A stretch of 64,000 bases of DNA from Alphaproteobacteria bacterium (GTDB taxonomy: Bacteria > Pseudomonadota > Alphaproteobacteria > Micropepsales > Micropepsaceae). Positions 1 through 64,000 of this stretch are shown here, piece after piece (the first letter of the stretch is position 1; the number at the start of each line of letters is the position of its first letter). The notes beneath the pieces are model-generated. The model was given only the letters and a program-made list of their open reading frames with translations. It did no database searches and had not been told where the DNA came from. The position numbers and the translations under genes are program-made. The stretch is from positions 1-64,000 of the forward strand of contig JAEUMK010000098.1 of NCBI GenBank assembly GCA_016792565.1. Reading direction: 5' to 3'.

Positions 1-1610
1 GCCGCGAGCTTGAGGCCGGGGGCGGCGGCGCGAACCTGCTCGGTGACGTGGCTTTCGAACTTCCTGAAATTCTCGCGGAACATCGAGACGAGCTTGGCGG
101 CCTGCGCGTCATAGGCGGCCTTGTCGGCCCAGGTCTCGCGCGGGTTCAGGATCTTCGGATCGACGCCGGTGACCGCCACCGGCACCTGGAAGCCGAAATT
201 CGGATCGGTGCGGAACTCGGCCTTCGCCAGCGAGCCGTCGAGCGCCGCATTGAGCAGCGCGCGGGTCGCCTTGATCGGCATGCGGCTGCCGGTGCCGTAG
301 GCGCCACCGGTCCAGCCGGTGTTGACCAGCCAGCAATCGACCTTGTGCTCGGCGATGAGGTCCTTGAGCAGATTGCCGTATTCCGACGGGTGGCGCGGCA
401 TGAAGGGCGCGCCGAAACAGGTGGAGAAGGTCGGCTGCGGCTCCTTGCCCAGACCCTTTTCGGTGCCGGCGACCTTGGCCGTGAAGCCGGAGAGGAAGTG
501 GTACATCGCCTGGTCGGGCGTCAGCTTCGCGATCGGCGGCAGCACGCCGAAGGCATCGGCGGTCAGCATGATGACGTTTTTCGGGTGCCCGGCGCGGCCG
601 GTGTCGGAGGCGTTGGGAATGAAGTGGATGGGATAGGCGCCGCGCGAATTCTCGGCGAGCGTCGCATCGTCGAGATCGAGCTCGCGGGTGTGCGGGTCCA
701 TCACGACGTTCTCCAGCACCGTGCCGAAGCGCTTGGTCGTCGCGAAGATCTCGGGCTCGGCCTCGGGGCTGAGGCGGATCATCTTGGCATAGCAGCCGCC
801 TTCGAAATTGAAGACGCCCGTCTCCGACCAGCCGTGCTCGTCGTCGCCGATCAGGGTGCGCGAGGCGTCGGCGGAGAGCGTCGTCTTGCCGGTGCCCGAG
901 AGGCCGAAGAAGATCGCCGAGGCGCCGTCGGCCCCGACATTGGCCGAGCAGTGCATCGGCATGACGCGCTTCTGCGGCAGCAGGAAGTTGAGGATCGTGA
1001 AGACCGACTTCTTCATCTCGCCGGCATAGGAGGTGCCGCCGATGAGGATCAGCTTCCTGGCGAAGTTGACGCCGATGACCGTGCCGCCGGCGGTGCCGTG
1101 GCGCCTGGGGTCGGCGCGGAAGCCGGGGAAGTCGACGATGGTGAACTCCGGCGCGAAATCGGCGAGCTCGGCGAGTTCGGGGCGGATCAGCAGGTGGCGG
1201 ATGAACAGCGAGTGCCAGGCGAATTCCGTCACCACGCGGACCTTCACGCGGTGGCGCAGGTCGGCGCCGCCGAAGAGGTCCTGGACGAACAGCTCCTTGT
1301 TCTGGGCGTAGGCGAGGAAGGCTTCCTCGAGCGCGTCGAACTGGGCCGGCGTCATCGCCTTGTTGTTGTCCCACCAGATCTGCGTCTCGGTCAGCTCGTC
1401 GCGGACCGTGAACTTGTCGCCCGCCGAACGGCCGGTGTGCTCGCCGGTCTTCACCACGAAGGCGCCGTCGCGCGAGATCTGGCCCTCGCCGCGCGCCACG
1501 GCGGCCTCGACAAGCGTCGCGGGGCCCCAGTTCCAGTGCACGGCCGCGAGGTTGCGGAAGCCCTGGGCCTCAAGGCCGACGGCGGGAATCTTCGGGCCGG
1601 TCTGGTTCAC
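1..1610 (-). CDS. pckA: Phosphoenolpyruvate carboxykinase (ATP), 3' end cut by window edge
   Basis: ATP-dependent PEP carboxykinase decarboxylates and phosphorylates oxaloacetate to PEP, the first committed step of gluconeogenesis from TCA intermediates. Translation of the minus strand gives about 536 residues, the usual family length, so only the last codons and stop lie outside the window. A P-loop-like [11 protein letters not shown] sits near residue 235, the metal-binding GDDEHGWS near 257, and [12 protein letters not shown] upstream. The start is GTG at 1610, because an AGGAG lies 7 bases upstream and the overlapping ATG is followed at once by a stop. It is divergent from the MATE gene. 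In many alphaproteobacteria pckA sits beside chvI/chvG, as here. Confidence 0.96.
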
Positions 1611-1912
1611 ATCTGGTCTCCTGGCGCGCGCATCCGCCGGCGCGCGACTGGCGCGGCGGGGATTGTCTTTTCGGTTCGGGCGGTCGTTGTCCGTCGTCCG
1701 ATCGCGCCCGTCCTGGCGGGTCTCACGACTGCGATCACTTGTACGCGACTGCCGCCTCCTGCTCCCCAGAAGGCAGCGCCAATTTACGCGATCAGGCCGG
1801 GCGGATGCAATCATGTCGCAGGGGCGGCCCGCGGCGGCGACTGACGCAGCGGCAAAGGGGCCGGACCCAACAGCCCTTCGCCAAGCGTGCGGGGCGGTGC
1901 TAGGGAGGCCGC
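1611..1912. other. Divergent intergenic region pckA / MATE
   Basis: About 300 bases with no convincing gene on either strand. It must hold the promoters of pckA (minus) and of the MATE gene (plus). I could not pick out a good -35/-10 pair or a clear palindrome. Confidence 0.6.
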
Positions 1913-1951
1913 GTGAACGACCTCGCCTTCCCGATCCGCCGCGCCGCATGA
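1913..1951 (+). other. Possible 12-codon leader ORF coupled to the MATE gene
   Basis: A GTG at 1913, preceded by a strong AGGGAGG, opens a 12-codon frame ([12 protein letters not shown]) whose TGA overlaps the ATG of the MATE gene as ATGA. The MATE ATG itself has no visible Shine-Dalgarno. This suggests translational coupling through a leader peptide. The alternative is a sequencing or assembly frameshift that hides a longer MATE N-terminus. Confidence 0.35.
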
Positions 1952-3339
1952 GCGGCCCTGCCGATACGCCCGCCCCGGCGCCCGCCCCGCCGGGACGCGC
2001 CGCCGCGCTGGCCGAGGCCGGGCGGATGCTGCGGCTCGCCGGGCCGGTGATGGCGGCGCGGGCCGGCCTCGTCGTGATGCTGACCGTCGATACGCTGATG
2101 ACCGGCCAGGCGGCGGGGCGCGAGGTCGCCTATCTCGGCCTCGGCCTGTCGCCGCTGATGGTCTTCATGCTGGCCTCGGTCGGCCTGCTGCAGGGGGCGA
2201 TGGTGCTGGTCGCCCAGGCGAACGGTGCCCGGGACTATGCGCGTTGTGGCGCGATCTGGCGGGTGGCGCTGATCCATGCCGGGGCGCTGGGCGCCGTCTT
2301 CATGGCCATCCCCTTCGCGGCCGAGCCGCTGTTCCTGGCGATCGGCCACAGCCCCGACCTGGCGCGCGGGGCGGCCGGGGTGACCTTCCAGTTCGCCTGG
2401 GGGATGCCCGGCCTGCTGCTCTACATCGCCTGCGGCTATTTCATGGAGGGGATCGGCCGTCCCCGCGCCGGCATGGCGATCATGCTGGCCGCCAATGTGG
2501 TGAACGTGCTGGCCGACGGGATCTTCGTGCTGGGCTGGTGGGGCCTGGTCGAGCCGATGGGGGCGGCCGGCGCGATGATGACGACGAGCGCCATCCGCTG
2601 GGGCATCTTCGCGGTCATGCTGGCGGTCGTGCTGACCCTGCCCGACCGCGCCAAATACGGGATCGGCCGCGGCATGGCGCGCCGGCCGGGGATCGTCAGG
2701 GGCATCTGGAGGATCGGCCTGCCGGTGGCGGCGACCGGGGGCATCGAGAACGGCGCCTATGCGACGCTCGCCCAGATGGCGGGGCTTCTGGGGGCGGCGG
2801 CGCTGGCCGCGCACCAGGTGACGATCAACCTCCTCACCCTCGCCTATATGGGCGCCAACGGCATGGCGGCGGCGACCAGCGTGCGGGTCGGCTTCGCGGT
2901 CGGGCGGCGCGACCGGGCGGGAATGAGCCTCAGCGGCTGGACCGGCATCGCGCTGGGCACCGCGCTGATGACCGGCATCGCCGCACTCTTCATCGCCTTC
3001 CCCGCGGCGATCGGCGACATCTTCCTGCACACCGACGCCGACTCGCTGGCGATCGCGGCCGGGACGATCGTCGCGGCAGGCCTCTTCATGCCGCTCGCCG
3101 GGGCGATGTCGGTGGCCATGGGGGCGCTGCGCGGGGCCGGCGACATGGGCACCGCGATGGCGGCCTACGCCCTCGGCTTCCTCGTCGTCGGCATCCCCGC
3201 CGCCTGGGCCTTCGCCTTCCCGCTCGGCCACGGCGCGGCGGGGCTGATCTGGGGCCTGATGACCGGGGTCGGCGCGGCGCTGATCGTGCTGGTCGCCCGC
3301 TTCCGGGTCATTGCCCGGCGCGAGGTGCGGCGGCTATGA
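1948..3339 (+). CDS. MATE family efflux transporter
   Basis: A predicted inner-membrane multidrug/toxin exporter of 463 residues, the normal MATE length, with about 12 hydrophobic helices and the two-bundle pattern of the family. It probably uses H+ or Na+ antiport; the substrate cannot be read from sequence. The ATG at 1948 is chosen because the upstream in-frame extension is proline/arginine-rich low-complexity sequence and the transporter begins about 20 residues in. The start may be coupled to a 12-codon leader whose stop overlaps it. It lies divergent from pckA and 76 bases upstream of chvI, and is not part of the usual chvI neighbourhood. Confidence 0.9.
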
Positions 3340-3415
3340 GACATTTCAACGGGTTGCGCCGCCGCTCCGCCTCCCGCACCATAGCGACACCTCACGGACA
3401 GAGCCCCCATCGCCC

Positions 3416-4126
3416 ATGCCCACGATCGCCCTCGTCGACGACGACAAGAACATCCTGACCTCGGTCTCCATGGCGCTGGAGCAGGAGGGCTATCACGTGC
3501 GCACCTATACCGACGGCGCGGCGGCGCTGGCGGCGTTTTCCTCCACCCCGCCTGACCTCGCCATCCTCGACATCAAGATGCCGCGCATGGACGGCATGGA
3601 AGTGCTGCGCCGGCTGCGCCAGAAGAGCGAATTGCCGGTGATCTTCCTGACCTCGAAGGACGAGGAGATCGACGAGCTGATGGCCCTGAACGCCGGGGCC
3701 GACGACTACATCAAGAAGCCGTTCTCGCAGCGTCTGCTGCTGGAGCGGGTGCGCGCCGTGCTGCGCCGCGCCGAGGCCAGGGCCGGCGGCGGCAACGGTC
3801 CGGCGTCCGGCGATCCGGCGCAGGCCGCCTTCGCCCGCGGCAAGCTGTCGATGGACCCGCAGCGCCACGCCACCAGCTGGGCGGGCAAGCCGGTGACGCT
3901 GACCGTCACCGAGTTCCTCATCCTCCAGGCGCTGGCCCAGCGGCCCGGCTTCGTGAAGAGCCGCGACCATCTGATGGACGCCGCCTATGACGACCAGGTC
4001 TATGTCGACGACCGCACGATCGACAGCCACATCAAGCGGCTGCGCAAGAAGTTCAAGGCGGTCGACGACGATTTCGATTCGATCGAGACGCTCTACGGCG
4101 TCGGCTACCGCTTCAAGGAAGCCTGA
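3416..4126 (+). CDS. chvI: Response regulator ChvI (OmpR/PhoB family)
   Basis: DNA-binding response regulator of the ChvG/ChvI envelope-stress and acid-response system of alphaproteobacteria. It has 236 residues: a receiver with acidic pocket D8-D10, phospho-acceptor D52 in [11 protein letters not shown]79 and K101 (IKKPF), then a winged-helix DNA-binding domain ending in GVGYRFKEA. The ATG at 3416 places [10 protein letters not shown] at the N-terminus as in ChvI homologues. The sensor gene follows after 30 bases and HPr kinase lies downstream, the conserved order linking this system to the phosphotransferase proteins. Confidence 0.96.
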
Positions 4127-4156
4127 CGCCCGGAGGGCGCGGGACGGGACGGGCCC

Positions 4157-5764
4157 TTGGGCGCCGAGAACAACCAGAGACGGACGGGAGGCGGCGGGCG
4201 GCGAAGGCGGCGCGGGCTGACGCGCCTCATCATCGCGCTGAACCTGATCGCGCTGCTGGTGCTGATCTCGGGCACGTTCTGGCTGAACCTGCGCCGCGTC
4301 GGCATGATCGACGAGCGCATCCTGTCGCTGAGGACGCAAGGCGCGATCATCGCCGCGGCGCTGGCCGAAAGCGCCACCACCGGCCCCGAGGCGACGGGCG
4401 TCGACGAGGCGCTGGCGGTGCCGCTGATGCGCCGTCTCGTCGCCCAGACCGACGCGCGGGTGCGCCTGTTCGACCGCAAGGGTCAGCTGCAGCTCGACAG
4501 CCGCATCATCGTGCCCTCCAACGAGGTGGTGACCAACCGCCTGCCGCCGCCCGATTCCTGGCTGGCCTCGGAGTGGATGACCGGGATCTACGAATGGCTG
4601 GCGCGCTGGGCGCCGGGGCAGGACTACCCGCCCTATCAGGAACTGCAGGGCGACGACGGCACGTTCTACGGCGAGGTCGCCGAGGCGCTCGCCGCGACGC
4701 CGTCGAGCGCGGTCAGGGTCAACTCGACCGGCGACCTCATCCTCTCGGTCGCGGTGCCGGTGCAGCGCTACCAGCTGGTGCTGGGCGTGCTGCACCTGAC
4801 CAACGAGGGCGGCGACATCGGGGCGATCCTGCGTCAGGAGCGGCTCGCCATCCTGCAATTGTCGCTGATCGCCATCGCCGTGATGTTCGCGACCTCGATC
4901 CTGATGGCGCGCAACATCGCGCGGCCGATCCGGGCGCTCGCCGACGCCGCCGACGAGGCGCGCCAGCGGGTGAAGGGCCGGGCCTCGATTCCCGATTTCA
5001 GCCAGCGCCGCGACGAGATCGGCGACCTGTCCGGCTCGCTGCAGGAGATGACCGAGGCGCTCTACGACCGGATCGACGCGATCGAGCAGTTCGCCGCCGA
5101 CGTCGCGCACGAGATCAAGAATCCGCTGACCAGCCTGAGAAGCGCGGTCGAGACGATGCGCCGGGCGACGCCGGAGCAGCAGAAGAAGCTGATGGCGGTG
5201 ATCGAGGACGACGTGGCGCGGGTCAACCGCCTGGTCAGCGACATCTCGGACGCCTCGCGGCTGGACGCCGAACTGGCGCGCGAGAAGGCGGGGCCGGTCG
5301 ATCTGATGCGCCTCGCCCGCGACGTCGCGGCGATCTGCCAGAAGGAGACCGGGCCGCGCATCACGGTGAGCGCCGACCTCGGCGTCGAGCGCAGCGGCCT
5401 CGTCGTCACCGGGCTTGACGGGCCGCTCGGCCAGGTGCTGCGCAACCTCATCGACAATGCGCTCTCGTTCTCGCCGCCGGACGGCACGGTGCGGGTGACG
5501 CTGGCCCGCGAGGGCCGCACCGCCGTGATGACCGTCGCCGACGACGGGCCGGGCATTGCGCCCGAGCATCTGGACGATGTCTTCAAGCGCTTCTACACCT
5601 CGCGTCCCGACGAGCATTTCGGACAGAATTCCGGCCTGGGCCTGTCGATTTCGCAGCAGATCGTCAACGTTCACCGGGGTACGATCAGGGCCGCAAACGC
5701 ACCCGGCGCGACGCCGGACAGCCATGGCGGCGCGATTTTCACCGTGCGCCTGCCGCTCGCCTGA
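4157..5764 (+). CDS. chvG: Sensor histidine kinase ChvG
   Basis: Inner-membrane sensor kinase, cognate to the upstream ChvI, of 535 residues. A basic cytoplasmic N-terminus leads to TM1 (about 20-43), a periplasmic sensor domain of about 190 residues, TM2 (about 233-255), HAMP, a HisKA domain with H318 in DVAHEIKNPLTSL, and a HATPase domain with NLIDNALSFS (N box) and DDGPGIAP and GLGLSI (G boxes). The start is read as TTG at 4157, since no ATG or GTG precedes the basic N-terminus. In rhizobia the periplasmic repressor ExoR controls ChvG; exoR is not in this window. Confidence 0.94.
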   Translation: MGAENNQRRTGGGGRRRRRGLTRLIIALNLIALLVLISGTFWLNLRRVGMIDERILSLRTQGAIIAAALAESATTGPEATGVDEALAVPLMRRLVAQTDARVRLFDRKGQLQLDSRIIVPSNEVVTNRLPPPDSWLASEWMTGIYEWLARWAPGQDYPPYQELQGDDGTFYGEVAEALAATPSSAVRVNSTGDLILSVAVPVQRYQLVLGVLHLTNEGGDIGAILRQERLAILQLSLIAIAVMFATSILMARNIARPIRALADAADEARQRVKGRASIPDFSQRRDEIGDLSGSLQEMTEALYDRIDAIEQFAADVAHEIKNPLTSLRSAVETMRRATPEQQKKLMAVIEDDVARVNRLVSDISDASRLDAELAREKAGPVDLMRLARDVAAICQKETGPRITVSADLGVERSGLVVTGLDGPLGQVLRNLIDNALSFSPPDGTVRVTLAREGRTAVMTVADDGPGIAPEHLDDVFKRFYTSRPDEHFGQNSGLGLSISQQIVNVHRGTIRAANAPGATPDSHGGAIFTVRLPLA

Positions 5765-5775
5765 GGAGGCCAAGA

Positions 5776-6252
5776 ATGAGCCCCGCAGCGCCGCCCGTCC
5801 GCGTCCACGCGACGCTGGTCGCCCTGCCGCGCGAGGACGGCGGCGAAGCCGGCGTGCTGCTGCTGGGCGAACCGGGGGCGGGCAAGTCGGACGTCGCGCT
5901 GCAGCTGATCGACAATGACGGCATGCTGGTCGCCGACGACCAGGTGGAACTGGCCTTCACCGGCGGCGCGCTGTGGGGATCGGCCCCGCCGCGCATCGCC
6001 GGGCTGATCGAGGCGCGCGGCATCGGGCTGATCCGCCTGCCCTACCTGGAGCGGGTGCGCATCACGATGGCGGTGCGGCTGATCGCCGGCGGCGCCGTGG
6101 AGCGGATGCCGCCGCGCATGTGGTACAAGCCGCCCGACGCGTTCCGGGCGCAGGGCGCGGCGCTGCGCATCCCGGCCTATACGCTGGACCCGCGCGAGGC
6201 CGGAACGCCCTCCAAGATCGCCGCCGCCGCCTTCGGCAAGATCGAAGGCTGA
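5776..6252 (+). CDS. hprK: HPr kinase/phosphorylase, short alphaproteobacterial form
   Basis: A 158-residue protein corresponding to the catalytic half of HPr kinase, lacking the N-terminal domain of Firmicutes enzymes, as is usual in alphaproteobacteria. The P-loop GEPGAGKS is at residues 31-38, followed by LVADDQVEL. It phosphorylates the regulatory serine of HPr; an HPr with that serine context is encoded 0.9 kb downstream. It starts 11 bases after chvG with AGGAGG just upstream, so it is very likely in the chvI-chvG operon. Confidence 0.92.
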   Translation: MSPAAPPVRVHATLVALPREDGGEAGVLLLGEPGAGKSDVALQLIDNDGMLVADDQVELAFTGGALWGSAPPRIAGLIEARGIGLIRLPYLERVRITMAVRLIAGGAVERMPPRMWYKPPDAFRAQGAALRIPAYTLDPREAGTPSKIAAAAFGKIEG

Positions 6253-6335
6253 TTTGGGCGCCCAATCCCCTTGAGGCCCGCCGGGGAGGCATGATGAGGT
6301 GTGCGCATCAAGCCACCACGACCGAGGGAAATCCC

Positions 6336-6617
6336 ATGACCGCCTATGCTCTCTTCATCCGCAATTCGATCACCGACGCCGAGGGGATGAAAACCTATGG
6401 CGCACTCGCGGCCAAGGCCCGCGGCACCTTCAAACCGCTCGCCGTTTATGGCCCCATCGAGACGCTGGAGGGCGAAACCTCGGAAGGCGTCGTCCTGCTG
6501 GAGTTCGAGGACATGGACGCTGCCAAGGCCTGGTATAACAGCCCCGCCTATCAGGAGGCGCTGCCGCACCGGAAGAGGAGCGCGGATTACCGCGTCCTCT
6601 TCTTCCAGGGCCTCTAA
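6336..6617 (+). CDS. DUF1330 domain protein
   Basis: A 93-residue protein matching the DUF1330 (dimeric alpha/beta barrel) pattern: YALFIRNSITD near the N-terminus, VYGPIETLEGE in the middle, VLLEFEDMDAAKAWYNSPAYQ and a C-terminal ADYRVLFFQG. Biochemical function is unknown for most of the family. The ATG at 6336 has a GAGGGAA 7 bases upstream. It sits between hprK and the EIIA gene and is not a usual member of that cluster, so a role in PTS signalling should not be assumed. Confidence 0.85.
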   Translation: MTAYALFIRNSITDAEGMKTYGALAAKARGTFKPLAVYGPIETLEGETSEGVVLLEFEDMDAAKAWYNSPAYQEALPHRKRSADYRVLFFQGL

Positions 6618-6730
6618 GACCTCGCGGTGCCCAAGACCCCTAATGAGCAAAGGGCCTTGGGCCTGCCCGCGGTTCCTGCTAGAAGGCCCGCCTTCGGCAG
6701 GGCCGCCGGCCCGCGCAACCCAGTTTTGAG

Positions 6731-7135
6731 ATGATCGGTCTCGTACTCGTTACCCATGGCGGCCTGGCCGCCGAACTCATCGCCGCCATGGAGCACGTCG
6801 TGGGTCCACAGACCTATGTGAAGGGCGTGTGCATCGGCCCCGACGACGACATGGACGCGCGCCGCAAGGAAATCCTGGAGGCCGCCAAGTCGGTCAATCT
6901 GGGCGACGGCGTCATCCTGCTGACCGACATGTTCGGCGGTACGCCCTCGAACCTCGCCATCTCGGTCATGGACAAGGCCAAGGGCGAGGTGATCGCCGGC
7001 GTGAACCTGCCCATGCTGATCAAGCTGGCGAGCTGCCGGGTCAGCGGCAAGCTGGCCGAGGTCGCCACCAAGGCCCAGGAAGCGGGCCGCAAATATATCA
7101 TCGTGGCGAGCCAAGAGCTCGCGGGCAGCCCCTGA
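6731..7135 (+). CDS. PTS EIIA component, mannose/fructose-type
   Basis: A 134-residue EIIA-Man fold protein with active-site H9 in LVLVTHGGLA and the family motif LTDMFGGTPSNLA. It takes phosphate from HPr. In alphaproteobacteria it acts in a regulatory, incomplete PTS and not in sugar import; no EIIB or EIIC is present here. HPr begins 4 bases after its stop, so the two are cotranslated. Commonly called ManX or PtsM in related genomes. Confidence 0.94.
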   Translation: MIGLVLVTHGGLAAELIAAMEHVVGPQTYVKGVCIGPDDDMDARRKEILEAAKSVNLGDGVILLTDMFGGTPSNLAISVMDKAKGEVIAGVNLPMLIKLASCRVSGKLAEVATKAQEAGRKYIIVASQELAGSP

Positions 7136-7139
7136 GCCG

Positions 7140-7412
7140 ATGACCAAGCTGGCGCAGGAGATGCTGATCGTCAATCAGCGCGGCCTGCATGCCCGCGCCT
7201 CGGCCAAGTTCGTCAAGCTCGCCTCCAGCTTCCAGAGCGCGATCCGCGTGACGCGCGGCGACGACACCGTGAACGGCACCTCGATCATGAGCCTGCTGAC
7301 GCTGGGCGCGGCGCCGGGATCGACCATCCTGGTGGAGGCCGACGGCCCCGACGCCCGCGAGGCGCTGGAGGCCATCAACAAGATGATCTGCGCCAAGTTC
7401 GACGAGGAATAG
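7140..7412 (+). CDS. ptsH: Phosphocarrier protein HPr
   Basis: A 90-residue HPr with active-site H17 in RGLHARASA, phosphorylated by EI, and a serine-site region NGTSIMSLLTLGA whose S48 corresponds to the HprK target Ser46 of classical HPr. Both sites being intact fits the HPr kinase gene upstream. EI (ptsP/ptsI) is elsewhere. In related genomes ahcY follows directly; here four other genes intervene. Confidence 0.96.
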   Translation: MTKLAQEMLIVNQRGLHARASAKFVKLASSFQSAIRVTRGDDTVNGTSIMSLLTLGAAPGSTILVEADGPDAREALEAINKMICAKFDEE

Positions 7413-7479
7413 GCCCGGGCGCGTCCGCGACGGCGGCGAGGGCTGACAGGCCTGCGCCAAGTCTCTATCCTAGGCGCGC

Positions 7480-8253
7480 ATGGAGAACAAAGACGATATC
7501 GTCCGCAACTGGCTGCCGCGCTACACGGGGCTGGAGCTGGGCGAGTTCGGGCAGTACATCCTGCTCACCAATTTCGACAACTACGTCCAGAAATTCGCCG
7601 ACTGGCACGACGTCGAGGTCAAGGGCCTCGACCGCGCGATGCATTCGGCGAGCGCCGACGGCATCACCATCATCAATTTCTCGATGGGCAGTCCGATGGC
7701 GGCGACGGTCATGGACCTTCTGACCGCGGTCATGCCCAAGGCGGTGCTGTTCCTGGGCAAGTGCGGCGGACTGAAGAAGAAGAACCAGCTCGGCGATTTC
7801 GTCCTGCCGATCGCCGCGATCCGCGGCGAGGGCACGTCGAACGACTATTTCCCGCCCGAGGTGCCGGCGCTGCCGGCCTTCACCTTGCAGCGCGCGATCT
7901 CGTCCACCATCCGCGACCTCGGGCACGATTACTGGACCGGCACGGTCTATACGACCAACCGCCGCGTCTGGGAGCACGACCAGGCCTTCAAGGACTATCT
8001 GCGCCGCATCCGCGCGATGGCGATCGACATGGAGACCGCGACGCTGTTCAGCGTCGGCTTCGCCAACCGCATCCCGACCGGGGCGCTGCTGCTGGTCAGC
8101 GACCAGCCGATGATCCCGCAGGGCGTGAAGACCAGCGAGAGCGACCGCAAGGTCTCGGGCCAGTATGTCGAGCCGCATATCCGCATCGGCATCGAAGCGC
8201 TGAAGGAAATCCAGAACGACGGCCGCTCGGTCCGTCACCTCAGATGGGAATAG
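7480..8253 (+). CDS. AMP nucleosidase, short form
   Basis: Hydrolyses AMP to adenine and ribose 5-phosphate. The protein is 257 residues, about half the E. coli Amn length, and lacks the extra Amn N-terminal domain. It has the nucleoside-phosphorylase fold: FLGKCGGLKKKNQLGDF, IRGEGTSNDYFPPEVPALP, a TGTVYTTNRRVWE stretch and MAIDMETATLF with the purine-site glutamate. From memory it is strikingly like AMP nucleosidases of Bacteroidota. No strong Shine-Dalgarno precedes the ATG. It interrupts the usual ptsH-ahcY adjacency, and with ahcY next in the cluster it may join adenine/adenosine salvage. Confidence 0.9.
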   Translation: MENKDDIVRNWLPRYTGLELGEFGQYILLTNFDNYVQKFADWHDVEVKGLDRAMHSASADGITIINFSMGSPMAATVMDLLTAVMPKAVLFLGKCGGLKKKNQLGDFVLPIAAIRGEGTSNDYFPPEVPALPAFTLQRAISSTIRDLGHDYWTGTVYTTNRRVWEHDQAFKDYLRRIRAMAIDMETATLFSVGFANRIPTGALLLVSDQPMIPQGVKTSESDRKVSGQYVEPHIRIGIEALKEIQNDGRSVRHLRWE

Positions 8254-8263
8254 GGAGAGCGGC

Positions 8264-9187
8264 ATGATCAGGAATCTGGCGCGGCGCGCCGCGGGGCTGG
8301 CGGCCGGACTGATGCTGCTGGCCGGCGCGGCGGCCGCCGACAGCGCGACCTCCGCCTTCGCGGCGCTGAGCGCCCAGCGCGAACCGGCGATCTGGACCAT
8401 CGACAAGCCGAACGGCACGACGATCACGCTGTTCGGGTCGGTCCACCTGCTGCCGGACGGCGACGGCTGGCGGACCAAGGCGCTGGCCCGCGCCTACGAC
8501 AAGGCCGACGTCATCGTGCTGGAGACCGACCTCGCGACGATGCAGGACCCGGCGCTGCAGGCCTATCTGGCCAAGCACGCGCTGAACCCGCCCGGCGTCA
8601 CGCTGTCGACGCTGCTGACGCCGGAGCAGAAGGACACCGTGTCGAAGGGCGCGGCGGCGGCCGGACTGAGCCTGGCGGCGATGGAAGGCTTCCGGCCGTG
8701 GTTCGCGGCGCTGCAGCTGTCGGTCGCCTATGCGGTGAGCCAGGGGTTCTCGCCCGAGGCAGGCGTCGACAAGCGCATCGAGAGCGACGGCAAGGCGGAC
8801 GGCAAGGCGTTCGACTATTTCGAAAAGGCGCGCGAGCAGCTCGATCTCTTCATCGAGCTGGACGAGGAGGCGCAGATCGACTTCCTGGTGCTGGGCGCCG
8901 AGGAATTGCTCGAGCGGCCCGACGAACTCAAGACGCTGATCGACGCCTGGCAGCGCGGCGACGTGGCGGGCATCGACGAAATGATGAATCGCGGCCTCGC
9001 CGACGCGCCCGAAGTGTCGAAGGCCCTGCTCGCCGACCGCAATGCGCGCTGGGCGCAGAAGATCCAGGATTTCTACATGAAGGACCGCAATTCCTACCTG
9101 ATCGTGGTGGGGGCGGGGCATCTGGCGGGCGAGGCGAGCGTGCAGGCGATGCTGCGCGAGGCCGGGATCGAGGTCGAGGGGCCGTGA
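8264..9187 (+). CDS. TraB/GumN family secreted protein (putative metalloprotease)
   Basis: A 307-residue protein with a signal peptide (basic start, hydrophobic LAAGLMLLAGAAAA, probable cleavage near residue 25). The mature part shows the TraB/GumN (TIKI-like) pattern: LFGSVHLLPDG with the first conserved glycine and histidine at 58-61, VIVLETDL with a conserved glutamate, a central GVDKRIE and a C-terminal VVGAGHLAGE. Distant eukaryotic relatives (Tiki) are metalloproteases; bacterial substrates are unknown. It starts 10 bases after the AMP nucleosidase stop and 13 bases precede the amidoligase gene, so the three are probably cotranscribed. Confidence 0.85.
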   Translation: MIRNLARRAAGLAAGLMLLAGAAAADSATSAFAALSAQREPAIWTIDKPNGTTITLFGSVHLLPDGDGWRTKALARAYDKADVIVLETDLATMQDPALQAYLAKHALNPPGVTLSTLLTPEQKDTVSKGAAAAGLSLAAMEGFRPWFAALQLSVAYAVSQGFSPEAGVDKRIESDGKADGKAFDYFEKAREQLDLFIELDEEAQIDFLVLGAEELLERPDELKTLIDAWQRGDVAGIDEMMNRGLADAPEVSKALLADRNARWAQKIQDFYMKDRNSYLIVVGAGHLAGEASVQAMLREAGIEVEGP

Positions 9188-9200
9188 GCCGGCGCCGGCG

Positions 9201-10298
9201 ATGACGCCACGCTGGAAAATGGGTTTCGAGATCGAGCTGATGGCGCCGCCCGGGCGCTCGCGGCTGGAGCTTGCCGAGCGCGTGGCGCGGCGCGGCGGCG
9301 GCGCCGTGCGGCGCTTCTTCCATCCGCAGTCCGAGCCGAGCGCGGTCAAGGGCCTGGCGACCTTCGAGAACCTGACGCCCGGCTTCGAGGCGCTGGACGC
9401 CGGCGGGCAGCCGCTCGGGCGCTTCGTCGACGACGTGACGCTGCAGGAGGGCCTGACGAAATCGGCGGCGCCCAGGCCGGGCTGGTACCGGGTGGTCGCC
9501 GACGACGCGCGGCTGCTGCGCCTCGTCATGCGCCACTGCGACGCCGAGGCGCCGCTGGCCGAAACGATGGCGAAGCTGGCCGGGCTGTTCGGGACGGCGA
9601 TCGAGCCACACGCCTCCGGCATGGTGCGGGTGAGCGACGACCGCGGCGTCTCGGTCGCCATCGGCGCGCCGCTGCCCGGCGAGCGCGAGCGGCCCTGCGA
9701 GATCGTCACGCCGCCGCTGGAGGCGGATCACGAGGCGGCGCTGGAGAGCCTGCTGGGCGAGGCGCGCGGGCTCGGCTTCGCGGCGCCGGCCGAGGGCGCG
9801 ACGCACATCCATTTCGACGCCGCCAGGCTGACCTCCGCGGCGGCGATCGCCAATCTCGTCAACGCACTGGGCCTTCACGGCGCGGCGCTGAAGCGCCTGG
9901 TGAAGACCAACCCGCGCTGCACGCGCCTCGGCCATTGGCCGGAGGGGCTGAGCGCGCTGGTCAATGCGCCGCATTTCGCGGCGCTGCCCTGGGAGAAGGC
10001 GCGCGAGGGGCTGGCGAGCGTGGGGCTGAAGAAATTCTGCGACTTCAACCTGCTGAACATCGCGGCGGCGAGCCCGTCGAAACACACCTTCGAAGTCCGC
10101 ATCCTGCCGGTCTATCTGGAGGCGCGGCCGGCGATCGCGGCGGCGCTGCTGTTCGAGGCGATCCTGGAATGGTGCGTCCGGCCGGGCCTGCGCGCCGCGC
10201 CGGAGCGGCTGGACGCCTGGATCGACGAACTCGATCTGCCGGACGAGATCCGGGCGGGCTGGCGGGCCGGGGCTATCGCGCCGGACGGCAGTGCGTGA
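9201..10298 (+). CDS. Putative amidoligase (COOH-NH2 ligase family)
   Basis: A 365-residue protein resembling amidoligase_2-type ATP-grasp/glutamine-synthetase-fold enzymes that form amide bonds between carboxylates and amines. Visible signatures are MGFEIEL (7-13) with two acidic residues for metal/ATP, CEIVTPPLEAD (166-176), THIHFDAA (201-208) and KHTFEVRILP (294-303). There is no signal peptide, so it is cytoplasmic. Family members act in peptide tagging, wall or antibiotic modification; the substrate here is unknown. It lies directly after a secreted TraB/GumN protein. The fold assignment rests on motif recognition and is not certain. Confidence 0.72.
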   Translation: MTPRWKMGFEIELMAPPGRSRLELAERVARRGGGAVRRFFHPQSEPSAVKGLATFENLTPGFEALDAGGQPLGRFVDDVTLQEGLTKSAAPRPGWYRVVADDARLLRLVMRHCDAEAPLAETMAKLAGLFGTAIEPHASGMVRVSDDRGVSVAIGAPLPGERERPCEIVTPPLEADHEAALESLLGEARGLGFAAPAEGATHIHFDAARLTSAAAIANLVNALGLHGAALKRLVKTNPRCTRLGHWPEGLSALVNAPHFAALPWEKAREGLASVGLKKFCDFNLLNIAAASPSKHTFEVRILPVYLEARPAIAAALLFEAILEWCVRPGLRAAPERLDAWIDELDLPDEIRAGWRAGAIAPDGSA

Positions 10299-10337
10299 CA
10301 GAGTGGGGCAACCGACTCGACCCCGGAAGGACACCGC

Positions 10338-10706
10338 ATGACATCCACCACGCCGCGCACCCGCATGCTCGGCCGCGTCGCCGCCGCCTTCCTGGCGACC
10401 AGCGCCATGACCGGCGCCTCGCTCAGCCTCGTGCAGGCCGCCTACGCCTATAGCCAGAGCCAGATGGAGATGGCGTTCTGGGACGCCGGCTATTCCTACT
10501 GCGACGCCGAGAAGCTCGGCCAGTACTGGCAGATGGCGACCTATGACGCGAAGCTGAATGCAGGCCTCAAGATCCTGGAAGGCGGACAGGTCTATCTCGA
10601 CCAGGCGATCCAGATCGCCATGCAGTCCTATGGCTGCCCCAACGGCTTCAATTTCGACGATTCCACCAGCCTCGCGGCGCTGTGGAGCGCACCGGGACGC
10701 TCGTGA
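10338..10706 (+). CDS. Small secreted protein of unknown function
   Basis: A 122-residue protein with an N-terminal signal peptide (hydrophobic AAAFLATSAMTGASLSL, probable cleavage after AAYA). The mature part is about 85 residues with two cysteines (YSYCDAEKLGQYWQ and SYGCPNGF) that could form a disulfide, and a conserved-looking DAKLNAGLKILEGG. I do not recognise a family with confidence, although similar YCDAK...YW proteins occur in sphingomonads from memory. A GGAAGGA 7 bases before the ATG supports the start. It is the last gene before the ahcY regulatory region. Confidence 0.75.
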   Translation: MTSTTPRTRMLGRVAAAFLATSAMTGASLSLVQAAYAYSQSQMEMAFWDAGYSYCDAEKLGQYWQMATYDAKLNAGLKILEGGQVYLDQAIQIAMQSYGCPNGFNFDDSTSLAALWSAPGRS

Positions 10707-10734
10707 CGCGGCCGCGGCCGGTATCGTCAACGAG

Positions 10735-10754
10735 ATATAAAGAAGTCCTTATAT
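10735..10754 (+). promoter_or_regulatory. Candidate operator upstream of ahcY (SahR/SamR-like palindrome)
   Basis: A 20-base AT-rich inverted repeat, ATATAAAGA-AG-TCCTTATAT, has arms differing at one position and stands out in very GC-rich DNA. It ends 93 bases before ahcY. ArsR-family regulators of the methyl cycle (SahR, SamR) are known to use AT-rich palindromes of this kind before ahcY, metF or metK in proteobacteria. Assignment to that family is inferred from placement and pattern; no regulator gene is in the window. Confidence 0.5.
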
Positions 10755-10847
10755 AAGGCTTGCGAGCCGCAGACCGGGCTGCTAGAGGGGCCTCCATTGC
10801 GGCGGGGCCGCGTCCCCTAGCCGCCCTCTTTTTCCATTCGAGGCTCC

Positions 10848-12251
10848 ATGTCCGCCCACGACTATCACGTCGCCGATATCAAGCTGGCCGCCTTCGGCCG
10901 CAAGGAAATCGACCTGGCCGAAACGGAAATGCCCGGCCTGATGGCGACGCGCGAAGAGTTCGGCCCCAAGCAGCCGCTGAAGGGCGCGCGCATCGCCGGC
11001 TCGCTGCACATGACGATCCAGCCCGCGGTGCTGATCGAGACGCTGAAGCACCTGGGCGCCGACGTGCGCTGGGTGTCGTGCAACATCTACTCGACCCAGG
11101 ACCACGCCGCCGCCGCGATCGCTGCGGGCGGCACGCCGGTCTATGCCTATAAGGGCGAGACGCTGACCGAGTACTGGGACTACACCGCCAAGCTGTTCGA
11201 CTGGCACGGCGGCGGCATGCCCAACATGATCCTCGACGACGGCGGCGACGCGACGATGTTCGTGCACCTGGGCCTGCGCGCCGAGCAGGGCGACACCGCC
11301 TTCCTCGACACGCCGCATTCGGAGGAGGAGGAGATCTTCTTCGCCCTGCTGAAGAAGACCCTCGCCAAGAAGCCCAAGGGCTGGTTCGCCCAGCTCGCGA
11401 CCTCGATCCGCGGCGTCTCGGAAGAGACGACGACCGGCGTCAACCGGCTCTATCAGCTGGCCGCCCACAACAAGCTGCTGTTCCCGGCGATCAACGTCAA
11501 CGACAGCGTGACCAAGTCGAAGTTCGACAATCTCTATGGCTGCCGCGAGAGCCTGGTCGACGCCATCCGCCGCGGCACCGACGTGATGATGTCGGGCAAG
11601 ACGGCGTTCGTCGCGGGCTTCGGCGACGTCGGCAAGGGCTCGGCCGCCTCGCTGCGCCAGGCCGGCTGCCGCGTGCTGGTCTCGGAAGTCGATCCGATCT
11701 GCGCCCTGCAGGCGGCGATGGAAGGCTACGAGGTCGTCACGCTGGAGGACGCCTGCCCGCGCGCCGACATCTTCGTCACCGCAACCGGCAACAAGAACAT
11801 CATCGGCATCGACCACATGCGGGCCATGAAGGACCGCGCCATCGTCTGCAATATCGGGCACTTCGACAACGAGATCGACGTCGCGGGCCTGAAGAACTTC
11901 AAGTGGAACAACATCAAGCCGCAGGTCGACGAGATTGAGCTGGCCTCGGGCAAGCGCATCATCCTCCTGTCGGAGGGGCGGCTCGTGAATCTCGGCAACG
12001 CGATGGGGCACCCCAGCTTCGTCATGTCGGCCTCGTTCACCAACCAGACGATCGCCCAGATCGAGCTGTGGACCAACCCCGAGAAGTACGCCAAGCAGGT
12101 CTACACGCTGCCCAAGCATCTCGACGAGAAGGTGGCGCGCCTGCACCTGGAGAAGATCGGCGTGAAGCTGACCAAGCTGAGCCCCGAGCAGGCCGACTAT
12201 ATCGGCGTGAAGGTCGACGGCCCGTTCAAGGCGGATCACTACCGCTACTGA
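10848..12251 (+). CDS. ahcY: S-adenosylhomocysteinase
   Basis: Cytosolic NAD-dependent enzyme splitting S-adenosylhomocysteine into adenosine and homocysteine, removing the inhibitor made by methyltransferases. It is 467 residues, the usual bacterial length. It has [15 protein letters not shown], the substrate region [12 protein letters not shown], the NAD-binding GFGDVGKG (about 257-264), HFDNEID, and the invariant C-terminal KADHYRY. An AT-rich palindrome lies upstream and a strong hairpin terminator downstream, so it is probably transcribed on its own. In related genomes it links the ptsH block to the divL block, as here. Confidence 0.98.
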
Positions 12252-12286
12252 GCGTTTGCGCCGCCGCGGCGCGCGCTCCGACGGCG

Positions 12287-12320
12287 AACGCCGGCCCTTC
12301 GGGCCGGCGTTTTCGTTTTT
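12287..12320 (+). terminator. Rho-independent terminator of ahcY
   Basis: A perfect 11-base stem (AACGCCGGCCC / GGGCCGGCGTT) with a TTC loop is followed by a T-rich run (TTCGTTTTT), 35 bases after the ahcY stop. It is a classic intrinsic terminator. Confidence 0.9.
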
Positions 12321-12446
12321 CCCCCATCAATTGCGCTTCCGGCGGGCCGGGGACTCTTTCGCCGCGAGTCGGGCGCGCATATCGTGATCCGGGGACGATT
12401 CGCGCGAGCGGCAACGACGCGGGTCGCCAAGGGGTATCGCAGCACC

Positions 12447-14885
12447 ATGACCGCAACGACGCGCCAGAAGCGGCGGACACGAGGGATTCCCCTCGCCGCT
12501 GCGCTCGCCGCGTCGAGCGTGGCCGGCGGCCTCGCCCAGGCGCAGGAGACCTCGCTGCTCGCCCCGGGAAGCGTCGTGGGCGCCTTCGCGGCGGTCGGCC
12601 TGGTGGCGCTCGCCGGGGCCGGCGTGCTGTTCGCCATCGGCGCGATCCAGCGCTCAAGGTCGCGCGAGACACAGCTGACGGCCGAACTGACCGCGGCGCG
12701 GCGCAGCGCCGCCGAGCGCACCGCGCTGCTGCTGGCGACCGACACGCCGCTCTATCTCTATCCGCCGGGTGCGGCGCGGCCGCGCATCTTCGGGCCCGAC
12801 CAGGGCCGGCTGGAACGCGTGCTGCGCGGGCCTGACGGCCTCGCGCTCGCCGAGGCGATCAAGAAGCTGAGGGCGAGCGGCGAGCCCTTCACGCTGTCCG
12901 CCCGCGACCCCCAGCACGGGCCGCTGCGCGCCCGCGGCCGGGCGGCCGGGCGCGAGACCGCGGTCTTCCTGGAGGGCAGCTACGAGGGCGATCCGCTGGT
13001 CCAGCCGCCGCCGCCCCAGGCGAGCGCCGCCGACGGGCAGATGCACGCTTTGCTCGACGCCATGCCCCTGCCCTTCGCGGCGCGCGGGCGGGACGGGCGG
13101 CTGATCTACGCCAATCCGGCCTATGCCGAGGCGGCCGGCGCGGCGAGCGCGGCGGCGGCCGTCGCGGCGCAGGCCAAGCTCTTCTCCGACGAGCCGGCGC
13201 TGGCGGAATCGGCCATGTCGGCGGGCGCCCCGGTCACCGAACGGCGCTTCGCGGTGATCGACGGCCAGCGCCGGGCGCTGGAGGTGACCGCCGCGCCGTC
13301 GGGCGACATCGTCGCCATCGCGGTCGCCGACGAGAGCGGCGCAGCCGAGGCGCGCGACCGCCTGCAACGCCATATCGGTGCCTATGACGAGACGCTGAAC
13401 CGGCTGAAGACGGCCGTCGCGGTGTTCGGACCGGACCAGAAGCTGACCTTCTTCAACAAGGCCTATGTGGATCTGTGGCGGCTCGACCCGGCCTGGCTGG
13501 CGCAGAAGCCGTCGGAAGGCGAGATCCTGGAGCGGCTGCGCGAAGGCCGCCGGGTGCCGGAGGAAAAGAGCTTCGCCGCCTTCAAGCGGTCGCGGGCCGA
13601 ACTCTACGGCCAGATGACCGAGCCGCAGGAGGAGGTCTGGCACCTGCCGGACGGCACGGCGCTGCGCATCGCCGGCCAGCCCCACCCCTTCGGCGGACTG
13701 CTCTACCTCTACGAGGACATGACCGAGCAGCTGAGCCTGGAGCGGCGCTACAACGACCTCTTCAACGTGCAGCGCTCGACGCTCGATCATCTGCACGAGG
13801 GCGTCGCCTTCTTCGGTACCGACGGTCGGCTGAAGCTGTGGAACGTCGCCTTCGCCGACCTGTGGGGTCTGGAGCCGCAGCAGCTGGAAGGCGAGCCGCA
13901 TTTCGAGAAGGTGGCGCTGCTCTGCGCCGCGCTGGGCGGCGACGGCTCGGACTGGGACAAGGTGCGCGGCCAGGTGACGGGCGCGGCCGAGCGCGCCGAG
14001 ATCAGCGGCGACATGGAGCGCAGCGACGACGTCACGCTGCGCTACGCCTCGGTGCCGATGCCGGACGGGGCGACGCTGATGAGCTTCGTCGACATGACCG
14101 ACGCCGTGCGCGCCGAGCAGAGCCTTCTGGAGAAGAACGAGGCGCTGATGACGGCGGCGAGGCTGAAGACCGACTTCATCGGCCATGTCTCCTATCAGCT
14201 GATCGTGCCGCTGACCTCGATCATCGGTTTCGCCGAGGCGCTGAAGGCCGGCATCGCGGGCGCGCTGAACGCCAAGCAGGACTATTACCTCGGCAACGTG
14301 CTGGCGGCCTCGGCCGAGCTGAAGACGCAGATCGACAACATGGTCGATCTCGCCGCCATCGACGCGGGCGAGCTGAAGCTCGATCTGAGGCCCATCGAGC
14401 CGGTCGAGTTCCTGACAAACCTGAAGTCCATGGTGCAGGAGCGCTGCAACAAGGCGGGGCTGGAGCTGGTGATGGTCGCGCCGGACGATCTGGGCATCCT
14501 GACCGGCGATCCGGCGCGGCTGAAGCAGGTGATGTTCAACCTGCTCACCAATGCGATCACCTACACGCCTTCGGGCGAAAAGATCGAATTCGGCGCGATG
14601 GCCGAAGGCGCGGGCCTGCGCTTCTGGGTGCGCGACACCGGTCCCGGCTTCGAGCCCGAACAGCAGGCGCTTGCCTTCGAGCGCTTCGAGAGCAGCCGGG
14701 TAGGCGAGGCGCCGCGCGGCCCGGGCCTCGGCCTGGCGCTGGTGCGCTCGATCGTCCAGCTGCATGGCGGCTGGGTCTCGCTGCGCTCAAGAAAGGGCGA
14801 AGGCACGGAGGTCACGTGCCATCTGCCGCGTTCGGGCGAGTCGCCCGCGCTGCCGGGCTTCGAGGACATCGACGCGCAGCTCTGA
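12447..14885 (+). CDS. divL: DivL-type PAS sensor kinase with tyrosine in the H-box
   Basis: An 812-residue membrane-anchored protein with a signal/TM segment near the N-terminus, a second TM (about 50-75), several PAS-like modules and C-terminal HisKA-HATPase domains. The H-box reads HVSYQLIVPLTSI, so Y583 replaces the phospho-accepting histidine, the hallmark of DivL. The ATP site is intact (NLLTNAITYTPSG, RDTGPGFEP, GPGLGLALV). In Caulobacter DivL modulates CckA and DivK in cell-cycle control at the pole. It follows ahcY, the conserved place. The ATG at 12447 is chosen because AAGGGG lies upstream and the longer GTG start at 12384 adds an arginine-rich stretch. Confidence 0.9.
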   Translation: MTATTRQKRRTRGIPLAAALAASSVAGGLAQAQETSLLAPGSVVGAFAAVGLVALAGAGVLFAIGAIQRSRSRETQLTAELTAARRSAAERTALLLATDTPLYLYPPGAARPRIFGPDQGRLERVLRGPDGLALAEAIKKLRASGEPFTLSARDPQHGPLRARGRAAGRETAVFLEGSYEGDPLVQPPPPQASAADGQMHALLDAMPLPFAARGRDGRLIYANPAYAEAAGAASAAAAVAAQAKLFSDEPALAESAMSAGAPVTERRFAVIDGQRRALEVTAAPSGDIVAIAVADESGAAEARDRLQRHIGAYDETLNRLKTAVAVFGPDQKLTFFNKAYVDLWRLDPAWLAQKPSEGEILERLREGRRVPEEKSFAAFKRSRAELYGQMTEPQEEVWHLPDGTALRIAGQPHPFGGLLYLYEDMTEQLSLERRYNDLFNVQRSTLDHLHEGVAFFGTDGRLKLWNVAFADLWGLEPQQLEGEPHFEKVALLCAALGGDGSDWDKVRGQVTGAAERAEISGDMERSDDVTLRYASVPMPDGATLMSFVDMTDAVRAEQSLLEKNEALMTAARLKTDFIGHVSYQLIVPLTSIIGFAEALKAGIAGALNAKQDYYLGNVLAASAELKTQIDNMVDLAAIDAGELKLDLRPIEPVEFLTNLKSMVQERCNKAGLELVMVAPDDLGILTGDPARLKQVMFNLLTNAITYTPSGEKIEFGAMAEGAGLRFWVRDTGPGFEPEQQALAFERFESSRVGEAPRGPGLGLALVRSIVQLHGGWVSLRSRKGEGTEVTCHLPRSGESPALPGFEDIDAQL

Positions 14886-14952
14886 GCGCGCACGAATAGC
14901 GCGCGGCGGCGGAACCGGCGCGGGCCATGCGAGCGTCGCGGCGCGCGGCGCC

Positions 14953-15606
14953 TCAGAAATGGTAGTTGAGGCCGACCTTCACGGTGTCGAACGAGGACTC
15001 GAAATTGTCCGCGCCGATATACCAGAACATCGCCGGCGGCTGGATCTCGTCGTCGAAGCCGTAGTGGAGGTATTCGACCTTCGCCGTCCACTGCTCGGCG
15101 ACGCCATGCTCGACGCCGAGACCGGCAGTCCAGCCGGTGCGGTCGTGATCGGCGCCGTCGCCGAATTCCGAGCCGCCGATGAAATTGCGATCGGTCCAGG
15201 CCGCGAAGCCGACGCCGCCGGTCGCGTAGATCAGCGTGTCGTCGAAGACCATGCCGAACCGAAGGCGGACCGAGGCAAGATAGTCGACCTCGATGCTGAC
15301 CTCGTCGAAGGCGCCGCCCGCGTCGGCCGGGTCCATGCGCTTGTCGAGCGCGCCGATCGTCGCGTCGCCCTCGAGGCCGATCAGGTAGGCGCCGAACTGG
15401 TAGTTGTAGCCGAGCTGGCCGCCACCGATGACGCCACCGGGATCGATCTCGTAGAAATAGGCCGGGTTGTCGTCGGCGAGCCGGTTCTGGCCCCAGCCAT
15501 AGCCGGAATGGGCGCCGGCATAGAAGCCGCTCCAGTCGCGGCCTTCGGCAAGGGCCGAGCCGGAGAGAGCGGCAGCGGCAAGGCAGAACACAGTTAAAGG
15601 CCGCAT
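14953..15606 (-). CDS. Outer-membrane beta-barrel protein (Omp25/31-like)
   Basis: A 217-residue protein with a signal peptide (MRPLTVFCLAAAALSGSALA) and the WSGFYAGAHSGYGWG opening typical of alphaproteobacterial 8-stranded barrel porin-like proteins. Alternating strands run throughout, including GGGQLGYNYQFG, VGFAAWTDRN and TAKVEYLHYGF. It ends in VKVGLNYHF with the terminal phenylalanine used for barrel insertion. The start at 15606 is set by the signal peptide, since the longer frame begins with an arginine-rich leader. It is monocistronic and convergent with divL. It probably has a structural or adhesion role. Confidence 0.88.
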   Translation of the reverse strand: MRPLTVFCLAAAALSGSALAEGRDWSGFYAGAHSGYGWGQNRLADDNPAYFYEIDPGGVIGGGQLGYNYQFGAYLIGLEGDATIGALDKRMDPADAGGAFDEVSIEVDYLASVRLRFGMVFDDTLIYATGGVGFAAWTDRNFIGGSEFGDGADHDRTGWTAGLGVEHGVAEQWTAKVEYLHYGFDDEIQPPAMFWYIGADNFESSFDTVKVGLNYHF

Positions 15607-15810
15607 AGGGTGGCTTCCCGTCGATTGGTCGAAGGCGGCGGCACTTACAGCCACATTGCGCCGACGCCTGTGACAATTGTCGCGCGACGCCACGTCATGC
15701 GTCCGGATGTCGCGCAGCTGCATCGCCATCGGATTCGACGGACGGAAAGGCGGAGGGGAGATGCGAGGCGAGGCGCGCAGCGGGGCGGCGCGTGCCGCCC
15801 CTGAACCGCG

Positions 15811-17518
<1,708 letters not shown>

Positions 17519-17601
17519 GTCCCGCGTCCCCGTTCGCCGAAAAGCGCGCGAACCTGCCGGAACGGCGAGGCGGAATCAACGCCGCCGCAGCGGAAACCCG
17601 G

Positions 17602-18111
17602 TCAGGCCACGTAGGCCTTCAGCGAGGCCAGAAAGGCCTGCACGCGCGCGCCGGCATCCTCGACCCGCAGCGCGGCGAGGGCCGGCGCGGTCCAGCCCTG
17701 CGGCGGATCGAGTTCGGCTTCCAGCGCGGCGAGCGCGCGGCGCTCGTCCGCCGCCAGATCGAAGCGCGCGGCCTGGTGCAGCAGGGCCAGCCACTCATGC
17801 ACCCGGCGCATGACTTCGAAGGCCCGCAGCATCGGCGCGAGAAGGCCGGGCTCCTGCTGCCAGGAGCGGCCGCCGAAGAGATCCTGCGTCACGCGCTGTC
17901 CGGCGCCCAGGCAGTCGAAATACTCGCAGCCGCGGAAGCCGTAGCCGGCGCGATCCTCATAGATGCGGCAGCCGCCCGACCCGTCGAGATTGGGGCAGGC
18001 TTCGCCGCAGGCCTTGTCGATGGCAAACAACTCTGAGCGGTCGAAGGCCAGCGCGACGCAGCACAGCGCGGCGCAGTTGGCGCAGTCGGCGCGCAGAAGG
18101 GCGGCATCCAT
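17602..18111 (-). CDS. Cysteine-rich putative metal-binding protein
   Basis: A 169-residue protein with nine cysteines in its first 70 residues (C10, C13, C17, C18, C35, C39, C48, C62, C67), arranged like a YkgJ-type zinc/iron-binding domain: DCANCAALCC, ACGEACPNLDGSGGCRIY, FRGCEYFDCLGAGQ. The C-terminal half is helical with no cysteine. From memory the N-terminal pattern and the following GQxVxQxxFGGRxW resemble the cysteine-rich head found before pentapeptide repeats in some actinobacterial proteins, but no pentapeptide repeats are present. Function unknown. It is divergent from tsaE. Confidence 0.75.
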   Translation of the reverse strand: MDAALLRADCANCAALCCVALAFDRSELFAIDKACGEACPNLDGSGGCRIYEDRAGYGFRGCEYFDCLGAGQRVTQDLFGGRSWQQEPGLLAPMLRAFEVMRRVHEWLALLHQAARFDLAADERRALAALEAELDPPQGWTAPALAALRVEDAGARVQAFLASLKAYVA

Positions 18112-18274
18112 TCGGTTGTCCCTTGCGTTCCCGCAGCACCGCCCGTGGCGGAAAATGCGAAAGGCCCGCCCCCGGGGCCGGCCTTCGCCGTCACACTAGC
18201 GACATCGCCGCGCACCGCAAGGTGCCGGAACGTGCGGCGTTGCCCGGCCGCGGACCATCGGGCACAAGACGCCG

Positions 18275-18751
18275 ATGCAGACGGCGATTCACGACAGCGG
18301 CGGCCGCCTCACGCTCGGCGATCTGGCGGCGGCGGAGCGGCTCGGCGCGGCGGTCGCGGCGCGCTTGCAGACCGGCGACGCCGTGCTGCTGCGCGGCGAT
18401 CTGGGGGCCGGCAAGACGACGCTGGCGCGGGCGATCCTCACAGCGCTCGGCCATCGCGGCGAGGTGCCCTCGCCGACCTTCACGCTGGTGCAGAGCTACG
18501 ACACGCCGCGCCTCGCGGTCGCGCATTTCGATCTCTACCGCCTGAAATCGCCGGACGAAGTGCGCGAACTGGGGTTCGACGACGCGCTCGCCGCCGGGGC
18601 GGCGCTGGTCGAGTGGCCCGAGCAGGCGGAAGGGCACATGCCCGAGGAACGGCTGGAGATCGCGCTCACGGCCGAGCCGCGCGCTGCGACGCTGAGCGGC
18701 ACGGGGCGCTGGGCCGATCTCGCGGCGGCGATCGCGGGCGAAGCGGCGTGA
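18275..18751 (+). CDS. tsaE: tRNA threonylcarbamoyladenosine biosynthesis ATPase TsaE
   Basis: A 158-residue P-loop ATPase working with TsaB, TsaC and TsaD to make the t6A37 modification on ANN-decoding tRNAs. The Walker A GDLGAGKT is at 41-48, followed by EVPSPTFTLVQSY and HFDLYRL, both diagnostic. It heads a run of genes joined by overlapping starts and stops: its TGA overlaps the GTG of the next gene as GTGA. The tsaE-amgK-murU order is conserved in alphaproteobacteria. Confidence 0.95.
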   Translation: MQTAIHDSGGRLTLGDLAAAERLGAAVAARLQTGDAVLLRGDLGAGKTTLARAILTALGHRGEVPSPTFTLVQSYDTPRLAVAHFDLYRLKSPDEVRELGFDDALAAGAALVEWPEQAEGHMPEERLEIALTAEPRAATLSGTGRWADLAAAIAGEAA

Positions 18752-19824
18752 CGGACCGCAGCGCCGCGATCGAGGCGTTTCTGGCGGCCAGCGGCTGGGG
18801 CGGGGCCGTGCGCACGCCGCTGCCGGGCGATGCCTCGACGCGCAGCTACGAGCGCCTCGCGCTCGCCGGGCGCAAGGCGATGCTGATGAACCAGCCGCCG
18901 AGCGCCGAGACCGCGCCCTGCCCGCCGGAGGCGAGCCCCGCCGAGCGCGCGGCGCTCGGCTATAACGCGCTGGCACGGCTGGCGGCCGGGCGGGTGGAGG
19001 CCTTCGTCGCCACGGCGCGCTATCTGAAATCGCTGGGGCTTTCGGCCCCCGCCATTCTGGCCGCCGATCCCAAGGCCGGCTTCGCGGTCATCGAGGATCT
19101 GGGCGACGGGCTGTTCGCGCGTCTGATCGAGGCGGGCACGCACGAGCGTCCGCTCTACGAGGCGGCGATCGACGCGCTGCTGCGCCTGCACGAGACGCGC
19201 CCGCCCGAGGTGCTGCCCGGCGGCTGGCCGCTGCTCGTCTATGACGATCTGGCGCTGAAGACGGGGCACGACGTCTTCGTCGAGTGGCTGCCGCGCTACC
19301 GCGAGGGAGTCGTTTTCGGCAAGGACGCGCTGGCGGCCTGGGAAGCGACGTGGCGACCGATCCGGGCGCGCGGCGAAAAGGGGGCGAGCGTCTTCTGCCA
19401 CCGCGACTATCACGCCGAAAATCTCATCTGGCTGCCGGAGCGCGAAGGCGCGGCGCGGGTCGGGCTGCTCGACTTCCAGGACGCGGTGCGGGCGCATCCG
19501 GCCTGGGACCTCTCGATGCTGCTGCACGACGCGCGGCGCACGGTCTCGCCCGAACTGGAGGCGGCGTGCCTCGCGCGCTATCTCGCCGCCCGGCCGGACG
19601 CCGACGCCGAAGCGCTGCGCGCCGACTATCATGCGCTGGGGGCGCTCAACATCGTGCGCATCCTCGGCATCTTCGCGCGGCTGGTGACACGCGACGGCAA
19701 ACCGCGCTACGCCGCTTTCATGCCCCGCATGTGGACCTATCTCGCGCGCTGTCTCGCCGACCCCGCGCTGAAGGAACTGGACGCCTGGTTCGCGGCGCAT
19801 GTGCCGCACGAGGCGCGGCGATGA
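18748..19824 (+). CDS. amgK: N-acetylmuramate/N-acetylglucosamine kinase AmgK
   Basis: A 358-residue aminoglycoside-phosphotransferase-fold sugar kinase. AmgK phosphorylates MurNAc at the anomeric position in the peptidoglycan recycling route that bypasses MurA and gives intrinsic fosfomycin tolerance. The catalytic loop is FCHRDYHAENLIW and the metal-binding DFQDA follows (LLDFQDAVRAHPAWDL). The start is the GTG overlapping the tsaE stop. The murU gene follows with an ATGA overlap, which fixes the function among the many members of this fold. Confidence 0.93.
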   Translation: MTDRSAAIEAFLAASGWGGAVRTPLPGDASTRSYERLALAGRKAMLMNQPPSAETAPCPPEASPAERAALGYNALARLAAGRVEAFVATARYLKSLGLSAPAILAADPKAGFAVIEDLGDGLFARLIEAGTHERPLYEAAIDALLRLHETRPPEVLPGGWPLLVYDDLALKTGHDVFVEWLPRYREGVVFGKDALAAWEATWRPIRARGEKGASVFCHRDYHAENLIWLPEREGAARVGLLDFQDAVRAHPAWDLSMLLHDARRTVSPELEAACLARYLAARPDADAEALRADYHALGALNIVRILGIFARLVTRDGKPRYAAFMPRMWTYLARCLADPALKELDAWFAAHVPHEARR

Positions 19825-20561
19825 ACGCGCCCAAACGCGCCATGGTCCTCGCCGCCGGGCTCGGCACGCGGATGCGGCCGCTGAGCCTTGCGACGCCCAA
19901 GCCGCTGATCGAGGTCGCGGGGCGTCCGCTGATCGACCACATGCTCGACCGCCTCGCCGCGGCCGGCGTCACCTTCGCGGTCGTCAACGTGCATCATCTG
20001 GCCGACAAGGTGATCGCGCATCTGAAGAAGCGCACCGACATGGAGATCGTGATCTCCGACGAGACGGCGAAACTGCTCGACACCGGCGGCGGCACGCTCG
20101 CCTCGCTGCACCACTTCAACGACGAGCCGTTCTACTCGGTCAACACCGACGCGCTGTTCGTCGATGCGCGCGGCGACGCGCTGGCGCGACTGGCGCGCTC
20201 GTGGGACGACAGCCGCATGGACGCGCTGATGCTGCTGGCGCTGACGGTGCGCTCGGTCGGCTATCACGGACGCGGCGACTTCACGATGGACGCCGCCGGG
20301 CGGCTGAAGCGGCGGCGGCCGGGCACCGTCGCGCCCTTCGTCTGGACGACGATCCAGATCGTCCATCCCCGGCTCTTCGCCGATCCGCCGCCGGTCCCCT
20401 TCTCGACCAATGTCGTGTGGGACCGGGCGATCGCGGCGGAACGGCTTTACGGCCAGCGGCTGGACGGCGACTGGCTGGAGATCAACACGCCCGAGGCGAT
20501 CGACGAGGCCGAAGCCTGGCTCGCCCATGAAGGCCTGTGGCGGCGGAGCGCGGCGCGGTGA
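19821..20561 (+). CDS. murU: N-acetylmuramate alpha-1-phosphate uridylyltransferase MurU
   Basis: A 246-residue nucleotidyltransferase that makes UDP-MurNAc from MurNAc-1-phosphate and UTP, the step after AmgK in muropeptide recycling. The N-terminal signature LAAGLGTRMRPLS and downstream PKPLIEVAGRPLIDH bind nucleotide and sugar phosphate. SVNTDALF carries the metal-binding aspartate. It overlaps amgK by four bases (ATGA), and its stop overlaps the addB start. Confidence 0.94.
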   Translation: MNAPKRAMVLAAGLGTRMRPLSLATPKPLIEVAGRPLIDHMLDRLAAAGVTFAVVNVHHLADKVIAHLKKRTDMEIVISDETAKLLDTGGGTLASLHHFNDEPFYSVNTDALFVDARGDALARLARSWDDSRMDALMLLALTVRSVGYHGRGDFTMDAAGRLKRRRPGTVAPFVWTTIQIVHPRLFADPPPVPFSTNVVWDRAIAAERLYGQRLDGDWLEINTPEAIDEAEAWLAHEGLWRRSAAR

Positions 20562-23521
20562 GCGGCGGCCCGCACGGGCTGTTCACCATCGCGCCCGGAC
20601 GGGCGTTTCTCGGCGATCTGGCGGCGGGCCTGGTGCACCGCTTCGGCGCGCCGGGCGATCCGCTGGCGCTGGCCGGCGTGACCGTCTTCCTGCCCACCCG
20701 CCGCGCCGCGCGCACGCTCGCCGAGAAGCTGACCGAGGCTTCGGGGCTCGACGCCATCGTGCTGCCGCGCATCGTGACGCTGGGCGATGTCGACGAGGAC
20801 GAGGGGCTGATCGACCCGCAAGCCGATCTCGGCGCCCTGCCGCCCGAGGTGCCGCGCCTGCAGCGCGAGCTGATCCTCGCCGAGCGCGTGGCGGCGTTCC
20901 GCAAGGACGCGGGATCGGCCGGCGGCTTCGCCGTGTCGCTGGCCCTTGCCCGGGCGCTGGCGCGGCTGATCGACGAGGCGGCGAACGAGGACGCCGACCT
21001 CTCCGCCATCGCCGGGCTGGCGCCCGCCGATCTGGCGCAGCACTGGGAGAAGACGGTCGCCTTTCTCGGCCTCGTCACCGCCGAGTGGCCAAAGATCCTC
21101 AAAGAAAGCGGCCGCATGGACCCGGCCGAACGGCGCAGCCGCCTGATCCGCGCCTATGCCGCGCGGCTGGAGCGCGAGCGGCCCGCCGCGCCCTTCATCG
21201 TCGCGGGCTCGTCGGGGAGCATCAACGCGAGCGGCGATCTGATGCGGGTCATCGCCGGACTGCCGGCCGGCGCGGTGGTGCTGGACGGGCTCGATACCAG
21301 GCTCGACGCGGCGAGCTGGGAGGCGCTGCCCGCCAGCCATCCGCAATTCGCGCTGAAGCAGCTGCTGATCCGGCTCGGCGCCGACCGAGCCCAGGCCGGG
21401 CCGTGGACGGGGAGCGAGACGCCGCCGCCGCGCGCCGCCTTCCTGTCGGAGGCGATGCGCCCGCCGGAGACCGCCGACCGCTGGTCGGAGCGGACGAGCA
21501 TCGCGGCGCTGGCGGCCGGCGTCGAGGGGCTGACGCTGATCGAGGCGGCGAACGAGCGCGAGGAGGCGCTGGCGGTCGCGGTCGCCATTCGCGGCGCGCT
21601 GACCGGCAGGGACAAGACCGTCGCGCTGGTGACGCCCGACCGGATGCTGGCGCGGCGGGTGGCGGCCGAACTGCGCCGCTGGGACATCGAGGCCGACGAT
21701 TCGGCGGGCCTGCCGCTCGCCAAGACGGCGGCGGGGGCCTTGCTTGGCCTGTCGCTGGCGGCGGCGGCGAGCGGCGGCGCGCCGGTCGATTTGCTGTCGC
21801 TGCTGAAGCATCCGGGCGTGCTGCTGGGCCGCAGCCGCGCCGCCGTGCTGGGCGAGGCGCGGCGGCTGGAGCGGCGCGTGCTGCGGCCGGGACGGATCGC
21901 GGGCGGCTTCGCGGCGGCGCGCGCCAGGATGGGCGAGATCGACTCTTCGGGCGCGCCGGTGCTGAAGCTCGATCCGGCCGAACGGTCGGCCTTGTCGGCG
22001 CTGCTCGCCGATGCCGAGGATGGGCTCGCGCCGCTGGCGGCGCTGGCGGCGGGCACGCATACGCTGGACCGCCTGGTCGCCGCCCATGTCGCGGCGCTGG
22101 AGGCGCTCTGCCGCAGCGGCGAGAGCGGTCGCGCCGCGCTGTGGTCGGGGGCGGACGGCGAAGCGGCGTTCCAGCTGATGCGGGAACTTGGCGAGGCGGC
22201 GTCCGGGGCGGGCGTCGCGCTCAGCCTCAGCGACTACGCCCTGGCGCTCGACGGCGCGGCGCGCGCCGTAGCGGTGCGCCCGCAAGGCCCGCGCCATGCC
22301 CGCGTCGCCATCTGGGGGCCGCTGGAGGCCCGCCTGCACAGCGCCGATCTGACGATCCTCGGCGGCCTCAACGAAGGCGTCTGGCCGGGCAACGCGGCGG
22401 ACGATCCCTGGCTCAGCCGTCCGATGCGCGCGCAGATCGGCCTGTCGGCGCCGGAATTGAAGATCGGCCTCGCGGCGCACGATTTCGCGACGCTGGCGGC
22501 GCAGCCGCGCGTGCTGCTGACGCGGGCCCGGCGCAAGGACGGCGCGCCCGCCAACCCGTCGCGCTTCCTGCTGCGCCTGACGGCGCTCGCCGAAGGCGCG
22601 GGACGCCGGATCGAGGAGGACGAGGCGCTGGCGCTGGCGCGGCGGCTCGACGCAACGGGGGCGCCGCGGCCGGCCCGCCGTCCGGCCCCCGCGCCGCCGC
22701 TTGAAGCGCGGCCGCGCCTGCTGAGCGTCACGCGGATCGAGACCTGGGTGCGCGATCCGTACGCGATCTATGCCGAATACGTGCTGAAGCTGAGGAAGCT
22801 GGAGGCGCTGGCCCAGAAGCTCGATGCGCGCGATCGCGGCAACATAATCCACATGGCGGTCGAATTGTTCGCGGCGCGCAGCGTGTGGCCGGGCGAGGCC
22901 TACGAGACGCTGGTCGCCTGCGGGCGGCAGGCGTTCGGCACGGCGCTGGAGGACGCCGACGTGCGGGCCTTCTGGTGGCCGCGTTTCCTGCGCGCCGCGC
23001 GCTGGCTGGCGACGCAGGAAGAGAGCTGGCGCGCCGACCGCGCGGCCAGCGTCGTTGAGCAGAAGCGCGAGCACCGTTTCGCCGATATCGGCTTCACCCT
23101 GACCGGCAAGCCCGACCGCATCGACCGCCTGAAGAGCGGCGGGATACGGGTGATCGACTACAAGACCGGCGGCATTCCCTCGACGCGGCAGATCGAGGCC
23201 TTCATGGCCCCGCAGCTGCCGCTGCTCGCCGCGATGGCGCGGGCGGGGGCGTTCGGGCCGGAGGTCGCGGCCGAACCGGTGGATCTCGTCTATGTGCAGC
23301 TCGGCGGCGGCAAGAAGGAGGGCGACACAAAGCGCCTGCCCGATCCCGCCGGCCTGACCGACGCGCTGGAAGCGCGGCTGACGCAGCAGGTGCGGCGCTA
23401 TGACGATCCGGCGACGCCCTATCCGCCGCGCGTCGCGGTGGAGAAGCAGCGCTACGCCGGGGACTACGACCACCTGTCGCGCTTCGACGAATGGGGCGAA
23501 GCGGCGGAGAACGGCGTATGA
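20558..23521 (+). CDS. addB: Double-strand break repair protein AddB, alphaproteobacterial type
   Basis: A 987-residue subunit of the AddAB helicase-nuclease that resects double-strand breaks and loads RecA. The C-terminal RecB-like nuclease is intact: GNIIHMAVELF, KREHRFADIG, TGKPDRIDRL and DYKTGG, then QLPLLAAM. The N-terminal helicase-like part has FLPTRRAARTL, but I see no canonical Walker A and none of the C-terminal cysteines that bind a 4Fe-4S cluster in Bacillus AddB. The start is taken as the GTG at 20558 that overlaps the murU stop, matching the rest of the operon; a GTG 21 bases upstream is possible. Confidence 0.95.
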   Translation: MSGGPHGLFTIAPGRAFLGDLAAGLVHRFGAPGDPLALAGVTVFLPTRRAARTLAEKLTEASGLDAIVLPRIVTLGDVDEDEGLIDPQADLGALPPEVPRLQRELILAERVAAFRKDAGSAGGFAVSLALARALARLIDEAANEDADLSAIAGLAPADLAQHWEKTVAFLGLVTAEWPKILKESGRMDPAERRSRLIRAYAARLERERPAAPFIVAGSSGSINASGDLMRVIAGLPAGAVVLDGLDTRLDAASWEALPASHPQFALKQLLIRLGADRAQAGPWTGSETPPPRAAFLSEAMRPPETADRWSERTSIAALAAGVEGLTLIEAANEREEALAVAVAIRGALTGRDKTVALVTPDRMLARRVAAELRRWDIEADDSAGLPLAKTAAGALLGLSLAAAASGGAPVDLLSLLKHPGVLLGRSRAAVLGEARRLERRVLRPGRIAGGFAAARARMGEIDSSGAPVLKLDPAERSALSALLADAEDGLAPLAALAAGTHTLDRLVAAHVAALEALCRSGESGRAALWSGADGEAAFQLMRELGEAASGAGVALSLSDYALALDGAARAVAVRPQGPRHARVAIWGPLEARLHSADLTILGGLNEGVWPGNAADDPWLSRPMRAQIGLSAPELKIGLAAHDFATLAAQPRVLLTRARRKDGAPANPSRFLLRLTALAEGAGRRIEEDEALALARRLDATGAPRPARRPAPAPPLEARPRLLSVTRIETWVRDPYAIYAEYVLKLRKLEALAQKLDARDRGNIIHMAVELFAARSVWPGEAYETLVACGRQAFGTALEDADVRAFWWPRFLRAARWLATQEESWRADRAASVVEQKREHRFADIGFTLTGKPDRIDRLKSGGIRVIDYKTGGIPSTRQIEAFMAPQLPLLAAMARAGAFGPEVAAEPVDLVYVQLGGGKKEGDTKRLPDPAGLTDALEARLTQQVRRYDDPATPYPPRVAVEKQRYAGDYDHLSRFDEWGEAAENGV

Positions 23522-26500
23522 GCGACGCGGCGCTTATCGCTTCCGATCCCGCCGCCTCGGCCTGGGTGAGCGCCAACGCCGGATCGGGCAAGACCTATGT
23601 GCTGACCGCGCGGGTGATCCGCCTGCTGCTGGACGGCATCAAGCCCGGCCGTCTGCTGTGCCTGACCTATACCCGCGCGGCGGCGGCCGAAATGCGGGCG
23701 CGTGTGTTCGACACGCTGGGGCGCTGGGCGATGATGGAGGAGGCGGCGCTCGCCGCCGAGATCGCGGCGCTCGACGGAAAGCCGCCACCGCGCGAGCGGC
23801 TGGCGCGGGCGCGGCGGCTGTTCGCGACGGCGCTGGAGACGCCGGGCGGCTTGAAGATCCAGACCATCCACGCCTTCTGCGAGCGGCTCGTCGCGCGCTT
23901 TCCGGTCGAGGCCGCAGCGCCCGTGCCGTTCACGGTGCTGACCGAGGCCGAGACGGCGCGGATGAAGGCGGCGGCACGGATGGAGGCGCTGGAGACGCTG
24001 GGCGCCGAGGCGGCGGGAGCCCTGATGGAGACGCTGGCGCCCTGGCTCAACGCCGAGGGCTTCGCGGCGCTGTTCGAGGGCCGCAGCGCCGCGCTGATCG
24101 CCAGCCATGACGGCGACCCCTGGGCGGTGGCGGGCCTGCCGACCGGCCTGACGCCCGGCGATGTCATCGCGGAGGCGGGTTATGACGACCCGGGCATCGT
24201 CGCCTTCTTCCACCGGGCCTCGGAGATCCTGCTGACCGGCGGCGAGAACGACCAGACGGTCGGCCGGGCCCTCGCCGAGGGCGTCGCGGCGACCGACGGC
24301 GAAAGCCGCTTCGCCGCCTTCACCGGCGCCTTCCACACCAAGGCGGGGGCGCCGCGCGCCAAGATCGGCGTCAAGGCGCTGCGCGCCGCACATGGCAGCC
24401 TTTTCGATCAGATCGATGCCGAGAAGGATCGCGCAGTCGCGCTCGTGCAACGGCGCGCCTCGGCGGAGTCGGCGACCATGGCGCATGCTGTGGCGACGCT
24501 GGGGCGCGGCATCGCCGCCCTCTACGCCAGGGCCAAGCGGGCGCAGGGCAAGCTCGATTTCGACGATCTGATCGAGGCGGCGCTCTATCTGCTGCGCGAC
24601 AGCGAGGCGGCGGCCTGGGCGCTCTACAAGCTGGACGGAGGGCTCGATCACATCCTGATCGACGAGGCGCAGGACACCAGCCCCGCCCAATGGCGCGTCG
24701 TGGAGAAGCTGGCCGACGAGTTCTTTTCGGGCGGCGGCGCGCGCGATCCGGCCGCCGCGCCGCGCACGCTGTTCGCGGTGGGCGACGAGAAGCAGTCGAT
24801 CTATTCCTTCCAGGGCGCGGACCCGGCCGAGTTCGCCCGACTGCGTGCGCTCTTCGCCGAGCGCGCGGCCGGGGCCGGGGAGCGCTTCGAGACGCCGACG
24901 CTCAACACCTCGCGCCGCTCCGCCCCCGCCGTGCTGGCGCTGGTCGATGCCGTGTTCGCGGGCGACGAGGCGCTGCGCCGCGCGGTCTCCGAGATCGCCT
25001 GGGCGGACCATGTGGCGCATCGCGCGGAGGCGGCGGGGGCGGTCGATCTGTGGCCGCTGGCCGAAGCCGAGGACGGCGAGGCGGACGACGCCTGGACCCG
25101 ACCGGTCGATGCGGCGCCGCCCGACAATCCGGCGGCGCGGCTGGCAGGCAGGCTCGCCGAGACGATCGCCGGATGGATCGGGCGCGAGAGCGTCGAGGGC
25201 AAGGACGGACCGCGCCCCTTGCAGCCGGGCGACGTGCTGATCCTGGTGCGCAGCCGCGGGGCGATGCAGAAGGCGATCATCCGCAAGCTGAAGCAGGCCG
25301 GGGTGCCGGTGGCGGGCGCCGACAAGCTGGCGCTGCTCGATCATATCGCGGTCAAGGACCTCATCGCCTATGGCCGCGCCGCGCTGCTGCCGCAGGACGA
25401 TCTCAATCTCGCGGCGCTGCTGCGCAGTCCGTTCTTCGACCTATCGGAGGACGAATTGTTCCGCCTCGCCCATGGCCGTGCCGGGACGCTGTGGGCGCGG
25501 CTCGGCGAAGCGGCGGCGCCGGGCGAGGCGATCATCGATTCGGAGCGCGCCGCGGCCGTGCTGGAGCGACTGACCGCCGCGATCAATCGCCTGGGGCGCG
25601 ACTCGCCGTTCGACTTCTACGCACGGCTGCTGGCCGGCGGCGGGCGGCGGGCGATGCTGGCGCGGCTCGGCGAAGAGGCCGAGGACGTGATCGACGAGTT
25701 CCTGGCGGCGGCGGCCGCCTTCGAGGACAAGGGTACGCCATCGCTGGAGGGCTTTCTGCACGAGCTGGAAGCGACCGGCGGCGAGGTCAAGCGCGATCCG
25801 GACGCGGCGGGCGGCGCGGTACGCGTACTGACCGCGCATGGGGCGAAGGGACTTGAGGCGCCGGTCGTCATCCTGCCCGATACGATGTCGCTGCCGCACC
25901 ATTCGCACATGCCCGATCTGCTGCCGCTGGACGGCGCGCTGGTGTGGAAGCCGTCCGGCTCGCCGGAGGCCGAGGCCGCCAAGGCTGCGTGGTCGGCGGC
26001 CGAGCACGCCGAGCACAAGCGGCTGCTCTATGTCGCGCTGACGCGGCCGCGCGACCGGCTGATCGTCTGCGGCGTGAAGCCGGGCAAGGCGCCGCCGAAG
26101 GATCAGACGACCTGGTATCAGGCGGTCGAGGCAGGGTTCGGCCGGCTGGCGGGCGTCACCGCGATCGAGACGCCGTTCGGACCGGGACAACGCTTCGGCG
26201 CGCCGGGACCCGAGGCCGCCGCCGTCCCCCCTCCCCGGCAGGCCGGCATCCTGCCGTCCTGGATCGGGGCAGCCGCCCCGCGCGAGGAGCCGATCGGGCT
26301 GGTGCGCCCGTCGCGCCTGGCCCCGGACCTCGTCTTCGACGATGCGGCGGTCGCTGCCGGCGTGGCGCGCGGGCGGCTGATCCATCGCCTGCTGCAGGGC
26401 CTGCCCGACCTGGCGCCGGCCGAGCGCCCGGCAGCGGCGGCGCGGTTCCTCGCAGCCCGCGCCGGCGCGATGACGCAGGCCGAGCGCGAGGAGATCGCGG

Positions 26501-26877
26501 CGCGGCTCCTTGCCATTCTGGAAGACCTCCGCTTCGCCGCCGCCTTCGCCCCCGGCAGCCGGGCGGAAGCGGCGATCGCCGGGCGGGTGCGGGCGCTCGG
26601 CGAGGGCGGCTTCGTGTCCGGCCAGATCGACCGCCTGGCGGTGTCGGAGGACGGGGTCCTGATCGTCGACTACAAGACCAATCGCACGCCGCCGCAGAGC
26701 CCCGACGCCGTGCCGGAGCCGTACCTGAAGCAGATGGCGCTCTATCGCGCCGCGATGCAGGCGGCGTTCCCCGGCCGGAGCGTGCGCTGCGCCCTGCTAT
26801 GGACCGAGACGCCGCACCTGATGGATCTGCCCGATTCGCTGCTCGACGCCGCGCTCGCCCGCCTCGCCGCCGCTTAA
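23518..26877 (+). CDS. addA: Double-strand break repair helicase AddA, alphaproteobacterial type
   Basis: A 1119-residue UvrD/RecB-type helicase with a C-terminal nuclease, the motor subunit of AddAB. Walker A SANAGSGKT is at 18-26, followed by LCLTYTRAAAAEMRAR (motif Ia), ILIDEAQDTSPAQW (Walker B, about 380), GDEKQSIYSFQGADP (motif III), HGAKGLEAPVV (motif V) and LYVALTRPRDRLIV (motif VI). The nuclease motif DYKTN is near residue 1050. The ATG overlaps the addB stop (ATGA), ensuring balanced synthesis of the two subunits. Confidence 0.97.
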   Translation: MSDAALIASDPAASAWVSANAGSGKTYVLTARVIRLLLDGIKPGRLLCLTYTRAAAAEMRARVFDTLGRWAMMEEAALAAEIAALDGKPPPRERLARARRLFATALETPGGLKIQTIHAFCERLVARFPVEAAAPVPFTVLTEAETARMKAAARMEALETLGAEAAGALMETLAPWLNAEGFAALFEGRSAALIASHDGDPWAVAGLPTGLTPGDVIAEAGYDDPGIVAFFHRASEILLTGGENDQTVGRALAEGVAATDGESRFAAFTGAFHTKAGAPRAKIGVKALRAAHGSLFDQIDAEKDRAVALVQRRASAESATMAHAVATLGRGIAALYARAKRAQGKLDFDDLIEAALYLLRDSEAAAWALYKLDGGLDHILIDEAQDTSPAQWRVVEKLADEFFSGGGARDPAAAPRTLFAVGDEKQSIYSFQGADPAEFARLRALFAERAAGAGERFETPTLNTSRRSAPAVLALVDAVFAGDEALRRAVSEIAWADHVAHRAEAAGAVDLWPLAEAEDGEADDAWTRPVDAAPPDNPAARLAGRLAETIAGWIGRESVEGKDGPRPLQPGDVLILVRSRGAMQKAIIRKLKQAGVPVAGADKLALLDHIAVKDLIAYGRAALLPQDDLNLAALLRSPFFDLSEDELFRLAHGRAGTLWARLGEAAAPGEAIIDSERAAAVLERLTAAINRLGRDSPFDFYARLLAGGGRRAMLARLGEEAEDVIDEFLAAAAAFEDKGTPSLEGFLHELEATGGEVKRDPDAAGGAVRVLTAHGAKGLEAPVVILPDTMSLPHHSHMPDLLPLDGALVWKPSGSPEAEAAKAAWSAAEHAEHKRLLYVALTRPRDRLIVCGVKPGKAPPKDQTTWYQAVEAGFGRLAGVTAIETPFGPGQRFGAPGPEAAAVPPPRQAGILPSWIGAAAPREEPIGLVRPSRLAPDLVFDDAAVAAGVARGRLIHRLLQGLPDLAPAERPAAAARFLAARAGAMTQAEREEIAARLLAILEDLRFAAAFAPGSRAEAAIAGRVRALGEGGFVSGQIDRLAVSEDGVLIVDYKTNRTPPQSPDAVPEPYLKQMALYRAAMQAAFPGRSVRCALLWTETPHLMDLPDSLLDAALARLAAA

Positions 26878-26909
26878 CGGAGCCTGAAGCCGGGGCGAAA
26901 CGGTTCGCC

Positions 26910-26938
26910 TTGACGCCCCCCGGGGCGGTTCCTACCTT
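26910..26938 (+). promoter_or_regulatory. Candidate sigma70-like promoter of trxA
   Basis: TTGACG, a 17-base spacer and TACCTT lie between the addA stop and trxA. The -35 is good and the -10 weak, as is common in GC-rich alphaproteobacteria. The 114-base gap before trxA, after an operon of overlapping genes, fits a separate promoter. Confidence 0.4.
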
Positions 26939-26991
26939 CCCTGCACTACAGCTTATCCGGGCGCGGACGCGCCCTATCGGAGGACCCGCAC

Positions 26992-27321
26992 ATGGGCCTG
27001 ACAAAGATCACCGACCAGAGCTTTTCGGCCGACGTCCTGAAGTCGGACGAGCCGGTGCTGGTGGATTTCTGGGCCGAATGGTGCGGCCCCTGCCGCCAGA
27101 TCGCCCCGGCGCTCGAGGAAATCGCCAACGAGATGGGCGGCAAGGTGAAGATCGCCAAGCTGAACATCGACGAGAACCCGACGATCCCCGTGCAGTACGG
27201 CGTCAAGGGAATCCCGACGCTGATGATCTTCCACAAGGGCCAGGTCGCGGCGACCCGCGTCGGCGCGCTGCCCAAGAGCAAGATCAAGGAGTGGATCGAG
27301 TCGACCGTCGCGTCGTCCTGA
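26992..27321 (+). CDS. trxA: Thioredoxin
   Basis: A 109-residue cytosolic thioredoxin, reducing protein disulfides with electrons from thioredoxin reductase. Redox motif WCGPC has C31 and C34, preceded by VLVDFWAE; the cis-proline loop GIPTLMIF and the buried aspartate in LVDFWAEW are present. A GGAGG precedes the ATG. In the conserved backbone trxA follows addA and precedes folC; here about 9 kb of extra genes separate trxA from folC. A hairpin lies just downstream. Confidence 0.97.
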
Positions 27322-27344
27322 TCCCGCTAACGGATTCGCTCAGA

Positions 27345-27370
27345 CGAAGGGCCCCGCACGGGGCCCTTCG
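27345..27370 (+). terminator. Hairpin terminator between convergent genes
   Basis: A perfect 11-base stem (CGAAGGGCCCC / GGGGCCCTTCG) with a GCAC loop lies 23 bases after the trxA stop and 30 bases beyond the end of the converging membrane-protein gene. There is no long T-run on either side, so termination strength is uncertain. It could serve both strands. Confidence 0.6.
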
Positions 27371-27399
27371 CTTGCGTGCGGCAGGCTCGAGCCGGCCGC

Positions 27400-27693
27400 T
27401 CAGTCCTCGCCGCGGCGGCGGCGCAGTTCGTCTTCCATCAGCTCGACGATGCGGTCCGAGCCGGCCCGGATGTCGAGCAGGGTGAAGATCAGCCCGGTGC
27501 CGACCACAGCCAGGATGGCGCCCACCACGAAGCCGCCGAGCGCCCCCTGCCAGGGCTGCGCCATCACGCCGCCGGCATGGATCTCGCCCAGCACGGCGGC
27601 GTTCCAGCCGAACCAGGTGGCATAGGCGATGATGCCGACGAAGAAGAACCACGCGAACGCCTCGAACGCGCCGACGATCAGATTGCGGATCAT
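27400..27693 (-). CDS. Small two-helix membrane protein
   Basis: A 97-residue protein with two hydrophobic segments (about 8-28 and 47-70) and a charged C-terminal tail (RIVELMEDELRRRRGED), probably cytoplasmic. No family recognised. The ATG at 27693 is preferred over a GTG 15 bases upstream because GGGAGA lies a suitable distance before it. It is the last gene of a minus-strand group with tldD and tldE, 42 bases after tldE. Confidence 0.75.
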   Translation of the reverse strand: MIRNLIVGAFEAFAWFFFVGIIAYATWFGWNAAVLGEIHAGGVMAQPWQGALGGFVVGAILAVVGTGLIFTLLDIRAGSDRIVELMEDELRRRRGED

Positions 27694-27735
27694 GTCTCGA
27701 TCTCCCACGGCGCGCCCCGCGCCCCGGCCGCGAGG

Positions 27736-29058
27736 TTACAGCGTGAAGCGCAGTCCCGCCAGAAGGGCCCCGGGCAGGCGGACGCTGTCGAGGATGCGGC
27801 CCTCATAGGTGCCGGGGTCAAGCCACAGCGCGCGCTCGGCGGTCAGCGCCTCGAGCTCGCTGCCCAGCATGCGGTAGATCGTGTCGTCGAAGCGCATGAC
27901 GCTCAAGGGGGCGACGATCTCGCCGTTCTCGACCCAGAAGGTCGCGAAGCGCGTCATCCCGGTCAGCCGGCCGCTGCTGCGGTCGGAGAAGTTAAGGTAC
28001 CAGAGATTGGAGACATAGACGCCGGTGCCCAGCGCCTTCAGCACGTCGGCCTCGGGCAGTTCGCCCGCCGCCATGTCGAGCGAGGCCGGCACCTCGCCGC
28101 GCGAGGCGCCGTTGGTCGGCGCGCCGTATTCCGACGCCGAGCGCGGCGAGACGAGGCAGTCGCGATAGACGCCGCGCTCGATCAGCGTGACGGCGTCGGG
28201 CTTCAGGAAGCCCTCGCGCTGGAAGGCCGGCGCAGCCCCCAGCGCCGTCGCCTCGCGGAGCGTCACCCGCTCGTTCAGCCGCGCCCCGCCCTCGACCATG
28301 CGCAGGAAGATCGTCGCCCGCGTGCGATGGGCGGCGAGCCCGAAGCCGCCCCAGGACAGCATCCCCAAGATCTCGTTGAGCGCGGCGGGCGTCAGATAGG
28401 CGCGATACTCGCCCGGCGGCACGGTCATCGGCGGCCTCGCCAGCGCGGCGACGCGCGCCGCGGCCGTTTCGGCGGTCGCGGCGAAGGCCGCGCGGTCCCA
28501 GTCGAACCCGGCATGGGCGGTCTTCACCGCCTTGTCGCCGCCGGCATAGAAGCTCCAGTCGGCGTTGAAGCTGTGCGCCTCGTCCCAGTTGGTCTGCCCG
28601 GCGGCGTTGGCGAACCCCGTCCAGACCGGCCCGCTGGCGAAAAAGCCCACAAGGTCGCGGCCACGGCCGGCCTCCAGCACGGCATCGACGATCTCGGCCG
28701 GTTCCGGCATGACGCCGCCCATCCGCCGTTCGGAATTGCGCGGCGTCTCGTTGATCAGCAGATAGGGGTCCTCGGGCGAGGCGGCGACGGCGGTGCGCAA
28801 TTCGTCCAGCGCCCGCGCAATGCGGCCCGAATCCTCTCCGGCCCGGCCGGTCAGCGAGATCATCTCCTCGGCCTGGCGCCTGCCGTCGATCAGCGTCAGC
28901 GCCAGGTCGATCTCATGGACATGGCCGCCCTGGCGCACCGCGCTGGTGTTGAATCGGATGAAGGTGGAATCCTCGGCGCGGTAGTTGGCGAGGAAGCGCT
29001 CGCCGCCCTTCAGGCCGGCCGCGATCTGCCTCGTCACGGATTCGAAATGATCGCGCAT
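27736..29058 (-). CDS. TldE/PmbA-like metallopeptidase partner
   Basis: A 440-residue protein of the TldD/PmbA (U62) family, in the non-catalytic TldE role because it lacks the HExxxH motif carried by its neighbour. The family fold is visible in PPGEYRAYLTPAALNEIL, GASRGEVPASLDMAAGE and VSNLWYLNFSDRSSGRLTGMTRFATFWVENGEI near the C-terminus. TldD-TldE heterodimers degrade unfolded peptides and mature peptides such as microcin B17. The start at 29058 places MRDHFESVTRQI first; the upstream frame is low-complexity. It begins 4 bases after the tldD stop. Confidence 0.88.
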   Translation of the reverse strand: MRDHFESVTRQIAAGLKGGERFLANYRAEDSTFIRFNTSAVRQGGHVHEIDLALTLIDGRRQAEEMISLTGRAGEDSGRIARALDELRTAVAASPEDPYLLINETPRNSERRMGGVMPEPAEIVDAVLEAGRGRDLVGFFASGPVWTGFANAAGQTNWDEAHSFNADWSFYAGGDKAVKTAHAGFDWDRAAFAATAETAAARVAALARPPMTVPPGEYRAYLTPAALNEILGMLSWGGFGLAAHRTRATIFLRMVEGGARLNERVTLREATALGAAPAFQREGFLKPDAVTLIERGVYRDCLVSPRSASEYGAPTNGASRGEVPASLDMAAGELPEADVLKALGTGVYVSNLWYLNFSDRSSGRLTGMTRFATFWVENGEIVAPLSVMRFDDTIYRMLGSELEALTAERALWLDPGTYEGRILDSVRLPGALLAGLRFTL

Positions 29059-29062
29059 GGGC

Positions 29063-30493
29063 TCAGGCTCCACCGAAGACGTCGATCGCCGCGAACAGGC
29101 AGGCGGGCGTCGCGTGCCCGACCTTGACCGACTGGTTGGGTTCGCCCTTGCCGCAATAGGGCGTTCCCGAAACCTCCCAGGTCTCGCGGCCGCCCACTCC
29201 CTTAAGCGAGCGCCAGAAGGCGGCCGAGATGCCGCGATAGTTCGGGTTGCGCACGACGCGGCCGAGGCGGCCATCCCTGATCTCGCGGGCGTATTCGCAG
29301 CCGAACTGGAACTTGTTGCGGCTGTCGTCGATCGACCACGAGCGGTTGGTCTCCATGTAGACGCCGCGCTCGACGCGCCCGACCAGCGCCTCGAGCGAGC
29401 CTTCGCCGGGCTCCAGGTTGATGTTGGCCATGCGGTCGATGGCCGGGCGGTTCCAGGAGCAGGCGCGCTCGTTGGCGACCCCGGCGAGGCCGGCCCGGGC
29501 CTGGCTGGTGGCGCCGCCGAGCGGGCGGACGAGCAGGCCCTCGCGGATCAGGTATTCGCGGTCCGCGCGGCTGCCGTGATCGTCGTAGGCATAGGAGGCG
29601 ACCTCCTCGCCGATGCCCGGATCGAAGGTGACGTTCAGCAAAGGCGAGCCGTACCGGTAGGTCCCGAACATGTCGGGCGTCACGAAGCTGGTGCCGGCGT
29701 AGTTGCGCTCGTCGCCGAGGATGCGGTCGAGCTCCAGCGGGTGGCCGATCGACTCGTGCACCTGCAGCACCATCTGGTCGGGGGCGAGCACCACGTCCAT
29801 GGTGCCGGCCGGGCAGTTGGGCGCGTCGAGCAGTTCGATCGCCTCGCGGGCGATGCGTTCGGGGGCGGCGGCGAAGGCGAGCTGGTCCAGCACCTCGGCG
29901 CCGCCGGTGCGCATCGAGGATTCGCCGAAGGTGCGGCGCTGGCTTTCGCCCTGGGCGCTCGCCGCCGCCCACAGGGTGGGCTGCAGGTAGTGGAAGCGCT
30001 GGGCGATGCGGCCGCCGCCGGCGTCGGCCAGAAGCTGTTCCTTGTCGATCGCCCAGAAGGCGGCGCCCCAGTCGGAGATGCGTTCGTCGATCCGCATCCG
30101 GCGCGAGGCGTCGGCAAGCATGTCCAGGCGGTCGGCGAAGGCGAGCATCGCCCAGGGGCGCTGCTCCGGCCCGGCATAGGACGCCTCGCCCGCCAGCGCC
30201 GGGGCGCCCGGAATGCCGGGGACCATGCGGCCGGCCGTGACGGCGGCCATGTCGGCGGCGCGGGCGCAGGCCGCGGCGAGCCCAGCCTCGCCGAGGTCGC
30301 TGGTCGCGGCATAGCCGAGGCCACCGCCATGACGTATCGTCACCATAGCGCCGAAGCTTTCGGAGGCGCGGCGCGGCACCGGGGCGTCGCGCTCGACGCT
30401 CAGCCGCTCCTCTCGCCTGCGTTCGATTCGCAGGACGCAATGCTCGACCGCCGGCGCAACCCGGCGAAAACGGCGTTCGATGTCCTCAAACAC
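29063..30493 (-). CDS. TldD-like zinc metallopeptidase
   Basis: A 476-residue U62 family peptidase. The zinc site HESIGHPLELD (HExxxH, near residue 246) is complete and the C-terminal cysteine ligand is present in TPYCGKGEPNQSVKVG. It should form a heterodimer with the TldE-like protein encoded next and cleave small or unfolded peptides in the cytosol. Translation starts at GTG (30493) with AAGGAG about 11 bases upstream. It is divergent from a large TonB receptor with a palindrome between them. It may be a paralogue of the housekeeping tldD, which is not in this window. Confidence 0.9.
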   Translation of the reverse strand: MFEDIERRFRRVAPAVEHCVLRIERRREERLSVERDAPVPRRASESFGAMVTIRHGGGLGYAATSDLGEAGLAAACARAADMAAVTAGRMVPGIPGAPALAGEASYAGPEQRPWAMLAFADRLDMLADASRRMRIDERISDWGAAFWAIDKEQLLADAGGGRIAQRFHYLQPTLWAAASAQGESQRRTFGESSMRTGGAEVLDQLAFAAAPERIAREAIELLDAPNCPAGTMDVVLAPDQMVLQVHESIGHPLELDRILGDERNYAGTSFVTPDMFGTYRYGSPLLNVTFDPGIGEEVASYAYDDHGSRADREYLIREGLLVRPLGGATSQARAGLAGVANERACSWNRPAIDRMANINLEPGEGSLEALVGRVERGVYMETNRSWSIDDSRNKFQFGCEYAREIRDGRLGRVVRNPNYRGISAAFWRSLKGVGGRETWEVSGTPYCGKGEPNQSVKVGHATPACLFAAIDVFGGA

Positions 30494-30927
30494 GGGCGGT
30501 CGGCTCCTTGCGGCCGAAGGCTGTCCGGAACGGCTTGCCGGATCGTCGCCGGAGCGCGATTCGACCCTTCGCAGGCCCGGGACGGACTGTGGATTGACCC
30601 TCGGAAAGCCCTTTTAGCACAGTATGTTAACAAGATCTTACCAAGTCGGGGCCGGGACTGCCCCGGACGGGCTGCACAAATGCCACAGTCCGCCTTGATA
30701 GTGTCTCCGAAGCGTCAAACTGTTTGACCCCCCCGCCCCCGCTCAATAGCCTCCCGCGCAATGGCAAAGTCGGGCCGGACTCCAGCAATCGTTGCGGGGT
30801 CCGGTCCTTGCCGATTGCCGGACGACAAATGGCGTTGACCATGTTTTCCGGCGGCTCAATGGAGGCCGGCGCTTTGGCCAGGGTCAATCCGGAGAGATCA
30901 GCTGAACCTTTTCTTTGGGGGTATTCT
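30494..30927. other. Divergent intergenic region tldD / TonB receptor
   Basis: 434 bases without a convincing gene. It is more AT-rich than its surroundings, for example around 30610-30645, and carries a perfect 15-base palindrome at 30714-30728. It must hold the promoters for both divergent transcripts. A TTGACC at 30835-30840 is a possible -35 for the receptor, but its -10 is poor. Confidence 0.6.
30714..30728. promoter_or_regulatory. Perfect palindrome, candidate operator
   Basis: GTCAAAC-T-GTTTGAC is a perfect inverted repeat of 7-base arms around one base, roughly midway between the divergent tldD and TonB receptor starts. Each arm contains TTGAC, so it could overlap a -35 element. The binding protein is unknown. 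Confidence 0.45.
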
Positions 30928-33900
30928 GTGTCCACTACACTACTCGAACGGTCTCTGAAGGTCGCCCTGCTGGCCAGCGCCAGTGCCGCGATTCTTTCGA
31001 GCCCGGCTATCGCGCAAGACGTTCCGGCTCCCGTCGAGGCCGTCGGCGAGGAAGAGGTCGTCGTCACCGGTTCGCGCATCCAGCGCCGCGACTTCGTGGC
31101 GACCAGCCCGATCGCCACGGTGACGGGCGAGCAGGCTGTCCAGAACGCGGACATCACGCTCGACACCTACCTGAACACGCTGCCCCAGGCGAACCCGGCG
31201 GGCACGTCCACCTCGAACAACCCCGGCAACGGCGGCCAGTCGAACATCAACCTGCGCGGTCTCGGCTCGAACCGTAACCTCGTCCTGGTCGACGGACGCC
31301 GTCCGATGGTGTCGGGCACCGACCAGACGGTCGACCTCAACACGATCCCGGCCGCGCTGATCGAGCGCATCGAGATCATCACCGGCGGCGCCGGCGCGAC
31401 CTACGGCGCCGACGCGCTGGCGGGCGTCGTCAACATCATCCTGAAGAAGGATTTCGAGGGGATCGACTTCCGCTCGAACTACACCAACACGTCGAACTGG
31501 GACGGCGAGGAATACTCGTTCTCCGGCCTCGTCGGCGGCAATTTCGCCGACGGCAAGGGCAATGCGGTGATCTCGCTCGACCGCTCGTACCGCGAAGCGA
31601 TGACGAAGGGCCAGCGCGCCTTCGCCCGCTACGCGACCTCGACGACCGGCACCAACCCGACCGGCGGCTTCATCCACCAGTCGACGAACCCGATCGATCC
31701 GGCGGCAGTCAATGCCTTGTTCGGCCAGGCCTCCTACGGTTCGGTCGCCGCCGGCGGCGCGCTCAATACGCTGCTCGGCTTCAACTCCGACGGCACGCTG
31801 TTCTCGCGCGGTATCTTCAACAGCCCGATCGATGTCGAGAACTTCCGCTACGACATCAACTCGCCGGCCGCGCCGAACATCAACTATTTCCCGGACTTCT
31901 ACTCGTATAATTTCGACGAAGTGAACCTCCTGGTCCTTCCGTTCGAGCGCAAGAGCCTTACGGCGAAGGCGAACTACGAGATCGCGTCGGGCATCGAAGT
32001 GTTCGCGCAGGCGAGCTGGACCGAGAACAACGTCGCTTCGGGCGCCCTTGCCCCGACGCCGATCTCGCCGACGATCTATGCTCCCGGCACGGCCCCGAAC
32101 GGCCTCTCGGCCACCTCGGCGCTGGTTCTCGCCGGCGGCAACAACCGCGCCTCGGGCCTGATCGTTCCGGTCACCAACCCGTTCATCCCCGCCGACCTCG
32201 CGACGCTGCTCGCCTCGCGCACCGGCGACAACCCGCGCCTCGCCGGTGCGGGCGCCACGGAAGCCTTCGCCATCAACTGGCGCTCGCTGCCGCTGGGCCT
32301 GCGCCAGTCGAACACCGAGCAGACGGTCGTTCAGTACCTGATCGGCATCAACGCCGAGCTCGGCGCCGGCTGGAGCGCGCATGCCTATGCGTCGGAAGGC
32401 AAGACCGAGATCGACGTGCTCGCGACGGGCAATTTCGACATCACCCGCGGCCTGCAGCTGCTGGCGGCGGCGGACGGCGGCGCCTCGATCTGCGCCGGCG
32501 GCTTCAATCCGTTCGGCATCAACGGCCTGTCGGATGAGTGCATCCAGTACCTGCAGGTCGATGCGACCACGAGCACCGAGTTCACGCAGCAGATCTTCCA
32601 GGCCTATGCGACCGGCCCGATCGCGACCCTCGCGGCCGGCGACGTCGAAGTGGTGATCGGCGGCGAGCACCGCTACTTCGAGTACAATTTCAACCCGGGT
32701 ACGCTGAACTCGCCGGTGGCCGGCTTCAACACCGCCAATCCGGCCCGCGGCACCAACAGCTTCACCGACTTCTTCGCCGAAGTCCTCATCCCGGTCGTCG
32801 CCGACGCGGAATGGGCGAAGCGCCTGGAGTTCAGCCTCGGCTACCGTTACTCCGAGAGCCAGTTCATCGACGAGTTCAACGGCATCGAGGGCGATACCCG
32901 TTCCGACAGCGCCTACAAGATCGACATGCTGTGGGAGGTCAACGACATCGCCCTGGTGCGCGCGTCGTACCAGCGCGCCGTCCGCGCCCCGAACTTCGAC
33001 GAACTGTTCTCGGGCGGCAGCTCGTTCCCGCAGTTCTACGATCCCTGCTCGATCGGCACGGCCGCCCGCACCAATGGCGGCGCGGCGTTCGATGCGCTCT
33101 GCATCGGCACCGGCGTCTCGAACTATGCCTCGTTCGTCGCGTCGCCGGGCGGCCAGTTCCCGCTGGCGACCTCGGGCAACACGGATCTCAACCCCGAAAC
33201 CGCCGACACGTGGACGCTGGGCGTCGCGTTCTCGTCGCCGTGGGAAGACGATCCGATCTTCGGCAATGCGCGTCTGTCGATCGACTACTACAACATCAAG
33301 ATCAAGGACGTCATCGCCACCCCGGATCCGAACCTGTTCGTGGCGAACTGCTACAACTACTTCGGCAACAACCCGACGCTCGACCCGAACTTCTTCGACT
33401 GCCAGGCGGTCGCAGGAAGCCGTGCCGGCGGCGGCGGTCAGCTGCTCGGCCTCGTCTCGAACCCGCTCGATCCCAGCGGCAATTTCGAGGGCATCAACCA
33501 GGGCTACGTCCAGACGGACGGCATCGACGTCCAGTTCCAGATGGGCTTCGATCTGGAAGCGCTGGGCGCCGGCGAGGACAGCGGTTCGATCGCGCTCAAC
33601 ATCCTGATGAACTACCTGCTCTCCTACGAGGTGCAGGAACGTCCCGGCATCCCGGCGCTCGATTATGCCGGCACCGTGTCGTATTTCGGTCAGGGCCTGG
33701 GCACGAGCTTCCCCGAGCTGAAGATCACCACCAACCTCGCCTACACGATCGGCGACCTGACGCTCGACACCCGCATCCGCTACATCGATGCGATGGCGAA
33801 CCGCGCCTCGGTGCAGTTCCCGGGCGAGTCGTTCGCTGGCGTGCCGGCGACGTACTACATCGACCTCGCGGCCGAGTATCAGCTGATCGAGAATGTCGGC

Positions 33901-34035
33901 CTGCGGATCGGCGTGAACAACGTCACCGACCAGGATCCGCGGACCTACGCGCCGAACGTCCAGTCCGGCACCGATCCGTCGACCTACGACATCTACGGCC
34001 GCCGCTACTTCGCGCAGACCAAGATCCGCTTCTGA
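30928..34035 (+). CDS. TonB-dependent outer-membrane receptor
   Basis: A 1035-residue receptor for energised uptake across the outer membrane. A signal peptide ends near SSPAIAQ, then comes a TonB-box-like EEEVVVTGSRI, the plug domain (about 45-170: NINLRGLGSNRNLVLVDGRR, IERIEIITGGAGATYGADALAGVVNIILKK) and a long barrel ending VGLRIGVNNVTDQDPRTY and RRYFAQTKIRF with the terminal phenylalanine. The GTG at 30928 is chosen because the signal peptide begins there and GGGGG lies 7 bases upstream. The ligand is unknown; large receptors of this type often import peptides, glycans or iron chelates. A terminator follows. Confidence 0.94.
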   Translation: MSTTLLERSLKVALLASASAAILSSPAIAQDVPAPVEAVGEEEVVVTGSRIQRRDFVATSPIATVTGEQAVQNADITLDTYLNTLPQANPAGTSTSNNPGNGGQSNINLRGLGSNRNLVLVDGRRPMVSGTDQTVDLNTIPAALIERIEIITGGAGATYGADALAGVVNIILKKDFEGIDFRSNYTNTSNWDGEEYSFSGLVGGNFADGKGNAVISLDRSYREAMTKGQRAFARYATSTTGTNPTGGFIHQSTNPIDPAAVNALFGQASYGSVAAGGALNTLLGFNSDGTLFSRGIFNSPIDVENFRYDINSPAAPNINYFPDFYSYNFDEVNLLVLPFERKSLTAKANYEIASGIEVFAQASWTENNVASGALAPTPISPTIYAPGTAPNGLSATSALVLAGGNNRASGLIVPVTNPFIPADLATLLASRTGDNPRLAGAGATEAFAINWRSLPLGLRQSNTEQTVVQYLIGINAELGAGWSAHAYASEGKTEIDVLATGNFDITRGLQLLAAADGGASICAGGFNPFGINGLSDECIQYLQVDATTSTEFTQQIFQAYATGPIATLAAGDVEVVIGGEHRYFEYNFNPGTLNSPVAGFNTANPARGTNSFTDFFAEVLIPVVADAEWAKRLEFSLGYRYSESQFIDEFNGIEGDTRSDSAYKIDMLWEVNDIALVRASYQRAVRAPNFDELFSGGSSFPQFYDPCSIGTAARTNGGAAFDALCIGTGVSNYASFVASPGGQFPLATSGNTDLNPETADTWTLGVAFSSPWEDDPIFGNARLSIDYYNIKIKDVIATPDPNLFVANCYNYFGNNPTLDPNFFDCQAVAGSRAGGGGQLLGLVSNPLDPSGNFEGINQGYVQTDGIDVQFQMGFDLEALGAGEDSGSIALNILMNYLLSYEVQERPGIPALDYAGTVSYFGQGLGTSFPELKITTNLAYTIGDLTLDTRIRYIDAMANRASVQFPGESFAGVPATYYIDLAAEYQLIENVGLRIGVNNVTDQDPRTYAPNVQSGTDPSTYDIYGRRYFAQTKIRF

Positions 34036-34064
34036 TCTTACGCGCGAAACGCAACACGATCCGG

Positions 34065-34097
34065 GAAGGGCGGCGCCAAGCGCCGCCCTTCTTCTTT
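34065..34097 (+). terminator. Rho-independent terminator after the TonB receptor
   Basis: An 11-base perfect stem (GAAGGGCGGCG / CGCCGCCCTTC) with a CCAAG loop is followed by TTCTTT, 29 bases past the receptor stop. It separates the receptor from the TPR-2OG gene, although read-through is possible since the next gene starts only 30 bases later. Confidence 0.85.
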
Positions 34098-34126
34098 GGC
34101 GCATCCCCTTCTGCTATCGATCCGCC

Positions 34127-35944
34127 ATGGCGCTTCCCCCCGCCCCGACCGACGAAATGCTGCGCCGCGCCCTGACGGCGCTGCGCGGCGGCGCGGCGGC
34201 CGAGGGCGAACACCTCCTGCGGCAGGTTCTCGCCGCCGATCCGTCGCAGCCCGACGCGCTCCAGCTGCTCGGCCTCTCCGCCAGGACGGCGGGGCGGCTG
34301 TCCGAGGCGATCGATCTGTTCCGTCGCTCGCTCGCCGGACGCGACGGCCAGCCCCACGTCCACAACAATCTCGGCAATGCACTGAAGGCGGCCGGCGAGA
34401 TGGCGGAGGCCGAGCGGCACTACCGCATCGCGCTGGCCCAGAAGGCGGACTACGCCGACGCGGCGCTCAATCTCGGCATCCTCCTCATCGAAACCGCGCG
34501 CTTCGCCGACGCCCAGCGCCATCTGGACGACGCCGCGCGGCGCTTTCCCGCCAGCGCCCCGATCGCCGAGGCGCTGGCCATCGTCCGGCAGGATGTCGGC
34601 GACGGCGCAGGGGCCGTCGAGGCCGCCCGGCGCGCCACGGCGCTCGGTCCGGCGCGCCTCACCGCCTGGCACGGGCTCGGCCAGGCCGAACAGGCCGCCG
34701 GCGACTTCCCGGCGGCCGAGCAGGCCTTCCGCAAGGCCCTCGCCATCGACCGCCGCTCGGCGCCGAGCTGGGCTGGTCTCAGCAACGCCCTGCGCTGCCA
34801 GTTGCGCGACGCCGAGGCCGAGACCGCGCTGCGCCAGGCGCTGACGATCAACCCGCTCGACATCGCCGCGCATCGCAACCTGAACGCGATCCTCTGGGAG
34901 CACGGCAAGGCCGGCGAGCATCTCGCCAGCTATCGCGACGCCGCCGCCCGCCACCCGAACGAGATCGGGCTGCGCCTCGCCTTCGCCGAGGAGTTGCTGC
35001 AGGCCGGCCGGACCGACGAGGCCGAACGGCCCATCGCCGAGTGCCGGGCGCTCGCCCCCGACGATCCGCATGCCCTCGATCTCGCCGCCCGGCTGACGGC
35101 GCGGCGGGGCGATGCGGAGGCGGCGCTCGTCCTGCACCGGCGCGCGGCGGAAGCGGCGCCGGCCAGCGCCTTCGTCGTCAATCTCTGCGACACGCTGCTG
35201 CGGCTGGAGCGGGCCGACGAGGCGGACGCGGAATGCGTGCGGTTCCTGAAGACCGCGCCGGACGACCAGGCGATCCTCTCGCGCCAGCTTCTGGCGCTGC
35301 GGATGATGGGCGATCCGCGCTACCGCGAGCTCTTCGACCCCGACACCATGACCGCGTGCCTCGACGTGGCGCCGCCGGACGGGCTGGACGCCGGGACCTT
35401 CCTCGAGCGCCTGGCCGCGCACCTAAGGGCGCTGCACACCTCGACGACCCAGCCGATCGACCAGACGCTCGAGGGCGGGACGCAGACCTTCGGCCACCTC
35501 TTCGCCGTCGACCGCTCGCCGATCGTCGGCGCGCTGCGGGCGGCGATTCAGACTTCGGTCGAGGGTTTCGTCGCCGGCCTGCCCGACGATACGCGCCACC
35601 CCTTCTTCCGGCGGAAATCGCCTTCGATCCGTTTCACCGGATCGTGGTCGGTGCGGCTGCATGCGCACGGCTTCCACACCAACCACTACCACCCCAAGGG
35701 CTGGATCAGTTCGGCCTTCTATGTGGTCGTCCCGCCCGAGGCGGACGACGAGACGGCGCGGCCGGGCTGGTTCACCTTCGGCCAGTCCAACATGGCGCTT
35801 GGGGCCAGCGACGTGGTGGAGCGCTACGTCAAGCCGCAGCCCGGCAAGCTGGTGCTGTTTCCATCCTATGTCTGGCATGGCACGGTGCCGTTCACTAGAA
35901 GCGCCGAGCGGATGACCGTCGCCTTCGATGCGGCCCCTCTCTGA
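34127..35944 (+). CDS. TPR protein fused to a putative 2OG-Fe(II) oxygenase
   Basis: A 605-residue protein. Residues 1 to about 400 are helical TPR repeats (for example PHVHNNLGNALKAAGEMAEAERHYRIAL). The C-terminal part from about 470 resembles the putative 2OG-Fe(II) oxygenase family PF13759: SWSVRLHAHGFHTNHYHPKGWISSAFYV and KPQPGKLVLFPSYVWHGTVPF supply the histidines and the basic residue expected for iron and 2-oxoglutarate. The TPRs likely present a protein or peptide for hydroxylation. No signal peptide is seen, so it is cytosolic. It directly follows a TonB receptor gene, an arrangement I recall from sphingomonads and Caulobacter relatives. Confidence 0.85.
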   Translation: MALPPAPTDEMLRRALTALRGGAAAEGEHLLRQVLAADPSQPDALQLLGLSARTAGRLSEAIDLFRRSLAGRDGQPHVHNNLGNALKAAGEMAEAERHYRIALAQKADYADAALNLGILLIETARFADAQRHLDDAARRFPASAPIAEALAIVRQDVGDGAGAVEAARRATALGPARLTAWHGLGQAEQAAGDFPAAEQAFRKALAIDRRSAPSWAGLSNALRCQLRDAEAETALRQALTINPLDIAAHRNLNAILWEHGKAGEHLASYRDAAARHPNEIGLRLAFAEELLQAGRTDEAERPIAECRALAPDDPHALDLAARLTARRGDAEAALVLHRRAAEAAPASAFVVNLCDTLLRLERADEADAECVRFLKTAPDDQAILSRQLLALRMMGDPRYRELFDPDTMTACLDVAPPDGLDAGTFLERLAAHLRALHTSTTQPIDQTLEGGTQTFGHLFAVDRSPIVGALRAAIQTSVEGFVAGLPDDTRHPFFRRKSPSIRFTGSWSVRLHAHGFHTNHYHPKGWISSAFYVVVPPEADDETARPGWFTFGQSNMALGASDVVERYVKPQPGKLVLFPSYVWHGTVPFTRSAERMTVAFDAAPL

Positions 35945-35967
35945 CAGCGGAACGAGAAGCAGACCGA

Positions 35968-36318
35968 ATGCCCGTCTTCGCCGCCTATACTCTGGTCTTC
36001 GTGCGCGACATGCAGCGCGCCGTCGCGTTCTATCGCGACGCCCTGGGCATGACCGTGCGCATGGCGACGCCCGCCTGGAGCGAACTCGAGATCGCCGGGG
36101 CGACGGTCGCGCTGCATTCGGGGCGCGAAGGCAACGCCGCGCAGGAAATCCCGCTCGGCTTCAAGGTGCTGAACATCGACGCCGTCGCCAATGCGGTGGT
36201 GGATGCGGGCGGCTTCATCCACGCCCCCAAGCGCCAGGCGCAGGGCGAGCCCGCCATCGTCAAGGCGGGCGACCCCGACGGGAACGTCTTCTTCCTGTCG
36301 GAAGGACCGGGCGCCTAG
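35968..36318 (+). CDS. VOC family (glyoxalase-like) protein
   Basis: A 116-residue single vicinal-oxygen-chelate module. YTLVFVRDMQRAVAFYRDALGMTVR opens it, and AGDPDGNVFFLSEGP closes it with the conserved metal-site region. It could be a lyase, dioxygenase or binding protein; the substrate is not readable. It begins 23 bases after the TPR-2OG stop with GAGAAG upstream and is probably cotranscribed. It converges on folC. Confidence 0.88.
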   Translation: MPVFAAYTLVFVRDMQRAVAFYRDALGMTVRMATPAWSELEIAGATVALHSGREGNAAQEIPLGFKVLNIDAVANAVVDAGGFIHAPKRQAQGEPAIVKAGDPDGNVFFLSEGPGA

Positions 36319-36354
36319 AGCCAGTTCCGCTTCGGTCGAACCGGACCGGAGACG

Positions 36355-37671
36355 CTAGCCGTTCTGGGCGAGGATGCGGCCCGCCAGATAGAGCGAGCCG
36401 CAGATCAGGATACGCGGCGGCGTCTCGTCGTCGTCGAGCGAGACACGGGCGGTGATCTGATCGAGCGCATCGCCGATGTCCTCGGCCGGATCGGCCTTGA
36501 GACCGGCCGAGCGCGCCGCGTCGTAGAGCGCCCCGGCGCCCAGCGCATTGGGCTCGCCCGGAATGGTCAGCGTCGAGACATGGCGCGCGAGGCCCCGGAA
36601 ATGGACGAAGAACCCCGCCGGGTCCTTGGTGCTCAGCATGCCGACGATCAGGTAGAGAGGACGCGGGCGCTTCTCCTCAAGATCGGCGAGGGTCTCGGCG
36701 ATGGCGGCGGCGGCGTGCGGATTGTGCCCGCCGTCGAGCCAGATCTCGGCGCCCTCGGGGGCATCCTCCACCAGCGGCCCGTAGGTGAGGCGCTGCATGC
36801 GCGCCGGCCAGGCGACATTCGCAAGACCCGTCTCGATCGCCTGTTCGGACACGGCGAAACGGTCCTGGGCGCGCAGCGCGGCGATGGCGGTCGCGGCATT
36901 GGCGATCTGGTGCACGCCGACCAGCCGGGGCGGCGGCAGATCGAGCACGCCCTGACCATCCTGGAAGACGATCCGCCCGTGTTCCTCGTGCGCCGAGAAG
37001 TCGCGGCCCCAGGCGATGACCGGCGCATCGACCCGATTGGCCGCCGCTTCGATCACCGCAAGAGCGGCCGCGTCCTGAGGACCGACGACGAGCGGGCGGC
37101 CTCGCTTGGCGATGCCGGCCTTCTCGGCGGCGATCAGTTCGATCGTATCGCCCAGGAAGTGCTGATGGTCGAGACCGACCGGGGTAATGACCGAGACGAG
37201 CGGCGAGTCGATCACGTTGGTCGCGTCCAGCACGCCGCCGAGGCCGACCTCGAGCACCAGGGCATCGGCCGGCACCCGCGCGAAGGCGAGCAACGCCGCC
37301 GCCGTGGTGATCTCGAAGAAGGTGATCGCCATGCCGTCCGCAGCGCGCTCGCATTCGTCGAGCAGGATCTGCAGCGCGTCCTCGCTGATCAACGTGCCGG
37401 CAAGGCGGATGCGTTCATGGAAGCGCACCAAATGCGGCGACGTGTAGACATGGACCTTGAGGCCCGCCGCTTCCAGGATGGCGCGCAGCGTGGCGCAGGT
37501 CGAGCCTTTGCCGTTGGTGCCGGCGACGTGGAAGACCGGCGGCAGGCGCCGTTCGGGGTGGCCAAGCCGGACCAGCAGCGCACGCATACGGTCGAGCGAG
37601 AGGTCGATCGCCTTGGGATGAAGGCGCATCAGCCGTTCGAGGATCGCGTCGCTGGAGGTCGTGGAACTCAT
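36355..37671 (-). CDS. folC: Bifunctional folylpolyglutamate synthase / dihydrofolate synthase
   Basis: A 438-residue Mur-ligase-like enzyme adding glutamate to dihydropteroate and folates. P-loop [13 protein letters not shown] is at about 48-60, the Omega loop [13 protein letters not shown] follows, and [26 protein letters not shown] and [11 protein letters not shown] (glutamate ligase domain) are all present. It ends the pyrF-trpF-trpB-trpA-accD-folC run and overlaps accD by four bases. The accD-folC adjacency is widespread in proteobacteria. Confidence 0.96.
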
Positions 37672-38612
37672 TGCGCCGCTTGGGTCTCGCCTTCCGTGGC
37701 GGGCTCATCGGCAACCGGGCCGGCGGCGGGCCCGGCCTCAGCCGCCTGCGGCGCCGGGGCGGGCGCGCCGGTCATCAGAGCGATCAGGCGGGCGACCGTC
37801 TCCTTCATCCGGTGGCGATGGACGACCATGTCGACCATGCCGTGCTCGAGCAGATACTCGGCCTTCTGGAAACTGTCGGGAAGCTTTTCGCGGATGGTGT
37901 TCTCGATGACCCGGCGGCCGGAGAAGCCGATGACGGCGCCCGGCTCAGCGATGTGGACATCGCCCAGCATGGCGTAGGACGCCATGACGCCGCCGGTCGT
38001 CGGATCGGTCAGCACCACGATATAGGGCAGCCGCGCGTCGCGCAGCATCTGCACCGCGACCGTGGCGCGCGGCATCTGCATCAGCGAGAGAATGCCCTCC
38101 TGCATCCGGGCGCCGCCCGAGGCGACGATCAGCACGAGGGGAGCCTTGTCGGCGACGGCGCGCTCGGCGCCGGCGATGAACGCCTCGCCCGCCGCCATGC
38201 CGAGCGAGCCGCCCATGAAGGCGAAGTTCTGGCAGACGACGACGGCCGGCACGCCCGCGATGAGGCCTTTGGCGGCAATAACGGCGTCCTGCTGGCCGGT
38301 CTTGGTGCGGGCTTCCTTGATGCGGTCGGTGTAGCGCTTCTCGTCACGGAACTTCAGCGGATCGCCGGCGACGGCGATGAAGGGCAGTTCCTCGCAGGAG
38401 CCGCCGTCGAACATGAAAGCGAAGCGCTGGCGCGGCCCGGTCTTCATGTGGAAGTCGCAGTGCGAGCAGACATACTGCGCGGCTTCCAGGTCCCTCTGGA
38501 ACAGCATCTCGCCGCAGCTCGGACACTTGGTCCACAGATTGTCGGGCGTCGTCTCCTTGACGCCAAGCATCGACTTGATCCGGGGGCGGACGAAATTGGT
38601 GATCCAGTTCAT
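37668..38612 (-). CDS. accD: Acetyl-CoA carboxylase carboxyltransferase subunit beta
   Basis: A 314-residue subunit that, with AccA, transfers carboxyl from biotin to acetyl-CoA to give malonyl-CoA for fatty-acid synthesis. An N-terminal zinc ribbon has C30, C33, C49 and C52. The carboxylase core has [25 protein letters not shown] and [17 protein letters not shown]. The C-terminal tail of about 40 residues is alanine/proline-rich and variable. It sits 12 bases after trpA and overlaps folC. Confidence 0.97.
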
Positions 38613-38624
38613 GTGCGTCTTCCC

Positions 38625-39452
38625 TTAGCGGCGCGCGGCACGGACCCCGGCGCCGATCCCGGCGACGAAATCTAGCACATCCTTCGCGCAGCCGGGTTTT
38701 ACCTTCTTGCCGTCGGGCGGCATGAAATCGGCGATCCGCGCGACGATGGCCGAGCCGACCACGGCGGCATCGGCGAAGCGAGCGATAGCAGCGGCGCGCT
38801 CCGCCGTACGAATGCCGAAGCCGACGCCGACGGGCAGCGGCGTCTGGGCCTTGATCCGCTTCACCTCGCGCTCGACTTCGTCCAGGTCGAAGTCCTTGGT
38901 GCCGGTAATGCCGGTGATCGAAACGTAGTAGAGAAATCCGCCGGCGCCGCTCAGAACGGCCGGCAGGCGCGCATCCGTTGTGGTGGGGGTGGAGAGGCGA
39001 ATGACGTCGATCCCCGCCGCATTGAGCGCCGGGGCAAACTCGCTCGCCTCCTCGGGCGGCAGATCGACCAGGATGACCCCGTCCACGCCCGCCGCCGCGG
39101 CGTCGCGGGCGAAGGCATCTATGCCGTAAGCGGCGACGGGATTGCAGTAGCCCATCAGCACGATGGGCGTATCGCCGTCGGTCGCGCGGAAGTCGCGCAC
39201 CAGACCAAGCGTCGTCTTCATCGTCGCGCCGGCCTTCAGAGCGCGCAGGCCTGCCGCCTGCACCGCCGGGCCGTCGGCCATCGGATCGGTGAAGGGCATG
39301 CCGAGTTCGATGAGGTCGGCGCCGGCGGCGGTGAGGCCGAGCAGGATGTCGCGGCTGACCTCCAGCGAGGGGTCGCCGGCCGTGATGAACGGAATGAAGG
39401 CGGCGCGGCCTTCGGTTTTCAGCGCGGCAAAGCGGGCTTCGATACGGCTCAC
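38625..39452 (-). CDS. trpA: Tryptophan synthase alpha subunit
   Basis: A 275-residue TIM barrel cleaving indole-3-glycerol phosphate to indole and glyceraldehyde 3-phosphate. Catalytic E49 and D60 are in [16 protein letters not shown]; the phosphate-binding GVGFGIRT and VVGSAIV loops are present. It overlaps trpB by four bases (ATGA), matching the obligate alpha2-beta2 complex in which indole is channelled. Confidence 0.97.
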
Positions 39453-40672
39453 AGCGTCACCTTCAGCGCATCAGCCACCGTAAAGATGTCCTTGTCGCCC
39501 CGGCCGCACATGTTCATCACGACGATCTTGTCTTTCTCCATCCGCGGCGCGATCTCGATGACATGCGCCAGCGCATGGGCGGGCTCCAGCGCCGGGAGAA
39601 TGCCCTCCAGGCGGGCGCAGAGCTTGAACGCCTCCAGCGCCTCGGTGTCGGTCGCGCTGACATAGGAGACGCGCTTCAGATCGTGCAGCCAAGCGTGCTC
39701 CGGCCCGACGCCCGGATAGTCGAGGCCGGCCGAGATCGAGTGCGCCTCGATGATCTGGCCGTCGTCGTCCTGCAGAAGATAGGTCTTGTTGCCGTGCAGG
39801 ATGCCGGGCGTGCCCTTGGTGAGCGAGGCGGCGTGTTGGTCGGTGTCGATGCCGTGGCCGGCGGCCTCGACGCCGTGCATGGCGACTGAGGGATCGTCGA
39901 GGAATGGGTGGAAGAGACCCATCGCGTTCGAGCCGCCGCCGATCGCGGCGACCAAGAGGTCGGGCAGGCGGCCGGCGCCCTCGGCCTTGGCCAGCTGCTC
40001 GCGCGTCTCGATGCCGATTACCGACTGGAAGTCGCGGACCATTGCCGGATAGGGGTGCGGACCGGCCACCGTGCCGATGCAGTAGAACGTGTCGTGGACA
40101 TTGGCGACCCAATCGCGCATCGCCTCATTCATCGCATCCTTGAGGGTGTGGGCGCCCGAGGTGACGGGCACGACTTCGGCGCCCAGCAGCTTCATGCGGA
40201 AGACGTTGGGCTTCTGCCGCTCCATGTCGACGGCACCCATGTAGACGATGCAGGGCAAGCCGAATCGGGCGGCAATGGTCGCGGTGGCGACGCCGTGCTG
40301 GCCCGCGCCCGTTTCGGCGATGATGCGCGTCTTGCCCATGCGGCGCGCCAGCAGCACCTGGCCGAGGCAGTTGTTGATCTTGTGCGCGCCGGTGTGGTTG
40401 AGCTCGTCGCGCTTGAAGTAGATTTTCGCGCCGCCGAGATGCTGCGTCAGCCGTTCGGCAAAGTAGAGCGGACTGGGGCGGCCGACATAGTATTCGAGGA
40501 AGTAGGCCATCTCGTCGAGAAAGGCCTTGTCCTGCCTTGCCGCGCCATAGGCGGCTTCGAGATCGAGAATGAGCGGCATCAGCGTCTCGGCGACATAGCG
40601 CCCGCCATAGGGGCCGAAATGCCCTCTGGCGTCTGGCCCCTGGCGATAGGAATTGGGCACGGGGGCGTTCAT
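39449..40672 (-). CDS. trpB: Tryptophan synthase beta subunit
   Basis: A 407-residue PLP enzyme condensing indole with serine. The PLP lysine is K98 in [22 protein letters not shown] and [10 protein letters not shown] bind the substrate and phosphate. [13 protein letters not shown] near the N-terminus is diagnostic. It overlaps trpF upstream and trpA downstream by four bases each. No attenuator or TrpR-like operator is visible, since the upstream gene in the run is pyrF. Confidence 0.98.
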
Positions 40673-41337
40673 GCGACGGGCTCCGCAGTCAATGATCCGT
40701 AGGCGGACAATGCCGCCGCAACGAAGGCGGCGATGCGTTCGGGCGATTTCCGGCCAGGCGATGTCTCGACGCCGGACGAGACGTCGACGCCGGGCGCGCC
40801 TGTGGCGCGGATCGCCTCGGCGACATTGGCGGAATCTAGGCCGCCCGAGAGGATCCAGGGGCGCGGCAGTGCAAGGCCCGCCAGGAGCGACCAGTCGAAC
40901 GCCACGCCGTTGCCGCCCGGCAGATCTGCCCCCGCCGGCGGTTTCGCGTCGAAGAGGATGTGGTCCGCAGCCGTGAAGTGCTGCGCCGCGTCGATGTCGG
41001 CACGCGCGGCAACGGGAACCGCCTTGATGACGGGCAGGCCGGTCAGCGTTCTCAACGCGGCGGCGCGGGCCGGCGTCTCCCGCCCGTGCAGCTGGATCGC
41101 TTGTGCCTGCAACGCGGCGACGGCGGCTTCGGCCTCTGCGTCCGTCGGATCGACAAGAAGTGCGACGCGAACCAGCGACATCGGCGCCGTCTCCGCCAGC
41201 CGCGCCGCAGTGTGCAGATCGACATAGCGCGGGCTGCGGGCGAAGAAGTTGAAGCCGGCATGGGTCGCGCCGGACTCGGCCGCTGCGGCGAGCGCCTCGG
41301 TATCCTTCAGGCCGCAGATCTTGATGATCGGCGTCAT
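40669..41337 (-). CDS. trpF: Phosphoribosylanthranilate isomerase
   Basis: A 222-residue TIM barrel performing the Amadori rearrangement of phosphoribosylanthranilate, two steps before TrpA. General base C8 (KICGLKD) and general acid D130 (HILFDAKPP) are present, with the phosphate loop [11 protein letters not shown] and [12 protein letters not shown]. It overlaps pyrF and trpB by four bases each. Confidence 0.96.
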
Positions 41338-42029
41338 GCGAATCCCAGCTCGACGGCGACGGCGCGAGCGGCAGCGGCGGGATCGGCGGCAGCGGTGACC
41401 GGGCGGCCGAGGATCAGGATGTCGGCTCCGGCAGCGCGGGCGGCCGCTGGAGTCATGACGCGCTTCTGGTCCTGCGCGTCGGACCCGGCCGGGCGGCTGC
41501 CCGGAACGATCGTCGTGAAGTCCGGCCCACAGGCGGCCCGGATCGCGGCAAGATCGGTGGCGCCACAGACGACACCGTCCAGGCCGGCGATCTGGGCGAG
41601 GCGCGCCAGACGCAGCGCCTGCATCGAGGCGCCTTCGGAGAAGCCAATGATCTCCATGTCAGCGTCGTCGAGGGAGGTCAGGATGGTGACGGCAATGATC
41701 TTCACGCCGCTGCCGGCCGCTTCCCTGGCGGCCCGCATCATCGCCGTGCCTCCGGAAGCATGGACATTGATAATTGCAACGCCGAGCGCGGAAAGCGCTT
41801 TCACCGCCCCGGCGACGGTTGTGGGAATATCGTGAAGCTTGACGTCGAGGAAGACCGGCAGGCCGAGCGCGACAACCGCCCTGACGCCGTCAGGTCCGTT
41901 GGCCGAGACGAATTCGAGGCCAACTTTGAGGCCGCCCACGTAGGGGCGGACCGCGCCGGCGAGCGCCAACGCCGTCTTTACGTCGGCCGTGTCGAGCGCC
42001 ACATAGACAGGGTTCGGGGTCGTCGTCAT
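41334..42029 (-). CDS. pyrF: Orotidine 5'-phosphate decarboxylase
   Basis: A 231-residue TIM barrel making UMP from OMP in the last step of de novo pyrimidine synthesis. The catalytic Asp-Lys-Asp array is in [23 protein letters not shown] and IVPGSRPAG bind ribose phosphate and phosphate. The ATG at 42029 is chosen because [14 protein letters not shown] is the usual beginning and the upstream frame has no family similarity. It heads the trpFBA-accD-folC run; the promoter must lie in the 45 bases before the divergent small gene. Confidence 0.96.
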
Positions 42030-42074
42030 GGCCCGCGGACTTACAGCAGATAGGCCCTTTAAGGAACCGTATCG

Positions 42075-42281
42075 ATGACGGAATACCGCGTCGCCGTCGC
42101 CTTCGACCGGGGGAGCCAGAAGCACCGGGCGACCAGCGCCGAAATTCCGGGCCTCGACGAGGCCGACATGAATCTGGAGCGTCTCTTCGCCAAGGTGATG
42201 CGCGCCGCGCCCGATCTGCTGGCGGCGGCCGGCAAACCGCCTGGCGGCTTCAATCTGAAGTTCGAGAAAGCTGACGGGTAG
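42075..42281 (+). CDS. Small DUF1902/HicB-like protein
   Basis: A 68-residue protein. Its layout (YRVAVAFDR, ATSAEIPGLDEAD, LFAKVMRAAPDLL) resembles DUF1902, a small HicB-antitoxin-like fold usually bearing a WVATSDDVPGL motif; the tryptophan-valine is replaced by histidine-arginine here. AAGGAA precedes the ATG at 42075. No HicA-type toxin or DNA-binding tail is present, so an antitoxin role is not supported. Its 3' end overlaps the convergent lapA gene by 32 bases. Confidence 0.6.
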   Translation: MTEYRVAVAFDRGSQKHRATSAEIPGLDEADMNLERLFAKVMRAAPDLLAAAGKPPGGFNLKFEKADG

Positions 42282-42591
42282 CGGGCGCCGCTTCACCTCG
42301 GGCCAACGTCTCGTCGGCAAGCAGCTTCTGCAGCCGCGCGGCACGCTGGCGTTCGTCCTTCAGCGCGCGATGGACGCCCAGGGTGCGGGCCCACATATAG
42401 GCGCCGCCGATCAGCAAGCCGGCCAGAACGCCGGCCAGCAGGACGGCGAAGAGGGGCAGATCGAACGAGGAGGCCGGAGAACCGGGTCGCAGCGCATCGA
42501 AACTGACCGTGACGGGGGCGCGGTTGGCGACGGCGAGCCAAGCCGCCAGCGCCGCCAGAATGGCGAAAGCCAGCGCGCCCAGCGGGCGCAT
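42250..42591 (-). CDS. lapA: LapA domain membrane protein
   Basis: A 113-residue inner-membrane protein with two helices (about 5-23 and 44-66) joined by a short periplasmic loop containing NRAPVTVSFD, then a charged cytoplasmic coiled segment (LKDERQRAARLQKLLADE). It matches LapA/DUF1049 proteins, which in E. coli act with LapB in control of lipopolysaccharide synthesis through LpxC. One base separates it from ihfB, a conserved alphaproteobacterial pairing. Confidence 0.85.
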   Translation of the reverse strand: MRPLGALAFAILAALAAWLAVANRAPVTVSFDALRPGSPASSFDLPLFAVLLAGVLAGLLIGGAYMWARTLGVHRALKDERQRAARLQKLLADETLARGEAAPATRQLSRTSD

Positions 42592-42592
42592 G

Positions 42593-42889
42593 TCAGCCGC
42601 CTCCGGGCGGTTCGTCGTTCAGCTTCTCGCGCAGTTCCTTGCCGGTCTTGAAATAGGGGACGCGCTTCTCCTCCACCGCCACCGACTCGCCCGTACGGGG
42701 GTTGCGGCCGGTGCGCGCCGGGCGCGATTTGACCGAAAAAGCGCCGAATCCGCGCAGTTCGACGCGATCACCATCGGCGAGGGCCCGGGCGATCACGTCG
42801 AACACGGTCGACACGATGCGCTCAGCATCCTTGTGCATGAGGTGCGGATAGGCCTCGGCAATGCGGGCCACGAGTTCGGACTTGATCAT
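42593..42889 (-). CDS. ihfB: Integration host factor subunit beta
   Basis: A 98-residue nucleoid protein that, with IhfA, bends DNA at specific sites to aid recombination, replication and transcription. [15 protein letters not shown] at the start, [15 protein letters not shown] and the DNA-inserting GRNPRTGE arm are diagnostic of IhfB. The ATG at 42889 is used because the upstream frame (to 42961) has no family similarity. It is followed by lapA and is divergent from the TPR lipoprotein. Confidence 0.96.
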
Positions 42890-43084
42890 GCCCCGGACCA
42901 CCCCCTTCTGGCCCCGGTTCCCCGGCTGCGGACTCGCGTTCGCAGGGGGGCAAGCTGCCAAGGGGCGCGACCGCCGTCAAGGGCACGTACGTGTAAGTCG
43001 TTGGACAGCACGGACTTTTGCCCCTTGCACGAGACGCCATGTCGGTGCGAAAGACCGGCCGATCGCCCCTGGAAGTCTCCGCCC

Positions 43085-44158
43085 ATGCGTCTTGGCCCTT
43101 CGGTTGCGGCTCTCGCCTGCCTTGCACTGCCGGCCTGCGCCGGCCCGGTCTACGTCAACCCGTGCTACGGCGCCGGCCTGCTGCTGCCGACCGAGGCGAC
43201 GGGGCCGGAAATCGTCGCGGCGGCCGATGCCTGCATCGCAGACGGCGGCGAGCGCAAGCAGGGCCTTGTCATCCGCGCTGCGGGCCATTTGCGCGACGCC
43301 GACACCGCGGCGGCGATCGCCGATACCGATGCGGCAATCGGGATCGATCCGGCCTATGCCGACGCCTATTACTATCGCGGACTGGCGCACGAGGAGGTCG
43401 GGGCGATCGATGCGGCGCGGCGCGATTTCGACCGTGCGGTGGAGCTGGGCCTCGCGCCCGTCTTCGCATTGCGGGCGCGCGGGCGGACGCGGTTCCTGGA
43501 GGACGATTTCGCCGGGGCCTACGACGATTTCGACGCGCTGATCGCAGCCGCGCCTGAGGACCAGGAGGCCTACCGGCTGCGCGGCGCGGCGGCCCATGTG
43601 CTGGAGCGCTGGGCCGAGGCGGAGGCAGACTTCGACAAGGCGATCGCGCTGAAGGACGACGATCTGAAGGCCTATAGCGGGCGCGCCTACGTCAAGTTCT
43701 TCACCGGCCGGTTCGTCGAGGCCGCCGCCGACTTCAAGATCGCGCTAAAGGACAAGCCCGAGGGGCTGAAGGCCGCGTTTCTCTATCTGGCTATGCGGCG
43801 GGCGGGCGACGACGAGGCCGCCGCCGAACTGGCGCGCCAGGCCGAAACGCTCGACTGGACGCGCAATCCCGGCGTGTTCGCTGCGCTTTTCCTCGGCCAT
43901 GTCGGGATCGAGGAGATGGTCGATATCTCGAAAAGAACCGGCATCCACAAGCCGCGCGAGAACGAGTGCGAGGGCTATTACTACGCCGGCATGGCCGAGT
44001 TGCTGGCGGGCAATCGCGCGGCCGCAGAAGCCTGGTTCCGCCGCGTACTGGCGACCGGGGTCGTGCGCTTCGACGAAGTGCGCGGGGCACGGATGGAGCT
44101 ACGCGCCATGGGCATCGCCGTGCCCTCACCCGACCCGCGTGCCCGGCCGGGCACCTGA
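43085..44158 (+). CDS. TPR-repeat lipoprotein (NlpI-like)
   Basis: A 357-residue protein with a lipoprotein signal: ALACLALPAC, lipobox L-P-A-C18. The mature protein is a string of TPR units: AYADAYYYRGLAHEEVGAIDAARRDF, EAYRLRGAAAHVLERWAEAEADF, LKAYSGRAYVKFFTGRFVEAAADF. It resembles NlpI-type adaptor lipoproteins that recruit envelope proteases or murein hydrolases; this is inference from architecture. In related genomes sppA is often found between ihfB and rpsA; here this gene occupies the gap on the opposite strand. Confidence 0.85.
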   Translation: MRLGPSVAALACLALPACAGPVYVNPCYGAGLLLPTEATGPEIVAAADACIADGGERKQGLVIRAAGHLRDADTAAAIADTDAAIGIDPAYADAYYYRGLAHEEVGAIDAARRDFDRAVELGLAPVFALRARGRTRFLEDDFAGAYDDFDALIAAAPEDQEAYRLRGAAAHVLERWAEAEADFDKAIALKDDDLKAYSGRAYVKFFTGRFVEAAADFKIALKDKPEGLKAAFLYLAMRRAGDDEAAAELARQAETLDWTRNPGVFAALFLGHVGIEEMVDISKRTGIHKPRENECEGYYYAGMAELLAGNRAAAEAWFRRVLATGVVRFDEVRGARMELRAMGIAVPSPDPRARPGT

Positions 44159-44195
44159 GACGGCAGCCGGAGCGGCGGCCAAGCGGCGAGGCGGG

Positions 44196-44227
44196 TAAAA
44201 GAAACGGCGCGGGTGTGACCCGCGCCG
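44196..44227 (-). terminator. Rho-independent terminator of rpsA
   Basis: On the minus strand a 9-base stem (CGGCGCGGG / CCCGCGCCG) with a short loop is followed by TTTCTTTT. It begins about 48 bases past the rpsA stop. Confidence 0.85.
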
Positions 44228-44274
44228 CTCGATCGTCACATGGCGCGGCCCGCCGTGAGGCTGGCCGCGCGATC

Positions 44275-46041
44275 CTATTCCTCGTCGTCGTCCGTGTCGG
44301 CCGTGCGCTTCTGGGCCTTGGACAGCGCGGCCCCAAGGATGTCGCCGAGCGAGGCGCCCGAGTCGGACGAACCGTATTGCGCGACGGCGTCCTTCTCGTC
44401 CGAGATCTCGCGCGCCTTGATGGAGAGCGAAATCTGGCGCTTGGCCTTGTCGAAGGCAGTAACCTTCGCATCGACCTTGTCGCCCACCGCGAAGCGCTCC
44501 GGGCGCTGCTCGGCGCGGTCGCGGCTGAGGTCGGCGCGGCGGATGAAAGCCGTCATTTCGCCGACCGCAACCTCGATGCCGCCATCGTTCACGGCCGTGA
44601 CCTCGACGGTCACGGTATCGTTCTTCTTGATGCCGCCGACCGAGGCGATCGGGTCGCCGCCGAGCTGCTTCACGCCGAGGCTGATGCGCTCCTTCTCGAC
44701 GTCGACGTCCAGCACCTGGGCGCGCACGTGATCGCCCTTCTTGTAGTTCTGGATCGCCTGCTCGCCAGGAACCTTCCAGTCGAGGTCGGAGAGATGGACC
44801 ATGCCGTCGATGTCGCCATCGAGACCGATGAAGAGGCCGAACTCGGTGATGTTCTTCACATCGCCCTCGACTTCCGACCCGATCGGATGGGCCTCGACGA
44901 ACTGCGACCACGGGTTCTGCTGCGTCTGCTTCAGGCCAAGGCTGATGCGGCGCTTGGAGGTGTCGACCTCGAGCACCTTCACTTCGACTTCCTGCGAGGT
45001 GGAGACGATCTTGCCGGGGTGGACGTTCTTCTTCACCCACGACATTTCAGAAACGTGGACGAGGCCTTCAACGCCCGGCTCCAGCTCCACGAAGGCGCCG
45101 TAGTCGGTGATGTTGGTGACGCGGCCCTTGAAGTTCGCACCGATCGGATACTTCGCGACCGCGCCGTCCCAGGGGTCGGCTTCCAGCTGCTTCATGCCGA
45201 GGCTGATGCGCTGGGTGTCCTGGTTGATCTTGACGATCTGGACCTTCACGGTCTCGCCGATCTTCAGGATCTCGCTGGGATGGTTCACGCGGCGCCACGC
45301 CATGTCGGTGACATGGAGCAGGCCGTCGACGCCGCCCAAATCCACGAACGCGCCGTAGTCGGTGATGTTCTTGACGACGCCGTCGATGACCATGCCTTCC
45401 TTGAGGTTGGACACGATCTCGCTGCGCTGTTCGGCGCGGGCTTCTTCAAGCACGGCGCGGCGCGAGACGACGATGTTGCCGCGCTTGCGGTCCATCTTGA
45501 GGATCTGGAACGGCTGCGGCTGATTCATCAGCGGGCCGACATCGCGGATCGGACGCACGTCCACCTGGCTGCCGGGCAGGAAGGCGGTCGCGCCGTCGAG
45601 GTCGACGGTGAAGCCGCCCTTGACGCGGCCGAAGATCACGCCGGTGACGCGCTGGTTGGCGTTGGCGGCGACTTCGAGCTTGACCCAGCTCTCTTCGCGG
45701 CGGGCCTTCTCGCGGCTCAGCACGGCTTCGCCGTGGGCGTTCTCGATGCGGTCGAGGAAGACCTCGACGGTGTCGCCGACCTTGATGTCGGTGGTGACCC
45801 CCGGCATCGCGAACTCCTTGAGCGGAATGCGGCCTTCGGTCTTCAATCCGACATCGACGATGACGAAATCGTTCTCTACGGCGACGACCTGGCCGCGGAC
45901 GACATTGCCTTCGGCGGCGGCGTTTTCATTGAAGCTCTGCTCCAGCATCGCCGCGAAATCGTCGCGGCTGGGAGCGAAAGACAGGGTTTCGTCGGCGGTG
46001 ATGGTGGCGGCGCGGCGGCCGGCCTTGGCGGTACGAGCCAT
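44275..46041 (-). CDS. rpsA: 30S ribosomal protein S1
   Basis: A 588-residue protein of six consecutive S1/OB-fold repeats that bind mRNA and let the ribosome start on structured or weak leaders. Typical repeats are VVKNITDYGAFVDLGGVDGLLHVTDMAW and RVTNITDYGAFVELEPGVEGLVHVSEMSW; the first two are more diverged and bind the ribosome. Each helix insert ends in the KRRISLGLKQ type. It ends with an acidic DTDDDEE. It lies 135 bases after cmk with its own terminator downstream, the conserved aroA-cmk-rpsA order. Confidence 0.98.
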   Translation of the reverse strand: MARTAKAGRRAATITADETLSFAPSRDDFAAMLEQSFNENAAAEGNVVRGQVVAVENDFVIVDVGLKTEGRIPLKEFAMPGVTTDIKVGDTVEVFLDRIENAHGEAVLSREKARREESWVKLEVAANANQRVTGVIFGRVKGGFTVDLDGATAFLPGSQVDVRPIRDVGPLMNQPQPFQILKMDRKRGNIVVSRRAVLEEARAEQRSEIVSNLKEGMVIDGVVKNITDYGAFVDLGGVDGLLHVTDMAWRRVNHPSEILKIGETVKVQIVKINQDTQRISLGMKQLEADPWDGAVAKYPIGANFKGRVTNITDYGAFVELEPGVEGLVHVSEMSWVKKNVHPGKIVSTSQEVEVKVLEVDTSKRRISLGLKQTQQNPWSQFVEAHPIGSEVEGDVKNITEFGLFIGLDGDIDGMVHLSDLDWKVPGEQAIQNYKKGDHVRAQVLDVDVEKERISLGVKQLGGDPIASVGGIKKNDTVTVEVTAVNDGGIEVAVGEMTAFIRRADLSRDRAEQRPERFAVGDKVDAKVTAFDKAKRQISLSIKAREISDEKDAVAQYGSSDSGASLGDILGAALSKAQKRTADTDDDEE

Positions 46042-46176
46042 GCGGTTGAGGTTCTCCAGTTCTTCTAGCGTTACAGGCCAGCCGGTTGTATCCGGCGGTC
46101 TAGCTCCGACCCCAGAACGCCCGACGCGCCCCGGTCCTCGCGGTCCGGCGCGTGTCGAAATCCAAAGGTCAAAGCT

Positions 46177-46839
46177 TCAGGCTTCGAGTTTGCCGCGCAC
46201 TGCCTCCAAGGCCGCCGCGACGGCGGCGTCTATACTCAAATCGGTGGTATCCAGCAAGATGGCGTCCTGGGCGGGCCTCATGGGGGCGGCGGCGCGGCCC
46301 GCGTCGCGGGCGTCGCGCTGGCGCAGTTCCGCAAGAATCGTCTCGTACGTCTTGGCAGGATCGAGAATCTGGACTTCCCGCCAGCGGCGGTGCGCCCGTT
46401 CGGCAATGCCGGCGGTCACGAAGAGCTTCGCCGTCGCCTCCGGCGCGATCACGGTGCCGATGTCGCGTCCGTCGATGACGGCGCCGCGGCCACCCGGCGG
46501 GGATGCCGCGAATCGCACCTGCAGATCGCGCAGGGCGGCCCGTACTTCCGGCAGGACGGCGACCTGGCTGGCTGCCTCTCCCACCGCCGCGCTACGTAAT
46601 TCCGCTTCCGGAACGATGCCGGGACAAAATCCTGCACAGGCCTTCAACGCGTCGTGACGCGACCCCGGATCGCCGCCCGCCCGCAGCACCAGCGCGGCGA
46701 CGGCGCGATAAAGCGCCCCGGTGTCGAGATGGTCGAACTTCAGCTCGCGGGCCAGCGCGCGGGCGATGGTGCCCTTTCCGGATGCCGCCGTCCCGTCGAT
46801 GGCGATGACGGGTGTCGCGGGGCGCAGTGCCGGGCTCAC
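46177..46839 (-). CDS. cmk: Cytidylate kinase
   Basis: A 220-residue P-loop kinase phosphorylating CMP and dCMP. The Walker [10 protein letters not shown] is at 16-24, followed by [28 protein letters not shown] and [11 protein letters not shown] in the lid. It overlaps aroA by four bases and precedes rpsA. Confidence 0.96.
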
Positions 46840-48185
46840 CGGTTCACCCGCTCGAGACTGCCTCCAAGGCGCGTCATGAGTTCGCTGAAGCCCGGGAAGC
46901 TGGTCGCGATGAAGGCGCTGTCGTCGACCGTCACGGGCGCTCTGGCGGCGAGTCCGGCGACCAGAAAGGACATGGCGATGCGGTGGTCCATTTCGGTCGC
47001 GATTCCGACGCCGCCGGGCATCGAGCCGGGCCCGCCCCCTTCGATGATGAGGCCGTCCTCCAGTTCGGTCACTGCGACGCCGCAGGCGGCGAGGCCGCGC
47101 GCCATGGCGACGAGGCGATCGCTCTCCTTGACCCGCAGCTCCTTAAGGCCGCGCATCACGGTGCGACCCTCGGCGAAAGCGGCAAGAACGGCGAGGATAG
47201 GATACTCGTCGATCATCGACGGCGCGCGTTCGGGCGGCACCTCAATCCCCTTCAGCGCGGAAAACCGGGCGCGCAAGGACGCGACCGGTTCGCCGCCGGC
47301 GTCGCGGGCATCGAGGATGTCGAGCGAGGCGCCCATCTCGCGCAAGGTTTCGTACAGGCCCGCCCGGGTCGGATTGAGGAGCACGCCTTCCACCGTCACG
47401 TCGCTGTCGGGAACGATCAACGCGGCGGCCAGCGGAAACGCAGCGGAGGACGGATCGCCCGGGACAGCGATGGCCGTAGCGCTAAGCTCGGCCTCGCCGG
47501 TCACGGTCACAGCGGTGCCGTCTTCGTGCGGCTCGACATCGACGCGGGCGCCGAAGGCCCGCAGCATCCGCTCCGTATGGTCGCGCGTCGACTCCCGCTC
47601 GATCACCGTGGTGCGGCCCGGGGCGTTGAGACCGGCGAGGAGAATCGCCGACTTGACCTGGGCGGAGGCGACGGGACTGGCATAGACGACCGGCATGGGG
47701 TTGGCCGCGCCGCGCAAGGTGAGTGGCAGCCGCCCGCCTGCACGGCCCATTGATTCTGTTCCGAAACGAGAAAGCGGCTCCAGCACGCGACCCATCGGGC
47801 GGCGGCAGAGCGAGGCGTCGCCGGTGAAGGTGCAGGCGATCGGCGTGGTCGCGACGGCCCCCATGACGAGGCGCACGCCGGTGCCGGAATTGCCGTGGTC
47901 GAGTACCCGGTCCGGCTCCGACAGGCCGCCCGTGCCCACCCCCGAGACCCGCCAGGCGCCCTCGCCAGCGCGCGTCATGATGGCGCCGAGCGCGGTCATC
48001 GCGTCGGCGGTCCGCAGCACGTCCTCGCCCTCCAGAAGCCCGGTGATCGCGGTTTCGCCCGTCGCCATCGCGCCCAGAATCAGCGCCCGGTGAGAGATCG
48101 ACTTGTCGCCGGGCACACCGATGCGGCCCGTCAGGGATCGCGAGGCGCGCGCGCGCAGGGGAGCGGCGGCGTGAGCAGTCGTCAT
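46836..48185 (-). CDS. aroA: 3-phosphoshikimate 1-carboxyvinyltransferase, class II-like
   Basis: A 449-residue EPSP synthase joining PEP to shikimate 3-phosphate. [59 protein letters not shown] and KESDRL are clear and resemble the Agrobacterium CP4-type (class II) enzymes more than the E. coli one. G101 stands where CP4 has the alanine linked to glyphosate insensitivity. The ATG at 48185 is chosen because the longer frame to 48299 has an arginine/proline-rich prefix. The end overlaps cmk. Confidence 0.96.
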
Positions 48186-48322
48186 GGCGGCCTTGACTAA
48201 GTGCGGTAGGGGCGGTTTTCCCTTTTGACAGGGGCGCGTGCGCGTGGCAATGGTCCCGGCCCTTCGCGGGGCCTTTGCGGGAGCGCCGGCGCGGCGCATC
48301 GAATTTTCAGGACTGAGGATAC

Positions 48323-48865
48323 GTGGCGGATCCCAAGCTCGGCACGAAGCGTCAATGCCCGTCTTGCGGCGCGCGCTTCTATGATCTGAACAAGAAGCCT
48401 AACGAATGCCCGAAGTGCGAGCACGTCTTCGAGCCTGAGGTTCTTCTGAAGCCGCGGAAACCCCGCGCTGTAGAGAAGGCCAAGGAGGTCGCGCGGGCGC
48501 CCGACGTCGAGGAAGACGAGGCCGAGGACGAGGAAGCCGAGGCCGAGGAAGACGAGGCCGAGGAGGACGAGGTCGAGGACGTCGCCGACGAGGCCGAGGA
48601 GATCGAGGCCGGCGAAGAGGTCGAGAGCGAACTGACCGGCGATACCACGGACGACGAGCTGGAAGACGGCGAGGAAGTCGCCAAGGGGCCCAAGAAGCGC
48701 CGCGGCACGACCGAAGAGGTCGATCCCGATCTTGAGGAGTTCGACGAGGAAGACCTCGACGCCGAGGACGAGGACGACGATACGCTGATCGCCGACGACG
48801 AGGACGCCGAGGATGACCTCAGCGACATCGTCGACGATCCGGCGGCCGGCAAGGACGACCTCTGA
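48323..48865 (+). CDS. TIGR02300 family protein (FYDLNKKP zinc-ribbon plus acidic tail)
   Basis: A 180-residue protein of a family restricted to alphaproteobacteria. Residues 1 to about 45 form a zinc ribbon: [29 protein letters not shown] with two CxxC pairs and the FYDLNKKP signature. The rest is highly acidic (long Glu/Asp/Ala runs from about residue 60), likely disordered. Function unknown. The start is GTG at 48323, as [13 protein letters not shown] is the usual beginning. It is divergent from aroA; the order aroA-TIGR02300-tRNA-Ala is conserved in related genomes as I recall. Confidence 0.93.
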
Positions 48866-48968
48866 CGAAAAGACCTGCTGCGGGGCGCGAAAGCATCTTG
48901 CAGTCTTGAGGGACGGAGACTAAACCTCCGCCCCTTCGCGCCGGGCCCCCAAACCCGGTTGCCAGAGT

Positions 48969-49044
<76 letters not shown>

Positions 49045-49098
49045 TCTTTCCCCCGGCGGCTTTTCTCCTGAGGCCCAACCCAAGCCCGGCGGACCCCC

Positions 49099-49947
49099 AT
49101 GACCATCGAGATCCTCGCCCGCCACGCCCATTTCGGCGGAAATCTGCTCTATGTTCGCCATGCCGCGCCGGCGACCGGCACGATGATGCGCTTCAGCATC
49201 TTCGTGCCGCCGGGGCCGGGGCCGTTCCCGGTGCTGTTCTTCCTGGCAGGCCTCACCTGCACGGAGGAGAACTTCACGACCAAGGCCGGAGCCTATGGCG
49301 CAGCGGCCGAAGCGCGGCTGATGATCGTGGCGCCCGACACCAGCCCGCGCGGCCCGGCGCTGGGCGGCGAGGCGATCGCCGACGATCCCGCCTACGATCT
49401 GGGCCAGGGCGCGGGCTTCTACCTCGACGCCACCCGGAAGCCCTGGGCGCCGCATTTCGCGATGGAAACCTATGTCGTGCGCGATCTGCAGCAGGCGGTG
49501 CTGTCGCATTTTCCGGCCGACGCGGCGCGGCGCGGCGTCACCGGGCACTCGATGGGCGGGCACGGCGCGTTGACGCTGGCGATGCGCCATCCGGACATCT
49601 TCCGTTCGGTGTCGTCCTTTGCGCCCATCGTCGCGCCCATGCGCTGCCCCTGGGGCGAGAAGGCGCTCGCGGCCTATCTGGGCGAGGACCGCGCAGCCTG
49701 GGCCGCGCACGATGCGAGCGCCCTGGTGGCTGCAGGCAAGGCCGCGCCGTTCGACGATATCCTGATCGACCAGGGTCTCGGCGATCCCTTCTACGAGAGC
49801 CAGTTGAAGACCCGCCTGATCGAAGAGGCGGCCGCGGCGGCCGGCGCGCGGCTGACGGTGCGGCGACACGAGGCCTACGATCACTCCTATTTCTTCATCG
49901 CGACGTTCGTCGCCGACCACGTCGCCTTTCATGCGGCGCGGCTATAA
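49099..49947 (+). CDS. fghA: S-formylglutathione hydrolase
   Basis: A 282-residue alpha/beta hydrolase of the esterase D family, releasing formate from S-formylglutathione in formaldehyde detoxification. The nucleophile S151 is in TGHSMGGHGAL; LTCTEENFTTKAG and the oxyanion region FFLAGLTC are typical; the histidine is in EAYDHSYFFI. The matching glutathione-dependent formaldehyde dehydrogenase is not in the window. It begins 54 bases after the tRNA. Confidence 0.93.
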   Translation: MTIEILARHAHFGGNLLYVRHAAPATGTMMRFSIFVPPGPGPFPVLFFLAGLTCTEENFTTKAGAYGAAAEARLMIVAPDTSPRGPALGGEAIADDPAYDLGQGAGFYLDATRKPWAPHFAMETYVVRDLQQAVLSHFPADAARRGVTGHSMGGHGALTLAMRHPDIFRSVSSFAPIVAPMRCPWGEKALAAYLGEDRAAWAAHDASALVAAGKAAPFDDILIDQGLGDPFYESQLKTRLIEEAAAAAGARLTVRRHEAYDHSYFFIATFVADHVAFHAARL

Positions 49948-49995
49948 GGCACGCCACTCTTTCCTGGGGACCGCGCCGGGCTCTATAAGCGGCCC

Positions 49996-50637
49996 ATGAC
50001 GACACCCGCCTTTCCCGCGATGACCGAGCCTCAGGCCGTCGAGGCAACGATAGGTTTGGCGCGGCTCGCAGGTGCGCGCGGCTGGGTGCCGGGAACGGCC
50101 GGCAATTTTTCGGTCCGCATCGATCTCGCTCGCGCCGCGATCACCGCGAGCGGCGGCCAGAAGGGCGAGGTTGACGAGAGCGGCGTTATCGTCGCCGACA
50201 TCGCCGCCAATCTCGACGGGCAGGTACAGCCGCGCCTGTCGGCCGAAGGACCGCTGCATCTTCAGCTCTACCGTGACGATCCCGCCATCGGGGCGATTGC
50301 CCATGCCCATCCGCTTTCCGCCGTCGTGCTTTCGCGCCGCCATCTGGCGGCGGGGCGCATCGTCTTCGAGGGCTGGGAGATGCAGAAGGCGGTGACCGGG
50401 GTCACGACGCATGAGGGGTCGATCGAGCTGCCGGTCTTCGCCAACGACCAGGACACCAAGCGCCTCGGCTTAAGGGTCTCTGAAGCGATGAAGTCCTGGA
50501 AGCGGCCCTGCTTCGGGTATCTGATCGCCGGCCACGGCATCTATGCCTGGGGCCGCGACGCTTTCGAGGCCCGCAAGCATCTGGAAGCCTACGCACATCT
50601 GCTGGACCTGGTCCTGGAAGAGGAGCGCCGCGCATGA
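49996..50637 (+). CDS. mtnB: Methylthioribulose-1-phosphate dehydratase
   Basis: A 213-residue class II aldolase-fold enzyme of the methionine salvage pathway, dehydrating 5-methylthioribulose 1-phosphate to the diketone intermediate. GTAGNFSVRI, the zinc-binding HAHPLSAVVLSR and GHGIYAWGRD are present. The stop overlaps mtnD (ATGA). mtnA and mtnP, which supply the substrate, are not nearby. Confidence 0.94.
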   Translation: MTTPAFPAMTEPQAVEATIGLARLAGARGWVPGTAGNFSVRIDLARAAITASGGQKGEVDESGVIVADIAANLDGQVQPRLSAEGPLHLQLYRDDPAIGAIAHAHPLSAVVLSRRHLAAGRIVFEGWEMQKAVTGVTTHEGSIELPVFANDQDTKRLGLRVSEAMKSWKRPCFGYLIAGHGIYAWGRDAFEARKHLEAYAHLLDLVLEEERRA

Positions 50638-51197
50638 GCCATCTGACCGTCACCCCCGACGCCGCCCCGGGCGAGATCCTGCTGTCGACAGCCGATCACG
50701 CCCGCATCGCCGCCGAACTCGGAACGATCGGCGTCGCCTTCGAACGCTGGACGGCTTCGGCGCCGCTCGCCCCAGGGGCCGGCCAAGCCGAGGTGCTGGA
50801 GGCCTACAAGGCGGACGTCGAACGGCTGCGCGCCGCACACGGCTACCAGTCGGTCGATGTCGTGCGGATGCACCCGGACCACCCCGACCGTGCCGCCATG
50901 CGCGCCAAGTTCCTCGCCGAGCACATCCACGAGGACGACGAGGTGCGATTCTTCGTCGAGGGCCAGGGTGCGTTCTATCTGCGCGTCGGCGGCAGGGTCT
51001 ATCGCGTGATCTGCGAGGCGGGCGACCTCATCTCGGTGCCGAAGAACACCACGCATTGGTTCGATGCCGGCGACAAGCCGCTGTTCTGCGCCATCCGGAT
51101 GTTCACCACGCCCGACGGCTGGGTCGCGACCTTCACCGGCGACGCCATCGCCACGCGCTTTCCCGCCTTCGTCAATCCGCTGACCGAGGCGGCGTGA
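50634..51197 (+). CDS. mtnD: Acireductone dioxygenase
   Basis: A 187-residue cupin. Metal ligands H97, H99, E103 (HIHEDDEVRFF) and H141 (NTTHWFDAG) are intact. With Fe2+ it yields the 2-keto precursor of methionine plus formate; with Ni2+ an off-pathway reaction gives CO. It overlaps mtnB upstream and mtnC downstream (GTGA). Confidence 0.96.
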   Translation: MSHLTVTPDAAPGEILLSTADHARIAAELGTIGVAFERWTASAPLAPGAGQAEVLEAYKADVERLRAAHGYQSVDVVRMHPDHPDRAAMRAKFLAEHIHEDDEVRFFVEGQGAFYLRVGGRVYRVICEAGDLISVPKNTTHWFDAGDKPLFCAIRMFTTPDGWVATFTGDAIATRFPAFVNPLTEAA

Positions 51198-51898
51198 CCC
51201 CGAAAGCCATCCTCCTCGACATCGAGGGCACGACCGCGCCGATCAGCTTCGTCGCCGAGACGCTGTTCCCCTTCGCCGCTGCCCGCCTCGCCGCCTTCGT
51301 GCAGGCGCACGCAGGCGATCCGGAGATCGCCGAAGCCCTCGCAGAGACGGCGGCGCTGGAAGGCCGCGCGCTGACGACGCAAGAGGCGATCGAGGTGCTG
51401 CTCGGCTGGATCGCCGCCGACCGCAAGGCGACGCCGCTGAAGATGCTGCAGGGCAAGATCTGGCGCGAGGGCTATGAATCGGGGGCGATCCGATCGCCGG
51501 TCTATTCCGATGCGGTAGCGGCGATGCGGGCCTGGAAGGCGCGCGGGGTGAGGCTCGACGTCTATTCGTCCGGTTCGGTCGAGGCGCAAGTCCTGCTCTA
51601 CCGCTACACCGCAGACGGCGATCTGACGCCGTTGTTCGATGCCTATTTCGACACCCGTACCGGGCCGAAGCTGGAGGCCGCGTCCTACGCCAAGATCGCA
51701 AAGGCGATCGGCCTTCCGGCAGGCGAAGTCCTCTTCCTCAGCGACGCGCCGGGCGAGGTCGGCGCAGCGCAGGCGGCGGGAATGGCGGCGATCCGCATCG
51801 ACCGCGCCCTGCCCCCCGGCACGCGCCGGCGCGACGCCGATGGCACCTGGGTCGCGGCGGATTTCGCGGGCCTGGACGAACTGCCCGTCGGGCCTTGA
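51194..51898 (+). CDS. mtnC: Acireductone synthase (enolase-phosphatase E1)
   Basis: A 234-residue HAD-superfamily enzyme that enolises and dephosphorylates the diketone from MtnB to give the acireductone used by MtnD. The HAD nucleophile motif is LLDIEGTTAPISFV, followed by VYSSGSVEAQ (motif II) and FLSDAPGEVGAAQAAGM (motif IV). The start is the GTG overlapping the mtnD stop. It converges on the acyltransferase gene 7 bases downstream. Confidence 0.95.
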   Translation: MTPKAILLDIEGTTAPISFVAETLFPFAAARLAAFVQAHAGDPEIAEALAETAALEGRALTTQEAIEVLLGWIAADRKATPLKMLQGKIWREGYESGAIRSPVYSDAVAAMRAWKARGVRLDVYSSGSVEAQVLLYRYTADGDLTPLFDAYFDTRTGPKLEAASYAKIAKAIGLPAGEVLFLSDAPGEVGAAQAAGMAAIRIDRALPPGTRRRDADGTWVAADFAGLDELPVGP

Positions 51899-51905
51899 GC
51901 GCGCC

Positions 51906-52742
51906 CTAAGACTTCATCCGCTTGGTCAGGAAGGCGCGCAGCCGCTTGTCGAGCCGCGAGGTCGGGAAATAGATGAAGACGTCGGTCGTGTTGAACTGGT
52001 CGTCGATCACCGCCCCGTCGCCGATATAGGCCCCAGCCCGGATATAGCCCTTCACCAGCGGCGGAAGTTCGTGCAGCGCCTGAAGCGGGTCGATCGACTC
52101 CCTGGGCAGGAGGTTCATGTCGACATAGCGCTGGGGCAGCGCCCTGACCTGCGGCAGTTCCGGCGGCACGGCGTGGAAATGGTGCAGGTAGGCCAGCTCG
52201 ACCTTCATCGATTGCGGATCGGTGCCGGGCAGCGAGGCGCACCCGAACATCAGCTCGATATCATTGCGGATGAGGTAGGCGAGCAGACCCCGCCACATGA
52301 ACTGCATCACCTGGCTTGAGCGGTATTCGCGCGCGACGCAGCTGCGCCCCAGTTCCAGGAATTTTGCGTCCGGAGGCGAGTTGGCCAGCAGGGACGTGAG
52401 ATCGTACTCGGCCGCGCTGTAGAAGCCCCCGTGACGAGCGGCGACGTCGCGCCGCAGCAACCGGTAGCAGCCGACCACCGCGCCGCCGGCATCGTGATCG
52501 AACACCAGAAGATGGTCGCAGAATTCGTCGTATCGGTCGAAGTCGCGCCCGCTCGCCGCCATCTCAGGCGTCGGCTGGGCCTTCATCTCGCGATAGAAGA
52601 CCTCGAAGCGCAGACGCTGCGCGGCCTCGATCTCGCCGGCCGAACGGGCGAGCCGCGCCTCCAGCCCGCCGGAGCGGGCGAGCACATCCGCGCCGGCCTC
52701 CGGGGCCTCCATGATTTCGCCGCTCGCGCTGGTCGCGGTCAT
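51906..52742 (-). CDS. olsB: OlsB-like ornithine-acyl-ACP N-acyltransferase
   Basis: A 278-residue GNAT-fold acyltransferase. LRFEVFYREMKA near residue 45, FDHDAGGAVVGCYRLLRR, the core LELGRSCVAREYRSSQVMQFMWRGLLAYLI and MFGCASLPGTDP are the signature of OlsB and related hemolysin-like acyltransferases. OlsB makes lyso-ornithine lipid, later acylated by OlsA, giving phosphate-free membrane lipids. OlsA is not adjacent, so another amino-acid acceptor is possible. The C-terminal tail (KRLRAFLTKRMKS) is basic and may touch the membrane. Confidence 0.83.
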   Translation of the reverse strand: MTATSASGEIMEAPEAGADVLARSGGLEARLARSAGEIEAAQRLRFEVFYREMKAQPTPEMAASGRDFDRYDEFCDHLLVFDHDAGGAVVGCYRLLRRDVAARHGGFYSAAEYDLTSLLANSPPDAKFLELGRSCVAREYRSSQVMQFMWRGLLAYLIRNDIELMFGCASLPGTDPQSMKVELAYLHHFHAVPPELPQVRALPQRYVDMNLLPRESIDPLQALHELPPLVKGYIRAGAYIGDGAVIDDQFNTTDVFIYFPTSRLDKRLRAFLTKRMKS

Positions 52743-52797
52743 CCGCTTGTCGTGACGTTTCCCAAGGTGGCGATGCTAGTCGAAAGGCCGGGCCGGT

Positions 52798-54153
52798 TCA
52801 AACGCGCCCGGCGCGAGGTTCGGCCCTTGGTTCGGGCTCGCTGAGGCGCATCAGCAACCAGACGAGGACGACCGCAGGCACCCCCATGGCGGCGGTCAGG
52901 ATGAAGAACCAGTAGAAGCCGCCCAAACCTTCCACCATGACGCCGGACAGCCCTCCCATGATCTTGCCCGGAAGGGCAAAAAACGAGGAGAAGAGGGCGT
53001 ATTGCGTCGCAGTGAAGGCGGTCGAAGTGAGGCTCGACATATAAGCGATGAGAGCCGTGCCGCCGAAGCCGCCGGCCAGATTCTCGAGGCTCACCGTCAC
53101 CGTCAGAGCCGCCACGTCCGGTCCGACGGTCGCAAGCCACGCATAGGCGAGGTTGGTGACACTGACCAGCAGCGCCCCGATCAGCAGCATCCGCATCATG
53201 CCGATCCGGACCGCCACCAGGCCGCCTATCAGCGCCCCGGCAATGGTCATCCAGATTCCGAACAGCTTGGAGACCGAGGCGATCTCGCTCTTGGAGAAGC
53301 CGAGGTCGAGATAGAAGGGGTTGGCCATCACGCCCATCACGAAGTCGGGCAGACGGTAGAAGCCGATCGCTGCGAGGATCAGCACCGCAAGCCAGCCTTT
53401 GCGCGCGAAGAAGTCGATGAAGGGCGCGATCGCCGCATCGTAAAGCCAACGCAGGAAGTCCTGCTTGGGTGCGAGCGCGGCCGCTGCGGTGTCCTGTGGC
53501 GCCGCCTCGGCCGGACGATAGGCCACGATCGTGCCGAGCATGCCGACGCCCATCAAGGCGGCCATGGTGGCATAGGATGCCGACCAGGAGGCATAGTCGG
53601 CAATGTAGAGCGCCCCGGCACCGGCCGCGATGAGGGCGATGCGGTAGCCGAGCTGGGTGGCGGCCGCCATGGTCGCCTGATCGTCCTTGCTGGCTGCCGC
53701 CTCGATCCTCCAGGCGTCGATCGCGGTATCCTGCGTTGCACTGGCGAAGGCGACGACGACCGCCGCCACCACCATGCCGGCCAGATCGCTCGCCGGATCG
53801 ATCCTTGACATGGCGAAGATCGCCGCCGCGACCACGACCTGGGCAAGCAGCATCCACGCCCGCCGGCGGCCGAGCAGGCGGCCGACGAACGGGAGGGGCA
53901 GGCGGTCGACCAGCGGCGCCCAGACGAACTTGATCGTGTAGGCGAGCCCCACATAGGACGCGAAGCCGATGGTGGCGAGGCTTACACCCGCCTCGGTCAG
54001 CCAGGCCGACAGGGTCGAGAAGATGAGCAGAAACGGCAGGCCCGATGAAAAGCCCAGCACAAACATGGTGAGGACGCGCGGCTGCGCATAGGCGGCGGCG
54101 GCAGCGCTCCAGCTGCGCCGCGTCGCGGTTTCCTGGCCGGCTGCCGCAGTCAT
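52798..54153 (-). CDS. AmpG-like muropeptide permease (MFS)
   Basis: A 451-residue MFS transporter with about 12-14 TM helices. FVLGFSSGLPFLLIFSTLSAWL and IKFVWAPLVDRLPLP, then ATQDTAIDAWRIE, are the AmpG signatures for importing anhydromuropeptides released from the wall. This fits the AmgK/MurU recycling genes elsewhere in the window. The ATG at 54153 is preferred to the GTG 6 bases earlier because GAGGG is correctly spaced for it. It lies 55 bases upstream of olsB on the same strand. Confidence 0.9.
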   Translation of the reverse strand: MTAAAGQETATRRSWSAAAAAYAQPRVLTMFVLGFSSGLPFLLIFSTLSAWLTEAGVSLATIGFASYVGLAYTIKFVWAPLVDRLPLPFVGRLLGRRRAWMLLAQVVVAAAIFAMSRIDPASDLAGMVVAAVVVAFASATQDTAIDAWRIEAAASKDDQATMAAATQLGYRIALIAAGAGALYIADYASWSASYATMAALMGVGMLGTIVAYRPAEAAPQDTAAAALAPKQDFLRWLYDAAIAPFIDFFARKGWLAVLILAAIGFYRLPDFVMGVMANPFYLDLGFSKSEIASVSKLFGIWMTIAGALIGGLVAVRIGMMRMLLIGALLVSVTNLAYAWLATVGPDVAALTVTVSLENLAGGFGGTALIAYMSSLTSTAFTATQYALFSSFFALPGKIMGGLSGVMVEGLGGFYWFFILTAAMGVPAVVLVWLLMRLSEPEPRAEPRAGRV

Positions 54154-54205
54154 GTACACCCTCGCGATTCGCGCCGAGCGACGTAACCACGTCAGGGACG
54201 GGCGG

Positions 54206-56482
<2,277 letters not shown>

Positions 56483-56505
56483 GGGAGGCGGGACGGGACC
56501 GGATT

Positions 56506-56533
56506 GGCGGGACGCCGCAGTCTGCGTCCCGCC
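56506..56533 (-). other. Perfect hairpin between two minus-strand genes
   Basis: A 10-base perfect stem (GGCGGGACGC / GCGTCCCGCC) with an 8-base loop lies 37 bases after the upstream gene's stop and 23 bases before the hybrid kinase start. There is no T-run. It may be a weak terminator or a leader structure. Confidence 0.45.
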
Positions 56534-56570
56534 CGCCTAGGAATCCGTTAACGTTTGCCCCGGCGCGGCC

Positions 56571-57260
56571 CTATTCGGGCAGCGGATAGCCGATCGAGAA
56601 CTGCGTCACGCGCGGCTTGGCGGCGCGGACGTCGGCGGCGTCGGATTTCAGCGACACGTCGCCCGACACGCTCTGCGGCGCATTGGCGGCGGACGAGGCG
56701 AAGCGGACCGACAGGATGCAGCCGCCGGGCTTGGGCTCCAGCGCGCCGCCCTCCCAGCTGTTGGCGTAGCCGCCATAGTCCCAGTCGAAACCCGAGAGGA
56801 GGAACGGCCTGCCGTTCGCCTTCTCCACGTCCTCGATCGGCGAGCCGATGCGGATGCCTTCGGCGCTCTGCCAGAGGATCTCGCGCTTCCAGGGATCGTA
56901 GGCTTCAGGGTCGGCGCTCCAGTCGGCCTGGACCTCGACCGAGCCGATGCCCTGGCGCTTTTCCTCGTCCATCCAGTAGACGGTCAGCATGCGCGCCGGA
57001 TCGTCGCCGAAGACGACGGTGGCGTTCAGCTCGGTGCCTTCGGGACCGGGCACGACCTTGAAGGTGACGTTGGCGTCGCCGAAGGCCTCTTTCAGCCTGG
57101 CTTCGGAGGAGTCGGCCGCGAACGGGCCTTCGCAGGCGAGGGTCCCGATTTCGGCGGGCACGGCCGGGCCGTCGATGGGCGCGACCGTTTCGGCGGCGGC
57201 CGGCAGGACGGCGAGGAGAGCGGCCGGGGCGGTGAGGAGGGCAAGCATCGAACGGCGCAT
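56571..57260 (-). CDS. Periplasmic protein of unknown function
   Basis: A 229-residue protein with a signal peptide (MRRSMLALLTAPAALLAVLPAAAE). The mature part has two cysteines (GTLACEGPF and GGCILSVRF), a repeated VEVQADWSADPEAYDPWKREI-type acidic/aromatic character and GSPIEDVEKANGRPFLLSGFDWDYGGYANSW, which looks like a ligand-binding module of the kind seen in uncharacterised secreted proteins. No family recognised with confidence. The ATG at 57260 has GGGAG 5 bases upstream. It lies 100 bases after the NYN gene on the same strand. Confidence 0.8.
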   Translation of the reverse strand: MRRSMLALLTAPAALLAVLPAAAETVAPIDGPAVPAEIGTLACEGPFAADSSEARLKEAFGDANVTFKVVPGPEGTELNATVVFGDDPARMLTVYWMDEEKRQGIGSVEVQADWSADPEAYDPWKREILWQSAEGIRIGSPIEDVEKANGRPFLLSGFDWDYGGYANSWEGGALEPKPGGCILSVRFASSAANAPQSVSGDVSLKSDAADVRAAKPRVTQFSIGYPLPE

Positions 57261-57360
57261 CGGAACTCCCTTGATTGCAGCAGGCCTTCTCGCCCACCGC
57301 CGCGCCGCCGTCAAAGCGGCCAAACGGCGCGGCGCGGGGCGCGAAACGTTCAGCATGGGT

Positions 57361-58170
57361 TCAGGCCCTGGGCTTGGGCGGCGGCGGCTTCTTCGCCGGG
57401 ATGCGGACGAACCAGTGCTTGGTCTCCGACTGCCTCAGTTCGAAGGCCTCGGTCTTCTGCAGAAGGTCGAGCAGATTGCGGCAGCCATAATTGCGCGGGT
57501 CGTAGTCGGGCGCGAGATTGCGCAGCATCTGGCCAAGTCCGGAGAGCCCGACCCAGCCGTCGTCGCTGTCGAGCCGGTTGACCGCGTTCCTGAGCATCGG
57601 CACCGCGTTCTGGACCGGTTCGCGCGCCCGGGTCGCGGCCGCCGGATCGGCGGGCGGGACCGGCGGTCCGGCACTCGCCGCGGTCCCGGGGGCGATCGGT
57701 TCGACCGGCGCCGCCGCGGCGCCGCCGCCCATGAGGTTTTCGGTGTAGATGAAGCGCTTGCAGGCTTGGCGAAAGCTCTCCGGCGTCTTCTTCTCGCCGA
57801 AGCCGTAGACCTCCAGCCCTTCCTCGCGGATACGCGAGGCGAGGCGCGTGAAGTCGCTGTCGGAGGACACCAGACAGAAGCCGTCGACCCGGCCGCTGTG
57901 CAGCAGATCCATCGCGTCGATCACCAGCGCGATGTCGGAGGCGTTCTTGCCGGTGGTGTTGGCGAATTGCTGATGGGCGAGAATGGCGTGGCGGGCGAGA
58001 AGCGCCGACCAGCCGTTGAGCCGGGAGCTTGAAAAGTCGCCGTAGATTCGCCGGACCGTCGCCTCGCCCAACTCGGCGATTTCCTCAAAGAGGCCCGCCG
58101 CGATCTGCGGCGAGGCGTTGTCGGCGTCGATCAGCACGGCGAACCGCAGCGACTTGGTTTCTCCGGCCAT
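57361..58170 (-). CDS. NYN (PIN-like) ribonuclease domain protein with a LOTUS-like C-terminus
   Basis: A 269-residue protein. Residues 10 to about 145 form a NYN/DUF88 domain with the acidic active-site residues: VLIDADNASP, NASDIALVIDAMDLLH and LVSSDSDFTRLASRIRE. A proline/alanine linker (about 150-185) leads to a small helical domain (about 190-262, NAVNRLDSDDGWVGLSGLGQMLRNLAPDYDPRNYGCRNLLDLLQ) that matches the OST-HTH/LOTUS pattern, an RNA-binding module. Probably an RNase with an RNA-binding tail; the target is unknown. A strong GAGGAGG precedes the ATG, 9 bases after comM. Confidence 0.87.
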   Translation of the reverse strand: MAGETKSLRFAVLIDADNASPQIAAGLFEEIAELGEATVRRIYGDFSSSRLNGWSALLARHAILAHQQFANTTGKNASDIALVIDAMDLLHSGRVDGFCLVSSDSDFTRLASRIREEGLEVYGFGEKKTPESFRQACKRFIYTENLMGGGAAAAPVEPIAPGTAASAGPPVPPADPAAATRAREPVQNAVPMLRNAVNRLDSDDGWVGLSGLGQMLRNLAPDYDPRNYGCRNLLDLLQKTEAFELRQSETKHWFVRIPAKKPPPPKPRA

Positions 58171-58179
58171 GCGGCCTCC

Positions 58180-59688
58180 TCAGGTCAGGTTCAGGCGGCG
58201 GTAGCTGAGGGCTTCGGCGATGTGGGGGCGGGCGGTCGTGGGGCTGCCGGCGAGGTCGGCGATGGTGCGGGCGACGCGCAGGGCGCGGGTATAGCCGCGG
58301 GCCGAGAGGCGCATCTTCTCGGCCGCCTCGGCGAGCAGGGCCTGGGCGGCGGGTTCGAGGCGCGCGCCCTCGGCCAGCACCTCGCCCTCGGCCTCGGCAT
58401 TGGTGCGGATGCCGGCCGCCGCATAGCGCTCGCCCTGGCGGGCCCGGGCGGCGGCGACGCGGGCGGCGATTTCGGCCGAGCCTTCGCGCGGCGCGGGGAG
58501 GCTGAGATCGGCGGCGCTGACGGCCGGGACATCGACGTGGAGGTCGATGCGGTCGTAGAGCGGGCCGGAGATGCGCGCCTGGTAGTCGGCGCCGCAGCGC
58601 GGGGCCTTGTTGCAGGCCATCGCCGGGTCGCCCAGATAGCCGCAGCGGCAGGGGTTCATGGCGGCGACGAGCTGGACGCGGCTGGGATAGCGGATATGGG
58701 CGTTGGCGCGGGCGACGAGCGTCGAGCCGGTCTCCAGCGGCTGGCGCAGCGAGTCGAGGACGCGGCGGTCGAATTCGGGGAGTTCGTCGAGGAAGAGGAC
58801 GCCGAGATGGGCGAGGCTGACCTCGCCGGGGCGGACCTTGAGGCCGCCGCCGGTCAGCGCCGCCATCGAGGCCGAATGGTGGGGGGCGCGGAACGGACGG
58901 CGGCGGCCGATCGCCCCGTCCTTCAGCTCGCCCGCCAGGCTCTGGATCATCGAGATCTCCAGCGCCTCGCGGGCGTCGAGCGGCGGCAGCAGGCCCGGCA
59001 GGCGGGCCGCCAGCATCGACTTGCCGCTGCCGGGCGGGCCGATCATCAAGAGGTTGTGGCCGCCCGCCGCGGTGATCTCGAGCGCCCGCTTGGCGGTTTC
59101 CTGGCCGCGCACGTCGCGCAGGTCGGGCAGCTTGCCGTCGTCCTCGGCGAGCTTCGGCCCGGGCGGGGGCAGCACGGCGACGCCCTTGTAGTGGTTGACG
59201 AGGGCGATGAGGCTGGGCGCCGCGACGATCTCGACGCCGCCGATCCAGGCGGCCTCGGCGCCGCAGGCGGCGGGGCAGACCAGCGCCTTCTCGGCGGTGG
59301 CGGCGGCGAGGGTCGCGGGGAGGACGCCGGCGACCGCCGTCACCTGGCCGTCGAGCGCCAGTTCGCCGAGCGCCACGGTGCGGGCCATCTCGTCCAACGG
59401 CAGCACGCCCATCGCGGCGAGCAGGCCCATGGCGATGGGCAGGTCGTAGTGGCTGCCCTCCTTGGGCAGATCGGCCGGGGCCAGATTGACGACGATGCGC
59501 TTGGGCGGCAGCGCCAGGCCGATGGCGTGCAGCGCCGACTTCACCCGCTCCTGGCTTTCGGCGACCGCCTTGTCGGGCAGGCCGACGATCATCATGCGGT
59601 TGCCGCCGCCGGTGATCTGCACCTGCACGTCGACCTCGCGCGCTTCAATGCCCTCGAAGGCGACGGTGGAGACGCGCGTGACGGTCAT
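58180..59688 (-). CDS. comM: YifB/ComM family Mg-chelatase-like AAA+ ATPase
   Basis: A 502-residue protein: an N-terminal Lon-like domain (GLPDKAVAESQERVKSAL), an AAA+ core with Walker A GPPGSGKSM and Walker B VLFLDELPEF, and a Mg-chelatase C-terminal domain (RGYTRALRVARTIADL). ComM is a hexameric helicase that promotes branch migration during recombination of incoming DNA in naturally transformable bacteria and is widespread in others. The cysteine-bearing AMNPCRCGYLGDP is typical. It precedes the NYN gene by 9 bases. Confidence 0.95.
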   Translation of the reverse strand: MTVTRVSTVAFEGIEAREVDVQVQITGGGNRMMIVGLPDKAVAESQERVKSALHAIGLALPPKRIVVNLAPADLPKEGSHYDLPIAMGLLAAMGVLPLDEMARTVALGELALDGQVTAVAGVLPATLAAATAEKALVCPAACGAEAAWIGGVEIVAAPSLIALVNHYKGVAVLPPPGPKLAEDDGKLPDLRDVRGQETAKRALEITAAGGHNLLMIGPPGSGKSMLAARLPGLLPPLDAREALEISMIQSLAGELKDGAIGRRRPFRAPHHSASMAALTGGGLKVRPGEVSLAHLGVLFLDELPEFDRRVLDSLRQPLETGSTLVARANAHIRYPSRVQLVAAMNPCRCGYLGDPAMACNKAPRCGADYQARISGPLYDRIDLHVDVPAVSAADLSLPAPREGSAEIAARVAAARARQGERYAAAGIRTNAEAEGEVLAEGARLEPAAQALLAEAAEKMRLSARGYTRALRVARTIADLAGSPTTARPHIAEALSYRRLNLT

Positions 59689-59748
59689 GGGCGGCGATGA
59701 TCGCCGGGCGGCGGCTGGCGGCGCAAGGGGCCGCGATGCCGCGCCGCC

Positions 59749-59970
59749 TCAGGCCGGCGGCGCGCCCCCCAGCGCGGCGAGCAAGGCACGGCCCACGAGG
59801 GCACGGCGGCGGAGCGCGGCGCAGAGACGGCGGCGCTCCAGCGCGCGGGCGCCGTAGCGGCCGTGCTTCAGCGCGTTGCGGTTGCCGGGCCCGCCGCCCC
59901 TGCCGCGTCCGGTCGGATAGCGCGGACATTTTGTTGCGCCCCCGCGACACGAAGCATCTTCGTTCCTCAC
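59749..59970 (-). CDS. Small protein with a GNRNALKHG motif
   Basis: A 73-residue highly basic protein. GRGRGGGPGNRNALKHGRYGARALERRR matches a short motif I recall from numerous uncharacterised alphaproteobacterial and phage small proteins (GAPxGNxNALKHGxY), some annotated as terminase-like. Function unknown. Its ATG overlaps the stop of the 133-residue gene by four bases, so the two are cotranslated. It lies 60 bases upstream of comM. Confidence 0.65.
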   Translation of the reverse strand: MRNEDASCRGGATKCPRYPTGRGRGGGPGNRNALKHGRYGARALERRRLCAALRRRALVGRALLAALGGAPPA

Positions 59971-60368
59971 TTCCTCCTCCGGGGGGAGGGGGTGGCGGCA
60001 AGCTCCGGCAGCGCGGCGGCGGCGTCAGGGGCGGGCGGGGCGCGGCGCTCGACCTCGATCTTCAGGGCGTGGCGCTTCACGTTGTCGTCGGCCCGCGGCA
60101 GGAGGATGCCGGTCAGGACCGCGATGGTGCCGGCCAGGCGATCGACGCGGTCATAGGCGTTCTCGCGCGCGCAGAGCACCGCATCGTAGATCTCCTCGGG
60201 CGGCGACAGGCATTCCTCGAATTCGAGGCTGATCATGGCGTGGCACTGGGCGATCTGGCGGGCCAGCGCCTCGCGCACGGTGTCGGCGGTGAACTGGGCC
60301 GGGACCTCACCGCCGAAGAATTCGGCGGTGAGCTCGGCGAGCGTCGGGGGCGGGGGCGTGCTGGGCAT
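59967..60368 (-). CDS. Uncharacterised protein, first gene of a two-gene operon
   Basis: A 133-residue protein, largely helical, with no signal peptide or TM segment. A proline-rich start (MPSTPPPPTLAELTAEFFGGEVPAQF) leads into VREALARQIAQCHAMISLEFEECLSPPEEIYDAVLCARENAYDRVDRLAGTIAVLTG, and the tail is proline/arginine-rich. No family recognised. A promoter-like TTTACA-16-TATACT sits just upstream, and the downstream GNRNALKHG gene overlaps it by four bases. Confidence 0.7.
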   Translation of the reverse strand: MPSTPPPPTLAELTAEFFGGEVPAQFTADTVREALARQIAQCHAMISLEFEECLSPPEEIYDAVLCARENAYDRVDRLAGTIAVLTGILLPRADDNVKRHALKIEVERRAPPAPDAAAALPELAATPSPRRRK

Positions 60369-60413
60369 GGGACGGCGTCCTTTCCTTGCGCCGCCGGGAT
60401 GGCGGCGAGAAGG

Positions 60414-60441
60414 AGTATAGGACTTTATACCGTTTTGTAAA
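60414..60441 (-). promoter_or_regulatory. Sigma70-like promoter for the two-gene operon
   Basis: On the minus strand TTTACA (60436-60441), a 16-base spacer and TATACT (60414-60419) match the consensus well, unusual for this GC-rich sequence. The ATG of the 133-residue gene is 45 bases downstream of the -10. Confidence 0.6.
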
Positions 60442-60455
60442 GACTTTCGTCCTAT
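60417..60455. promoter_or_regulatory. Inverted repeat overlapping the promoter, candidate operator
   Basis: ATAGGAC (60417-60423) and GTCCTAT (60449-60455) are perfect 7-base inverted arms 25 bases apart. They bracket the -10 and -35 of the promoter on the minus strand. The right arm also overlaps the last codons of the Rieske gene. The layout suits a dimeric repressor. Confidence 0.5.
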
Positions 60456-61429
60456 TTCGGTGTGGGCGCGGCGGCGAGGAGGTCGCGGAAGAGCCGCACC
60501 GCGCCCTCGTGGCGCGGCGAGAGCGGCCCCATGGCGATGTCGCCGGCCGCCATGTTGCGCTCCACCGCCTCGCAGATCGCCTTGTCCTCGGCGGTCACGA
60601 CATCGGACATCGCGAAGGTCGCGGCGTGATCGGCATCCGGATCGGCGAAGACGTAGAGATAGTCGAGCCGCGTGCGGTTCTCGCCGAGCGGCCAGATGCG
60701 CTCCATCATCATGCCGTCGCGATAGACGTTGATGCCGAGATTGGGCCAGGCCCAGGCCCACAGCCCGTCATAGACGGCATCGGCGGCGCGTTCGGGACGC
60801 AGCGGCGCGTGGTGGATGGCGACGCGGTCCTCCAGCGTCACGCGGTAGTCGTCGGCGACGATCTCGGCGTCGAGGGCGGGATGGATGGGCGGGACGTGAT
60901 AGCCCTCCAGGTAGTTCTCGACATAGACGCTCCAGCGGCAGGCGACCTCGTGCGTGCGGCGCGCCGCGAAACGCCATGCTTCCATCGGCACGGCGGCGGC
61001 GCGGCGCGCGACCGGGGCGATCCAGGCGTCGAAATCGGGCGCGCCCTCGGCCGGCCCGACGAAGACCCAGCCGCGCCACAGCCGCACGCCGAGCGCCACG
61101 AGGCCGAGCGCGCCGGCGTCGAAGCCGTCCGCCGGGCCGAAGCGCGTCGCCGCCTTCAGCCGCCCGTCCAGCGCATAGCGCCAGCCGTGATAGGGGCAGG
61201 TCAGCTCGCGCCCGCAGGAGCCCGCGCCGTCATCGACGAAGGGGCTGAGGCGGTGGCGGCAGGCGTTGCGGAAGGCGCGGATGGTTCCGTCCTCGCCCCG
61301 CACGGCGATGAGCGGCCGCCCGGCGACCGTCTCGGCGACGTAGTCGCCGGGCTGCGCGAACTGCGAGACATGGGCGAGGCATTGCCAGCTCACCGCAAAG
61401 ACCGCCGCCGTCGCTGCGCCGGGCTGCAT
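60452..61429 (-). CDS. Rieske [2Fe-2S] non-haem iron oxygenase, alpha subunit
   Basis: A 325-residue ring-hydroxylating-type oxygenase. The Rieske centre CRHRLSPF ... CPYHGWRYALDG lies at about 60-90. The catalytic iron site is VENYLEGYHVPPIHPALD, giving D/N-xx-H-xxx-H ligands, near residue 180. The C-terminal domain includes WAWAWPNLGINVYRDGMMMERIWPLG. It is shorter than most naphthalene-type subunits and closer to choline/carnitine monooxygenase-like members. It should need an electron donor such as a ferredoxin. The ATG at 61429 overlaps the gshB stop (TGATG). Confidence 0.9.
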   Translation of the reverse strand: MQPGAATAAVFAVSWQCLAHVSQFAQPGDYVAETVAGRPLIAVRGEDGTIRAFRNACRHRLSPFVDDGAGSCGRELTCPYHGWRYALDGRLKAATRFGPADGFDAGALGLVALGVRLWRGWVFVGPAEGAPDFDAWIAPVARRAAAVPMEAWRFAARRTHEVACRWSVYVENYLEGYHVPPIHPALDAEIVADDYRVTLEDRVAIHHAPLRPERAADAVYDGLWAWAWPNLGINVYRDGMMMERIWPLGENRTRLDYLYVFADPDADHAATFAMSDVVTAEDKAICEAVERNMAAGDIAMGPLSPRHEGAVRLFRDLLAAAPTPK

Positions 61430-62376
61430 CAGGCGGCCTTGCGCCGCGCCTCGATCGCGTCCCACACGAGCGCCGCGATGTCGGGGCCGCCGAAGCGGCG
61501 GATCTCCCAGATGCCGGTCGGCGAGGTGACGTTGATCTCGGTGAGGTAGTCGCCGATCACGTCGATGCCGACGAAGATGAGGCCGCGCGCCTTCAGCTCC
61601 GGCCCGATGGCGGCGCAGATCTCCTTCTCGCGGGCCGTCAGCTCGGTCGCTTCGGGACGGCCGCCGACATGCATGTTGGAGCGCGCCTCGCCCTCGGCCG
61701 GGACGCGGTTGATCGCCCCGGCGGGGACGCCGTCGACGAGGATGATGCGCTTGTCGCCCTTGCGCACCTCGGGCAGGTATTTCTGGACGATCAGCGGCTC
61801 GCGCGAGAGCTTCTCGAAGGTTTCCAGCAGCGAGCCCAGATTCTCGTCGCCGGCGCGGATGCGGAAGACCCCCGCCCCGGCATTGCCGTAGAGCGGCTTG
61901 ACGATGACGTCGCCGTGTTCGGCCCGGAAGGCGCGGATCGCGGCGCGGTCGTTGGTGACGAGGGTCGGCGGGATCAGCTCGGGCCAGAGGATCGGGAAGA
62001 GCTTCTCGGGCGCGTCGCGCACATGCACCGGATCGTTGACGACGAGCGTCTTGGGGTGGATGCGCTGAAGCACATAGGTCGTCGTCAGATAGGCCATGTC
62101 GTAGGGCGGGTCCTGGCGCAGCAGCACCACGTCCATGTCGGAAAGCTCGACCACCGCCTCGGGCTTGAACGAGTAGTGGTTGCCCTTCTCGTGCCGCACC
62201 GAGAGATAATGGCCGCGCGCGAAGACCCGGCCGTCGCGGTAGGAGAGGTTCTTCGGCTCGTAGTAGAACAGCGTGTGGCCGCGGTTCTGCGCTTCGAGCG
62301 CCAGCGCGAAGGTGGAATCGCCGCCGATGTCGATCGCGTGGATCGGGTCCATCTGGATCGCGACGGAAAGCGTCAT
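61429..62376 (-). CDS. gshB: Glutathione synthetase
   Basis: A 315-residue ATP-grasp enzyme joining gamma-glutamylcysteine and glycine. [29 protein letters not shown] at the N-terminus, [30 protein letters not shown] and [21 protein letters not shown] are diagnostic. The rsmI-yraN-gshB order is conserved in alphaproteobacteria. Its stop overlaps the start of the Rieske gene, an unusual neighbour. Confidence 0.96.
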
Positions 62377-62459
62377 GGGACGTCCTTAGAGGTCGGGGCC
62401 GGTTCGGCGCGCACCATCGGTCGCGGCGGGAGGCAATTCAAGCGTCGCATCCCGGCGCG

Positions 62460-62837
62460 TCAGGGCCGGAAGGCGTCGATCACATGGCGCGGCCAGAAGC
62501 GCCCGGCCTCCAGCACCATGGCGTCGAAGCGCATCGCGGCGCCGGCATAGCGCGGGCGGCGCTTGAGGAAATGCTGCGCGGTGCGGGCGATGCGCTGCTG
62601 CTGCGCCGGGGCGATGGCGTCGATCGCGCCGTCCTCGGTGGCCCGCGCCTTGACCTCGATGAAGACGAGGGTGCGGCCCTTGCGCGCGATGATGTCGACC
62701 TCGCCGAGGCCGGAGGCGCGGGCCGGGCGGAAATTCACCGCCAGCACGCGGTAGAGCTTCAGCCGCAGCAGCCAGACGGCGCGGCGTTCGGCGATGCGGC
62801 CGCGATCCACGGCGGCGAGCTTGGCGTTGCTAGGCAT
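62460..62837 (-). CDS. yraN: YraN family endonuclease-like protein
   Basis: A 125-residue UPF0102 protein with the restriction-endonuclease-like core GEVDIIARKGRTLVFIEVKAR (E, D and E/K residues of a PD-(D/E)xK site). Function unsettled. The ATG at 62837 is used because MPSNAKLAAVDRGRIAE is a normal start and it overlaps rsmI by 8 bases; a start at 62864 is possible. It sits in the usual rsmI-yraN-gshB block. Confidence 0.93.
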   Translation of the reverse strand: MPSNAKLAAVDRGRIAERRAVWLLRLKLYRVLAVNFRPARASGLGEVDIIARKGRTLVFIEVKARATEDGAIDAIAPAQQQRIARTAQHFLKRRPRYAGAAMRFDAMVLEAGRFWPRHVIDAFRP

Positions 62838-63678
62838 CGGCTTTGAGCTCCAGGGCGCGGGCATAGACGGTGCGGCGCGGCAGCCCGAGGGCGCCGGCGA
62901 CGGCGTCGGCCGCGTCCTTGACCCGCATCGTGGCGAGGGCGCGGCGGAGCGCCGCGTCGAGGCCCTCGCCGGCGGCCTGCGGATCGGCGGCGGCGGGCGG
63001 GGCGACGACGAGGACGATCTCGCCGCGCCGCAGGTCAGGCTCGGCGGCGGCGGCGGCGGCGAGCTCGGCCAGCGTGCCGCGCCGCGCCTCCTCGTGGCGC
63101 TTGGTCAGCTCGCGGCAGAGGACGGCCCGCCGCTCGCCCAGCACATGCGCCATGTCGGCAAGGGTCTCCTCGATGCGGTGCGGGGCCTCGAAGAAGACGA
63201 GCGCTGCGTCGATGGATTTCAGCTCGGCGAGCTCGGCGCGGCGGGCGCCCTCGGCCGGGGGCAGGAAGCCCGCGAAGAGCGTGCGCTTCGCGGCGAGCCC
63301 CGAGATCGAGAGCGCGGCGGTGAGGGCCGAGGCGCCGGGCACGGCGAAGACCTTGTGGCCGGCCGCGACGGCGGCGGCGACCAGCTCGGCGCCGGGATCG
63401 GAGACATGCGGCGTGCCGGCGTCGGTCACCAGCGCCACGGCCTCGCCGCGGCCGAGGCGGGCGAGGATCGCCGGGGTGGCGCGGGCCGCGTTCTCGGCGC
63501 GGTAGGAAACGAGCTTCGTGCCGATGCCGTGCAGCGCGAACAGCTTGGCGGTGACGCGGGTGTCCTCGGCGACGACGATCGCGGCGCGGGAGAGGATGTC
63601 GCGGGCCCGCAGGGTGAGGTCGCCGGCATTGCCGATGGGCGTCGCCGTCACATAAAGGCCGCTTTGCAGCGCTCCCAT
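62830..63678 (-). CDS. rsmI: 16S rRNA (cytidine1402-2'-O)-methyltransferase RsmI
   Basis: A tetrapyrrole-methylase-fold enzyme methylating C1402 in the decoding centre. LYVTATPIGNAGDLTLRARDIL at the N-terminus, VTDAGTPHVSDPGAELV, VFAVPGASALTAALSISGL and EAPHRIEETLADM are diagnostic. The ATG at 63678 gives 282 residues. A start at 63789 would add 37 low-complexity residues and leave only 3 bases before the divergent LppC start, with no room for either promoter, so the shorter form is preferred though it has no clear Shine-Dalgarno. Confidence 0.93.
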   Translation of the reverse strand: MGALQSGLYVTATPIGNAGDLTLRARDILSRAAIVVAEDTRVTAKLFALHGIGTKLVSYRAENAARATPAILARLGRGEAVALVTDAGTPHVSDPGAELVAAAVAAGHKVFAVPGASALTAALSISGLAAKRTLFAGFLPPAEGARRAELAELKSIDAALVFFEAPHRIEETLADMAHVLGERRAVLCRELTKRHEEARRGTLAELAAAAAAEPDLRRGEIVLVVAPPAAADPQAAGEGLDAALRRALATMRVKDAADAVAGALGLPRRTVYARALELKADA

Positions 63679-63792
63679 CGCGGCGGGCGCGACGCCATCG
63701 TCCGCCGCCGGTGGTTTACTCCCGGCCGGGCCGCCTTTAGCTTCCGCCGCCAATGCGCCCCGGCGCACCGGTTCACCCGACAAGGACATCGA

Positions 63793-64000
63793 ATGGCTCT
63801 CGCACCGTCGCTTCCTTCTTCTCCCTGGAGTGGTAGCGGTCTTGCCCGCCGCCTGAAAGCGATCTGTTCGGCGCTGCTGATCGTCGCCGGCTCGGCGCTG
63901 CTGACGGCCTGCCAGATGCCGGGCGAAGGCCCCGGCGAAGGCACGGTGCTGACGCCCGGCGAGGCCGGCTCCGGCGGACGCGGGCCGCGCCCCGACGTCA
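63793..64000 (+). CDS. Penicillin-binding protein activator LppC/LpoA-like lipoprotein, 5' part
   Basis: The first 69 residues of a lipoprotein running off the window. A long basic N-terminus and hydrophobic ALLIVAGSALLTAC give lipobox L-T-A-C40, followed by a glycine/proline-rich linker. The assignment is by position: in proteobacteria, including E. coli yraM-yraL-yraN, the LppC/LpoA gene is divergent from rsmI-yraN. LpoA activates peptidoglycan synthases from the outer membrane. AAGGA precedes the ATG at 63793. Confidence 0.75.
   Translation, partial: MALAPSLPSSPWSGSGLARRLKAICSALLIVAGSALLTACQMPGEGPGEGTVLTPGEAGSGGRGPRPDV

What the first reader, a model, noticed from the sequence alone, without database searches (positions are those of the whole stretch)
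8264..10706. Secreted TraB/GumN protein + putative amidoligase + small disulfide protein in one transcription unit
Three closely spaced genes encode a secreted TIKI-like putative metalloprotease, a cytosolic COOH-NH2 ligase-type protein with FEIEL, CEIVTPP, THIHFD and FEVRILP motifs, and a small secreted two-cysteine protein. They interrupt the otherwise conserved ptsH-ahcY linkage. A ligase making amide bonds beside a protease suggests making and trimming of a peptide or wall modification. The function is not described to my knowledge.
Basis: partly seen in the sequence, partly recalled or inferred. Interest (0 to 1): 0.65.

Follow-up and report, generated by a model that had tools for sequence, protein, structure and literature searches.

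The report
Ligase paired with secreted repeat protein
A rare two-gene module pairs an enzyme of a bond-forming family with an undescribed exported repeat protein; the pair recurs together in several bacterial phyla, which suggests, but does not yet show, that the enzyme chemically modifies its partner before export.

Summary
The three genes are real. The finding's main link (TraB/GumN with the ligase) is incidental; the important partner is the small 'two-cysteine' protein. The ligase (9201-10298) belongs to Pfam Amidoligase_2 and its confident model has the glutamine-synthetase / YbdK / PafA fold with the superfamily motifs intact. The small protein (10338-10706) is a short member of an undescribed exported helical repeat family (consensus Y-x-Y-x-D-A-x-x-L-A-x-x-W-G...A-K...G) without a Pfam or NCBIfam model. 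In 81 repeat units Asp is kept in 80 and Lys in 78 of the 79 that reach it. Repeat and ligase genes are neighbours in 21 of 23 genomes found through the ligase (four named phyla). In 161 cyanobacterial genomes the same 8 hold both full ligase and repeat gene; the only other ligase match there is a relic. The one ligase-bearing genome without a repeat gene has a ligase broken by a stop. In the window's genus the pair sits at two different places as a unit, and the amn-TraB-ahcY block exists without it. Best reading: the cytosolic ligase modifies the repeat protein before export, perhaps by an Asp-Lys isopeptide bond. Substrate and chemistry are inferred, not shown.

The parts
9201..10298 (+). 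GS-fold amidoligase (Amidoligase_2, PF12224), cytosolic by sequence; motifs GFEIE (res. 8-12), HIH (202-204), EVR (298-300)
10338..10706 (+). secreted helical repeat protein, short member (one full and one truncated repeat) of the family paired with the ligase
10473..10589 (+). full repeat unit 1 of the partner protein
   Evidence: profile match E 4.9e-17 (converted from L001 coordinates)
10644..10688 (+). truncated repeat unit 2 (GFNFDDSTSLAALWS), lacking the Lys half
10503..10505 (+). codon of Asp56, invariant in the family alignment; candidate carboxyl donor (inference)
10551..10553 (+). codon of Lys72, invariant in the family alignment; candidate amine (inference)
8264..9187 (+). TraB/GumN-family secreted protein: neighbour, not part of the module
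7480..8253 (+). AMP nucleosidase: neighbour, not part of the module
10848..12251 (+). ahcY (adenosylhomocysteinase, named from the finding and recall): downstream flank of the insertion

Best explanation
A two-gene protein-modification module. The repeat protein is made with a Sec-type signal peptide. Before export the cytosolic GS-fold ligase uses ATP to activate a carboxylate (acyl phosphate, as in glutamine synthetase and PafA) and joins it to an amine on the repeat protein. The favoured site is the invariant Asp (YxYxDA) and the invariant Lys (AK, 16-17 residues later) of the same or the next repeat, giving an isopeptide-stapled helical repeat protein that is then exported. Shown by computation: ligase fold and superfamily motifs, repeat family, gene adjacency, co-occurrence. 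Inferred: that the repeat protein is the substrate, the Asp-Lys chemistry, pre-export timing, and the extracellular role. The confidence below is for 'the ligase modifies the repeat protein'; for the Asp-Lys staple I give 0.25.
For: Adjacency: 21 of 24 ligase loci L002-L025 hold a repeat gene within about 1 kb. By genome: 21 of 23 adjacent (including G497, where the repeat gene abuts a ligase N-terminus at a contig end, L054), one unlinked (G478), one without repeats (G493). Co-occurrence: own order, the same 3 of 96 for both genes; class sample, the same 1 of 385; cyanobacterial phylum sample, repeat in 4 of 166, full ligase in the same 4 plus one relic; cyanobacterial order sample, 8 of 161, same 8 plus the same relic. 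Leaving out the two query genomes of that last sample, Fisher p 3.4e-10 (ignores kinship). Loss: the ligase of G493, without a repeat gene, has an in-frame stop, and G540 keeps a ~50-residue relic. Gene order flips between clades (repeat downstream in the alphaproteobacterial group with the window, upstream elsewhere) while adjacency stays. In the window's genus the pair lies at two sites (G000/G011 versus G013). Repeats: Asp 80 of 81, Lys 78 of 79, Trp 78 of 81, spacing 16 or 17 in 76 of 77 units. Fold relatives PafA and Dop act on proteins. Bufferins are a precedent for Sec-exported proteins modified before export (PMC12452194, passages).
Against: No biochemistry for this subfamily was found. 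Trp, Tyr and Gly are kept almost as well as Asp and Lys, so the conservation could be structural. One repeat protein (L055, unlinked from its ligase) has lost Lys in one unit and Asp in the next. Repeat proteins also occur away from the ligase (second copy in the window's own genome at G000:C108:17274-18074; also in G011, G478 and one of the two in G486), so linkage is not absolute. The window's own protein has only one complete repeat. Model coordinates could not be read, so the Asp-Lys distance and any complex were not tested. The repeat model is only fair (pTM 0.54). One repeat ORF (L054) shows no signal-like stretch. The query alignments were built from the pairs.
Confidence: 0.55

Rival explanations
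1. The ligase makes a small molecule (an amide or gamma-glutamyl compound) in the cytosol, and the exported repeat protein binds, carries or senses it outside.
For: Most characterised relatives (GS, GCS, YbdK) act on small molecules; Iyer 2008 (PMC2588565, passages) predicted metabolite or peptide synthesis for other uncharacterised families of the superfamily. Some cyanobacterial copies carry extra C-terminal parts, in one of 20 scanned (L006 by its sequence) a ricin-type lectin domain, which fits a binding protein.
Against: No other biosynthetic, transport or peptidase family recurs: of 92 neighbour proteins from 17 loci no Pfam family matched more than 2. A ligase for a small molecule would not need the repeat gene always in the genome.
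Confidence: 0.2
2. The ligase modifies the repeat protein without a cross-link: it amidates Asp (ammonia, as in glutamine synthetase) or adds an amino acid or other amine to Asp, or an acid to Lys, once per repeat. This is a sub-case of the best explanation.
For: Glutamine synthetase and PafA show that both ammonia and protein amines are used in this fold (PMC7947786, passages); Asp is in a tandem, once-per-repeat position.
Against: It leaves the equally invariant Lys (or Asp) unexplained except as a structural residue.
Confidence: 0.25
3. The two genes serve one process but do not touch chemically; Asp and Lys are structural (helix cap, salt bridge), and the module travels together by horizontal transfer.
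For: Patchy distribution across phyla, rare within each sample; repeat conservation includes residues that look structural.
Against: No third gene travels with the pair; broken ligases go with missing repeat genes.
Confidence: 0.15
4. One reading: ligase and TraB/GumN protease make and trim a peptide or wall modification.
For: Close spacing in G000 and its congener G011/L002.
Against: TraB adjacency is limited to that pair of genomes among the loci searched; TraB is present with amn and ahcY in congeners lacking the ligase there.
Confidence: 0.03

Closest known systems
Pupylation (PafA ligase and Pup)
   Same: GS-fold carboxylate-amine ligase (PafA 4bjr Z 10.9) tied by genome neighbourhood to one small helical protein; shared motifs GhExE and [HD]x[NH].
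   Different: Partner is an exported tandem-repeat protein without Pup's C-terminal G[EQ]; no proteasome family recurs nearby; ligase has only distant structural similarity to PafA.
Amidoligase_2 families next to GATase or Aig2 genes (Iyer 2008, second new family; equating it with PF12224 is my inference)
   Same: GCS2-sized ligases of the same superfamily; Pfam PF12224 hit.
   Different: That paper reports GATase/Aig2 neighbours and no small conserved Pup-like ORFs; here a conserved small-protein partner is present and no GATase/Aig2 family recurs.
Graspetides (microviridin-like RiPPs)
   Same: Enzyme-made side-chain amide or ester links, often in repeated cores (PMC8939145 seen only as search listing, abstract start and one reference-list passage; chemistry recalled).
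   Different: ATP-grasp enzymes and short leader-core peptides there; GS-fold enzyme and predicted folded exported repeats here.
Bufferins (MNIO-modified, Sec-exported RiPPs)
   Same: Precursor with a Sec signal peptide modified before export; precursor genes also found away from the enzyme (PMC12452194, passages).
   Different: Different enzyme, Cys chemistry and a partner protein.
YbdK / GCS2 (gamma-glutamyl-cysteine ligases)
   Same: Best structural match (1r8g Z 12.8, rmsd 3.5 over 212 residues).
   Different: 16% identity; no reason to assume a cysteine/glutamate substrate.

Membership tests
Carboxylate-amine ligase (GS-fold) superfamily | GS-type fold | tested here: met
   AlphaFold2 model pLDDT 93.1; YbdK, Dop, GS, GCL and PafA entries fill the 50 rows shown, Z 10.7-12.8
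Carboxylate-amine ligase (GS-fold) superfamily | GhExE on strand 1 and [HD]x[NH] on strand 4 (as stated in PMC2588565) | tested here: met
   GFEIE at 8-12 on predicted strand 7-14; HIH at 202-204 on strand 201-206
Carboxylate-amine ligase (GS-fold) superfamily | Ex[RK]x2D on strand 6 | tested here: inconclusive
   EVRILP at 298-303: ExR invariant in 24 rows, the final D is P
Amidoligase_2 (PF12224) | profile score above the gathering cut-off | tested here: met
   59.6 bits versus 22
Amidoligase_2 (PF12224) | ATP-dependent amide bond formation | not testable with these tools
   needs an assay
Pupylation (Pup as partner) | partner protein ends in G[EQ] | tested here: not met
   window protein ends APGRS; none of the relatives printed ends in G[EQ]
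GATase/Aig2-linked amidoligase pathway | recurrent GATase or Aig2 neighbour | tested here: inconclusive
   no Pfam family matches more than 2 of 92 neighbour ORFs; single matches beyond the 25 rows shown were not visible
Graspetides | ATP-grasp ligase | tested here: not met
   the ligase is Amidoligase_2 with the GS fold
Bufferin-type RiPP | Sec signal peptide on the precursor | tested here: inconclusive
   hydrophobic N-terminal stretch in the distinct repeat ORFs except L054 and the 57-aa L021 fragment (heuristic); no signal-peptide predictor available
Bufferin-type RiPP | MNIO enzyme and DUF2063 partner | not tested
   no dedicated search; not among the families shown
   only in the window and its congener

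The most novel reading that the evidence does not exclude
A new class of genetically encoded protein stapling: a glutamine-synthetase-fold ligase installs one Asp-Lys isopeptide bond per helical repeat in an exported repeat protein, the GS-fold counterpart of the ATP-grasp graspetides, spread as a two-gene module over Pseudomonadota, Cyanobacteriota, Verrucomicrobiota and Spirochaetota. A clue for bonds between neighbouring repeats: the one protein that lost Lys in unit 1 also lost Asp in unit 2 (L055; a single case).
Probability: 0.25. Interest if true: 0.85.

Novelty: new variant of a known kind. Interest (0 to 1): 0.66.

Why it matters
A dedicated, gene-linked candidate substrate turns an orphan amidoligase subfamily into a testable enzyme-substrate pair. 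If the ligase does modify its repeat partner, it would be, next to pupylation, another GS-fold enzyme dedicated to a protein substrate, and a possible tool for covalently stapling helical repeat proteins. The repeat family itself has no Pfam or NCBIfam model.

Tried and rejected
TraB/GumN as partner: rejected. Phage or plasmid origin: a pattern scan of viral contigs gave no relative and the plasmid collection no match to one cyanobacterial ligase; the ligase has a weak PHROG amidoligase hit (1.5e-05). Defence system: no PADLOC match for the three proteins. Sequence match to solved structures: nothing credible for the ligase profile. Fold of the repeat protein: no Foldseek match at E 0.001 or below and best VIA-align Z 3.7 over 46 residues, which shows neither a known nor a new fold. 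Third partner gene: none recurs. Weak Pfam hits on repeat proteins (BMC in 3 of 20, others single) were taken as chance, except the ricin-type lectin domain.

Literature. Searches in the open-access library listed no paper that, from its title or abstract start, describes this pair; I read passages only of PMC12239564, PMC12096838, PMC4431377, PMC3541065, PMC8939145, PMC12419801, PMC13001092, PMC2588565, PMC7947786, PMC10945688 and PMC12452194. The key review of amidoligases (Iyer 2009, doi 10.1039/b917682a) is not held, so it could already mention this linkage; what I know of it is recalled.

Rows dropped or doubled: L016 and L017 are two contigs of one genome; G476 and G011 give identical coordinates and appear to be one genome, so one search's 24 of 25 is 23 of 24 distinct genomes. 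The cyanobacterial samples and 68/69 overlap. In Gammaproteobacteria only the repeat was searched (1 of 303, the query's own genome), not the ligase. The GTDB contig scan used short patterns from the window's protein, so distant relatives are under-sampled. The neighbour scan took up to three ORFs on each side of the ligase in 17 of the 24 loci.

Full report
What is there. The window holds, on the + strand, ptsH (7140-7412), an AMP nucleosidase gene (7480-8253), a TraB/GumN gene (8264-9187), an Amidoligase_2 gene (9201-10298), a small secreted-protein gene (10338-10706) and ahcY (10848-12251) (ptsH and ahcY named from the finding and recall).

The small protein is the partner. A scan of GTDB contigs with the ligase returned 24 loci from Pseudomonadota, Cyanobacteriota, Verrucomicrobiota and Spirochaetota, and one unnamed bacterium. 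Clustering all ORFs of these loci gave one family besides the ligase that is shared widely across them: relatives of the window's small protein (two further clusters hold minus-strand reading frames opposite these genes and were set aside as shadows). They are next to the ligase in 21 of the 24 loci. Of the three others, L024 is a contig fragment whose genome (G497) has the repeat gene abutting a ligase N-terminus at another contig end (L054); L004's genome (G478) has it elsewhere; L020's genome (G493) has none, and its ligase reading frame is interrupted by a stop.

The repeat family. The proteins carry one to four copies of a unit of about 40 residues, Y-x-Y-x-D-A-x-x-L-A-x-x-W-G ... A-K ... 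G. In 81 units found by profile in 32 distinct ORFs (one of them a 57-residue ORF behind a stop in L021), Asp is present in 80, Trp in 78, and Lys in 78 of the 79 units that reach that position; the Asp-Lys spacing is 16 in 46 units, 17 in 30 and 21 in one. Both Asp/Lys exceptions are in one protein, L055, unlinked from its ligase. The profile was seeded with pattern-selected units, but the alignments A2 and A3, made without that selection, also show Asp and Lys of one unit invariant in 20 of 20 sequences. No Pfam or NCBIfam model matches the family. Most members start with a signal-peptide-like stretch (heuristic). The predicted structure of L018's two-repeat protein is all-helical (pLDDT 82.3, pTM 0.54) without a convincing match in the PDB. 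The window's member has one full and one truncated repeat. The window's own genome has a second, four-repeat member on another contig (G000:C108:17274-18074).

Co-occurrence. In the window's order the ligase is in 3 of 96 genomes and the repeat in the same 3. In an even sample of the class both are in the same 1 of 385, the window's own genome. In the phylum of G488 (Cyanobacteriota) the repeat is in 4 of 166 and a full ligase in the same 4, with a ~50-residue relic in one more genome, G540. In the order of G488 the repeat is in 8 of 161 and a full ligase in the same 8, with the same relic; each of the nine repeat loci there lies beside a ligase, and G556 has two separate pairs. Leaving out the two genomes that were in the query, Fisher's exact test gives 3.4e-10, without correction for kinship. 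In Gammaproteobacteria the repeat was found only in the query's own genome (1 of 303); the ligase was not searched there.

The pair moves as a unit and TraB does not belong to it. In congeners G012 and G013 the amn-TraB-ahcY block stands without the pair (L077, L078; in L078 TraB and ahcY are about 150 bases apart), and in G014 amn-TraB is seen though ahcY is not within the stretch held (L079). G013 has the ligase-repeat pair on another contig. TraB itself is found in 28 of 41 relatives, ligase or not. In the loci examined the repeat gene is downstream of the ligase in the alphaproteobacterial clade of the window (window, L002, L003, L019, and congener L027, which was not in the tree) and upstream in the other clade; in L022 it is upstream on the opposite strand. 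Adjacency kept through such rearrangement argues for a functional tie.

The ligase. The model (pLDDT 93.1, pTM 0.89) aligns with YbdK (Z 12.8, rmsd 3.5, 212 residues), Dop (11.7), glutamine synthetase (11.6), plant glutamate-cysteine ligase (11.4) and PafA (10.9); plain Foldseek ranked YbdK and glutamine synthetase first but gave no E below 0.001. The superfamily motifs listed in PMC2588565 (passages) are met for strands 1 and 4 and partly for strand 6. These residues are intact in the window's copy.

How it most likely works. A cytosolic ATP-dependent carboxylate-amine ligase and an exported protein that so consistently come together are best read as enzyme and substrate. The once-per-repeat Asp and Lys suggest a carboxylate donor and an amine acceptor, hence an isopeptide staple; but Trp, Tyr and Gly are nearly as conserved, so this is a guess at 0.25. 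Modification before Sec export has a precedent in bufferins (PMC12452194, passages). The small-molecule and no-contact alternatives remain open at 0.2 and 0.15.

Novelty. [quoted passage not shown] here a small conserved ORF does. My literature searches showed no description of the pair, but Iyer 2009 could not be read. I file it as a new variant of a known kind: a known ligase superfamily with a new, apparently dedicated protein partner.

Noticed in passing
G000:C108:17274-18074 (L032:7275-8075): Second, four-repeat member of the repeat family in the window's own genome, unlinked to the ligase; a Sel1-like short ORF (named by eye) follows.
   Followed up: partly
L006:1255-2205, L097: Cyanobacterial repeat proteins with a C-terminal extension; one of 20 scanned, L006 by its sequence, has a ricin-type beta-trefoil lectin domain (PF14200, 4.5e-13); L097 has a similar sequence by eye.
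   Followed up: partly
L054:1198-1878: Three-repeat protein next to a ligase start at a contig end, with no signal-like hydrophobic stretch in the open frame.
   Followed up: no
G014:C186:15675-19410 and G013:C89:14534-18199: Several TraB/GumN-like matches in tandem upstream of the window's TraB orthologue in two congeners.
   Followed up: no
window about 6336-6617: Small ORF between the HPr kinase-like and EIIA-like genes that resembles a DUF1330 protein; name recalled, not searched.
   Followed up: no
L021:4083-4583: Leptospiraceae repeat array in which two units and a third unit lie in one frame separated by a stop codon.
   Followed up: no

Follow-up and report, generated by a model that had tools for sequence, protein, structure and literature searches.

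Most bacteria and archaea encode the TldD/TldE (PmbA) pair, whose physiological role has been called elusive (PMC5810440). In E. coli, Cys454 of TldD is a zinc ligand, and a narrow channel of the complex admits unfolded peptides, which are trimmed from their N-terminal end largely irrespective of sequence (PMC5810440). A related pair is encoded in the window, i.e., the complete stretch of 64,000 nucleotides of alphaproteobacterial DNA (contig JAEUMK010000098.1) analyzed here, and shares with the E. coli proteins the HExxxH motif, the third-ligand cysteine of a CGK motif, the inactive TldE partner and the adjacency of both genes. However, it is approximately 25–30% identical to the E. coli pair, scores far below the curated TldD and PmbA cut-offs, and has an Opp and receptor gene context. 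Astexin-type lasso peptide clusters (PMC9266682) also place a TonB receptor next to a dedicated peptidase in alphaproteobacteria, but this peptidase is of another family, and the block in the window lacks a precursor, a cyclase, GntR and FecI/FecR. Neither a prolyl-oligopeptidase-type isopeptidase nor a FecI/FecR pair was found among the gene contents of the window and the congeners. Opp/Dpp importers are recognizable in the ancestral neighbors of the block (three SBP_bac_5 proteins, OppDF with an oligo_HPY domain, and OppC), but are here joined to a TonB receptor, SppA, TldD/TldE, and TPR-fused hydroxylases. The latter resemble known TPR-AspH and TPR-2OG (PF13759) proteins in their domain architecture and conserved histidines. 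We know of no function for such proteins beside TonB receptors, and none is reported in the open-access literature that was searched. That literature, which covered TldD together with TonB receptors, oligopeptide transport, TPR enzymes, and hydroxylases, does not describe the locus; its parts are known, and a description of their combination was not found there.

The block spans positions 27400–36318 and consists of six genes between trxA and folC, with hyp97, tldE, and tldD followed by the receptor, TPR-2OG oxygenase, and VOC genes (Table 1). A preceding sequence-only reading had listed five of them, all of which are real and were placed correctly; the sixth, hyp97, is added here and is part of the block in each of the four congeners. 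It has no Pfam match and adjoins TldE in each of these genomes (G001–G004; 70–84% identity). As also read from the sequence, the TldD-like protein carries a complete HExxxH motif (HESIGH at residue 246), which is absent from the TldE-like protein encoded next to it, and the TonB receptor has 1,035 residues, with both Plug and beta-barrel domains scoring above the cut-off. Among congeners, identities are 71–81% for TldD, 75–79% for TldE, and 79–90% for the VOC protein.

Table 1. Features of the block and its flanks (positions in the window).
Feature	Position	Strand	Description	Evidence or remark
trxA	26992..27321	+	Left flank of insertion	NCBIfam TrxA, 143 bits
hyp97	27400..27693	-	97-aa membrane-like protein	First gene of moved block
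TldE-like, second family	27736..29058	-	440 aa	PF19289, 3.4e-20
TldD-like catalytic subunit, second family	29063..30493	-	476 aa	PF01523 and PF19289; HExxxH and CGK cysteine
Palindrome GTCAAACTGTTTGAC	30714..30728	.	tldD-receptor gap	Putative operator
TonB-dependent receptor	30928..34035	+	GTG start, 1035 aa	Plug 2.8e-20, barrel 2e-25
TPR repeats and 2OG-Fe(II) oxygenase domain	34127..35944	+	605 aa	PF13759, 1.8e-23; 83.3 bits vs. cut-off 27
VOC (glyoxalase-fold) protein	35968..36318	+	116 aa	PF00903, 2e-10; last gene of block
folC	36355..37671	-	Right flank of insertion	Directly after trxA in G002, G003, G004

The genus set comprises the window genome (G000) and the four congeners (n = 5), one of which (G003) is strain SO-S41, a forest-soil isolate in culture that is thought to represent order-level novelty (PMC8297455). 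That the block is an insertion, as had been proposed, is borne out by three of the four congeners (G002, G003, and G004), which have an intact addA-trxA-folC-accD arrangement without insert; in G001 the flanks of folC are rearranged. A terminator-like stem of trxA (about 27344–27372) still adjoins this gene at the left flank. The block itself, with variable receptor and oxygenase, is present in all four congeners beside OppA-type binding proteins. The order receptor-TldD-TldE-hyp97 is kept in each of them. Next to TldE-hyp97 come three binding proteins of the OppA type (SBP_bac_5) and then OppDF, OppC, and OppB. Where the contigs can be read, SppA (peptidase S49) lies beyond the VOC gene, directly in G001 and G004 and with approximately 3.7 kb between in G003 (the G004 locus is spread over a pair of contigs, and that of G002 breaks off inside the receptor gene). 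Pfam matches of these neighbors were SBP_bac_5, oligo_HPY, OppC_N, and Peptidase_S49. In the window genome, contig C91 carries the Opp genes together with the binding proteins, and SppA directly abuts binding protein 3; the block is absent there and found instead between trxA and folC, which demonstrates that it was relocated as a single unit, from hyp97 to VOC. In the ancestor of the genus, TldD2/E2 (the second TldD/TldE family described below), hyp97, the TonB receptor, and VOC lay between the OppA(x3)-DF-C-B importer and SppA. A chimeric assembly is unlikely to explain the relocation, as it would need to mimic the pattern at two places. The linkage of binding proteins, permeases, and ATPase to the block is seen in the congeners. 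In the window genome the move has taken the block away from Opp, so that co-transcription is not required. At the SppA-binding protein junction of C91, where the block is lacking, direct repeats of approximately 28 bp occur in three to four copies (L159, 2096–2237); they are copies of the 3' end of the binding-protein gene.

The genes co-occur across the genus: TldD and the TonB receptor are adjacent in all five genomes, and VOC is part of the block in all four in which this could be tested. The exact five-gene set of the sequence-only reading, in contrast, is confined to the window genome.

The TldD-like protein was aligned to the E. coli TldD structure 5nj5, with its third-ligand cysteine matching the CGK motif of 5nj5. 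All 88 TldD2 relatives carry both HExxxH and the CGK cysteine, whereas 80 of 81 TldE2 proteins lack HExxxH and the combined set is absent from TldE2; the TldD2 pattern agrees with the ligands reported for the E. coli enzyme (PMC5810440). The window pair reaches 67.6 of the 513 bits required by the curated NCBIfam model for TldD and 19.1 of 438 bits for PmbA. Three TldD/PmbA N-terminal domains were detected in the window genome in total. A copy on contig C15 scores above the NCBI TldD cut-off (528.8 bits), and one on contig C104 has PmbA as best match, yet below its cut-off (333.3/438 bits). The pair in the window is therefore an additional copy and not, as had been considered, the sole housekeeping one, the other copies being the TldD on C15 and the PmbA-like protein on C104. 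Homologs with 50–62% identity exist in Planctomycetota, Deltaproteobacteria, Burkholderiales, Pseudomonas, and others, almost always as an adjacent TldD-TldE gene pair. Judged by sequence comparison, TldD2/E2 is a widespread second TldD/TldE family with a predicted peptidase role.

Among 80 named TldD2/E2 loci there was no common neighbor besides the pair itself, and Opp genes lay beside TldE2 in a single locus (L065) and 7 kb off in another (L063). In these loci a TonB receptor was near the pair in the two congeners included and, at a distance only, in one Pseudomonas, according to a Plug profile that was made from few receptors and that distant ones may escape. Beyond the order, TldD2/E2 had no consistent TonB receptor, oxygenase, or VOC neighbors, and within it TldD2 was found in 9 of the 96 surveyed genomes (one family, seven genera). 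In L065 (8900–16421), from a distant Pseudomonadota MAG, genes for an OppA-like protein, OppB, and OppC directly follow TldD2-TldE2.

The receptor next to tldD occupies a fixed slot, and the protein in it is exchangeable. Receptor identity among congeners is only about 27–35%. In a tree of 58 receptors, a quick tree in which the window branch is long, the receptors of the window, G001, and G003 grouped with 19 SppA-linked receptors of other genera (support 99), those of G002 and G004 fell into another clade, and 16 other receptors of the window genome lay apart from the window set. In G001 and G003 the receptor gene also has the opposite orientation. Adjacency to TldD was kept while the receptor clade changed, which indicates that the slot is retained and the receptor replaceable. 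In genus g2 (G021 and G018) other receptors adjoin TldD2/E2. The receptor gene of G021 is situated between tldD2 and tldE2 on the opposite strand (L121, 8661–15679).

The gap between tldD and the receptor gene holds the perfect palindrome GTCAAACNGTTTGAC. G000, G002, and G004, which represent three species, have a single copy each, always at this place (30714–30728 in the window, 8023–8037 in L117, and 2641–2655 in L119). The shared palindrome region pointed out earlier is thus unique in the window genome and recurs at the same location in two other species. A reversed control pattern had zero matches, and the perfect palindrome is absent from G001 and G003, in which the receptor gene runs the other way. 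Its surroundings are the sole stretch of the gap that aligns G000 with G002 and G004. Within GTCAAACTGTTTGAC lies TTGACC, a -35-like element of the receptor gene, and by eye the arrangement TTGACC-17 bp-TAGCYT is kept in the three species; a sigma-70 consensus scan of the gap gave no match, and Rfam none close to a gathering score. Conservation of the palindrome despite a different receptor clade in G002 and G004 favors a true operator for both the tldD and the receptor transcripts, and such a role is likely. One unlikely scenario that would accommodate these patterns is a mobile peptide system with a constant slot, beside TldD/TldE and the conserved operator, in which one TonB receptor is swapped for another; it would include, and this is part of the same unlikely scenario, a TPR-fused hydroxylase or sulfotransferase for each receptor that modifies the receptor or its ligand. 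A cell could then alter the peptides taken up while one degradation module is retained.

The sequence-only reading had left open peptide maturation, uptake, or modification. Of these, uptake followed by breakdown is favored by the ancestral Opp/SppA context: given a TonB receptor, peptide-binding proteins of the periplasm, and Opp as ancestral neighbors, it is the most economical reading, and the original location next to the Opp importer and SppA adds weight to the peptide theme. We regard it as moderately probable that the block is one half, the one that moved, of a locus for the uptake and breakdown of peptides. Peptides would be the substrate and import the direction of transport: the receptor would carry them through the outer membrane, transport into the cytoplasm would be the task of the binding proteins and Opp, and TldD/TldE would trim them from the N-terminus in the way known for unfolded peptides and E. 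coli TldD/E. Either the peptides or a partner protein might be hydroxylated by the TPR-2OG (or TPR-AspH) enzyme, and the palindromic operator would govern both tldD and the receptor gene. The VOC protein has no evident place in this scheme. This counts against the reading, and so do the rarity of TldD2/E2 in the order, its occurrence mostly without Opp or receptor neighbors beyond it, the variation of receptor clade and oxygenase between congeners, and the separation of the block from Opp in the window genome.

Maturation of a peptide found no support. The 434-bp tldD-receptor gap is the sole intergenic gap of the block with room for a precursor ORF, and the small ORFs in it lack equivalents in both G002 and G004; conserved small ORFs, which the sequence-only reading had proposed to look for nearby, were thus not found in this gap of G000, G002, and G004. 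A RiPP-type system, in which the TPR-2OG protein would hydroxylate a precursor that TldD/TldE would then trim and the receptor recapture, comparable to lasso peptides and isopeptidases, has parallels in the removal of the microcin B17 leader by TldD/E (PMC5810440) and in the TonB transporters of lasso clusters with isopeptidase (PMC9266682). It is nevertheless decidedly unlikely given the missing precursor, the lack of a peptide exporter, a cyclase, and a sigma/anti-sigma pair in the block, and a hydroxylase that is not conserved.

Alternatively, the neighborhood could be historical, with TldD2/E2 acting as a general peptidase, on its own or together with Opp, and the receptor, TPR hydroxylase, and VOC genes being unrelated neighbors and chance fellow movers. 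The pair occurs in many phyla without such neighbors, receptor and oxygenase are variable, and receptor/TPR-hydroxylase loci by SppA usually lack TldDE throughout the order, so that this explanation deserves some weight; it is still rather doubtful, as chance would have to account for a TldD-receptor adjacency in five of five genomes despite another receptor clade in two of them and another strand in two more, for the different receptors adjoining TldD/E in G021 and G018, for relocation en bloc, and for the shared palindrome. The link of TldD2/E2 to a TonB receptor, Opp, and SppA in one lineage offers a concrete handle on the role of TldD/TldE, which is open to testing in a cultured strain of the genus with complete genome (SO-S41, AP024629.1).

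The oxygenase seen in the window is not a conserved part of the locus; like the receptor, it is exchangeable. A TPR-2OG protein is encoded in the window, a TPR-aspartyl/asparaginyl hydroxylase (TPR-AspH) in G001 and G003, and neither in G004, and the window genome has zero PF05118 genes. In the window protein, H517, H520, H522, H584, and R595 are invariant among 38 relatives. A general linkage of PF13759 to receptors was dropped, since only the long TPR-fused form is linked (a receptor within 700 bp in 8 of 40, vs. 0 of 20 for the short form). Many TPR-2OG genes of the order belong to a separate syntenic group by a ComM-like (Mg-chelatase type) gene without receptor (L169, L171, L176, L187, and others).

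Across the order, 40 SppA-adjacent loci of relatives were examined. In genus g6 a TonB receptor lies within about 16 kb of SppA in 16 of 20 loci, and a TPR-AspH gene is present in eight of the 20; even at 17 receptors per Mb the chance estimate for 16/20 is 1.8e-5, for genomes that are related and not independent. Genus g5 contributed four loci with SppA and, further on, receptor - TPR-AspH - PF13640 oxygenase - TPR-2OG, in genus g4 SppA adjoins Opp and binding proteins, and the SppA loci of genus g2 lack these neighbors. In the outgroups G016 and G111, TldD-TldE and binding proteins occur without receptor, together with SppA in the former and Opp genes in the latter. The survey suggests that a receptor and a TPR-modifying enzyme near SppA/Opp are an order-wide theme, usually without TldDE, and that TldD2/E2 joined this theme in the genus of the window.

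This recurrence of TPR-2OG, TPR-AspH, and TPR-sulfotransferase genes by TonB receptors would also suit a modification of the receptor or its partner by the TPR-fused enzymes, with TldD/TldE as a quality-control peptidase only. These enzymes, including the TPR-2OG protein of the window, have no evident signal peptide, and would thus meet the receptor before its export. As the argument is one of adjacency and the G004 block has a receptor and no such enzyme, we consider this very unlikely. The locus also places TPR-fused hydroxylases beside outer-membrane receptors, which provides a setting in which to seek their substrate. TPR-fused sulfotransferases were observed beside TPR-AspH and TPR-2OG genes in two loci (L199, 4286–5920, and L206, 2664–4202), the second of which also contains a TonB receptor.
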